Source: Lachnospiraceae bacterium | Lineage (GTDB): Bacteria; Bacillota; Clostridia; Lachnospirales; Lachnospiraceae | DNA length: 41,229 nucleotides | NCBI GenBank assembly: GCA_017470935.1 | Contig: JAFUXG010000040.1 | Coordinates: 1-41,229, forward strand | Direction of reading: 5' to 3' | Shown here: positions 1 through 41,229 of the stretch, in pieces | How the letters are laid out: each line of letters starts with the position of its first letter | Numbering within the stretch: the first letter of the stretch is position 1 | Made by a program: the position numbers and the translations under genes | Notes under the pieces: model-generated | Told to the model about the DNA's origin: nothing | The model's database searches: none | What the model saw: the letters and a program-made list of their open reading frames with translations, nothing else

Positions 1-250
1 AGGTCAGATGGCATTTGGAAAGGGGTTAGAACTTCTTGGTGTCCCACAAGAAGCCTAGTGGATGCGAGGCATGGAGGCCTCGCAGGTGCGCCGGAGCCAT
101 GGATGGCGACTAAGCACCTTGCCACGGACGGTATCATACTATATTCGGGGCACCTAGAAGTTCTTATCCCGTCCAACACGCCATCTGACCTGAGGGTATC
201 TGTGCAAGTCAGACGGCGTACGGTTTCAAAACTTAACTAAACAGTAATTT
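1..250 (-). repeat. Structured repeat, left copy (inverted with respect to the right end)
   Basis: The reverse complement of about positions 110-250 matches the last 140 bases of the window with roughly 11 differences, so this is one of at least two copies in opposite orientation. The copy also folds on itself: positions 1-12 pair perfectly with 180-191. The stem continues imperfectly (TTGGA, AGAACTTCT and GGTGTCCC against their partners between 147 and 179) for about 44 pairs in all, with G-U type differences. The apical part holds smaller hairpins (GCGAGGC/GCCTCGC, and AGGTGC-GCC/GGC-GCACCT). The inner boundary lies just before the ribosome binding site of the next gene. Position 1 is the contig edge, so the other boundary is not seen. 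It could be a structured RNA gene or a palindromic mobile element; I do not recognise the family. Confidence 0.8.
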
Positions 251-262
251 AGGAGAAAAATA

Positions 263-694
263 ATGAAGGATCATATTAATAGCAAACTATTTAAATACCT
301 ATTTTTATTTATAACTGGCGGCTTCACCTATTTCTACATGGAGATCATATTCAGAGGCTTTTCCCATTACTCAATGATAATATGCGGAGGTCTTGCCTTT
401 GTGCTTTGTGGTGTTCTTAACCAGGCAACCCATTTCAGGCTGTCTGTTATAAGCCAGATGCTAATATCTACAGTTATTATCACTTCACTAGAGCTTATTA
501 CCGGATATATTGTTAATATTAGATTACACTTAAATGTATGGGACTATTCAAGACTGCCATATAACTTTCACGGCCAGATATGTGCTGCATATTCTTTTAT
601 ATGGATGCTGCTGTCATTGCTATGTATCGTGATAGATGATCTCATTAGGTGGAAGATATTCGATGAAGAGAGACCCAGTTATAGGATACTCTAA
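263..694 (+). CDS. Small integral membrane protein, putative ABC-transporter type IV (PF06541) family
   Basis: A 143-aa protein with four hydrophobic segments. The N-terminal pattern GGFTYFYMEIIFRG...SHYSM followed by a Gly-Gly-Leu membrane segment, and the later NVWDYS...FHGQICAAYS, are typical of the PF06541 (COG4905) family. These proteins are called putative ABC-transporter permeases without good functional proof. The start has AGGAG eight bases upstream, and that ribosome site touches the inner end of the structured repeat. The gene is alone and converges on groEL. Membrane location is secure from composition; the transport role is only the family label. Confidence 0.7.
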   Translation: MKDHINSKLFKYLFLFITGGFTYFYMEIIFRGFSHYSMIICGGLAFVLCGVLNQATHFRLSVISQMLISTVIITSLELITGYIVNIRLHLNVWDYSRLPYNFHGQICAAYSFIWMLLSLLCIVIDDLIRWKIFDEERPSYRIL

Positions 695-849
695 TTATAA
701 CCCATAGAGCTATGGGGGCACTATCATCTCACCTCACTTCGTTCGGCTCGATAGAGTGCACCCATCCAATAACACAATAAAAGGAAAAACCGACTTGCAA
801 GCGAGCTTGCGTCGGTTTTTCCTTTACTGTGTTGCTCTATGGGCTATAA
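695..849. repeat. Nested palindromic intergenic unit between convergent genes
   Basis: The whole gap folds. An outer stem joins 695-710 to 834-849 (15 of 16 pairs) and encloses two hairpins: 712-765 (ATGGG-GCACT arms) and 771-833, which includes the terminator. This is more structure than a terminator needs and resembles a small extragenic palindromic unit. Confidence 0.7.
781..824. terminator. Bidirectional rho-independent terminator
   Basis: A perfect 14-bp stem (AAGGAAAAACCGAC and its complement) closes over a GCAAGC-rich loop region. The A-run on one arm and the T-run on the other give a U-tract in both directions. It can end both the membrane-protein transcript from the left and the groESL transcript from the right. 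Confidence 0.85.
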
Positions 850-2493
<1,644 letters not shown>

Positions 2494-2627
2494 TTATTGA
2501 TATATCCTACGGATATATTTTATTATAATCTGCCTGTAATTATCATAGACTGCATATCAGCATTCCCACAGGCAATTCATAGCTCTTATATACCATATAG
2601 CTCATTATCAGATAATATGGTCACAGA

Positions 2628-2915
2628 TTATCCCTCTACCACAGCATGAATATTCTTCTGCTCAACGATGATGAACTTCTCGCCGTCCAACTCAACATCA
2701 TTGCCTGAATAACGTGAATAGATAACCTTATCCCCAACCTTAACCTGCATCTCTACCTGCTTGCCGTCAACAACCTCTCCGGGACCAACTGCAACCACCT
2801 CAGCATACTGCGGCTTCTCCTGTGAAGCTGTCGGAAGCACGATACCTGACTTGGTGGTCTCTTCTGCAACACACTCCTTGAGTACAACTCTTGAACCTAA
2901 TGGAACTAACTTCAT
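2628..2915 (-). CDS. groES: 10-kDa co-chaperonin GroES
   Basis: Co-chaperonin of 95 aa that caps the GroEL ring. Recognised from MKLVPLGSRVVL at the N-terminus, the mobile-loop region TTKSGIVLP, and GDKVIYSRYSG...EKFIIVEQKNI near the end. The ATG follows AAAGGAGG with normal spacing; a longer reading frame upstream runs through the leader and CIRCE element and is not the protein start. First gene of the operon, directly downstream of a sigma-A type promoter and CIRCE. Confidence 0.98.
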   Translation of the reverse strand: MKLVPLGSRVVLKECVAEETTKSGIVLPTASQEKPQYAEVVAVGPGEVVDGKQVEMQVKVGDKVIYSRYSGNDVELDGEKFIIVEQKNIHAVVEG

Positions 2916-3027
2916 TACAATTCCTCCTTTTATCAAAGCTATTATTGTCATGCAATCATGCAGCTTCTTGAAACAATACCGTGTGACTATTACAGGAATA
3001 TACATTATTGATTGCATCCTTTTTTCG

Positions 3028-3054
3028 TTAGCACTCACTTTGGTCGAGTGCTAA
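3028..3054 (-). promoter_or_regulatory. CIRCE operator (HrcA binding site)
   Basis: Perfect inverted repeat TTAGCACTC-N9-GAGTGCTAA, the consensus HrcA operator. It lies about ten bases downstream of the groES -10 box, around the expected transcription start. No hrcA gene is in the window. Confidence 0.97.
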
Positions 3055-3064
3055 CACGATTACT

Positions 3065-3092
3065 ATTTTACCCTATTTTTCCAAAAAATCAA
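3065..3092 (-). promoter_or_regulatory. groESL promoter, sigma-A type
   Basis: On the minus strand: -35 TTGATT, 16-bp spacer, -10 TAAAAT, followed by the CIRCE element. Confidence 0.8.
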
Positions 3093-3117
3093 CCCCTAAT
3101 TTAAAAAAACAGAAAAA

Positions 3118-3834
3118 TTATTTATTCAGACACATAATCTGTTCATCCTCATCCCATATCGCATATTGACCATAATCAACTATTCTTATACCATCGATGG
3201 ATGCTACGAATGATGCATCAAGCTTTATAATTGGTCTATCCTCACACTGTTTTATGATTTCACTTGCCGCCTCCAATTCACCATCGAGCACCTTCTTTAC
3301 CTCACCCACCTCAGCAATTACGCATCCTTTAATTTCATTAATGTATTTCATATTATTTATATAATATTCCCTGCCGTAATATTGAAGATCATATATCATA
3401 TCCATATATCTGTTGTGCCATCCTTCAAGATCACAGTTCATTGCATTCACTTTATCATATACCTCCCTTTTCTTTTCATAATATATCATGCTGTATCCTT
3501 CTATTTCCGTTGCAAGCTTTGCCTTTGATACTTCACATTCAAGATATACCAGCAAAGGGAAAATACATACCATATTTTTAATAAATGGTTTTGCATTTTC
3601 ATAGATGATCTTATGTCTGTCAATCGTCTTCTCATTAACTATATCCATATAAAATATGTATCCTTCTGTATATCTTTTATAAAAGCTCTTCAAACCTCCA
3701 ATAACACTATTGATATCAGCAATAGACATAGCATTGTAAAAGAATGGACTTGATATTCTTATATTAAAGTAACTGTTATTATCCATATTGCTCCCATACA
3801 TACTTGTTTTATTCTTTACATTATTTTCACACAT
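3118..3834 (-). CDS. Uncharacterised helical protein (238 aa)
   Basis: I do not recognise the family. No signal peptide or clear membrane span is seen. The protein is rich in charged and Tyr/Met residues, with long predicted helices from about residue 95 to 195. It ends with a short segment (GIRIVDYGQYAIWDEDEQ) that looks like a compact beta element. A strong AGGAGG lies eight bases before the ATG. It sits about 70 bp downstream of the AAA+ ATPase on the same strand and is last in the run of unknown genes, so it may be a substrate or partner of that ATPase; this is inference from position only. Confidence 0.7.
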   Translation of the reverse strand: MCENNVKNKTSMYGSNMDNNSYFNIRISSPFFYNAMSIADINSVIGGLKSFYKRYTEGYIFYMDIVNEKTIDRHKIIYENAKPFIKNMVCIFPLLVYLECEVSKAKLATEIEGYSMIYYEKKREVYDKVNAMNCDLEGWHNRYMDMIYDLQYYGREYYINNMKYINEIKGCVIAEVGEVKKVLDGELEAASEIIKQCEDRPIIKLDASFVASIDGIRIVDYGQYAIWDEDEQIMCLNK

Positions 3835-3903
3835 AACTCAATCCTCCTGTTAAATATATTCCATCCGAAAGTCATCGGATGATGATTACCTCTTCGCCTA
3901 TGC

Positions 3904-5682
3904 TCATATTACAGCAAAGCCCATAACCGGCTTGGTCTTAGAACATCTTTCCCCTTTAAGCTCTGATATTGTACACTTCAATGTATTAATATCAATAATC
4001 TCAATATCATTCGGATCAGAGCTATTGATAAAAGAAGCAAATGCCACCTGCTCAATATAATGCTGCATAATAATTCTTACTTCTCTGGCATTAGCAAAAT
4101 TATCATTATCCTTAATGCTATCAATATATGCCGAGAGTAATTCATAACATTCTTCTTCATCTTCTTTATTAATAATAAAGCCCTCTCTGTCAGCCATCAT
4201 ACGGAATATGAGGAACAGCTCATCATTTGTGTAGGATGTGAAGCTAAGCACATTAGAAATCCTTGATTTAAGCCCCGTATCAAGCTCATAGAAGTCCTCT
4301 GCCCTGCTTTCATATATAGCAAAGATCACAACCGTGGATGAATCCATCTCCATATATCTCACAAATTCTTTAACTGCCTCCCCTGCAAAGCTGTCATTAG
4401 TCATGAGGCAGTCAGCCTCGTCAACAAATATTACGCCTCCCTTTGCACCCTCATCGCTGAACATCGCCGTAATCTTATCAGCCGTATGTCCGACATACTT
4501 CCCCACAAGATCAGCCTTACAGCATTTCATGAACCTACCGTTGGTAATCCCCTCCTCTGCCAGTCCACATGAATATGCCTCTGCAAAGGAGGTTTTTCCT
4601 ACTCCGGGAGGACCTGTAAATACAGTATGCAAGGGAAAACTAATACCGTTTTTACTTCTTGCAATGCCAAATCTTCTTAACGCAATAAGCCTTTGCAGCT
4701 TATTTTTCACCTCCTCCTGTCCATACAGCGCATCAAGCATCTCCTTGTACCCAAGCCTTCCATTCAATTCGGGAATTTCAAAATCATCAGCCTCAATCCT
4801 GTCATGCCCATTTCTCTTAGCCTTCATTACTGCATTTTTAACAAATATAGCTACATCCTTATCTGTAAAATCCGGACCTCTAAAGCTCATAAGCTTCCAT
4901 ACCAGCTCTGCAGGATCAATACTATCATCAACAATCTCCCCTCGATCTTCAAGCTCTTCAACAAAGCATTTTTGGTAATATTCAGAGCTTGGATGTACTA
5001 TATCAACACATATAAAGCCATTCTCCCAGCTAAGTACCTTCATCGTGTAATCACTCATCCCGGGATAATATAAGAATATAGGATACGGATAGTCCTCATA
5101 CTCATCCAAGACACGCTTTATCACCTCCAATGCCTCCGCATGTAAGCTTTTAACAGATACCTCTATAAGCAGCGGTTTTCCAAAAAACTGCGACTTATTG
5201 TTAATTATCATGGTTTCTTCTACTCTGCCTTCTCTTTTTGTAATCTCAAGAAGCTTATGAATCGCAACCTTAATATTGCTGCTTTTATCAGTTATTTTCT
5301 TTTCTGATATGTTACCCTTTTTACCTCCGTTTCTCTTTTCTGTAAGCTTTGCCTTTATTTCCTTTAGCATCTCTAAGTCTTCATCACTGAATTCATTCGT
5401 ATTAGCCTTGACATTCCCATCCTGCTCATCAAGGCTTCCCTCTTCACCCTCCATTACCAGATATGCCTGTATAGTCCTTAATACATCATTACGGTCAGGC
5501 TCACGGTGAGAATTGGTTAGGATGAATCTCTCACACCCATTATTATCTGTTTTCTTTTCTATAATAGCATTGACATTAGCATATAAATGCTCCGCTTCCC
5601 TTACAGCTTTAGAAGAGTCCTTATCATCTTTCCAGCCAAAGCCCTGTTTCACTTTATCCTCGTACCATTCAGGCAGCATCAT
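3904..5682 (-). CDS. AAA+ ATPase, CbxX/CfxQ type, with long N-terminal region
   Basis: A 592-aa protein whose C-terminal half is a single AAA+ module: Walker A GPPGVGKT at 357-364, Walker B VIFVDEAD at 417-424 and an arginine-finger motif DTGLKSRI near 468. The DLVGKYVGHTA segment at about 391-401 is the signature of the CbxX/CfxQ subgroup, which includes Rubisco activase CbbX and the EccA-like ATPases of type VII secretion. These act as cytoplasmic hexameric remodelling motors. The first 300 residues are not recognisable; they contain a Lys/Asn-rich low-complexity stretch near 105-135. Its ATG overlaps the stop of the upstream small gene (ATGA), which implies translational coupling. No Rubisco or WXG100 gene is nearby, so the substrate is unknown. 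Confidence 0.88.
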   Translation of the reverse strand: MMLPEWYEDKVKQGFGWKDDKDSSKAVREAEHLYANVNAIIEKKTDNNGCERFILTNSHREPDRNDVLRTIQAYLVMEGEEGSLDEQDGNVKANTNEFSDEDLEMLKEIKAKLTEKRNGGKKGNISEKKITDKSSNIKVAIHKLLEITKREGRVEETMIINNKSQFFGKPLLIEVSVKSLHAEALEVIKRVLDEYEDYPYPIFLYYPGMSDYTMKVLSWENGFICVDIVHPSSEYYQKCFVEELEDRGEIVDDSIDPAELVWKLMSFRGPDFTDKDVAIFVKNAVMKAKRNGHDRIEADDFEIPELNGRLGYKEMLDALYGQEEVKNKLQRLIALRRFGIARSKNGISFPLHTVFTGPPGVGKTSFAEAYSCGLAEEGITNGRFMKCCKADLVGKYVGHTADKITAMFSDEGAKGGVIFVDEADCLMTNDSFAGEAVKEFVRYMEMDSSTVVIFAIYESRAEDFYELDTGLKSRISNVLSFTSYTNDELFLIFRMMADREGFIINKEDEEECYELLSAYIDSIKDNDNFANAREVRIIMQHYIEQVAFASFINSSDPNDIEIIDINTLKCTISELKGERCSKTKPVMGFAVI

Positions 5683-5969
5683 ACCTCATCACCTCCCAGC
5701 TCCCAGTTACCATATCTGCCAAACATATATTCATATACAGGGTTGTATTCATCTATCCACAACTGTCTTAACACCCTGTCCATCAGTATAAATTCTTCAT
5801 CACTTATATCTGATGCATCAAGTCCGAAAAATTCAAAAAATCGTATTGCAGCTCCGGTAACACTGCCAAGTACAAATAAGCGTTCTGCCAATATCTCAGC
5901 ACTCGATGCTTCTTTGATAAATTCATCAATATGCTCTTTAAAAAAATCAATAACATCCTTTTTCTTCAT
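5679..5969 (-). CDS. Small acidic protein coupled to the AAA+ ATPase
   Basis: A 96-aa protein starting MKKKDVIDFFKEHIDEF, mostly helical and acidic, with no family I can name. I chose the ATG because AAGGAG lies about nine bases upstream; an in-frame GTG seven codons earlier overlaps that ribosome site. The stop overlaps the start of the CbxX-type ATPase by four bases, the arrangement expected of an obligate partner such as an adaptor, but that role is inference. Confidence 0.7.
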   Translation of the reverse strand: MKKKDVIDFFKEHIDEFIKEASSAEILAERLFVLGSVTGAAIRFFEFFGLDASDISDEEFILMDRVLRQLWIDEYNPVYEYMFGRYGNWELGGDEV

Positions 5970-6027
5970 AATCACATTCTCCTTTTTCACAGCATTGTCT
6001 ATATCAGTCTTAAGTCTCTCGCAGCCA

Positions 6028-6084
6028 TCATGTCAATGCCGACATTGGCGCAATATAATATTCATATATTGTGTGCAGCACCAC
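6028..6084 (-). CDS. Possible 18-aa leader peptide
   Basis: A very strong ribosome site (AGGGAGGTGG) is followed four bases later by GTG GTG CTG, opening an 18-codon frame (VVLHTIYEYYIAPMSALT). Its TGA overlaps an ATGATG that opens a further ten-codon frame. It lies between a terminator and the small acidic gene. It could be a leader peptide or a decayed gene start; there is no evidence that it is expressed. Confidence 0.25.
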   Translation of the reverse strand: MVLHTIYEYYIAPMSALT

Positions 6085-6114
6085 AAAACCACCTCCCTTC
6101 TGCAATATTTGTGT

Positions 6115-6171
6115 AAATAAAAAGAGCATACCTGCAATATACCCAAACCGGATATACCGCCTGATATGCTC
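6115..6171 (-). terminator. Rho-independent terminator after the Com-like gene
   Basis: On the minus strand, GAGCATA...TATGCTC forms a stem with an inner ATATCC/GGGTATAT extension, followed by TTTTTATTT. It separates the 655-aa gene plus Com-like gene from the downstream small gene and ATPase. Confidence 0.7.
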
Positions 6172-6244
6172 CTGCCTTGATCACTCACACAATTATTACA
6201 CTATGCATGGTGCCTATTTGCTAAGTAGCAATTATTAATATATT

Positions 6245-6403
6245 CTAATTATTTTTATCTCTCATATGTGCCAGATCTATTATTCTTACCTTTTTGCATC
6301 TGGGACATTTGATAGATATTTCACCGGTATTATTTCTCCCTCCCATATCAAAAAGCCTTCTGTTACAATACCCGCACATAACACTTTTCATATTAGTATT
6401 CAT
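6245..6403 (-). CDS. Com-like zinc-ribbon protein (52 aa)
   Basis: A short gene encoding 52 residues with two CxxC knuckles: CGYC at 10-13 and CPRC at 33-36. The layout CxxCNRRLFDM...GEISIKCPRCKK closely follows the Mu-type Com family (PF10122), small zinc-finger proteins known in phage Mu as translational activators of mom. Its ATG begins one base after the stop codon of the upstream 655-aa gene, so the two are co-transcribed and probably coupled. No mom or Dam-like methylase is next to it. Nucleic-acid binding is likely from the family; the target is unknown. Confidence 0.8.
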   Translation of the reverse strand: MNTNMKSVMCGYCNRRLFDMGGRNNTGEISIKCPRCKKVRIIDLAHMRDKNN

Positions 6404-6404
6404 G

Positions 6405-8372
6405 TTAATCACCTTCTTTTCCAAAAAATACTTCTCTTACATGATCGTCGATTAATATTTCATAGTCTTCTATATTATTATAATCATTCATTTTATTATC
6501 ACCTTCAACATAATTCCTGTACAGGTCCACATACATAGCTTCCACTGCCATATATACCTGCGCATACACGCCGCAATATTCTATAAGATCATCCTCACTC
6601 TCGCACCTTTGCATCAATGTACTTTCTGCCAGTCTCTTTATATAATCTATATAGTTTGGTGAAACCTTAACGTAAGCAAATGAGTTATCCGGAAACACCT
6701 TACGCATAACCTCCTCAATATATATTTCCGAGTCTTTATCCAAGCCCGGATCTGAATTCCTAAATCCGCTCCATAAATATGGTGCAAGAATCCGTTCGCA
6801 AGCTCTCAATGTAAGGGGTGAATAACACATCCAATGTTCATTGTCACCCATTCCAAAATCTTGTTCAATCCACAATTTAATAATTCTATATACCTCTATC
6901 GCTATTATCCTTTTCACATCATCTCCATTTTTCACATAATATTCAACAATACTTTTCTCAAAATTATTTAAAAATTCCTTTCGCTTAGCTATTATTTCAT
7001 TTTCAATTATATTTTTATCCTTAGATTTGGTAAGTCCATGTTTACCTATAAATTCTTTAAGTGCCTTATTATACTTCTTATAATCATTCGGAGCTTTCTT
7101 AAATCCGCATACACCGGGTATTAAACTGACTATTTCATCCAATTCTTGAATAATCTTTTTTGAAATACTATTATCTACTTTTTCTATCTCAGTATAATTC
7201 AGCAAACCGTACTGACACCCTATCTTATCAATTATATGTTTTCCAAGAAGCTTCGCAGCCTCTTTTTCCGCATCAGTCACCTGATGCTCGTACAGATGAG
7301 GGAGTGCAATGCAATGCTCCTGTATATTATTTTTATAAATCGATGCATTAATATCATACTCATTATTGTCAAGATAATATGACTTTAATACACTGTTCAT
7401 TTTCCCTGTACCTATGTAATCCTTTGAATAATCCTCTGAATTCTTTGTATAAGCATTAGTATTATAGATATATATAAATGGAATTCTTGAGTTGAGTTTA
7501 TCATTAAAAACGTCATAGTAATATGCTTTGAATTCCTTTTCATCATCATTTCCTATTGCAAATATACATAAATCCGTCGTACCGGGAACCGCTTCATCCT
7601 TTCCATAGCTGTCTGTAATATATATTCTGTCAATCCCGGCTTCTCTCATAATATTCTTTGCCATCCTTGAAGGCTTGCCGTATACGTGTATGCTAATCCC
7701 TTGTCTCCAGACAACATCACCAAGCTTATCTTCTTCTTTTTCAGTTTGTATCCAATGATACAGACTATTTAACATATCAATCGTGAAGTTATTGTATTTG
7801 AGTATTTTACCCGCTTCAATATCCTTAAGAGCCTCAACATCCTTCTTTTTATATTCTTTAAATCTATTCCTTAAGTCTTCATTATCTATTCTTAGCTCAA
7901 AGCCTTCATTATCAGAGGCATCAATCTCATGTATACAGGTAATACATGAAGCGCTGCCATCACGGCATAATATTCTTCTAATATAAGATGCTTTTTCCAT
8001 AAATAAACTGGCAATATGTGTCTTTGCCTTCTGTCTCATTCCAATTATTTTTATTTCTAATACATTAATAAAAGCTTTTACATTTTCATCATATACATTA
8101 TGTCCGTATCTCTTGTACAATGTAGCTTCAACATCACGTCTCATGACCTTTTTGCCATTTATAGTATAATTATGTTCATATGCAAACCTTATTATATCAT
8201 TCATATAATATAATTTATAATCAGAATAAGCCGGAAAAGATTCAGCATTTCTGCTTTTAATCTTACTCAAATGAGATTTTTCTAATCCCATTATTTTCGC
8301 AGCTTCCGTCAGCGATATTTTAGAATATGGAGAATACCCAATTCTTGAAGCATTAATATATTCATCATTCAT
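6405..8372 (-). CDS. Uncharacterised 655-aa protein with N-terminal helix-turn-helix
   Basis: The N-terminal 70 residues look like an excisionase/MerR-type helix-turn-helix (ISLTEAAKIMGLEKSHLSKI, then a YMNDIIRFAYEH helix). The rest is not recognisable. A middle alpha/beta-like stretch around 225-320 (ISIHVYGKPSRMAKNI..., then DLCIFAIGND and IPFIYIYNTNAY) could be a Rossmann-like fold. Residues after about 390 are helical and charged. A Cys pair (CITC) occurs near 143. No membrane spans. It has a consensus sigma-A promoter with repeated TTGTCAAC motifs upstream, a GGAG ribosome site, and a coupled Com-like gene downstream. A DNA-binding regulator fused to an unknown sensor or effector is a reasonable guess, no more. 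Confidence 0.75.
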   Translation of the reverse strand: MNDEYINASRIGYSPYSKISLTEAAKIMGLEKSHLSKIKSRNAESFPAYSDYKLYYMNDIIRFAYEHNYTINGKKVMRRDVEATLYKRYGHNVYDENVKAFINVLEIKIIGMRQKAKTHIASLFMEKASYIRRILCRDGSASCITCIHEIDASDNEGFELRIDNEDLRNRFKEYKKKDVEALKDIEAGKILKYNNFTIDMLNSLYHWIQTEKEEDKLGDVVWRQGISIHVYGKPSRMAKNIMREAGIDRIYITDSYGKDEAVPGTTDLCIFAIGNDDEKEFKAYYYDVFNDKLNSRIPFIYIYNTNAYTKNSEDYSKDYIGTGKMNSVLKSYYLDNNEYDINASIYKNNIQEHCIALPHLYEHQVTDAEKEAAKLLGKHIIDKIGCQYGLLNYTEIEKVDNSISKKIIQELDEIVSLIPGVCGFKKAPNDYKKYNKALKEFIGKHGLTKSKDKNIIENEIIAKRKEFLNNFEKSIVEYYVKNGDDVKRIIAIEVYRIIKLWIEQDFGMGDNEHWMCYSPLTLRACERILAPYLWSGFRNSDPGLDKDSEIYIEEVMRKVFPDNSFAYVKVSPNYIDYIKRLAESTLMQRCESEDDLIEYCGVYAQVYMAVEAMYVDLYRNYVEGDNKMNDYNNIEDYEILIDDHVREVFFGKEGD

Positions 8373-8450
8373 ATATTTTCTCCTTATTCAAGCATTTTTA
8401 GCTTTCTCGTTACTGTCAACACTTTTTATATTTCTCATTTCTTGTTGACA

Positions 8451-8479
8451 AGTATAATGCAGTGCGCTTCATTTGTCAA
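8451..8479 (-). promoter_or_regulatory. Consensus sigma-A promoter of the 655-aa gene
   Basis: Minus strand: -35 TTGACA, 17-bp spacer, -10 TATACT, one mismatch from consensus overall. TTGTCAAC/GTTGACA motifs are repeated at about 8412, 8442, 8473 and 8503. An imperfect inverted repeat (CTCATTTCTTGTTGACAA at 8435 and its near-complement ending near 8518) brackets the promoter, so operator control is likely. Confidence 0.8.
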
Positions 8480-8512
8480 CTTTTTTTCTAAAAAATTTTT
8501 TTTGTTGACAAG

Positions 8513-8543
8513 AAATGAGTCATCTCCCAAAGATGACTCATTT
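8513..8543 (-). terminator. Terminator-like hairpin after the serpin gene
   Basis: Perfect 13-bp stem (AAATGAGTCATCT and its complement) with a 5-base loop, twenty bases past the serpin stop. The trailing sequence is only moderately T-rich, so it may partly serve as mRNA end protection. Its outer half also overlaps the inverted repeat upstream of the next gene. Confidence 0.65.
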
Positions 8544-8563
8544 GCTATTCAATATTATTTAAT

Positions 8564-9913
8564 CTATTCTCCCAGCCTATTAACAACTCCCACAAACACC
8601 GGAATATTGGTGGTGTTATCTACTATGGCATATACGAAGGGATGGTCAAGTGTTATCTCGATTTTGGCCAGATTATCAGTAACAACTGATGTGGTTTTAC
8701 TGACAACAATAGCTGTAGCCGCCGCTGCCTTGGTTCCCTTCTTGTCAACCTCTATGTGGGTCTTATGATACACTGCACTAAAGTAATAATTGCTTCCCTT
8801 ATCCTTCTCAAACATATTGTAGAGATCAGCCTTATCTCCATCAAATGCATCAACTGCTCCAAGCTTTTTGAGTGCACCTGACATCTCCACATCATAATCT
8901 AACTTATATTCAGGGAATTTAACTGTCACAATGGCGCTTTTCATATTGCCCAATGCGCTCACAAATGCGCTGCCATCCTCTGAAAGCTGTTTCACGTAAT
9001 CTGATGTTGTCACACCCTCCGGAACGTCAATACCTACAAAGGAGTATTTTCCTCCCTTATAGTTCTTCTTAAAGCCATATGCCCCATTAAGCTCAAAGTA
9101 CCGGCTCTCTCCTCCTGTAAGCATGGTAACCTTTGATATGCTGCCATCAATATTGGTGAAATCCTGCTCCTTTAAGACCTGTTTATCTGTAAATTGCGTA
9201 GCCCACTCACCCTCAAAAGCCATTGCATTAATAAGATACATAACGTCTGTGCTGTCTATTTTCTTGATTATTTTGGGAATCATCTTCTTTGTGTTCTTCT
9301 TGACCCACGCATTTACATCCTTAACCGTACCTGCATTAAATGGTGCCCTGTATACCTCAGCACCGTAATAAGCCTTGACCTTTTTAAGAAATGCCTTCTT
9401 AACCTTGACATCCTTCCTCTTTCTATACCACACAGAATTGGCTATATTCCAGGAAACATTTTTATCTTTAATCATCTGCCTTCTGGTGGCCGCAAGCACC
9501 TTGTTAAGCTCTGATGACTTTACACCGCCATTGACCACCGCCTCCAGCTGAGAACGGGTGGCACCCTTTGCACCATTTTCAGCCATGCCGAAGGCGTATA
9601 ATATGGAAACAGGTGAGATAAGAACATTCTTATCAGCAGATTCACCATCCATGACAGTATCAAGTATCTTAAATGAAGACGAGCTAAGAGCACCCGCTTC
9701 CTTTTCCGTCATAGCTCTTCCCTTCTTACTCTTTACCTTGATGCTCTTAGTGAGGTTCTTTGTACCGGTGGATTTGCCTGCCGCCGATACCCTTGACATA
9801 CCATCTCCAGATGAAAAAGGTATACTTCCATACAGCATATTGCAAAGCAGTACAGATACTATAAATAAAACACATATACATTTTTTAATTTGCCATTTTT
9901 TTCTTATCTCCAT
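8564..9913 (-). CDS. Secreted serpin (serine protease inhibitor)
   Basis: A 449-aa protein with an N-terminal hydrophobic signal segment (about 11-30), then a full serpin fold. Recognised from NVLISPVSILYAFGMAENGAKG near residue 97, and from the hinge GTKAAAATAIVV at about 393-404 that precedes the reactive-centre loop. The closing DHPFVYAIVDNTTNIPVFVGVV is the serpin signature region. Serpins trap serine (some cysteine) proteases by loop insertion. The Ala-rich hinge predicts an inhibitory rather than substrate serpin. Exported or surface location fits defence against host or competitor proteases in the gut. A GAGGAG ribosome site supports the start. Lone gene followed by a hairpin. Confidence 0.93.
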   Translation of the reverse strand: MEIRKKWQIKKCICVLFIVSVLLCNMLYGSIPFSSGDGMSRVSAAGKSTGTKNLTKSIKVKSKKGRAMTEKEAGALSSSSFKILDTVMDGESADKNVLISPVSILYAFGMAENGAKGATRSQLEAVVNGGVKSSELNKVLAATRRQMIKDKNVSWNIANSVWYRKRKDVKVKKAFLKKVKAYYGAEVYRAPFNAGTVKDVNAWVKKNTKKMIPKIIKKIDSTDVMYLINAMAFEGEWATQFTDKQVLKEQDFTNIDGSISKVTMLTGGESRYFELNGAYGFKKNYKGGKYSFVGIDVPEGVTTSDYVKQLSEDGSAFVSALGNMKSAIVTVKFPEYKLDYDVEMSGALKKLGAVDAFDGDKADLYNMFEKDKGSNYYFSAVYHKTHIEVDKKGTKAAAATAIVVSKTTSVVTDNLAKIEITLDHPFVYAIVDNTTNIPVFVGVVNRLGE

Positions 9914-9997
9914 AGCTTTCTCCTCATTTTATGCAGTTAACCAGATCAGTTTTATAAACATACATAAGGTATGTCAAAATATAACATGAATAGGTGT

Positions 9998-11722
9998 TTA
10001 GTTATATCTTCCCACAATACAGCTCTTCTTGCAGAAACATATTCCATAAGACTTCACGCCCATGTATCCGTCATCAAGGACTCCCTCTTCATACTTCTTA
10101 GTTTTAATCTGGTCAAAGGCTTCATTTAATCCGTCTTCCATCTCATTGAACTTCTTTCTCACCTTGATCTCGAATATGATCGCAGGATCTCTTGGTCTAT
10201 CCGGATACAGTACTATGTCAGGTCTTCCATCTCCCTCCTCTCGGTTAGACTGTACCGTATATCCTGGTACACCATATAACAGTGAAAGGAAATATCCATG
10301 ATAGAAGGATTCGTCACTGTCAAATGTGCTTATGCTTTTTGCAAGCAGATCACTAACATAATTCTCTACTGTCTCTGTGTCGCCTTCCAACACCGCCTTA
10401 TTAAGTATTCCCCTGTCGGTATCCTTTACCTGCTTTTCAAACCATGTATTGATTTGATTTTCGTAGATACTTGCTATTTCTTCATTAGGAATCTTCATTG
10501 TCAGATATATGTCTCTGCCATCCTTTCTCTCCGATACCTTCTTCATATACCCTGTGAAAAATAGAAAATTCCACAGATTATCCTCCGACTCATGTATGTC
10601 ATCGTAGGTTATATCCTCATGAATCCTCTTCTCTATAGTTCCACCACTAATAAGTATATTAAGTTCTTTCTTCATCTCCGGGTCTGCCTGCCATACCAGA
10701 TCCTTAATAATAGTATTAGATGATGTGTTAGCCCAATATGGTTCAGGAAATTGCTTACCATTATTAACTATAGAATCAACATACCCTATAATACTCCACG
10801 GATTGTATATCTCTGTATTTCCAAACAGATAGCCATCATACCACTGCTTTGCCTCGTCTATCCTGCTGCTAAGACCGTAGTCAATGAGCATCTGTTCCGT
10901 TTCCTTCTCTGTGAAACCAAAGCCTTCAGCAAAGCTTCCATCTCTCACTGAATTAATCTTTAAATGATTAAGCCCCGTGAATATACTTTCCTTGCTTATC
11001 CTAAGGCAGCCTGTAATAACAGCCCTCTCCAATGCGTCATTGGTCTTAAGTGCTGATTCAAAGAGAGACCGTATAAAACCAACCATCTCTTTATAGAAAC
11101 CTTCATAATAAGCATTTTCCAGCGGTACATCATATTCATCGAGCAGTATTATGACATTCTTATCATGATATTTCTTAAGACATACGGAGAGGGTTTTAAG
11201 TGCAGTTGCATATCGGTCTATCTCCGCTCTGAAATCCTCCTCATTCTTTAGCTCTTCTCTTTTCTTAGTAACTGACAATTCATTGAACAGTTTCAATTCC
11301 TCTTCAGTAAGCAGATCAGAATTCTTCACATATATATGCCGGTTAAATTCCGATACTATCTCATCCCTAAGCTGTAATGCAGCAGCCCTAAAGTTTGGCT
11401 GTTTTGCAGACTTCAAAGAAAGTTTAATAATCGGATACTGCCCCAGCATAGAAAGTATATTATCCGGTGCATTCATTATCTTCATTCCCTCAAAGTATCT
11501 TGCTTTGTCTATCACATTACCGTCGCGATCATATTCCAGTTCAAAAAATGTACGCAGCATGGAAAGGGCAAGAGTCTTCCCGAATCTTCTAGGTCTGGTA
11601 AAGAGAGTTACTGCCCCACCCTTTTCCACTACATCCTTTATAAGCATTGTTTTATCAATGTAATACATATCTTCATCTATGAATTTCCTATAATCCTCGT
11701 AACCTGTACCTATTTTCTTCAC
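9998..11722 (-). CDS. AAA-ATPase-like / PD-(D/E)XK nuclease-like protein (PF09820 + PF08011)
   Basis: A 574-aa protein of the abundant Clostridia/Bacteroides family with an N-terminal AAA-ATPase-like domain (Walker A-like TRPRRFGKT near residue 46, LLDEYDVP as Walker B) and a C-terminal PD-(D/E)XK-like domain (GRPDIVLYPD...IIFEIKV). Its function is not established; members are often multicopy and have been suggested to be mobile. I chose GTG (MKKIGTGYEDY) because GGAGG lies eight bases upstream and family members begin this way; the in-frame GTG three codons earlier overlaps the ribosome site. Confidence 0.9.
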   Translation of the reverse strand: MKKIGTGYEDYRKFIDEDMYYIDKTMLIKDVVEKGGAVTLFTRPRRFGKTLALSMLRTFFELEYDRDGNVIDKARYFEGMKIMNAPDNILSMLGQYPIIKLSLKSAKQPNFRAAALQLRDEIVSEFNRHIYVKNSDLLTEEELKLFNELSVTKKREELKNEEDFRAEIDRYATALKTLSVCLKKYHDKNVIILLDEYDVPLENAYYEGFYKEMVGFIRSLFESALKTNDALERAVITGCLRISKESIFTGLNHLKINSVRDGSFAEGFGFTEKETEQMLIDYGLSSRIDEAKQWYDGYLFGNTEIYNPWSIIGYVDSIVNNGKQFPEPYWANTSSNTIIKDLVWQADPEMKKELNILISGGTIEKRIHEDITYDDIHESEDNLWNFLFFTGYMKKVSERKDGRDIYLTMKIPNEEIASIYENQINTWFEKQVKDTDRGILNKAVLEGDTETVENYVSDLLAKSISTFDSDESFYHGYFLSLLYGVPGYTVQSNREEGDGRPDIVLYPDRPRDPAIIFEIKVRKKFNEMEDGLNEAFDQIKTKKYEEGVLDDGYMGVKSYGICFCKKSCIVGRYN

Positions 11723-11825
11723 TCGTTGCACCTCCCTAATATATGATAAAATACTATGTTCCGATCAACTATTGATAATTTTAACCCAAGTGAATACATT
11801 TTACAATATTTAAGAAAAATATTAT

Positions 11826-11858
11826 AAAAAGAGCGCATACATATCGTACACACTCTTT
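11826..11858 (-). terminator. Rho-independent terminator after metA
   Basis: Minus strand AAGAGTGTGTAC pairs, with some G-U pairs, to GTATGCGCTCTT and is followed by a T-run. It lies about 50 bp past the metA stop. Confidence 0.7.
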
Positions 11859-11910
11859 GCAACGGATTCCCTTATAAAACCAAGGAAAACGCAATATTTC
11901 AAACCGCTTT

Positions 11911-12816
11911 TTAAAGGATATACGGCGTAATCTGATATACATAGTAATTCAGCCAATTAAAATACAGCGTATTGGCATGGCACCTCCAGGATTTAATGGG
12001 TTTCTGGCTCGGATCATCAAAGGGATAATAATTACATGGTATATCAGGATTGATCCCCTTCTCCAGATCTCTCTTGTATTCCTGGTCAAGTGTCAGTGTA
12101 TCGTACTCAGGATGCCCTGTCACAAATATATTCTTGCCGCCGTCACCTATAATAAGATAAGGTCCCGTAACATCACTTTCAGATACTATCTCAAGCCTGT
12201 CATTGGCAATGATATCCTCACGGCTCACTCCAGTATATCTTGACTGGGGCACAAGGAAGGAATCGTCAAAGCCTCTCACAAGCTCTGTTCTCTTGTGGAA
12301 GGTATAATGCTTATATATGCCCGAAAACTTCTTAGGCAGATCATACTTATGTACGCCGTATCTGTAATACAATCCTGCCTGGGCGCCCCAGCATATATGC
12401 AGGGTCGAAGTCACATTCTTCTCCGACCAGTCCATGATCTGTGTAAGCTCATCCCAGTACTCCACATCCTCAAAATCAAGCTTTTCAACAGGTGCACCGG
12501 TTATTATCATTCCATCGAATCTCTTATGCTTGATCTCATCAAATGTTGTATAGAAGCTCTCAAGATGCTTTTTTGCCACATTCTTAGGCTCATATGTACC
12601 TGTGCAGATAAGCTGAAGATTGACCTGAAGCGGTGTATTAGCAAGGCTTCTGAAAAGCTGAAGCTCTGTGTCTTCCTTAAGGGGCATAAGGTTGAGTATC
12701 ACCACCTCAAGCGGACGGATATCCTGGCTCATAGCCCTGTCCTCATCCATCACAAATATATTCTCTTCCTCTAAAATCTTCTTAACAGGTAAATCCTTAG
12801 CTATTCTGATAGGCAT
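11911..12816 (-). CDS. metA: Homoserine O-acyltransferase MetA, predicted acetyl-CoA type
   Basis: First committed step of methionine synthesis: acylation of homoserine. The 301-aa protein aligns in number with characterised MetA enzymes: catalytic Cys142 (HICWGAQAG), His235 and Glu237 (VTGHPEYD). Residue 111 is Glu (GAPVEKLDF). In this family Glu111 is associated with acetyl-CoA use and Gly111 (as in E. coli) with succinyl-CoA, so this is predicted to be a homoserine O-acetyltransferase even though the usual name says succinyltransferase. The second ATG was chosen because GAAGGA abuts the first. It lies 80 bp after ligA on the same strand. No SAM riboswitch is seen upstream. Confidence 0.94.
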   Translation of the reverse strand: MPIRIAKDLPVKKILEEENIFVMDEDRAMSQDIRPLEVVILNLMPLKEDTELQLFRSLANTPLQVNLQLICTGTYEPKNVAKKHLESFYTTFDEIKHKRFDGMIITGAPVEKLDFEDVEYWDELTQIMDWSEKNVTSTLHICWGAQAGLYYRYGVHKYDLPKKFSGIYKHYTFHKRTELVRGFDDSFLVPQSRYTGVSREDIIANDRLEIVSESDVTGPYLIIGDGGKNIFVTGHPEYDTLTLDQEYKRDLEKGINPDIPCNYYPFDDPSQKPIKSWRCHANTLYFNWLNYYVYQITPYIL

Positions 12817-12897
12817 TGATGTCATTCCTTCTTTCCAATTATTTTATATTAGTCCAATCCAGACTTTATTATATATTAAAATTATCTAAGCATAATC

Positions 12898-14871
12898 TTA
12901 TCCTTCCGCAAGCTTGATGAAATCCTCCTCTGAAAGGATCGGTATATTAAGCTCCCTTGCCTTCTTATTCTTTGACGAGGTCGATGTCACATCATTATTA
13001 ATAAGATAATCTGTCTTTGCAGAAACCGACCCTGTCACCTTGCCGCCAAGCTTCTCTATATAATCCTTAAGTTCATTACGGTTTGCAAAGTGCTCAACAC
13101 TTCCTGTAATAACAAAGACCTTATCCTTAAGGGTCTGCTTACCCGACTCCTCTTCCTTTTCAAAGGTGATCTCGCAAAGAAGCTCCCTTACAGTCTTCAT
13201 CTTCTCTTCATCCTTAAAGAAATCATAGAATGCCCTTGCAAGCACCTCACCGATCCCGTCAATTTCCGTAAGCTCCTCAACAGAAGCATTTATTATTTTA
13301 TCAAAATCACCGTCAAAATGCTTCACTATCACCTTAGCATTGGCAAGACCGATACCTGCAATTCCAAGGCTGTAAATGAACTTAGCCATGGAAACAGTCC
13401 GTGCTTCATTAACAGAGGCAATGAGATTGTCATAGGACTTCTCACCAAAGCCCTCCAGCCCCACTATTACATCCTTATGCTTTTCAAGATGGAACAGGTC
13501 GGGAAGCCTCTCTATAAGGCGCTGCTCAATAAGCTTTTCAAGAGTAGCCTCAGAAAGACCGTCAATATTCATTGCATTTCTTGACACAAAATGTGCAAAG
13601 CCCTTTATCTGCTTGGCAGGACAGTCAGGATTCTTACAGTACAGAACCTGTACTCCGTTCTCGTCCTGAAGTGTTGTCTCTCTGTTACATGCGGGACACC
13701 TGTCAGGTATTACAAGCTTGTCGCTGCCTGTAAGATTCTCTGCTACCTGGGGTATTATCATATTTGCTTTGTATACAGTTATTCTGTCACCAAGTCCAAG
13801 TCTTAAGGCTCGAAGTATGCTTACATTGTGAAGGCTTGCACGGCTGACGGTGGTTCCCTCTAATTCTACAGGTTCAAATATAGCAACAGGATTGATAAGA
13901 CCTGTTCTTGAAGGAGACCACTCAACTTGAAGCAAGGTTGTCTCTGCAAGCTCATCTGCCCATTTAAAGGCTATGGAATCTCTTGGGAATTTGGCTGTTG
14001 TTCCAAGGCTCCTTCCATAAGCAATATCGTTAAATGACAGCACAAGTCCATCTGAAGGAACATCATGGCCAGCAATCCTTTCGGCAAAAGCCATGACCTG
14101 CTCCTCAATATTATCCATGTTAACAACATAATGCTCCACAACATCAAAGCCCTGCTTTGCAAGCCAATCAAATCTCCCTGTCATGGTGTTGTCAAATCCG
14201 TATTCCCTGATCTGTTCATCATTTAATATATCAGCCACCATGGAAAATGCGAAGAAATTAACATGACGCTTTGCAGTTATCTCATTGTTAAGCTGTCTTA
14301 CAGAGCCTGAACAGAGATTTCTAGGATTCTTGTACTTTTCCTCACTCTCTGCCAGCTTCTCATTCATTCTATTAAAATCCGAATATTTTATTACAGCCTC
14401 TCCGCGGATTACAAGATTGCCCTTATAAGGTATACGCCTTGGAAGATTTTCAAAGGTCTTAGCGTTGTTGGTAATGACCTCTCCAATCTCACCGTTTCCC
14501 CTTGTAACTGCGTTAAGAAGTTCTCCGTTCTCATAGGTAAGCACGACAGTGAGACCGTCAAGCTTCCATGAAAGCACACCCTCATGCGTGCCAAGCCAGT
14601 CCTTCAATGCTGCCACCTCTTTAGTCTTGTCAAGGGATAACATAGGGGACGGATGCTGCTGCTTTGGAAGCTCACTCAGCACCTCATACCCCACATTGAC
14701 AGTGGGACTGTTTGCAAGCACTATTCCGGTCTCCTTCTCAAGACTTAACAGCTCATCATATAATCTGTCATATTCAAGGTTAGACATTATCTCTGTGTCC
14801 TGCTGGTAATATGCCTTTGATGCCTTGTTAAGCAGGACCACCAATTCTTTTAATCTTGCTTCCTTTTCCAT
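12898..14871 (-). CDS. ligA: NAD-dependent DNA ligase LigA
   Basis: Seals nicks in replication and repair using NAD+. The 657-aa protein has the family's full layout: Ia domain (AYYQQDTEIMSNLEYDRLYDEL), adenylation lysine K103 in SWKLDGLT, an OB fold, a four-Cys zinc finger (CPAC...CKNPDC near 400-425), helix-hairpin-helix repeats (IDGIGEVLA) and a C-terminal BRCT domain (KDKVFVITGSVEHF...). GAGGAG precedes the ATG. It may share a transcript with metA downstream. Confidence 0.97.
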   Translation of the reverse strand: MEKEARLKELVVLLNKASKAYYQQDTEIMSNLEYDRLYDELLSLEKETGIVLANSPTVNVGYEVLSELPKQQHPSPMLSLDKTKEVAALKDWLGTHEGVLSWKLDGLTVVLTYENGELLNAVTRGNGEIGEVITNNAKTFENLPRRIPYKGNLVIRGEAVIKYSDFNRMNEKLAESEEKYKNPRNLCSGSVRQLNNEITAKRHVNFFAFSMVADILNDEQIREYGFDNTMTGRFDWLAKQGFDVVEHYVVNMDNIEEQVMAFAERIAGHDVPSDGLVLSFNDIAYGRSLGTTAKFPRDSIAFKWADELAETTLLQVEWSPSRTGLINPVAIFEPVELEGTTVSRASLHNVSILRALRLGLGDRITVYKANMIIPQVAENLTGSDKLVIPDRCPACNRETTLQDENGVQVLYCKNPDCPAKQIKGFAHFVSRNAMNIDGLSEATLEKLIEQRLIERLPDLFHLEKHKDVIVGLEGFGEKSYDNLIASVNEARTVSMAKFIYSLGIAGIGLANAKVIVKHFDGDFDKIINASVEELTEIDGIGEVLARAFYDFFKDEEKMKTVRELLCEITFEKEEESGKQTLKDKVFVITGSVEHFANRNELKDYIEKLGGKVTGSVSAKTDYLINNDVTSTSSKNKKARELNIPILSEEDFIKLAEG

Positions 14872-14945
14872 GCTGCTCCTCTTTTTCCATTATTTTATAC
14901 GCCTTATGCTATAAAAGCTTTCTAAAGCTTAGCAGTCTATATCTT

Positions 14946-15707
14946 TCATTTATCTATGGGTGTATCAGCAGTTATTTTTTCTTTATCCTGGGCGATCCTT
15001 TTCTTAAGCTCTGCAAGCTCCTCCTCAGTAATCTCTCTTGTCCTGCCTGATTCCAGATCCCCTATCTCAATATTGATAACTCTTATTCTCCGAAGCTTTA
15101 CGACCTTGTATTCAAACACCTCACACATCTTACGGATCTGCCGGTTGTATCCCTGTGTTAATATTATCGAAAATGACCTGTCATTTTTCTTCTTGACCTT
15201 ACATGGCTTTGTCACCACCCACATATCCTTATTGGAATCATGGATCTTGACTCCCCCTGCCATGCCCTTTAGAAACTCATCAGTAATAGTGCGGTTAACA
15301 GTAACCACATACTCCTTCTCATGCTGGTTCCTGGCCTTTGATATCTCATTGCAGAGGTCTCCGTCATTGGAAAGGAGCAGAAGTCCCTCTGAATCCTTAT
15401 CAAGCCTGCCAATATACTTAAGATCCTTATCAAGCTTGAAATTTTTGAATATTCCCGACTCATCTCCATTATGCATTGTGCAGGCATATCCCTTTGGCTT
15501 ATTAAACGCGATCAGCTTAAATGGAAGATCCCGCAAAAGCCTTTTACCATTCACAACCACTTCATCATCATCACCGACACGCATACCCATATCCGCCGGC
15601 TTTCCGTTGACCATGACCTTTCCGGCTGCAATCATTTCATCGGCTTTTCTTCTGGAGCTGTATCCTGCTTCACTAATATATTTATTAAGTCGTATCTTTT
15701 CACTCAT
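14946..15707 (-). CDS. rRNA pseudouridine synthase, RluF/RsuA family
   Basis: A 253-aa enzyme isomerising uridine in ribosomal RNA. It has an N-terminal S4 RNA-binding domain (IRLNKYISEAGYSSRRKADEMI), then the catalytic domain with Asp103 in GRLDKDSEGLLLLSNDG and the late QGYNRQIRKMCE motif. Overall pattern is closest to RluF (23S rRNA position 2604 in E. coli), but RluB is not excluded. The C-terminus adds a short charged tail. The start was set at the second ATG, preceded by GAGGA at seven bases; the longer frame lacks a ribosome site. Confidence 0.9.
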   Translation of the reverse strand: MSEKIRLNKYISEAGYSSRRKADEMIAAGKVMVNGKPADMGMRVGDDDEVVVNGKRLLRDLPFKLIAFNKPKGYACTMHNGDESGIFKNFKLDKDLKYIGRLDKDSEGLLLLSNDGDLCNEISKARNQHEKEYVVTVNRTITDEFLKGMAGGVKIHDSNKDMWVVTKPCKVKKKNDRSFSIILTQGYNRQIRKMCEVFEYKVVKLRRIRVINIEIGDLESGRTREITEEELAELKKRIAQDKEKITADTPIDK

Positions 15708-15871
15708 AAGTATATCCTCAATCTTCTGAAAATATGTTAGCATCAACTATAACATGAATATTGTATTTTTTCAAATTTGAACAATATAAGGATTCATAAT
15801 ATGCAATCAATACATTTATACAATTTACACAATTATAATATAAATAATTGTACAATTTTTAATATTTCTAC

Positions 15872-15900
15872 TTGAAATTTTTGTAAATTCATTATATAAT
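15872..15900 (+). promoter_or_regulatory. Promoter upstream of the Lrp/AsnC gene
   Basis: -35 TTGAAA, 17-bp spacer, perfect -10 TATAAT. The start of transcription would fall near 15907, about 150 bases before the coding start. Confidence 0.75.
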
Positions 15901-15927
15901 ACATATTATCAACGAAAACATAATAAC

Positions 15928-15970
15928 AACGAGTTGTCTAACATAATCAGAGGACAGCTCGTTTTTGTTT
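15928..15970 (+). terminator. Terminator-like hairpin in the Lrp leader
   Basis: AACGAGTTGTC pairs with GACAGCTCGTT (one bulge or mismatch) and is followed by a run of T residues interrupted by one G. It lies only about 20 bases after the predicted start of transcription and well before the gene, so it would give a 60-base RNA or act as an attenuator. Confidence 0.65.
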
Positions 15971-16059
15971 AACATTATTTGGTACCGATCATATATGCCA
16001 GCATATATAGCAGCATCAATATGACCAATATTTTTACCATCAGAAAGGAGGGACAATAC

Positions 16060-16524
16060 ATGGATAATATTGATAAGAAGATAATTACTCTTTTACAAGA
16101 AAATGCAAGACATCCATTAAAATATCTTGCAAGTAAAGTATTTCTCTCCTCGCCGGCTGTATCTGCCAGGATAGACCGCCTTGAAAAAGACGACGTGATC
16201 ACAGGATACCATGCTGACATCAATCCAATAATGCTGGGATATCATGTTACTGCATTTGTTAATATGTCATTGGATCCAAAGCAGAAGCCGGAATTCTATC
16301 CATTCATAGAAGCATGTCCTAACGTACTGGAATGCAACTGCGTTACAGGTGCATATTCCATGCTTATTAAGGTGGCCTTCAAGGGAACTACTGAACTGGA
16401 TTCTTTTATCAGCCAGTTACAGAAATACGGCAAGACAGAGACCCAGATAGTTTTCTCCACTCCGGTAAAGACCAGGGGAATCAGCGTATATGTAGATGAA
16501 GACATAACAGATAATGAGGAATGA
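16060..16524 (+). CDS. Lrp/AsnC family transcriptional regulator
   Basis: A 154-aa protein with an N-terminal winged helix-turn-helix (MDNIDKKIITLLQENARHPLKYLASKVFLSSPAVSARIDRL) and a C-terminal RAM/AsnC ligand-binding domain (GYHVTAFVNMSL...VTGAYSMLIKVAF). Lrp-type proteins sense amino acids and act as octamers on DNA. AAAGGAGGG precedes the ATG; a longer frame runs into the leader and was not used. Followed three bases after its stop by the stop of the convergent gene. Its own leader hairpin suggests controlled expression. Confidence 0.92.
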   Translation: MDNIDKKIITLLQENARHPLKYLASKVFLSSPAVSARIDRLEKDDVITGYHADINPIMLGYHVTAFVNMSLDPKQKPEFYPFIEACPNVLECNCVTGAYSMLIKVAFKGTTELDSFISQLQKYGKTETQIVFSTPVKTRGISVYVDEDITDNEE

Positions 16525-16526
16525 TC

Positions 16527-17408
16527 CTATTCCTCCTCTGCCGGTGCTTCTTCGGCAGCATTATCATTATTATCATCATTTGCAGCACCGTCTCCTGTGC
16601 TTTCCTGTCCGTCTGCAGCTTCTGTTGTCAGATCATCTGCTCCCGATTCAGTCTCTACGTCTCTTCTGCTTATGATCTCATAGAATTCCTTAAGAGAATC
16701 ATCCTTCTCTTTGAGCTTGCCATTCTCCTTCTCCACAGACTGAAATACCTTCTGTATATCCTTGTCGCCCTTAATCTTTGCAATATAATCCTTTGTTTCC
16801 TCAGAAAGCTCCCCATTTACTATACGAAATCCCTGTGCACCGGTTACAATATACAGTGTTACAATATCAAAGGGAGCAGAATTGACTCCTGTGATCGTAA
16901 GATTGGAAACTACAAAGGCAACATAGCTTCCTTCATCCAGCCCATCCTTAGTATATACAGTAAGGTTATCATACTTCGTAATAAAGTCAGCCTTCTTCTT
17001 AAGAGCCTCATTATCGGAATACTCTGAAGGATCAGTAACCATATCCTGCAGCTTTACATTATCACAGGAGGTTACAGCTGTAAAATACTCATCAATAAAT
17101 GCATTAAGATCCTCGTTATCGTCCTTCTCATATGGCACCATGGTGGCATGCTCTTTCTCTTCGTCTACCTCCTGTTCAAGAATCTCCTGCTTTTGCTCCT
17201 GAGATATTCCTTTATTTTTTTTCTCTACAAACGGATTTCCCAAAAGTGCATATGCCAGCACGCAGCAGAGAATAAAAAGGCTCCAGCCCAGTATCAGCTT
17301 AATCCTTGGACTAATATATAATGTATCGTTCCCCACATGAACCTCGGAATCTTTAAAGTGAAATTTTTCATAAGAATCGGACATCTTATCAAATATATTT
17401 TTCTTCAT
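16527..17408 (-). CDS. Single-span membrane protein with NTF2-like external domain
   Basis: A 293-aa protein with a short cytoplasmic N-terminus, one membrane span at about 37-57, a Glu/Lys-rich linker, and an external region from about 100 to 215. That region (FIDEYFTAVTSCDNVKLQDMV...) has the spacing of an NTF2/SnoaL-like fold. The last 45 residues are an acidic Asp/Glu/Ala/Asn tail. Function unknown. The ATG with GGAAGGAG eight bases upstream was preferred over an in-frame GTG. It diverges from the next gene, another membrane-anchored protein, and the two may be co-controlled. Confidence 0.75.
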   Translation of the reverse strand: MKKNIFDKMSDSYEKFHFKDSEVHVGNDTLYISPRIKLILGWSLFILCCVLAYALLGNPFVEKKNKGISQEQKQEILEQEVDEEKEHATMVPYEKDDNEDLNAFIDEYFTAVTSCDNVKLQDMVTDPSEYSDNEALKKKADFITKYDNLTVYTKDGLDEGSYVAFVVSNLTITGVNSAPFDIVTLYIVTGAQGFRIVNGELSEETKDYIAKIKGDKDIQKVFQSVEKENGKLKEKDDSLKEFYEIISRRDVETESGADDLTTEAADGQESTGDGAANDDNNDNAAEEAPAEEE

Positions 17409-17434
17409 GTAAATAACTCCTTCCACGCCTACCT

Positions 17435-17463
17435 ATTCTATCAAAAGAAAAAATAAAATGCAA
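17435..17463 (-). promoter_or_regulatory. Promoter of the NTF2-like membrane protein
   Basis: Minus strand: -35 TTGCAT, 17-bp spacer, -10 TAGAAT. Confidence 0.55.
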
Positions 17464-17473
17464 CCAATTTCAT

Positions 17474-17502
17474 TTGATTATTAGCTCCATTTGTTGTATT
17501 AT
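17474..17502 (+). promoter_or_regulatory. Promoter of the EAPxT-repeat protein
   Basis: -35 TTGATT, 17-bp spacer, -10 TATTAT. Nearly back-to-back with the divergent promoter, leaving 10 bp between the two -35 boxes. Confidence 0.6.
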
Positions 17503-17543
17503 GTATTGAGCTTGTATGAAAAGGAAAGGATCTGATCATAATA

Positions 17544-18197
17544 ATGGCTAATGAAGATAATAGAAAGAACAGACAAACAGACAAACAGAGCAAAAAAATA
17601 TCTCTTAAAACAGAAAATGTAAAAGGCAGGGATAATTCTGCCAAAACAGCCAATCCAAAAAATAAGCGCAATAAAAATGATATAAATGAGCCCGAAAGAG
17701 AGATCCCCACAAGAGACATGTTAAAAACAATACTCATGATCCTTCTTGTTATTGCCATCGCGTGCCTTCTATTAGGGGTAATTACCCTTGTGGCCAACTC
17801 TGTTGGAGGCAATACATCAAAGAGGAAAAATAAAGCCACAACGGAGACTACTCAGGAAAGCTTTTTCAAGGATGAGGACACATCAAAGAACAAAAAGGAT
17901 GATTCCCCAGACACAACAGAGGCATCCACAAAGGAATTTGAAGAAAGCATTGAAGAGATCACCAAAAAGGTAAATGACGACAACAAAAAGGATAACAAGA
18001 AGAAATCAGATGAAGCATCCCAGGAGCCAGTAACAGAAGCACCCGCAACGGAAGCCCCTGCCACTGAAGCTCCCATAACTGAGGCACCCACAACGGAAGC
18101 GCCTGCTACCGAAGCTCCCATAACTGAGACACCCGCCACTGAAGCTCCTGCAGAGACTCCTGTCGATACACCTATAGATGCAACTCCTGAGCAATGA
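17544..18197 (+). CDS. Membrane-anchored protein with EAPxT tandem repeats
   Basis: A 217-aa protein. Residues 1-58 are highly charged and Lys/Asn-rich (cytoplasmic), 60-84 form one membrane span, and 90-160 are again Lys/Asp/Glu-rich. From about 162 the protein consists of roughly eight E-A-P-x-T pentads ending in ETPVDTPIDATPEQ. Such Pro/Thr-rich repeats usually make an extended stalk through the cell wall. The repeat DNA (about 18030-18150) could change length by slippage. No enzymatic domain is visible. It precedes sigH by about 95 bp on the same strand. Confidence 0.75.
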   Translation: MANEDNRKNRQTDKQSKKISLKTENVKGRDNSAKTANPKNKRNKNDINEPEREIPTRDMLKTILMILLVIAIACLLLGVITLVANSVGGNTSKRKNKATTETTQESFFKDEDTSKNKKDDSPDTTEASTKEFEESIEEITKKVNDDNKKDNKKKSDEASQEPVTEAPATEAPATEAPITEAPTTEAPATEAPITETPATEAPAETPVDTPIDATPEQ

Positions 18198-18292
18198 CTT
18201 GTATTCAATTATTTAATTACAAGAATTTATCAACCATGAAATGTAACCCTTGAATCACTGCACATACACTTAAGTATACGTGAGGAATATGT

Positions 18293-18907
18293 ATGACTGA
18301 TAAATACAATGAATATACAGATGAAGACATGATCAGACTGATACGCGATGGCGACCAGGAAGCGACCGAGTATCTTGTGAAGAAATATTATCCCCTTGTA
18401 ATAAAATCCACCCGTACACTTTATCTTATTGGAGCAGACGAGGAGGATCTGAACCAGGAGGGACTTATCGGTCTTTTTAAAGCTATTCAAAGCTATGAGC
18501 CAGGCAACAGCGCTTCCTTTTTCACCTTTGCCCAGCTCTGTATTAAGCGGCAGATATACTCCGCTATCAAGGCATCCAACAGGGAGAAGCATAGCCCCTT
18601 GAACAGCTATATATCATTCTATAGCACGGTAAACCAGACCGACATAGAGATCATCGAAAACCTGGAAGCAGGCAAGGAAACCAATCCCGAGCATGTCATA
18701 CTAAGCCAGGAGAATACTACGCTGCTCAACGATCTGCTGTCATCCCATTTAAGCAAAATGGAACAGACCGTACTCCCCCTGTACTTAGAGGGAATGTCCT
18801 TCAAAAGCATAGCAGCAAAGCTTGGCAAATCCGAAAAGTCAATCGATAATGCAGTATCAAGAATAAGGGAAAAGGCAAGGCGCTTATACCCTGCCTTAAA
18901 TGAATGA
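18293..18907 (+). CDS. sigH: RNA polymerase sigma factor, SigH/Spo0H-like
   Basis: A 204-aa sigma-70 family protein. Region 2 shows LVKKYYPLVIKSTRTLYLIGADEEDLNQEGLIGLFKAIQSYEPG, very close to SigH of Bacillus and Clostridium, which controls early stationary-phase and sporulation genes. Region 4 has MEQTVLPLYLEGMSFKSIAAKLGKSEKSIDNAVSRI, a complete helix-turn-helix. GAGGAAT precedes the ATG. Upstream of tRNA-Thr. Whether the host actually sporulates cannot be told from this window. Confidence 0.85.
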   Translation: MTDKYNEYTDEDMIRLIRDGDQEATEYLVKKYYPLVIKSTRTLYLIGADEEDLNQEGLIGLFKAIQSYEPGNSASFFTFAQLCIKRQIYSAIKASNREKHSPLNSYISFYSTVNQTDIEIIENLEAGKETNPEHVILSQENTTLLNDLLSSHLSKMEQTVLPLYLEGMSFKSIAAKLGKSEKSIDNAVSRIREKARRLYPALNE

Positions 18908-18945
18908 ACATCACACACAAGAAAACCAAAAATAATAATTTCCAC

Positions 18946-18974
18946 TTTACAAACATTAGATATTCTGATATTAT
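18946..18974 (+). promoter_or_regulatory. tRNA-Thr promoter
   Basis: -35 TTTACA, 17-bp spacer, -10 TATTAT, ending 19 bases before the mature tRNA. Confidence 0.7.
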
Positions 18975-18993
18975 AGACAAGTCGCAATGACAA

Positions 18994-19066
18994 GCTGGCG
19001 TGGCACAGTCGGTAGCGCACCTCATTGGTAGTGAGGAGGTCACGGGTTCGATTCCCGTCGCTAGCT
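18994..19066 (+). tRNA. tRNA-Thr (anticodon GGU)
   Basis: A 73-base cloverleaf: acceptor GCTGGCG/CGCTAGC (one G-U pair), anticodon arm CCTCA-TTGGTAG-TGAGG giving GGU, and T-arm ACGGG-TTCGATT-CCCGT. Discriminator is U and CCA is not encoded. The D-stem (GCAC/GCGC) has an A-C mismatch at its third pair. The 3' half is the integration site of the adjoining element; integration restores the tRNA. Confidence 0.93.
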
Positions 19067-19137
19067 TTGCAAACCCTTATAATTAAAGGGTTTACAAAAC
19101 CAGTTTTGATTAACTTAATCAAAAAGTTAATCATTAC
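19044..19137 (+). repeat. attL: left 94-bp direct repeat of the integrated element
   Basis: Starts in the T-arm of tRNA-Thr, runs through the rest of the tRNA, the AAACCCT/AGGGTTT hairpin and a TTTTGATTAA/TTAATCAAAA palindrome, and ends inside the last codons of the integrase. It matches the right copy at 93 of 94 positions. Confidence 0.93.
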
Positions 19138-20401
19138 TTACTTTCATAAGGTTAAGGTCAGGAATGGAGTTAAGAACAGCCAATTTTCTCTCCATTCCTT
19201 TTCTATTTCTGTGATAATGAATCTCTGTAGTTGTTATGTTAGTATGCCCCATAAGTCCTATTACCATCTTATTATCCACTTTATTCTCCAACAGAATAGA
19301 TGCATAAGTCTTTCTAACCTTATGTGGTGATTTTCTGGGAATCCCCACCTTGTCACACACCTTGTACAATCTTTTTCTTACTTTATCAGCAACAATCCTA
19401 CTATCATTCGCCATAAACACCCACTCACCCGCAAGATTTAATTTCCTAAGTTCTGCATATATCCATCCAAAAGAATCAGGAATTAATACAGTCCTTAGTC
19501 CGGCCTCTGTCTTTGGGAAGAACTTAACTTCTGTAATATATTCATCTTTTTCTGTATTAAGAGGATTAATATACCTTGTTTCTGTTCTTCTGATGGTGAA
19601 GGCATTATGTGTATCATTGAAGTCTTCGTATTTGAGAGTGACAAGTTCACCGACCCTTATTCCTGTCTCAAACATAAGAAGTATTCCCAAGTTGATAATA
19701 TCAGGATTCTTAATCAGATACTCCACAACCAAAGGATATTCATCTTCATTGAAAACCTCTTTATCCTCATCAATGAAATTGGGGGCAAATTCTCTTTCGG
19801 TGATGTCCATGTCCTCAAGCATTTCAGTAACATTAAAACATATATAACCATTTTTCTTTGCTCTCTTTAGCATCCCCCTGACAATAGATTTTAACCCAGA
19901 AAAAGCCTTTGCCTTTAAATTATGTATATGTATCTGCTCCTCGAGAAAATCCTGCCACATTATAGGGGTTACTTTGGTTATATCTCTCTGCCCAAACTCT
20001 TTAAAAAACCTCTCAAACATCTGTCTGTTTCTAGTATGGGTTGAAGGTGATATTTTACCTTTGTAATATCTTGTGTTATTCCACTCATCAAAGGCATCCT
20101 TAATTGTTACTATGCTTTGATTATTAGCCCAATACTCATAGACAAGTTCCCTTATAGCTTGCTCTGTTGTTCTAACTTTCAGAACTCTGCCCTTATCCTC
20201 ATGCGGCAAATAAGTGTACCACTTGCCTCCTTTACCCTGCCATATTTTATAAGGATGATTCTTAATTATTATATCTCTCATAATGACTTGTTGCTGCATT
20301 GCAGTTAAGTCTATATTACCTCTTTGTATCAGGCTTTGCAATAATATTGCATAATCTAAATCAGATTCTTTTGTCTTGTTATCATTAACTTTCTTCCTCA
20401 T
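19127..20401 (-). CDS. int: Tyrosine recombinase (site-specific integrase)
   Basis: A 424-aa phage-type integrase. An N-terminal arm-binding region (YKIWQGKGGKWYTYLP...) is followed by a core-binding SAM-like domain (about 95-195) and the catalytic domain. The visible catalytic residues are Arg249 (ETGIRVGEL), His360 and Arg363 (SPHKVRKTYAS), His386 (LMGHTN) and the nucleophile Tyr396 (EIHYHR). All are present, so it should be active. The stop codon lies inside attL, so the extreme C-terminus is encoded by the repeat itself. The ATG was preferred over a GTG three codons earlier; neither has a clear ribosome site, which suggests low expression. Confidence 0.94.
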   Translation of the reverse strand: MRKKVNDNKTKESDLDYAILLQSLIQRGNIDLTAMQQQVIMRDIIIKNHPYKIWQGKGGKWYTYLPHEDKGRVLKVRTTEQAIRELVYEYWANNQSIVTIKDAFDEWNNTRYYKGKISPSTHTRNRQMFERFFKEFGQRDITKVTPIMWQDFLEEQIHIHNLKAKAFSGLKSIVRGMLKRAKKNGYICFNVTEMLEDMDITEREFAPNFIDEDKEVFNEDEYPLVVEYLIKNPDIINLGILLMFETGIRVGELVTLKYEDFNDTHNAFTIRRTETRYINPLNTEKDEYITEVKFFPKTEAGLRTVLIPDSFGWIYAELRKLNLAGEWVFMANDSRIVADKVRKRLYKVCDKVGIPRKSPHKVRKTYASILLENKVDNKMVIGLMGHTNITTTEIHYHRNRKGMERKLAVLNSIPDLNLMKVSND

Positions 20402-20500
20402 AATATTCACTTAATTGAATATAAAGTGAATAATATGTGCTAATAGCAAGCACAACCGCTACTTCCATTCAAATTACCCCTTTCTTTTATTATTCTGTTC

Positions 20501-21163
20501 TTATCCTAATATGTTATTAATATTCTTAATTATTTTATCTTTACTATTCATAATGTTATCAATCAACTGCCTTCTAAGAATTCTGTAAAACTTGTTTGTG
20601 TCATTAACTTCATTTGACAACAATTCAGTAATAGCATCTTGAATATCATTTCCCTTGATACAATCCATTATTTCCTTATGCAAAGTATCATCTTGAATTG
20701 CGATGAGAAATAACAAATTATGTATGTCTTTGTTACTTAACTTGTCCCTGCCATATCTATTATCAGGCAACTTAATATCATGTGAAATCATAATTGGATG
20801 GTTGACATGTAAGGCATATTCTAAAGCACTATTTAATCTTGTCATATCTAATGAATATACTACATTGATTAATGGCTCTTTCAGTATTGCCTTGGTTACC
20901 CTGTCAGAAAAAGCAAGTACTTGATATCGAACAGTGTTATACTTAACACCTGTTTTCTCAGCAATTACTTTACAATCCACCTTTTCTTTCCTCAGGTACT
21001 GGTTATAAGCTGCATAAATAACATTATTCATATCTTGTTTTGATATATACTGGTCTATTTGTTTAATCAACTCCTCAACATTTGAAGCATATCGTGAACT
21101 CCAATCCTCCTTCCATTCTAAATCATTTTTTACCTCCGCTAAGTCACTAAATATTGTTGTCAT
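20501..21163 (-). CDS. Unknown protein of the island with possible helix-turn-helix
   Basis: A 220-aa protein I cannot assign. Residues around 65-92 (CKVIAEKTGVKYNTVRYQVLAFSDRV) have the spacing of a helix-turn-helix, suggesting a DNA-binding role such as regulator or excision factor. The rest is helical and rich in Asn/Asp/Ile. AAAGGAG lies nine bases before the chosen ATG; an in-frame TTG three codons upstream sits too close. It lies about 100 bp upstream of the integrase in the same direction. Confidence 0.65.
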   Translation of the reverse strand: MTTIFSDLAEVKNDLEWKEDWSSRYASNVEELIKQIDQYISKQDMNNVIYAAYNQYLRKEKVDCKVIAEKTGVKYNTVRYQVLAFSDRVTKAILKEPLINVVYSLDMTRLNSALEYALHVNHPIMISHDIKLPDNRYGRDKLSNKDIHNLLFLIAIQDDTLHKEIMDCIKGNDIQDAITELLSNEVNDTNKFYRILRRQLIDNIMNSKDKIIKNINNILG

Positions 21164-21609
21164 ATCAAACAACTCCTTTCATAATATTTTCTCGATTTTA
21201 AGACTTAAAAAGCCTAAAAATCATTATAAAAATAAGATTTTTTAAAATTAATGATGTACTTACATCAAATAATCTAAAAATATTCTTATAATTTAATATA
21301 TTTTGAGATGACCAAATTTGAGATTATTCTAATTCTTGTTTTAAATAATCTAAATTTTAGAAATTCTAATCTCATTTCTAGAAAACCTAAAAACAAAATC
21401 AGATATTCTAAATTATTTACAATTTCTAAGTTGCACATTAATTCTACCCAAATTAAAGAATAAAAAAGGACACCTACCATTATTGATAGATGTCCTCCTA
21501 TAGTTTTTAAACCCCTATAACAGGCAAAAATGAATTTTATTTAATTGTGATATATTTTACTTATAATAGAAGAATAATTAAAATATACGGGTAATAAAAG
21601 TGAATCTAC
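21164..21609. other. AT-rich region with repeated TCTAA words
   Basis: About 445 bp without a convincing gene, bordered by island genes. The words TCTAAA, TTCTAAT and CCTAAAAA recur about ten times between 21210 and 21440, partly as inverted pairs (for example TTCTAATCTCATTTCTAGAA). It may be an integrase arm-site cluster, an iteron-like region or only low-complexity DNA. A 64-codon open frame across it is Leu/Phe/Ile low-complexity and is not called. Confidence 0.4.
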
Positions 21610-21858
21610 TTATAAAACATCCATACCCCTTTCAAAATTCCATTTCTCAAAAACCTCTGGATTAGAGATGCATGTTGTACCATTCATAATATCAATTACT
21701 AAATCTCTTATATATACATCAACACCTGTATTCCTTACCCAGACAGTACATATTATCTGATTCTTTTCAATAGGTAAATCAATATAAGGCTTCCTTCTCC
21801 ATTTTCTCTTTTTTAAAACCTTATCATTTGCCTCCTTGAATTGATTATAATTAACCAT
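21610..21858 (-). CDS. Small unknown protein downstream of the LRR gene
   Basis: An 82-aa basic protein (MVNYNQFKEANDKVLKKRKWRRKPYIDLP...) with no recognised family. The centre (IICTVWVRNTGVDVYIRDLVIDI) looks beta-rich. It starts 15 bp after the stop of the leucine-rich-repeat gene, without a strong ribosome site, so translation probably depends on the upstream gene. It might be a real accessory gene or a degraded one. Confidence 0.5.
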   Translation of the reverse strand: MVNYNQFKEANDKVLKKRKWRRKPYIDLPIEKNQIICTVWVRNTGVDVYIRDLVIDIMNGTTCISNPEVFEKWNFERGMDVL

Positions 21859-21872
21859 AAAGCAAGCACCAC

Positions 21873-24710
21873 TTATTTCTTTATTTTCATTGTTTTCTTG
21901 TATCCTGTCTTACCGGTAAACAGCTTTTTATATGTCTTTAACTGTTTCTTAGGAACTTTGATGGTTGCCTTCTTATTGATACCCTTAATGGCATTTTTAC
22001 CTACGGTCTTCAATGAAGATGTCTTAATGGTGATCGTCTTCAAATTCTTACAATTTGCAAAAGCATTTTTCCCTATAGATGTAATATTGCTGCTTACTGT
22101 TACTTTTTTAATCTTTTTGTTACCCTTAAAAGCATTATCTGCAACACTTGATACTTTGTATTCTATTCCATCAATCTTAACAGTAGCAGGAATAGTAACA
22201 GATGTTGCTTTCTTATTAGTTGTCCCTGTGTATGAAACAGTTGGATTTGATGAATCAGCAGATGTCACCTTAAATGTTGCTTTATTGCTTGGCTCTGTTA
22301 ACACTGTCCCCTTGCTTGCCGGTTGAGGAGTAGTAGGAGTAGTCTGTGTTGTTGTATCTTTGTTTTCATTGTTATTTGCTGATGTATCTTGGTTATTATT
22401 TGTATTATTGCTATTCTGATTAGTGTTTTGATTTGTGTTTTCATTGTTATTATTGTTTTGTGTTCCACCTATTCGATTAACAGTATAACCATTTTCAGTA
22501 GCCCATTTATCTGCATAGGAATCGGCTGACACAGTTATTACCATTGTAGATGGGCAATCTTTAAAAACATAATTACCAATACTTGTTACACTATCTGGAA
22601 TAGTAATAGTAGTTAATTTACTACAACCTTCAAATGCATAATTACCAATACTTGTTACACTATTTGGAATTTCAATATTTGTTAATTTACTACAACCTTC
22701 AAATGCATCTTCATCTATAATTGTAACATTTTTAGAAATAGTAAGACTTGTTAATCCACTACAATTTTTGAACACACTATCCCTAATCCTTGTTACACCT
22801 TCAGGAATCAAGATACTTGTTAATCCACTACAATCTTCAAAGGCAAAATCCCCTATATTTGTAACAGTTTTGGGAATTGTAATGTTTGTTAAACTGCTAC
22901 ACCCATAAAATGCGCTGCTTCCTATACTTGTAACACCTTCCGGAATAGTGATACTTGTTAAACTACTACAATATCCATAAACCTCATAACTTATACTTGT
23001 TAACCCTTCTGGAATATTAACACTTGTTAAGCCACTACACTCGTAAAACGCGCCATTGCCAATACTTGTTACACTTTCAGGAATAGTAATACTTGTTATA
23101 CTACTACAATTCATAAATGCTTCACTACCAATACTTGTTACACCTTCAGGAATAGTAATACTTGTTATACCACTACAACCATAAAATGCTATATTGCCAA
23201 TACTTGTTACACCTTCAGAAATAGAAACACTTGTTAAACCAGTACATTCATTAAATACACCTTGCCCTATCCTTGTTATATTTGATGGAATTGTGATACT
23301 TGTTAAACCACTACAACCATTAAATGCAAAATCACCTATCTCTGTTACACTTTCAGGAATTATTACTCCCGTTAAGCCACTACAACCATTAAACGCTTTA
23401 TTCCCTATACTTTTTACATTATTAGGAATTACTGTTTTGTTACATCCGTATAACAATGTATCTGTTTCAGTTTCTATTATGGCATTACAATCATCTTTAC
23501 TATTATACTTCAAATTTCCAGCTTCAACAGTTATACTCGTTAAACTGCTACATCCATAAAATACATCTTTATCGATGCTTGTTACACTTTCAGGAATAGT
23601 AATACTTTTCAAGCTACTACACTCATAAAATGCACCATAACCTATGCTTGTTATCCCTTCTGCAAAAACCAAATTTGTCAACTTGCTACAACCATTAAAT
23701 GCATGTGCAGCTATACTTGTTAAACTTTTAGGAATAATGATACCTGTTAACTCCTTACATCCATAAAATGTACCATTGCCTATACTTTTTATTCCTTCCG
23801 GAATCGTGATATTTGTCAACCCACTACATCCATTAAATGCACTACTTCCTATGCTTTTTATGTTTTCTGAAAGCGTAATGCTTGTCAATCCGCTACATCT
23901 ACTAAATGCATTACTTCCTATATCTGTTACACTATTAGGAATTATAAGACCTGTTAATCCATTACATCCACTAAATGTATTATCTTCTATAATTGTAATA
24001 TTGGAGGGAATATTTAGATTTGTCAAACTACTACAATTATAAAATGCTTCTTTTCCTATATTTGTTACACTATCAGGAATTGTGATATTTGTTAACCCAG
24101 TACATCCACTAAATGCACTATTTCCTATATCTGTTACACCATTAGAAATTGTAATATCTGTTAATCCAGTACATCCACTAAATGCACTATTTCCTATATT
24201 TTTTACACTATTAGGAATTGTGATATTTGTTAACCCAGTACATCCACTAAATGCACTATTTCCTATATCTGTTACACCATTAGGAATTGTAATATCTGTT
24301 AATTTACTACATCCAAAAAATGTATTATCTTCTATAATTGTAATATTGGAGGGAATATTTAGATTTGTTAAACTACTACAATTATAAAACGCCTCTTTTC
24401 CTATATTTATCACACTATCAGGAATATTGATACTCGTCATTTTACCAGTATATTTGAATACCCCTGCACCTATGCTTGTTACAGGCTTACCATCTATAGT
24501 TGCTGGAATTGTAACACTTTCCGGAGCAACACCTATATATCCAATAATCTCTACTTCATTATCATTATTAATTAGTTTATGGCTCAAGCCGAAATAATCT
24601 TCATTAACTACACCAGCATCAGCATTACCCACTATACTCAATACACCAATAACACAAAGTATTATCATTGCATAGACTTTTTCACATATTCTTATTATTT
24701 TTCCTTGCAT
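21873..24710 (-). CDS. BspA-like leucine-rich-repeat surface protein
   Basis: A 945-aa exported protein with a signal peptide in about the first 32 residues. Roughly 28 tandem 23-residue TpLRR/LRR_5 units follow (consensus like SITIPESVTSIGNGAFYGC). Then comes an Asn/Gln/Thr-rich linker near 745-805, a small beta region, and three more repeats ending in a very Lys-rich tail. BspA-type proteins are surface adhesins or host-interaction proteins; no sortase motif is present, so anchoring may rest on the basic tail. A GGAG site supports the start. A five-repeat block has been duplicated within the gene. It is the main cargo of the tRNA-Thr island and has its own promoter flanked by repeated boxes. 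Confidence 0.92.
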   Translation of the reverse strand: MQGKIIRICEKVYAMIILCVIGVLSIVGNADAGVVNEDYFGLSHKLINNDNEVEIIGYIGVAPESVTIPATIDGKPVTSIGAGVFKYTGKMTSINIPDSVINIGKEAFYNCSSLTNLNIPSNITIIEDNTFFGCSKLTDITIPNGVTDIGNSAFSGCTGLTNITIPNSVKNIGNSAFSGCTGLTDITISNGVTDIGNSAFSGCTGLTNITIPDSVTNIGKEAFYNCSSLTNLNIPSNITIIEDNTFSGCNGLTGLIIPNSVTDIGSNAFSRCSGLTSITLSENIKSIGSSAFNGCSGLTNITIPEGIKSIGNGTFYGCKELTGIIIPKSLTSIAAHAFNGCSKLTNLVFAEGITSIGYGAFYECSSLKSITIPESVTSIDKDVFYGCSSLTSITVEAGNLKYNSKDDCNAIIETETDTLLYGCNKTVIPNNVKSIGNKAFNGCSGLTGVIIPESVTEIGDFAFNGCSGLTSITIPSNITRIGQGVFNECTGLTSVSISEGVTSIGNIAFYGCSGITSITIPEGVTSIGSEAFMNCSSITSITIPESVTSIGNGAFYECSGLTSVNIPEGLTSISYEVYGYCSSLTSITIPEGVTSIGSSAFYGCSSLTNITIPKTVTNIGDFAFEDCSGLTSILIPEGVTRIRDSVFKNCSGLTSLTISKNVTIIDEDAFEGCSKLTNIEIPNSVTSIGNYAFEGCSKLTTITIPDSVTSIGNYVFKDCPSTMVITVSADSYADKWATENGYTVNRIGGTQNNNNNENTNQNTNQNSNNTNNNQDTSANNNENKDTTTQTTPTTPQPASKGTVLTEPSNKATFKVTSADSSNPTVSYTGTTNKKATSVTIPATVKIDGIEYKVSSVADNAFKGNKKIKKVTVSSNITSIGKNAFANCKNLKTITIKTSSLKTVGKNAIKGINKKATIKVPKKQLKTYKKLFTGKTGYKKTMKIKK

Positions 24711-24821
24711 CTTACTTTCTCCTTTTTATCACTTTTTTATAATCAATAGTAATTATGTAACATTACATTTTTTTATGATGAATCCATTAATCTCTCTCCT
24801 TTATTGCTTTTTTTATGAAAA

Positions 24822-24889
24822 CTTCATCTTTAGAAGTATTTTAACAAAGAATTGAGATACTATCAATAAGAAAGTTTCAACTTTAGAAG
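24822..24889 (-). promoter_or_regulatory. Promoter of the LRR gene flanked by two 14-bp boxes
   Basis: Minus strand: -35 TTGATA, 17-bp spacer, -10 TAAAAT (24838-24866). Near-identical boxes TTCATCTTTAGAAG and TTCAACTTTAGAAG (plus-strand reading) lie immediately downstream of -10 and upstream of -35. This geometry suits a repressor, probably the adjoining XRE protein. Downstream, a good ribosome site precedes a four-codon ATG frame in the leader. Confidence 0.65.
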
Positions 24890-24899
24890 GTTTTGAGTA

Positions 24900-25142
24900 A
24901 TGAAAATATATTGGAATGGACAGTCAAAAAATGTAATTGGTGAGAAAGTCAAATCTCTCAGGAAGGCTTCTAAGCTTACCCAGAAGGAATTGGCTGAGAA
25001 GTTACAGTTAGAAGGATATGAATTTTCTGACCTGACTATATTAAGAATTGAACAAGGTAAGAGATTTGTCCCTGACTATGAGATTATTGCCTTAGCTGAT
25101 TTCTTTAATATTACAACAGATGAACTACTTGGAAGATGCTGA
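24900..25142 (+). CDS. XRE-family helix-turn-helix regulator of the island
   Basis: An 80-aa protein that is almost entirely a Cro/C1-type helix-turn-helix: IGEKVKSLRKASKLTQKELAEKLQLEG...LTILRIEQGKRFVPDYEIIALADFF, ending soon after in DELLGR. AGAAGG lies nine bases before the ATG. It is divergent from the leucine-rich-repeat gene, with two repeated boxes in the space between, so it is the natural candidate to repress that promoter and its own. Confidence 0.88.
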   Translation: MKIYWNGQSKNVIGEKVKSLRKASKLTQKELAEKLQLEGYEFSDLTILRIEQGKRFVPDYEIIALADFFNITTDELLGRC

Positions 25143-25611
25143 GATACCCATATTTTTCTTTTTACCTTCCTTTCCTTAAATCCTCTATCTAATTATATAT
25201 ACTTTCATCTCATCAATCTCAAAATAATTCTAAAAAAATTTTAAAAATTCTAATTTATCTACAGTACTTTTTATATTCAAACATATATAAATACTGCGTT
25301 ATAGAATATATATAGTAAAAATCTAAATATTTATTCTAAAGTCAATATTGATTTTTAATATATTAATTCAAGTTATTACAAAAAATATTGAAAAAAAGAC
25401 AGTATATAAGAATCATTCTACACAAATTAAGATATGATATATCTTACCCATTGATTAGGAAAAGCACCCTATACAGGATGCTTTTCTAACATATACGGAT
25501 ACTGCAATACAGCATCTCCTTTCCTTAAGTTTTAATAAAAAAGTTAATCAAACACTTGTTTGATGTTTGCTATAAACCTTTTATAATAAGGCTTCTTTGA
25601 GATTATGAAAT
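25143..25611. other. AT-rich gene-free segment with an orphan terminator
   Basis: About 470 bp with no gene. It has TCTAA-type words like the other island spacer, a strong hairpin at 25459-25486, and an ATCAAACA/TGTTTGAT palindrome near 25547-25564 just before attR. Could contain a small RNA or integrase arm sites; nothing decisive is visible. Confidence 0.45.
25459..25486. terminator. Orphan bidirectional terminator hairpin
   Basis: GAAAAGCA pairs with TGCTTTTC, extended by two CC/GG pairs with one mismatch, around a TATACA loop. A or T runs on both sides would work in either direction. The nearest upstream gene ends more than 300 bp away. Confidence 0.65.
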
Positions 25612-25705
25612 GGGTTCGATTCCCGTCGCTAGCTTTGCAAACCCTTATAATTAAAGGGTTTGCAAAACCAGTTTTGATTAACTTAATCAAAAAGTTAATC
25701 ATTAC
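25612..25705 (+). repeat. attR: right 94-bp direct repeat of the integrated element
   Basis: Copy of the tRNA-Thr 3' half and following terminator region, with one base different from attL (G for A in the AGGGTTT arm). The preceding bases do not complete a tRNA, confirming that this is the displaced copy. Confidence 0.93.
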
Positions 25706-25718
25706 GTAACCCATTAAA

Positions 25719-26585
25719 TCACTCGTCACCTTTAGATAAACCCTGAAGGCTGTTTACAGAAAGTTCCGAAAGAATCTTCATCTGTCCTACTGCCATATTC
25801 CTTAATAAAACCAACCTGTCTGCCTGCCCTTCTCCCTGTTCAATCAGTATCGAATTATAACTTTCCAAATTAGCAAGTACCAGTAACTGATCAATGGATG
25901 CAACATCCCGTATATTACAATCCTTCTCCGGATTATCCTTCTCCCACTGAACAGCTGTCATACCAAACAACGCAACATTAAGCAAATCCGCCTCGCTTGC
26001 ATATGTAAATGATATCTGCTCGGCAGTCAATTCAGGTAAAATAAGATTATTCCTGATTGCCTCCGATTGAATACGATAATTAAGCTTGGCAATTTCACGA
26101 TTAAGATTCCAATTCAAAGAAAGACGATTATTCTCATCCTTCTTAATTCTCTGATAATCTTTTACAATATACAGCTTAAATTCTGCTGATATCCATGAGG
26201 CAAATTCCAATGCTATATCCGAATGAGCATAAGTACCACCGTACCTTCCTGCTTTTGTTACTATTCCTATTGCGTTAACTCCTTTGATCCATTTTGTTGG
26301 AGACATCGTAAATGCATTAAGTCCGGCTTCATTTCTAAACAGGTCGAATTCGACGGGTTTAAAATTAGGATTATGTAAACTTTCCCATAAACCTAAGTAT
26401 TCAATAGTGTCCCTATTACGCATCCAATTTTTTATAACGTCATGCGGCATATCGCTCTTATATCTCGCAATATCCGTTATCGAGATATATTCATTTTTAA
26501 AATCACTGGTATAAATACCAATATCATACCCCTTTGCATGTATTATTTCTTTTATTTCTATTTCTTTAGATTTCTTATCTACCAT
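25719..26585 (-). CDS. KilA-N domain protein
   Basis: A 288-aa protein with a KilA-N-type DNA-binding domain over about residues 18-140: DFKNEYISITDIARYKSDMPHDVIKNWMRNRDTIEYLG...then KWIKGVNAIGIVTKAGRYGGTYAHSDIALEFASWISAEFKLYIV. The remainder is helical. KilA-N proteins come from phages and mobile elements and often act as regulators or antirepressors. The stop lies 14 bp from attR. Expression is driven by a near-perfect promoter covered by operators of the divergent XRE gene. ACTCCTCC on the plus strand gives a good ribosome site for the ATG. Confidence 0.88.
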   Translation of the reverse strand: MVDKKSKEIEIKEIIHAKGYDIGIYTSDFKNEYISITDIARYKSDMPHDVIKNWMRNRDTIEYLGLWESLHNPNFKPVEFDLFRNEAGLNAFTMSPTKWIKGVNAIGIVTKAGRYGGTYAHSDIALEFASWISAEFKLYIVKDYQRIKKDENNRLSLNWNLNREIAKLNYRIQSEAIRNNLILPELTAEQISFTYASEADLLNVALFGMTAVQWEKDNPEKDCNIRDVASIDQLLVLANLESYNSILIEQGEGQADRLVLLRNMAVGQMKILSELSVNSLQGLSKGDE

Positions 26586-26613
26586 AGTATTACTCCTCCT
26601 TTTAAATTTACCC

Positions 26614-26642
26614 TTGATTTTTCTGTAATTTCAATGTATAGT
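26614..26642 (+). promoter_or_regulatory. Promoter of the XRE repressor
   Basis: -35 TTGATT, 17-bp spacer, -10 TATAGT. The first operator (26640-26656) overlaps the end of the -10 box, so the repressor should control itself. Confidence 0.7.
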
Positions 26643-26656
26643 AACCATTGGATACT
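26640..26656. promoter_or_regulatory. Operator O1 of the KilA-N/XRE switch
   Basis: AGTAACCATTGGATACT, a near-perfect 17-bp palindrome sharing its half-site AGTAACCA with O2. Confidence 0.75.
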
Positions 26657-26659
26657 TAT

Positions 26660-26688
26660 ATTATATAGTAACCAATGGTTACTGTCAA
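26660..26688 (-). promoter_or_regulatory. Promoter of the KilA-N gene
   Basis: Minus strand: perfect -35 TTGACA, 17-bp spacer, perfect -10 TATAAT. The spacer is filled by operator O2 and O1 lies just downstream. Confidence 0.85.
26667..26683. promoter_or_regulatory. Operator O2 of the KilA-N/XRE switch
   Basis: AGTAACCAATGGTTACT, a perfect 17-bp palindrome around one central base, centred 27 bp from O1. Confidence 0.8.
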
Positions 26689-26707
26689 TCATTTTTAGGA
26701 GAATATT

Positions 26708-27070
26708 ATGCCTGATAATATAATTTCTGAAAGAATCAAGATAGCACGAGAAAGCCTCGGCATTACAATGGCCGAGGCATCAAGAAGACTCAATTTATCA
26801 AAGATTGGATATTGCAGATACGAATACGGAGAACGTACCCCCTCTATACAGACATTAGATGTCATAGCACAGTGCTTCGGAACCTCTGTTGCATATCTGA
26901 CCGGTGAAACAGATGATATGTCACCTGACAGCCTTGTCGTATCGAAGCAAGATAACCCTGCTCTATTTGAACTGGTTAATCTATGTAACAATGAGAATCC
27001 GGAGATGATTAATCGACTGCTCAAATATTATACAGGAATCACCAAGAAACAAATCGATAATCAGAAATAA
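26708..27070 (+). CDS. XRE-family repressor
   Basis: A 120-aa protein with a Cro/C1 helix-turn-helix in residues 7-65 (RIKIARESLGITMAEASRRLNLSKIGYCRYEYGERTPSIQTLDVIAQCFGTSVAYLTG) and a short helical C-terminus, likely for dimerisation. AGGAG precedes the ATG. It is divergent from the KilA-N gene with two matching palindromes between, so it very probably represses both promoters. The pair looks like the control module of a lost or reduced mobile element beside the tRNA-Thr island. Confidence 0.9.
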   Translation: MPDNIISERIKIARESLGITMAEASRRLNLSKIGYCRYEYGERTPSIQTLDVIAQCFGTSVAYLTGETDDMSPDSLVVSKQDNPALFELVNLCNNENPEMINRLLKYYTGITKKQIDNQK

Positions 27071-27081
27071 TATATAATACT

Positions 27082-27651
27082 CTATTCAACTTTGAACTTA
27101 TCAACCTCTTCATAAAGGGCATAAGAAACCTTGCTGCTTGTATCCGCCTGGGCTTCAATCTCCTTCATGCTGTCTGTAACCTGCAACGATTTAGTTGCAA
27201 TATTATGCAAACCATTAGCGGTATATTCAATTGTCTGATTTATCTGTTCAGTAGAATCCTTCATCAGATCCACATTAGCATATATTTCATTACCTACGCT
27301 GGAGAAGCCCTGTATCATCTCTACAAACTGGTTAGTGCTCTCAATAAATGATTCATTACTTGCCTTCAAATGGTCATAACCGCCATTCTCAAGGAATACA
27401 GTAAGTGCATCATACACCTCTGCAAACTCCTCGCTATCCGAATCCTTCTCCCTCAAGGAATCGAAGACTGCACCGTCAAGGGTATTAGCAGCGCACCTTG
27501 CAAGATTACTCGCACTTTCCTTAAGCTGTGCCTCCATAGTGCTCTGCATATTCTTATAAATGCTCACACCAAGAATAACATCCGACACTATCAAAAGTGC
27601 CATTACAATGATGAATACCTTTGTTGCAACCCCTATCCTTCTGTTCTTCAG
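27082..27651 (-). pseudogene. Shortened methyl-accepting chemotaxis receptor (internal deletion)
   Basis: The frame starts with a membrane anchor (GVATKVFIIVMALLIVSDVILG) and the first helix of a CACHE-type sensor (MEAQLKESASNLARCAANTLDGAVFDSL...YDALTVFLENGG). It then jumps directly to the last part of a receptor signalling coiled coil (EQINQTIEYTANGLHNIA...EEVDKFKVE). The bulk of the sensor, the HAMP domain and the CheA/CheW-binding tip are missing, so it cannot signal normally. No ATG has a ribosome site: an ATG at 27603 cuts the membrane span, while AGGGGAG six bases before a CTG at 27651 would give the full anchor. Probably a remnant; a functional short form is less likely. It abuts rlmB on the same strand. 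Confidence 0.7.
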
Positions 27652-27664
27652 AAGCTTCTCCCCT

Positions 27665-28408
27665 TTAGCTATTTGTTCTTTGTCTGACTATCTCATATGC
27701 AAGTACCCCGCAAGCTACAGATGCATTAAGGGAATCTATGTCCCCCTTCATGGGTATCGATGCAATATAATCACATTTCTCCTTCACAAGCCGACAGACT
27801 CCTGTTCCTTCGTTACCAATAACAAGTCCTATGGGACCTGTGAGATTATGGCGGTACATTACCTCACCCTCCATATCAGCACATACGAACCATATTCCTT
27901 CATTCTTAAGCTCTTCGATGGTCTTTGCGATATTAGTCACCTTTGCCACCGGTGTATAGTTGATTGCACCGGCTGAAGCCTTAACAACAGTTGCGGTAAG
28001 TCCTGCGGCACGTCTTTTGGGAATGATCACACCATGGGCACCGCAAAGATTGGCTGTTCTGATCATAGCACCAAGATTGTGTGGATCCTCTATCTCATCC
28101 AATATAAAAATAAATGGTGCCTCACCCTTATCTCTTGCAGCATTAAGAATATCCGAAACCTCCGCGTAATCATAAGCAGCCGCCATAGCGATTACTCCCT
28201 GATGCTTACCGGTCTCTGACATCTGGTCAAGACGTTCCTTCGTCACATAATTGATTATTGTATCCTGCTTACGTGCAAGTCCCTTGATCGTATTAACTGC
28301 ACCGTCATGACAGCCATCTAACACAAATAATTTGTCTATTGTTTTCCCAGAACGAAATGCCTCTGTTACTGCATTGCGCCCCTCTATTGTATATTCTTCA
28401 TATCTCAC
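27665..28408 (-). CDS. rlmB: 23S rRNA (guanosine-2'-O)-methyltransferase RlmB / TrmH family
   Basis: SpoU/TrmH-class methyltransferase that modifies 23S rRNA (G2251 in E. coli). N-terminal substrate-binding domain (IEGRNAVTEAFRSGKTIDKLFV) and knotted catalytic domain with motif 1 LDEIEDPHNLGAMIRTANLCGAHGVI, motif 2 GLVIGNEGTGV and motif 3 IPMKGDIDSLNASVACGVLAYE. I placed the start at a GTG preceded by AAGGATAGG; an ATG ten codons upstream (28438) lacks a ribosome site. It is third in the cysS-mrnC-rlmB order common in Firmicutes. Confidence 0.93.
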   Translation of the reverse strand: MRYEEYTIEGRNAVTEAFRSGKTIDKLFVLDGCHDGAVNTIKGLARKQDTIINYVTKERLDQMSETGKHQGVIAMAAAYDYAEVSDILNAARDKGEAPFIFILDEIEDPHNLGAMIRTANLCGAHGVIIPKRRAAGLTATVVKASAGAINYTPVAKVTNIAKTIEELKNEGIWFVCADMEGEVMYRHNLTGPIGLVIGNEGTGVCRLVKEKCDYIASIPMKGDIDSLNASVACGVLAYEIVRQRTNS

Positions 28409-28541
28409 AATATTATACCTATCCTTATCTTGGTACATTATGAATTGGATACATCTTTAAAGCTACAACCTCACATCAGTCAGCTACACCGACACCTGTC
28501 TGCGTTCCAATCTGAATACACCGTATAAATAAATGAAATAT

Positions 28542-29240
28542 TCAATCTCCAGATCCGTCTGCATAATACCCTTGACTGTCATCATCATTATCATCTGTTA
28601 CTGCTTCGTCATTTTCTTCAGCATTTTCCCATTCAGAGCCGTCCTTGTCATGTTCAAAAACCTCTGCCGCCTCTTCATTTTCACTATTCATGTCTTCTGC
28701 CTTGGAATCATCAGCTTTTTCCGAATCATCCTCATCATCAGATGCTGCATTTACCATAGCATCAAGCGGTTTGATCATGGGAACATAATTGATACTTGGA
28801 TCCTCCATCTGCAAGACCTCAAGAGCCATCTTCACCACATCCGAGAGCCTTACAAAGTCCTCATTAAGGTACAGATAACCCACAACAGCCTCAAATGCAG
28901 TTGCATTCCTATAATCAGTCATTGAAGCATTCTTTGCCTTAGTATTGAAATTGGCATTTCTTCCCCGCTTGTATATGGCATGCTCTGCCTCAGTAAGTCT
29001 GTCCTTGATACCTCTCATCATAGTTGCCTGGGCGGAGGCACATACAATCTTAGTAACCTCATCATGATATTTCTGTACCTGCTTATTGCTGCGGCTTACC
29101 ACCATGGTACGTATCATAAGATCAAAAATGCTGTCACCGATATAAGCCAGGGAAAGAGGCGAATACATATCCGGATTACTGTGCTCAATATTAAAGCTTT
29201 CCTTGTAATAATCAAAGAAATTACTTATGCCCTTTTCCAT
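28542..29240 (-). CDS. mrnC: Mini-ribonuclease III with long acidic tail
   Basis: RNase III-type catalytic domain without dsRNA-binding domain, which matures 23S rRNA ends in Firmicutes. Signature SLAYIGDSIFDLMIRTMVV with Asp36 and Asp40, and the second acidic cluster around Glu117 (ATAFEAVVGYLYL). The catalytic part ends near residue 150. Residues 165-232 form a highly acidic Asp/Glu/Ser/Asn tail not present in the usual 130-150-aa proteins. Its start overlaps the cysS stop by 16 bases. Confidence 0.92.
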   Translation of the reverse strand: MEKGISNFFDYYKESFNIEHSNPDMYSPLSLAYIGDSIFDLMIRTMVVSRSNKQVQKYHDEVTKIVCASAQATMMRGIKDRLTEAEHAIYKRGRNANFNTKAKNASMTDYRNATAFEAVVGYLYLNEDFVRLSDVVKMALEVLQMEDPSINYVPMIKPLDAMVNAASDDEDDSEKADDSKAEDMNSENEEAAEVFEHDKDGSEWENAEENDEAVTDDNDDDSQGYYADGSGD

Positions 29241-30643
29241 TTAACACCCTCCCTTGTATCCTCTAATATAATACCCTCAGCAGCGAGCTGATCTCTTATC
29301 TCGTCAGCTCTTGCGAAATTCTTTGCCTTCCTGGCAGCCTGACGCTCCTCAATAAGTGCTTCTATCTCAGAATCAAGCTTCTCCTTCTTTAACTCTGTTA
29401 TGATTCCCAATACATCACAGAGCTTTCTGATCTGATCAAGACCAGCCTTAATAAGCTCCTTAGAGCTGTCAGATGTGATGTTGGAGTTAGTATACTTTAC
29501 AAGTTCGAATACAGCCGATATAGCATCTGCAGTGTTAAGATCATCCTCCATGGCATCATCAAACTTTTTCTCAAAATCACAAAGTCCTTCAATTATCTTT
29601 TTCTCATCATCTGTAGAAGCCCGACCTTTAGCAGATTGGAGTGCATCCTCTAACTTACTGACCGCGGTCAAAATTCTCTCAAGGGAAGCCTTTGCAGACT
29701 CCACAAGCTGGTCAGAGAAATTAAGGGGACTTCTGTAATGAGCGCTTAGTATGAAAAAGCGTATTATTTGTAACGGATATTTCTCACCTATTTCTCTTAT
29801 GGTGAAGAAATTACCAAGAGATTTTGACATCTTCTCTCCATCTATTCTCAGGAATCCATTATGCATCCAATACCTTGCAAACTCCACCTCATTGGCAGCC
29901 TCACTTTGCGCTATCTCATTTTCATGGTGAGGGAATATAAGATCCTCTCCGCCTGCATGAATATCAATAATGTCACCGATATATTTCTTACTCATAACAG
30001 AACACTCCAGATGCCAGCCCGGTCTTCCGTCTCCCCATGGTGATGGCCATGAGGGCTCCCCCTCTTTCTTAGGCTTCCAGAGAACAAAATCAAGGAAATC
30101 CTCCTTCTCATCAGCACCGTCCACCTTAAGGGCATGCTTCTCATCTCTGTGTCCTGCCTCAAGATCATCTATATTCTTCTTGGAAAGCTTGCCGTATTCT
30201 GGAAAGCTTCTTGTGCGGAAATATACGGTACCATTTACTTCATAAGCATGGTCCTTCTCAATAAGTACCTTGATCATATCGATCATGTCAGGAATCTCTT
30301 CTGTTGCCTTGGGATGCGTAGTTGCCTCCATGACATTAAGATCCTTCATGTCCTTCTTGACTTCCTTAATGAATCGCTCAGAAATCTCCGATGCAGGAAC
30401 TCCCTCTTCAAGCGCACGTTTGATTATCTTGTCATCCACATCCGTAAAGTTTGATACGTAATTAACATCATAGCCTTTATATAACAGATATCTTCGCAAG
30501 GTATCAAACACGATCATAGGGCGTGCATTTCCAATATGAATATAATCATATACCGTAGGCCCACACACATATATACCAACCTTTCCTTCATTGATGGGAA
30601 CGAAGTCCTGTTTTGTTCTTGTAAGGGTGTTATAGATTTTCAT
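29225..30643 (-). CDS. cysS: Cysteinyl-tRNA synthetase
   Basis: Class I synthetase charging tRNA-Cys, 472 aa, normal length. HIGN motif at 36-39 and KMSKS at 271-275. Zinc ligands Cys27, Cys214, His239 and Glu243 are all present. The C-terminal DALR-like helices end in the usual WKR-type tail. No T-box leader is present upstream, unlike cysS in many Firmicutes. Confidence 0.97.
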   Translation of the reverse strand: MKIYNTLTRTKQDFVPINEGKVGIYVCGPTVYDYIHIGNARPMIVFDTLRRYLLYKGYDVNYVSNFTDVDDKIIKRALEEGVPASEISERFIKEVKKDMKDLNVMEATTHPKATEEIPDMIDMIKVLIEKDHAYEVNGTVYFRTRSFPEYGKLSKKNIDDLEAGHRDEKHALKVDGADEKEDFLDFVLWKPKKEGEPSWPSPWGDGRPGWHLECSVMSKKYIGDIIDIHAGGEDLIFPHHENEIAQSEAANEVEFARYWMHNGFLRIDGEKMSKSLGNFFTIREIGEKYPLQIIRFFILSAHYRSPLNFSDQLVESAKASLERILTAVSKLEDALQSAKGRASTDDEKKIIEGLCDFEKKFDDAMEDDLNTADAISAVFELVKYTNSNITSDSSKELIKAGLDQIRKLCDVLGIITELKKEKLDSEIEALIEERQAARKAKNFARADEIRDQLAAEGIILEDTREGVKWKRA

Positions 30644-30664
30644 TAAATATTATCCTCCAGACTA

Positions 30665-30698
30665 TGTTTTTGTCTTTATAATGTTTTTGTCTTTATAA
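30665..30698. repeat. Two exact 17-bp tandem copies before cysS
   Basis: TGTTTTTGTCTTTATAA occurs twice in direct succession, 22 bp upstream of the cysS start, in its leader. It may affect the promoter or simply be a slippage product. Confidence 0.85.
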
Positions 30699-30743
30699 TG
30701 CTTCTGTTATTGACTTACAGCACTGTTAAACCGGTGTCTTTCC

Positions 30744-30938
30744 TTATAGTTCTTCATTATCCTTTTTATAATTCTTAAAATAGATACATACGGAAATAAT
30801 AATCAATGTTATTCCCATTATAACCTGTATGTTTCCCTGTCCATAATTGCCACTCATATAAAAGAAAACCCCGCCAGCGATTAATAATATTGCAACAACG
30901 ATATCCAAAATCAAAATGATTAACCTTCTCACATCCAT
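30744..30938 (-). CDS. Small two-span membrane protein
   Basis: A 64-aa protein with two hydrophobic segments (about 7-28 and 36-53) joined by a short Gly/Asn loop and ending in a charged tail (KNYKKDNEEL). No family recognised. GAGGAGAG precedes the ATG with good spacing, which makes it a convincing small gene. It lies between ispF and cysS on the same strand. Confidence 0.75.
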   Translation of the reverse strand: MDVRRLIILILDIVVAILLIAGGVFFYMSGNYGQGNIQVIMGITLIIISVCIYFKNYKKDNEEL

Positions 30939-31019
30939 GGTAATCTCTCCTCGTTATAAATGTTCATTTTCAGGTATTTCTGATATGTGCATCATAAATA
31001 AAAATGTTTTCATACTTTG

Positions 31020-31571
31020 TTAAACATTCACCCTAGGACACCCCTGGCATCCCGCACATCCGGCAGCATTTTCTGCCATAGGATCATAATTATAATTCTC
31101 TATAGTTTCAAGAAGACATATTGCCTGGGAACTGATGCCTTCACCGCTCCCGGTAAAGCCAAGACCTTCCTCTGTGGTTGCCTTGATGTTCACCTGGTTC
31201 TCAGAAAGACCAAGTGCTTCAGCTATAGTTGTCACCATATCCGGAATAAAATCCTTAAGCTTCGGACGCTGGGCAATAACCGTGGCATCGATATTGCTTA
31301 TAATATACATCTTCCCATCCAGCAGCTTCTTCACATGTCTAAGCAGCTCTATGCTGTCTGCTCCCTTATATCTGTCATCCGTATCTGGAAAATGTCTTCC
31401 TATATCTCCAAGGGCTGCCGCACCAAGCAAAGCATCCATTATGGCATGGGTCAGCACATCCGCATCCGAGTGTCCAAGAAGTCCTTTCTCATAGGGAACA
31501 TTCACCCCACCAAGTATTAATTTTCTGCCCTCAACTAGCTTGTGGACATCATATCCCATTCCTACTCGCAT
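31020..31571 (-). CDS. ispF: 2-C-methyl-D-erythritol 2,4-cyclodiphosphate synthase, with Cys-rich tail
   Basis: Fifth enzyme of the MEP isoprenoid pathway. Metal ligands Asp8, His10 and His42 are present ([20 protein letters not shown]), as are the family motifs GHSDADV and [18 protein letters not shown]. The catalytic part ends at about residue 158, the usual length. A 25-residue extension follows with Cys172, Cys175 and Cys178 (CAGCQGC), which is not part of the standard enzyme. AGGAG supports the start. Confidence 0.95.
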
Positions 31572-31654
31572 ATCAATCTCCTATTCTATCTAATATTACT
31601 TTCTCTATATTTTTAATTCTAAAAAAGATAATAGTATAGACAATTAAATAACAG

Positions 31655-31676
31655 AAAAAACTATTATCGTTAATAG
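31655..31676 (-). terminator. Weak terminator after the toxin gene
   Basis: Minus strand CTATTA-ACGA-TAATAG followed by six T residues, about 35 bp past the toxin stop. The stem is short and AT-rich. Confidence 0.45.
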
Positions 31677-31709
31677 AACTTTTAACAACATAGAAATAGT
31701 CTCCAAACA

Positions 31710-31973
31710 TTAATTATATACATCTCTTCTATGTCCAACATTAACAATTAATATAATAATCCTATCATCATCGATTTCAGCAATAAGACGATAATCACCA
31801 ACTCTGTATCTCCACTGACCGCTTCTGTCAGCAGTAAGCCCCTTACCATGTACTCTTGGATTATCGCATCCCTCAAGATTCTTTTTAATCCATCCAATAA
31901 TCAATGCAGCTGTTGGTTTATCTAATTTTTTTAACTGCTTTAATGCATTTTTTGTAAATTCAACATGATACAT
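31710..31973 (-). CDS. relE: RelE/ParE-type toxin
   Basis: An 87-aa toxin of the RelE superfamily, ribosome-dependent mRNA interferases: YHVEFTKNALKQLKKLDKPTAALIIGWIKKNLEG..., then the typical WRYRVGDYRLIAEIDDDRIIILIVNVGHRRDVY with conserved basic residues (Arg at RYRVG and in GHRRDVY). It overlaps the antitoxin stop (TAATG), so translation is coupled. RelE rather than ParE is favoured by the GHRRDVY ending. Confidence 0.92.
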   Translation of the reverse strand: MYHVEFTKNALKQLKKLDKPTAALIIGWIKKNLEGCDNPRVHGKGLTADRSGQWRYRVGDYRLIAEIDDDRIIILIVNVGHRRDVYN

Positions 31974-32194
31974 TACGACAATCCCAATTCCTTTTCTACT
32001 TCAGACAAACTATAAGTTGTACCATCTTTATTGTAATCTTCCATAGCCTTTTCATAAGCATTAAGATCATATTCATCCTCTATTTTTTCCATTACTGCCT
32101 GTCTGAAAAGGTCGGATACACTTATATCATGAAGCTTTGCGTAATTTTTTATCAAGATAGTATCTTCATTATTCAGTCTTAATGAAATAGCCAT
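31973..32194 (-). CDS. relB: RelB-type antitoxin
   Basis: A 73-aa antitoxin with an N-terminal ribbon-helix-helix (MAISLRLNNEDTILIKNYAKLHDISVSDLFRQAVMEKI) and an acidic toxin-binding tail (EKAMEDYNKDGTTYSLSEVEKELGL), of the RelB/DUF6290 type. AGGAGGCGGG precedes the ATG. It should repress its own promoter together with the toxin. Confidence 0.92.
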   Translation of the reverse strand: MAISLRLNNEDTILIKNYAKLHDISVSDLFRQAVMEKIEDEYDLNAYEKAMEDYNKDGTTYSLSEVEKELGLS

Positions 32195-32252
32195 AATATC
32201 ACCCGCCTCCTAATTAAGTAATTTAAAAAATAATATACTTCTCTTGTAATAC

Positions 32253-32281
32253 ATCGTAATACATATATTGTTTCATGTCAA
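32253..32281 (-). promoter_or_regulatory. relBE promoter with direct-repeat operator
   Basis: Minus strand: perfect -35 TTGACA, 17-bp spacer, -10 TACGAT. The -10 region lies within a tandem ATGTATTAC-GATGTATTAC repeat, a good candidate for RelB binding. Confidence 0.65.
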
Positions 32282-32310
32282 TCAAATATTCATTTATAAT
32301 ACTCATATCA

Positions 32311-33600
32311 TTAAGACCTGTAATCTCCATTAATTTTCACATAATCGTATGTCAGGTCACATCCCCACGCCGTAGCCTGTGCCTCTCCACTATGCAATAT
32401 TATGTTAACCATTATTTCATTCTCGGAAAGCACTTCCTTTGCAAAGTCCTCAGAGAATTCTACGCCGTATCCATTCCTGCAAACCTCTAACGTTCCCTTT
32501 GTTGATGCCATATCCACATCAATCTTGGTAATGTCAAAATCCGCATCCGCATAACCGATAGCACAAGCAATTCTACCCCAGTTTGCATCCTCACCGAATA
32601 TAGCACATTTAAACAATGAAGACGCAACAACGCTCTTAGCCACAGTGATGGCAGTATCCAGATCCTTCGCCTCACTAACAGTACACTCTATAAGCTTTGT
32701 CGCGCCCTCTCCGTCCTTGGCGAGCATTCTTGTCATGTTCATCATAACAATATAAAGAGCCTGCTTAAATGCTTCATAATCCGTACCCTCCGACTCTATC
32801 TCCTTATTGCCGGAAAGACCGTTTGCCATAACACACACCATATCATTGGTGGATGTGTCACCGTCAATGGAAAGACAGTTATAGGTAATCTTGGTAACCT
32901 CTGAAAGTGCTTTCTGTATAAGCTCTGTCTTGATTGCCACATCAGTTGTCACAAAGTTAAGGGTCGTAGCCATATTGGGATGGATCATTCCGCTTCCCTT
33001 AGCCATTCCTCCAAGAGTACATGTTGTTCCATTAATATCAAATGTCACAGCCACCTCTTTGGGTACTGTATCTGTGGTCATGATAGCATTGACAGCCTTG
33101 GCATTGCCATCATAAGAAAGTCCCTCTGCAAGCTCCTTCATATGCTCTTTGATAGGCTCTATCGGAAGAGGAATTCCAATTACTCCTGTAGATGCAACAA
33201 CAACCTCCTCTGACTTAATACCAAGTATATCTGCAGTAAGGTCACACATCTTTGATGCTATCTCTTCACCGTCTGTATTACAGGTATTGGCATTCTTGGA
33301 ATTAACTATTACAGCTCTTGACTTGCCGCCAGTGGTCTCAAGATTTTTCTTTGTTACAAGAATAGGGGCACCCTTAACCTTATTGGTTGTATATACAGCC
33401 GCTGTATTACACATCTTGTCACTTACCACCATACCAAGATCATTCTTATCAACATTCTCTGTAACACCATTAGCATCCAGATCCATGTCATGAGCTTTTT
33501 TCATGGCTTTATCAATACCACTATATACTCCGTTAGCCTTAAATCCCTTGGCAGCGCACACACCGCCATCAACATAAGTATATCCTTCAAACTGTTTCAT
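32311..33600 (-). CDS. argJ: Bifunctional glutamate N-acetyltransferase / ornithine acetyltransferase ArgJ
   Basis: Arginine biosynthesis: moves acetyl from N-acetylornithine to glutamate and may also use acetyl-CoA. The 429-aa precursor self-cleaves before a Thr nucleophile in HPNMA-TTLNF (Ala211/Thr212). Other family motifs: VNSKNANTCNTDG, STGVIGIPLPI and NTDMVCVMANG-like SIDGDTSTNDMV. No other arginine gene is adjacent. The internal ATG (MKQFEGYTYVDGG) was chosen as the conventional start; the ribosome site is weak. Confidence 0.95.
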   Translation of the reverse strand: MKQFEGYTYVDGGVCAAKGFKANGVYSGIDKAMKKAHDMDLDANGVTENVDKNDLGMVVSDKMCNTAAVYTTNKVKGAPILVTKKNLETTGGKSRAVIVNSKNANTCNTDGEEIASKMCDLTADILGIKSEEVVVASTGVIGIPLPIEPIKEHMKELAEGLSYDGNAKAVNAIMTTDTVPKEVAVTFDINGTTCTLGGMAKGSGMIHPNMATTLNFVTTDVAIKTELIQKALSEVTKITYNCLSIDGDTSTNDMVCVMANGLSGNKEIESEGTDYEAFKQALYIVMMNMTRMLAKDGEGATKLIECTVSEAKDLDTAITVAKSVVASSLFKCAIFGEDANWGRIACAIGYADADFDITKIDVDMASTKGTLEVCRNGYGVEFSEDFAKEVLSENEIMVNIILHSGEAQATAWGCDLTYDYVKINGDYRS

Positions 33601-33868
33601 TATTTCCACATCTCACTTTCATAACTAATATATTATCTATCAACAAACACATACAGATTAATACATATTAACATTTCTATCCAAAAAAGTGTCTCTTGAT
33701 AATAAGCTTTCATCTTGACAATTCAAAACCTATCACGCATTATAACATATATGGGCATACATGAACAAGACACTTATTTATTTCAAAAACATCACCATGA
33801 CATTGGTTTACAGTATAATGTCTTGCATTAACCTATCCACACAATAACTATAGAAAGGAATTGTTACT

Positions 33869-34048
33869 ATGACAGAACTGCCAACTGACCCAATGATCCT
33901 GTTAAGCTTTGTCAATACAAAGCTTCGAGATGATTACAAGGATCTTGAAGCAATGTGTGATGACTTAGAGCTTGATTCCACTGATATCGAGAAAAAGCTG
34001 GCATCCATCGACTATCATTACGACAAAGCACTTAACCGGTTTGCATAA
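33869..34048 (+). CDS. DUF4250 domain protein (59 aa)
   Basis: A short complete gene. The sequence MTELPTDPMILLSFVNTKLRD, followed by a DLEAMCDDLELDSTDIEKKLASIDYHYDKALNRF ending, matches the DUF4250 family found widely in Clostridia and of unknown function. It is a compact helical protein with no membrane span. AAAGGAA precedes the ATG, and a terminator begins in its last codons. It stands alone on the plus strand among minus-strand genes. Confidence 0.88.
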   Translation: MTELPTDPMILLSFVNTKLRDDYKDLEAMCDDLELDSTDIEKKLASIDYHYDKALNRFA

Positions 34049-34068
34049 AGGCATGCCGGTTATTTTAT
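34034..34068 (+). terminator. Terminator of the DUF4250 gene
   Basis: AACCGG...CCGGTT stem with an inner GCAT/ATGC, followed by TATTTTAT. It overlaps the last codons of the gene. Confidence 0.65.
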
Positions 34069-34134
34069 GCATCGTTTCTTCTTATCTACCCCTGCCATCT
34101 ATTCATTGTTCTTAATTGTCAGTCCATTGTTTTT

Positions 34135-34210
34135 TTATTACTTGTTCTTGTTGTCCGATTCGTTACCATCTCTTATTACTTGTTCTTGTCGTCCGATTCA
34201 TTACCATCTT
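34135..34210. repeat. Tandem 38-bp duplication at the end of the exporter gene
   Basis: Two adjacent 38-bp copies with three differences. One copy contains the last codons and stop of the AI-2E-family gene; the other lies just past the stop. Confidence 0.9.
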
Positions 34211-35603
34211 CTTCAGCCTTACCTGAACCTATATTCTTACTTTCTCTATACTTCTTCTCCTCTTCCTTCCGCTTCTTCTCGCTCTCTTCCCTGCGCTTTG
34301 CCGCTTCCTCCTTCTTGTACTTGTCAAAGGAGAATATTGCGGTTCCCTTCTTCACAGGCTCATGGTCTATCATAACCGGCGTGTTGCTGTCCGGTCTGAT
34401 ATAATCCACCTCATAATATTCCTCAGAATTTAATGGCAGCTCCTTCTTCGATAATCTCGACCGGCAAATGGTTCCCACAAGTGCATACAGGCATGCAAAG
34501 CATGGAGCTCCAAGAATCATTCCCGGCACACCGAAGAATCCGCCACCTATAAGGATTGCAAACAATATCCACATGCTTGAAAGATTAAGCCTGTCTCCTA
34601 AGATAACAGGACCTATGATATTGCCATCCACCTGTTGTAAGATAAGCACAAATATTCCAAATATGACACCGTGTTTAACATCCATCATAAGAAGAATCAG
34701 CACACTTGGAATCGCTCCGATAAATGGTCCAAAATAGGGAATAATATTGGTGACACCAATGATTATGCTTATGAGCACCGCATAATCAAACTGCATAATA
34801 GTCATAAATGTGTAGCATATCAGACCAATTATAAATGAATCAATTATCTTCCCACTGATAAAGCCGCCAAACACCTGATCCATATATCTGACACCACGTA
34901 TGATCTGGTTGGCTATGTTAGTCTCAAAGAAGCTGTAGGCAAGCTTCTTGCTGCCTGACACCATTACCTCCTTTTCTAAGAGCACATATACCGAAATAAT
35001 GACCGCAAGAATAACATTTAGCATGAACTTAAGTCCGCCCATAATCCCGCTCGTTATTCCCGCAACTATCTTATCCATATTGGGTAGTATGTCATTGTTA
35101 ATATAGTCAATAGCCTGGGAATATATTCTCTCTGAAGCCATAAGCATATACTGGCTTATCTCCGAATTCTTCTTATCAAGTGAGCGTATCCAGTCAGTCA
35201 CATGGTCGTAGTAGTTAGGCGCCTCTGTGACCATTTTCAAAAGTGATTGATATATCTGAGGAATTACAAGATATAGCCCTCCTATTACAAGAAACAGGAA
35301 TAAAGTCATCGTAAGAACAACACCCATCCCTCTTGAAAATTTTCTAATATCATCCCCCTTCTTAAACATTAGCTTTCCAAGGGGTGTAAGCAGATAATGC
35401 TCAAAGAAATTAAGTACCGGATTTTCCAGATATGCGAGCGCAAAGCCTATGATTATAGGGAACAGGGTGTTACGTATCATAGTACGGAATTCCTGATATT
35501 CTGCTCGGTGCTCCAATGTATAGTTAAACATGAGCGACAAAATGACAACAGCCAGTATAGTTGCTCCCAGCTTAATATATTTGTTGTTGAATTTGTTACG
35601 CAT
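34176..35603 (-). CDS. AI-2E family transporter (PF01594)
   Basis: A 475-aa polytopic membrane protein with seven or eight spans. Family pattern: an N-terminal span pair with FPIIIGFALAYLENPVLNFFE, a long external helix region (about 120-190), then GGFISGKIIDSFIIGLICYTFM and the conserved GVTNIIPYFGPFIGAIPSVL. Members export small molecules or ions; AI-2 transport applies only to some. A Lys/Glu-rich coiled coil and acidic tail (about 420-475) is added at the C-terminus. The start at MRNKFNNKYI has GGGAGGCGG upstream. Confidence 0.92.
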   Translation of the reverse strand: MRNKFNNKYIKLGATILAVVILSLMFNYTLEHRAEYQEFRTMIRNTLFPIIIGFALAYLENPVLNFFEHYLLTPLGKLMFKKGDDIRKFSRGMGVVLTMTLFLFLVIGGLYLVIPQIYQSLLKMVTEAPNYYDHVTDWIRSLDKKNSEISQYMLMASERIYSQAIDYINNDILPNMDKIVAGITSGIMGGLKFMLNVILAVIISVYVLLEKEVMVSGSKKLAYSFFETNIANQIIRGVRYMDQVFGGFISGKIIDSFIIGLICYTFMTIMQFDYAVLISIIIGVTNIIPYFGPFIGAIPSVLILLMMDVKHGVIFGIFVLILQQVDGNIIGPVILGDRLNLSSMWILFAILIGGGFFGVPGMILGAPCFACLYALVGTICRSRLSKKELPLNSEEYYEVDYIRPDSNTPVMIDHEPVKKGTAIFSFDKYKKEEAAKRREESEKKRKEEEKKYRESKNIGSGKAEEDGNESDDKNK

Positions 35604-35727
35604 TATGCCGCCTCCCATATTAATTCTATATATTTCCAAATTAGTAACTATTACAATGATATCCATTATTCAAAAGAGGTTATCCCTAAAGATAACCTCC
35701 TTCGTATTCTCATATGATTCTGAATTA

Positions 35728-36666
35728 TTATTGTGCTCCTGCTTCCTTGCCGACCTCAACAACAGCCTTTGCAAGTCCTGCAATACCCTGTATCTCAGAA
35801 GGGATGATGATCTTGGTAGCCTTGCCGTCTGCAGCCTTGCCAAAAGCCTCTAAACTCTTAAGCTGTATAACTGCGTTGCTTGGTGCAGATTCATTTAACA
35901 ACACAATACCATCAGCGTTAGCCTTCTGGATTGCAAGAATAGCCTCAGCCTGACCTTCTGCCTCACGGATAGTAGCCTCCTTCTTAGCCTCTGCGCGAAG
36001 GATCGCTGACTGCTTCTCAGCCTCTGCCTCAAGAATAACAGACTCCTTGTGGCCCTCTGCACGGAGGATTGCTGATTTCTTCTCACCCTCTGCAATAAGA
36101 ATCTGCTCACGTCTTTCACGCTCTGCCTTCATCTGCTTCTCCATTGCATCCTGGATAGCTGCAGGAGGAATAATATTTTTAAGCTCAACACGGTTAACCT
36201 TGATTCCCCAAGGATCGGTAGCCTCATCAAGAGTTGCTCTCATCTTAGTGTTAATAGTCTCTCTTGAGGTAAGCGTCTGGTCTAACTCAAGATCACCGAT
36301 GATGTTACGAAGTGTTGTTGCTGTAAGGTTCTCAATAGCCATGATAGGATTCTCAACACCATAGCAGAAAAGCTTAGGGTCTGTAATCTGGAAGAATACT
36401 ACCGTATCAATTCTCATTGTAACGTTATCCTTTGTGATAACCGGCTGAGGTGCAAAGTCAACAACCTGCTCCTTAAGTGTAACTCTCTTGGCAACCTTAT
36501 CGATGATGGGCATCTTAAGATGCATACCAACTGACCATGTACCTGTATAAGTTCCGAGACGCTCAATAACATAAGCATGTGCCTGTGGAACAATACGAAT
36601 ACTGCTCATTACAATAACAATAACGATAAATAATAGAAATACTAAAAAACCAAAACCTGCTCCCAT
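35728..36666 (-). CDS. SPFH/Band 7 protein, stomatin/QmcA-like
   Basis: A 312-aa membrane-scaffold protein: one N-terminal span (about 5-22), the SPFH domain (RIVPQAHAYVIERLGTYTGTWSVG...VITKDNVTMRIDTVVFFQITDP...), then a long Ala/Glu/Lys coiled coil with repeated ILRAEG/AEAEKQSAILRAEAKKEA units, and an oligomerisation tail. Such proteins form flotillin-like membrane microdomains and are usually partnered with an NfeD protein, which is the next gene upstream on the same strand. Confidence 0.94.
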   Translation of the reverse strand: MGAGFGFLVFLLFIVIVIVMSSIRIVPQAHAYVIERLGTYTGTWSVGMHLKMPIIDKVAKRVTLKEQVVDFAPQPVITKDNVTMRIDTVVFFQITDPKLFCYGVENPIMAIENLTATTLRNIIGDLELDQTLTSRETINTKMRATLDEATDPWGIKVNRVELKNIIPPAAIQDAMEKQMKAERERREQILIAEGEKKSAILRAEGHKESVILEAEAEKQSAILRAEAKKEATIREAEGQAEAILAIQKANADGIVLLNESAPSNAVIQLKSLEAFGKAADGKATKIIIPSEIQGIAGLAKAVVEVGKEAGAQ

Positions 36667-36775
36667 AATATCAATCTCCTTATTATATATAATATTTTTG
36701 ATAATTCAATTCTTACCGAATGCCTTATGTTTTTGTAAAAAAGAAACTTAAAACATGTGTCATCAAGTCCCCCAA

Positions 36776-37252
36776 TTATACCTCAGATATGATCTCCTCA
36801 GAAAGCTTATCCTCATCCACCTTTTCAACGATAAGCTTCACTCCCTGGATATCCACAATATGTGCCACATATCCCTTCGGAATAATAACACCATCCTCCT
36901 TAGTCCGTGCGGTCCATTCCATGCCATTAATCTTTGCACGCCCTGTTTCCTTAAGATTGTCAATCTCCTCAAGCACTACCGCATTCTGCCCCACTAAGGC
37001 TTCAGCGTTAGTCTTCTCTGTCTTTGTGTCAAGATGCTTCATCGCCCATGGTCTTGTAAATGCAAATAAAGCAATTGAAACAACTAAGAACAGAACGATC
37101 TGAACAACAAGATTAGCACCGCACAAGGCTGCTATGGCTGCAACAAATGCTCCGCCTGCAAACCAGATCGTTGTAAGACCAAGACTGATTATCTCGAACA
37201 CAATAAAGATTGCGGCAAGCAGCAGCCAGCATAATACATCTGTCAGCACCAT
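36776..37252 (-). CDS. NfeD-like membrane protein
   Basis: A 158-aa short NfeD: N-terminal membrane spans (VLCWLLLAAIFIVFEIISLGLTTIWFAGGAFVAAIAAL... to about 70) and a C-terminal OB-fold domain (ALVGQNAVVLEEIDNLKETGRAKINGMEWTARTKEDGVIIPKGYVAHIVDIQGVKLIVE). It works with the stomatin-like protein encoded 110 bp downstream. The second ATG was chosen from the AAGGGGG spacing. Confidence 0.92.
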   Translation of the reverse strand: MVLTDVLCWLLLAAIFIVFEIISLGLTTIWFAGGAFVAAIAALCGANLVVQIVLFLVVSIALFAFTRPWAMKHLDTKTEKTNAEALVGQNAVVLEEIDNLKETGRAKINGMEWTARTKEDGVIIPKGYVAHIVDIQGVKLIVEKVDEDKLSEEIISEV

Positions 37253-37269
37253 TATCATATACCCCCTTC

Positions 37270-37341
37270 TTAATAAAATACTTGTATATACTTTTCCCTG
37301 CCTTTAATAATAGTATCTAAATCAAATTCCTCTGTTATCAT
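37270..37341 (-). CDS. Possible 23-aa peptide upstream of nfeD
   Basis: AAGGAGAGG precedes an ATG frame of 23 codons (MITEEFDLDTIIKGREKYIQ then VFY), ending 18 bp before the NfeD-like start. Codon use looks ordinary and the ribosome site is good. It could be a leader peptide or the stub of a lost gene. Expression is unproven. Confidence 0.35.
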   Translation of the reverse strand: MITEEFDLDTIIKGREKYIQVFY

Positions 37342-37423
37342 TGCAGACACCTCTCCTTACATGCCGATTCATATGCCTTCAATAAATATTACATCAAAGA
37401 TATATTATTAAACAAATGCCCTA

Positions 37424-37957
37424 TCACTTTCCGTCATAAATGAGAAGTGAATCGATATCATACTTAGAAAGTCTCTCTCTTCCCTTAAGTCCGGCAAGCT
37501 CCATTACAAACTCTATCCTTACGACCTCACCGCCCAATGACTCAACCATCTCTATTATCGCTTCAATCGTACCGCCTGTAGCAATAAGATCATCAACAAT
37601 TACCACCTTATCTCCGGGCTTAATAGCATCCTTATGCATCTCTATCACTGCAGTTCCGTATTCAAGTGCATACTCCTTCTCAATTGTCTCACATGGAAGC
37701 TTGCCCTTTTTTCTTACAGGAACAAAGCCCTTATGATACGCATAAGCAACAGGCATGCCGAATATAAAGCCTCTTGACTCCGGTCCAATGACAACATCAA
37801 AATCAACGCCCTTAAGATTCTCGATTATTCCGTCAACAGATTTCTTAAGCCCTTCAGGGTCCTGTAATATTGAAGTGATATCCCTGAAAATGATCCCCGG
37901 CTCCGGAAAGTCCGGAATGCTTCTGACATATTGATCGATTCCATACTGATCCTGCAT
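37424..37957 (-). CDS. apt: Adenine phosphoribosyltransferase
   Basis: Purine salvage: adenine plus PRPP to AMP. The 177-aa protein begins with the adenine-binding N-terminus (YVRSIPDFPEPGIIFRDITSIL), has GPESRGFIFGMPVAY and the PRPP loop VVIVDDLIATGGT at 118-130. GAGGAGG sits before the ATG that opens MQDQYGID; the longer frame starts in the leader. Confidence 0.97.
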   Translation of the reverse strand: MQDQYGIDQYVRSIPDFPEPGIIFRDITSILQDPEGLKKSVDGIIENLKGVDFDVVIGPESRGFIFGMPVAYAYHKGFVPVRKKGKLPCETIEKEYALEYGTAVIEMHKDAIKPGDKVVIVDDLIATGGTIEAIIEMVESLGGEVVRIEFVMELAGLKGRERLSKYDIDSLLIYDGK

Positions 37958-38097
37958 TATAATATCCTCCTCTTTATTGCGCAATCCGCCTTAACACAAT
38001 AAATGTTAATTAATATGCGTAAAATAAATTGTGAAATAATAGTATATTTTCAAAATTATTCCACCATCTGATAGAATATCACACATTTCTTTATCTT

Positions 38098-38958
38098 TCA
38101 AGTGGTATGCTTGTTTTCAGATAATGAATGTATAGCTCTTACAATAAAAAGCCAGATCAATACAATGGCATCAACAAACAATATATATCCTGCAATGTAC
38201 CATCTCTCACCTGTAAGCCTCATTATAGGAACTAATGGCGAGCCTGCCGAAGGAGCAGATAAAAACCAGTAATTTGTCCCCATCCATTTATTGACCGGAG
38301 TTAATATCAGCACACCAGCAAGTCCGAAGACCACAGGCATCCATATCTCTCTCCACCTCGGCATCACTTCACCCGACACCAGCAGGCATATTCCCCATGC
38401 GACTATAAGCCCATGTGAAATGAAATCATGAATATGCATATAATTCCACAAGGGATAATCCACCCAGTCAGGAAAGATGAGTGCAGAGAGTGCTCCCGGA
38501 ACACAAAGCAGCACATACACTACTCCCACAAACCTCCATCTTGTAAAGCAGTATAACGCCCCTATCCAAAGAGCCATTCCACAAAGATGCAACGGAAGAT
38601 AAAACCTGTCAAAATGCCCTGTTATCACAAGAACTGCATCCCTGTATATTGAAATAACAGGCATGGTAATGCCTATGATCATCCTGAAGCTTCTTTTTGT
38701 AAAATATTTATTCCTTACCGATTTACCAAATGTATTTTTTCTTTCATGAGATATCTTTTTATTTTCAGCCTTATCCAAATAACTGTATCCTGCATAACCT
38801 TCGCTATCATCAGTATCCTCCGGCATATTCCTGTAAAATACAGAAATAATGACCGAGATTAATAAAATAACAAAAAGCCATACAAGATGTATGGTTCCAA
38901 ACATCTCAAAACCGCTTCCTGCCGGAAGCTCAGTTGCATATCTAAAAAAATCACCCAT
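38098..38958 (-). CDS. YwaF/TIGR02206-family membrane protein
   Basis: A 286-aa protein with about seven membrane spans. It carries the family landmarks LPLHLCGMALWIGAL, PDWVDYPLWNYMHIHDFISHGLIVAWGI and KWMGTNYWFLSAP. Function is unknown, although the conserved His residues in the spans suggest an enzymatic or metal role. A 45-residue charged insertion after the first span (about 47-95) is unusual. The ATG was preferred over an in-frame TTG because GGAAA lies at normal distance from it. Confidence 0.85.
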   Translation of the reverse strand: MGDFFRYATELPAGSGFEMFGTIHLVWLFVILLISVIISVFYRNMPEDTDDSEGYAGYSYLDKAENKKISHERKNTFGKSVRNKYFTKRSFRMIIGITMPVISIYRDAVLVITGHFDRFYLPLHLCGMALWIGALYCFTRWRFVGVVYVLLCVPGALSALIFPDWVDYPLWNYMHIHDFISHGLIVAWGICLLVSGEVMPRWREIWMPVVFGLAGVLILTPVNKWMGTNYWFLSAPSAGSPLVPIMRLTGERWYIAGYILFVDAIVLIWLFIVRAIHSLSENKHTT

Positions 38959-39165
38959 ATCATCATTTTCCAATCTGTATATATCTTATTATGATTAGCT
39001 ATTTTCTTTCATTTAATTCATTATTTTAATAACATTTTTCTATATTATTAACACCTGCTAAAGCATACAGCCGTAACTTAATATATTGCTATATTTTTAT
39101 AAGATTTGTAATAACCTTATTATCTAAATCATAGAATTAATAAAGTATATCTACCGGTACATTCC

Positions 39166-41091
39166 ATGAACAAAAAATTAAATATATTTGTTATCCCGGC
39201 TCTTGCCGCCGTTATAATTCTTTCATGCATTCTATTATTGCCCACCGAAGATACAGACCGAAACCATTATAGGAGCAGGCTGTTAAATGAGCTTCAAAAT
39301 GACAATGATTTTTCTGATTTCCAGACCAGTCTCTTCAAATATGAGATAACCTCTAATTCCGTAACAACCGCTTATACACTTCATTCACCAGAAAAATATA
39401 AGATTCCAAGGCTTGCACCTATTCTAACAGATTTTTCTAACAATAGCTATTACAAAGACTTCCAAAAGGGAATATCAAAGAAAAACATTTCTGAAATATC
39501 TGACAAGCTTTCATCCTTCGATACTGATAAGCTTAGCACTAATGATAACATCACCTATGATCTTCTTAACAAGCATCTAAAGCTTAGCGCCGCCTTCTGC
39601 GATTATCCTTACTACGAAACCCTTCTTGGCAAAACCACAGGAGCAGCCTCCTCTCTTCCCGTAACACTCTCCGAATATCCTCTTAATTCCCAGGCTGATA
39701 TTGAAGAATACCTGTCCTTGTTAAAGCAGATACCCTCATATTTTGACAGTGTTATGGAATATGAAAATGAACGTATCAAGCGGGGCATGCCAACTCCGGG
39801 TTTCATTTTAGAAGAAACAAAAAATGAGCTTTCAGAGTTTCTCAAAAGCCTAGACAATGATAACAACTGCTTTGTGTCTACATTTAATGACAGAACAAAA
39901 AACATCAAAACACTTGCCCAGAAGGACAGAAGCAAATATATATCAACAAACAAGTATTATGTTAACCAATATATTATTCCTGCTTATGAGAAGCTTTCCA
40001 GATATATCACTGCGAAGGCAAATTTGACCAAGGACAATAATCATGAAAAGAACACAAGCAAGCATAGATCAAATAATTCAAATATTGCAGACAGGCATGG
40101 CAATTCAGAAAATACAGATAATCACAGCATTCAAATAAATGATAAAATACCTTATGGATTATCCGCATATCCCGGCGGTGACAAATATTACGAGCTTCTT
40201 GTAAAGGATGTGACAGGCTCATACCGTCCTGTCCCTGAGCTGATTGAAATGACTGAAGCTTCTCTTGATAAGGCTTTATCCGATGTACTCTATATCGCCA
40301 CCACCGATACTGATGCATACATGTATTATTGCGACCATCCGGTAGAAACCGGCTTCCATTCCACCGAAGGCATTCTGGAAGCATTATCATTGCTGATACG
40401 TGATGACTATCCTCTTCTTGAAACTACTCCTAAGTACAATATTAAAACCGTACCCAAGTCAATTGCAGAAATGGTCAGTCCTGCATACTATATGATTCCT
40501 GCAATCGATGACTATGATAACAACACCATTTACATTAATCCTCTATATACAAGCGAGGAAAATGGCAACCTGTTCACCACCCTTGCCCACGAGGGCTTTC
40601 CCGGGCATCTGTATCAGACCGTATACTTTAACAATACGGATCCTAACCCCGTAAGACAGATTCTTGACTATCCCGGATATGTGGAGGGCTGGGCAACCTA
40701 TGTGGAGCTTAATTCCTTCTCGTATATTGACTATCCTGAATATTCCGAAAGTCTTCCTACCCTGTACCGTGCAGACACCATTATTAATCTAGCCCTATCT
40801 TCCAGAATCGATATGGGCGTCAATTATGAAAACTGGACGCTTGATGACACCAGAAAGTTTTTTGAGGATTTAGGCTTTAACAGCTATTACGCATACGATA
40901 TATATTCTTATGTGGTTGAAGCTCCCGGCAATTATCTTAGTTATTTCATCGGATATCTTGAGATAGATAATCTGAGACAGGAATATAAGAATCTGAAGAT
41001 GGAAAACTATACGGACAAAGAATTTCACAAAGTGCTTCTGGATATAGGTCCCGGAGACTTCGAAACCATACGCAAGTACATACTGCGGTAA
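39166..41091 (+). CDS. Secreted DUF885-family metallopeptidase
   Basis: A 641-aa protein with an N-terminal hydrophobic export segment (about 5-28, with a loose lipobox ILSC). It is followed by the DUF885 fold, related to M32-type zinc peptidases. The active site is HEGFPGH at 475-481 with the downstream VEGWATYVE at about 506-514 supplying further ligands. A low-complexity Asn/His/Ser segment near 290-325 breaks the family pattern. No strong ribosome site is seen, so the exact start is uncertain. The stop codon touches the inner end of the right-hand structured repeat, so the gene has no separate terminator. Confidence 0.9.
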   Translation: MNKKLNIFVIPALAAVIILSCILLLPTEDTDRNHYRSRLLNELQNDNDFSDFQTSLFKYEITSNSVTTAYTLHSPEKYKIPRLAPILTDFSNNSYYKDFQKGISKKNISEISDKLSSFDTDKLSTNDNITYDLLNKHLKLSAAFCDYPYYETLLGKTTGAASSLPVTLSEYPLNSQADIEEYLSLLKQIPSYFDSVMEYENERIKRGMPTPGFILEETKNELSEFLKSLDNDNNCFVSTFNDRTKNIKTLAQKDRSKYISTNKYYVNQYIIPAYEKLSRYITAKANLTKDNNHEKNTSKHRSNNSNIADRHGNSENTDNHSIQINDKIPYGLSAYPGGDKYYELLVKDVTGSYRPVPELIEMTEASLDKALSDVLYIATTDTDAYMYYCDHPVETGFHSTEGILEALSLLIRDDYPLLETTPKYNIKTVPKSIAEMVSPAYYMIPAIDDYDNNTIYINPLYTSEENGNLFTTLAHEGFPGHLYQTVYFNNTDPNPVRQILDYPGYVEGWATYVELNSFSYIDYPEYSESLPTLYRADTIINLALSSRIDMGVNYENWTLDDTRKFFEDLGFNSYYAYDIYSYVVEAPGNYLSYFIGYLEIDNLRQEYKNLKMENYTDKEFHKVLLDIGPGDFETIRKYILR

Positions 41092-41229
41092 ATTACTGTT
41101 TAGTTAAATTTTGAAACCGTACGCCGTCTGCCTTGCACAGATACCCTCAGGTCAGATGGCGGATTGGACGGGATAAGAACTTCTAGATGTCCCGGATAGA
41201 CTTTGGTACCGTCCGTGGCAAGGTGCTTA
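41090..41229 (+). repeat. Structured repeat, right copy (truncated by the contig end)
   Basis: Same element as at positions 1-250 but on the opposite strand, about 92% identical over 140 bases, with most differences in the apical half. It begins with TAAATTACTG, the TAA being the stop of the preceding gene, so the element boundary is at that codon. Only the proximal arm of the hairpin is present. Confidence 0.8.

Follow-up and report, generated by a model that had tools for sequence, protein, structure and literature searches.

The two ends of the window (the whole stretch of DNA analysed, 41,229 nucleotides) appear, from their sequence, to be halves of a non-autonomous, MITE-like and apparently mobile element of Lachnospiraceae, which carries two copies of the TwoAYGGAY RNA (Rfam RF01731). 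The identity of the RNA and the mobile architecture of the repeat are well supported, and what is new is the carrier, a small, apparently mobile repeat with back-to-back TwoAYGGAY copies. The best explanation, which we hold with about even confidence, is that this mobile element spreads a CsrA-binding RNA through operons.

By cmscan, positions 14 to 178 (plus strand) of the window match RF01731 along the entire model (1-168 of 168) and well above the gathering score (69.1 bits, cut-off 43, E 1.1e-9), which rules out a new RNA family for the repeat and corrects an earlier sequence-only reading that had been unable to match it to a known RNA family. The same reading had proposed a long stem with a branched head, and this fold was borne out: positions 1-45 (5′ arm) and 147-191 (3′ arm) form 39 pairs in the MFE structure, whose head is likewise branched. 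Of the G-U compatible changes that had been seen between the arms, two such pairs exist; the other 37 pairs are Watson-Crick. The head contains hairpin 1 (64-83), in which a CsrA-like GGA loop, AUGGAG (71-76), is closed by C70-G77, and hairpin 2 (96-107, GCCAUGGAUGGC), which is of the CANGGANG type with the loop AUGGAU. Both hairpins, identified from sequence and MFE structure, are of AYGGAY type, the last base of AUGGAG departing from the consensus. The fold of this end has an energy of -103.1 kcal/mol (mean of 200 dinucleotide shuffles -61.8, z -9.7, 0/200 as low), and the opposite strand is also stable (-93.0 kcal/mol, z -7.6).

The left end of the window (1-248, plus strand) is the right half, on the side of module A, of a paired-TwoAYGGAY element that the contig end truncates, with the same layout as the complete elements described below. 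The element's own end is a terminal inverted repeat found by end-motif search at 235-248 (ATTACTGTTTAGTT on the minus strand), which thus lies within positions 1-250, and the start codon of the following gene (263-694, plus strand; Pfam ABC_trans_CmpB, PF06541) stands 14 nt past it. At the other end of the window the TAA stop codon of a DUF885 gene (39166-41091, plus strand; Pfam) directly adjoins a second, inverted copy (41092-41229, plus strand), whose presence the earlier reading had noticed; this copy is 92% identical over 138 bases to the reverse complement of 111-248, begins with the terminal inverted repeat ATTACTGTTTAGTT (41092-41105, plus strand; end-motif search), and comprises the left part of an element, with module A in antisense, up to the break at the contig end. 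It was not matched by RF01731, even at E values up to 1. A link to IscB/TnpB and omega-RNA, which had also been entertained, was not borne out: the window has no IS200/605-type, IscB or omega-RNA Rfam match at the gathering threshold, none of the Pfam matches among 10 window ORFs (one was without match) is TnpB or IscB, and the two complete elements whose ORFs were listed contain, within the element, no ORF of more than 92 aa. Among the other genes of the window, 21873-24710 encodes a 945-aa protein with BspA-type leucine-rich repeats.

The genome to which the window belongs (G000; 75 contigs, the window being contig 46; 3.06 Mb, 77.75% complete) has 19 matches to RF01731, 18 of them over the cut-off and many at contig ends, and blastn with a 676-base element query gave 113 matches, which include many overlapping or self-inverted ones. 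The repeat is thus multicopy and often found at contig ends, as the sequence-only reading had held, and of the two alternatives that reading had left, a structured RNA or a palindromic mobile unit, both seem to apply. Full-length, complete loci number two (C2:14933-15590 and C18:41600-42257), of about 660 bp each. They have the ends ATTRCTGTTTAR..., with terminal inverted repeats ATTACTGTTTAGT... or variants of one to two bases, and consist of two head-to-head TwoAYGGAY modules, A and B, with their 5′ ends inward and an AT-rich centre between them; A and B have different outer stems. The longest ORF in the complete element L021 is 92 aa, and in L193 a 103-aa ORF runs past the element, according to the listing of ORF lengths. 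Sixty unique element ends were found in this genome (25 A-type, 32 B-type and 3 C-type halves, after exclusion of 14 further end-motif matches of no fitting type), and the A and B counts therefore suggest roughly 25-32 elements in the assembly.

The element has several features of a MITE: inverted ends, short length, dispersal, and empty sites in relatives. Four sites occupied in one species are empty in others, and in nine comparisons with the joined flanks as query the element lay between the aligned flanks in none (0/9). The unaligned gap was at most 19 nt in 7/9 comparisons (in two of these 7 the flank alignments overlap), and 49 nt and 129 nt in the other two; where it was 129 nt, the left flank aligned weakly. 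In G002 too, an element follows the DUF885 gene found at the right end of the window, and in G006 and G015 none does. Other insertions are common to species, namely that at the window's left end (with G006, whose element sits between relatives of the C65 end of G000 and of the window's left end) and that at the C5/C53 junction of G000 (with G002); several insertions are therefore old. End motifs number 78 in G002 and 80 in G010, where the reversed pattern gave 13 and 11. Among the matches listed for G000 and G002, whose assemblies break at repeats, no two ends face each other at 1-3 kb, a distance with room for a transposase gene. At what is apparently an orthologous site, L158 (G010) and L204 (G002) have flanks 83-85% identical and an RNA module between them that cannot be aligned, as if copies within a genome had been homogenised with each other.

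The element shares with Correia/NEMIS and other bacterial MITEs that it is short, geneless, inverted at its ends, multicopy, gene-adjacent and foldable in mRNA. It differs from them in that a defined structured RNA is present twice, that it lies directly against stop codons, and that no target duplication was demonstrated. Correia elements duplicate TA; here, TA stands one base before ATTRCTG in 36/65 flanks in G000 (background 7.7%), in part as TAA stop codons, and on both sides in 6 of the 28 elements that we could delimit in three genomes, no more than independence predicts. By analogy with other MITEs, a TA-targeting IS630-like enzyme might be the transposase. A phage or plasmid origin was rejected: blastn matched none of 50,697 phage records and none of 72,556 plasmid records, and viral contigs gave no pattern match. 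The exact element pattern had no match in a wider collection of genome contigs. A looser pattern gave 22 stretches, and cmscan on 16 of them found RF01731 over the cut-off in 10; stretches from Methylobacter, Methylococcaceae, two archaea, Bacillota UBA11021 and Litoreibacter, where RF01731 was absent over the cut-off, were taken as chance matches.

The structure of the RNA was analysed in 74 modules, taken among the matches listed: 17 of the 19 from G000 (two partial ones were dropped), 27 from the genus and 30 from the family. Two GGA-loop hairpins are present in 64/74 modules, including the window copy, one in 8 and none in 2, when hexa- and pentaloops are allowed, and the distance from GGA to GGA is 27-31 nt in 61 of the 64. 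A scan for tetraloops alone found two hairpins in 34/74 modules with GGA and in at most one module with each of the other 63 trinucleotides. Since hairpins were selected for pairing that flanks GGA, this trinucleotide and Watson-Crick closure of the loop are given by construction; closure is by C-G in 63/64 (hairpin 1) and 62/64 (hairpin 2), and the loop is a hexaloop ANGGAN in 58/64 and 41/64, respectively. Over eight stem positions, 463/512 cells are Watson-Crick in hairpin 1 and 336/512 in hairpin 2. The earlier reading took the structure to be selected and looked to covariation between copies as its test; far from being absent, covariation was strong across modules. Double-changed Watson-Crick cells numbered 165 and 95 in hairpins 1 and 2, against means of 43 and 31 in shuffles, which retain relatedness, and 103 and 56 against 24 and 15 when one module per genome was used (n=34); in both cases 0/2000 shuffles reached either value.

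These loops are plausible binding sites for CsrA. Rfam places TwoAYGGAY in clan CL00106, which we take to be the CsrA clan. The module loops mostly have the CANGGANG form, the form that CsrA binds, with GGA in a hairpin loop. According to the accessible text of a SELEX study, the CsrA consensus is RUACARGGAUGU, with loops mostly of six bases, and a CsrA dimer can bridge sites 10-63 nt apart (PMC7652899), a range within which the GGA spacing of the modules falls. The same text reports that very stable structure seemed unfavourable in the ligands selected (PMC7652899), and the stems of the modules are longer than in most of them. Binding of TwoAYGGAY by CsrA had already been proposed in a motif study, as far as its accessible part goes (PMC4333381). 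The host genome has a csrA gene (C25), with L4 and R44.

Among 348 genomes of the family, TwoAYGGAY was found in at least 54 (52 over the cut-off; a lower bound, few candidates having been scored per genome) and csrA in 184 (182 over the cut-off). csrA is present in 52/54 genomes with TwoAYGGAY and 132/294 others (p 5.5e-14, with genomes counted as independent and kinship ignored). The association with flagellin is as strong (53/54 versus 132/294), and within flagellin-positive genomes csrA adds nothing (52/53 with TwoAYGGAY versus 128/132 others, p = 1); motility or clade may therefore underlie the link. The idea that genomes with TwoAYGGAY have more csrA copies was rejected (11/52 versus 14/132, p 0.09). 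The two TwoAYGGAY genomes of the family without csrA are G193, which has flagellin, and G343, which has neither. Within the genus (26 genomes) there is no association, csrA being present in 7/11 genomes with TwoAYGGAY versus 13/15 others, where 12 are over the cut-off. Three TwoAYGGAY genomes, G005, G008 and G015, have flagellin without csrA, which may lie in assembly gaps. G004 (91% complete, 7 TwoAYGGAY copies) has neither csrA nor flagellin over the cut-offs; unless its flagellar contigs are missing, it runs counter to the csrA link.

Insertions lie at characteristic distances from genes. Of the 60 ends in G000, 34 face the 3′ end of a gene, 20 the 5′ end (an assignment that required an RBS-like string upstream of the start codon) and 6 are unclear; in a cruder count the figures were 32, 30 and 1 of 63. 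At 27/34 gene 3′ ends, 0-5 nt separate the stop codon from the element (among the seven more distant calls, some depend on short ORFs and could be incorrect), and at 19/20 gene 5′ ends the distance to the start codon is 14-33 nt. The 28 delimited elements are located between tandem genes in 12 cases, convergent genes in 6 and divergent genes in 1, with 9 unclear. Elements with a single module between tandem genes carry it in sense in 3 cases and antisense in 3. Cruder ORF calling across the family, which is distorted by ORFs within the elements themselves and by the picking of one module per pair, found the RNA sense in 6 and antisense in 17 tandem cases, which does not favour a sense rule. 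The flanking ORFs reach the element and vary (Hsp90, TyrRS, RecN/SMC, acetate kinase, glutamine synthetase, DapB and others); in a scan of 30 of 48 ORFs plus two window genes, no functional theme was apparent by eye.

From this we propose how the element would act. Its terminal inverted repeats (ATTRCTGTTTAR...) enclose two divergently oriented TwoAYGGAY RNAs, each predicted to be a long stem topped by two hairpins with mostly CANGGANG loops. Since the element typically lies between a stop codon and the RBS of the next gene, it is probably co-transcribed with the operon, and since the modules are inverted, one of them would be sense whichever way a full element lands. A CsrA dimer would bridge both loops of the module; an insertion would thus give the mRNA a new CsrA site, and all copies together would compete for CsrA. 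Only tentatively do we suggest the more specific possibility that the element is a transposable CsrA operator, whose strand-independent pair of docking RNAs, placed between stop codon and RBS, would connect unrelated core operons to the CsrA/FliW motility circuit and, taken together, titrate CsrA.

The sponge RNAs CsrB/C and RsmX/Y/Z likewise have GGA in hairpin loops and sites spaced for one CsrA dimer. In contrast to these, which come from a dedicated sRNA gene, the element has two sites per module, is dispersed over tens of gene junctions and has no promoter seen: promoter- and terminator-like sites in three elements were within about one s.d. of shuffles. The Coxiella elements QMITE1/2 are also MITEs and give rise to small RNAs, as far as the accessible text goes (PMC5896051); the likeness is one of description, and the main text of that paper does not contain the word CsrA. 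The window copy agrees with TwoAYGGAY in its full-length match, its two GGA hairpins on a stem and its occurrence in Clostridia. In the accessible portions of the published accounts, a 2010 table lists TwoAYGGAY as probably RNA and probably not cis-regulatory (PMC2864571), a 2014 study terms it a family of unknown function (PMC4333381), and neither mentions the inverted pairs in a multicopy mobile element seen here. A literature search covering few subscription papers and preprints found no later function for TwoAYGGAY and, by titles and starts of abstracts, no paper on a CsrA-linked MITE or repeat element or on a Lachnospiraceae MITE of this kind. Residence in a mobile element would explain why TwoAYGGAY lacks one fixed gene context, and the CsrA suggestion of 2014, as worded in the accessible text (PMC4333381), becomes concretely testable through the form of the loops, a spacing that suits a dimer and the joint occurrence with csrA. 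If true, it would mean that sites for a global RNA-binding regulator are spread by a transposable element.

Alternatively, the element might be a plain MITE-type parasite, whose RNA serves the element itself, by shielding it or through recognition of the folded strand in movement, and whose GGA loops bind another protein or none. We regard this as doubtful, while noting how much it would accommodate: the terminal repeats, dispersal and empty sites, the lack of orientation bias in the six single-module elements, the varied core genes as neighbours, a csrA link inseparable from flagellin, and G004 with its 7 copies. It is harder to reconcile with loops and C-G closing pairs held, in the form bound by CsrA, while the stems covary, and with covariation that persists at one module per genome in 34 genomes.

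A role in intercistronic processing, in which RNase III would cut the long stems, or the stems would block exonucleases, and so shift the ratio of upstream to downstream expression, is unlikely to be the main explanation: it leaves the conserved GGA loops unaccounted for. It would fit the position between stop codon and RBS, the very stable folds and the complementary stem of 72 nt (83%) in each of the two complete elements, and cleavage by RNase III of Correia-containing mRNA is described in the accessible text of PMC10969869. Processing and the spreading of a CsrA-binding RNA are compatible and could both apply.

That the unit acts as folded single-stranded DNA or a cruciform (REP/IS200-605-like or attC-like), with the RNA irrelevant, is very improbable: G-U pairs are nearly absent from hairpin 1 (3 G-U and 2 A-C of 512 cells) and are outnumbered by A-C in hairpin 2 (25 to 7), which speaks for it, but in 60/74 modules the strand with GGA has a better fold than the opposite one (means -69.1 versus -65.2), the hairpins contain tandem A.G/G.A pairs that would be C.T on the other strand, and the element has terminal inverted repeats and, in the window, no IS605-type RNA match. 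The tandem pairs, at pairs 4-5, occur in 15/64 and 31/64 hairpins (3/34 and 12/34 with one module per genome), and together with the better fold they point to RNA of the GGA strand.

Several loci depart from the common layout. Of the 28 delimited elements, 26 are 300-831 bp long and two, of 53 and 42 bp, are minimal derivatives with little but both terminal repeats (L111, G000:C54:93269-93321; L112, G000:C17:59624-59665). Some elements with the same ends gave no RF01731 match by cmscan at E up to 0.1 (L281, G002:C17, 831 bp; L282; L287-L290). The end motif ATTRCTGTTTAGT also occurs alone, without an element, at L125, L113, L126 and L128 (G000:C71, C71, C14 and C60), in the same orientation and immediately before an RBS-like string with a start codon; these copies are either relics or a separate regulatory motif. 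At L209 (G191:C36:54401-54869), TwoAYGGAY modules are arranged in direct tandem, not head to head.
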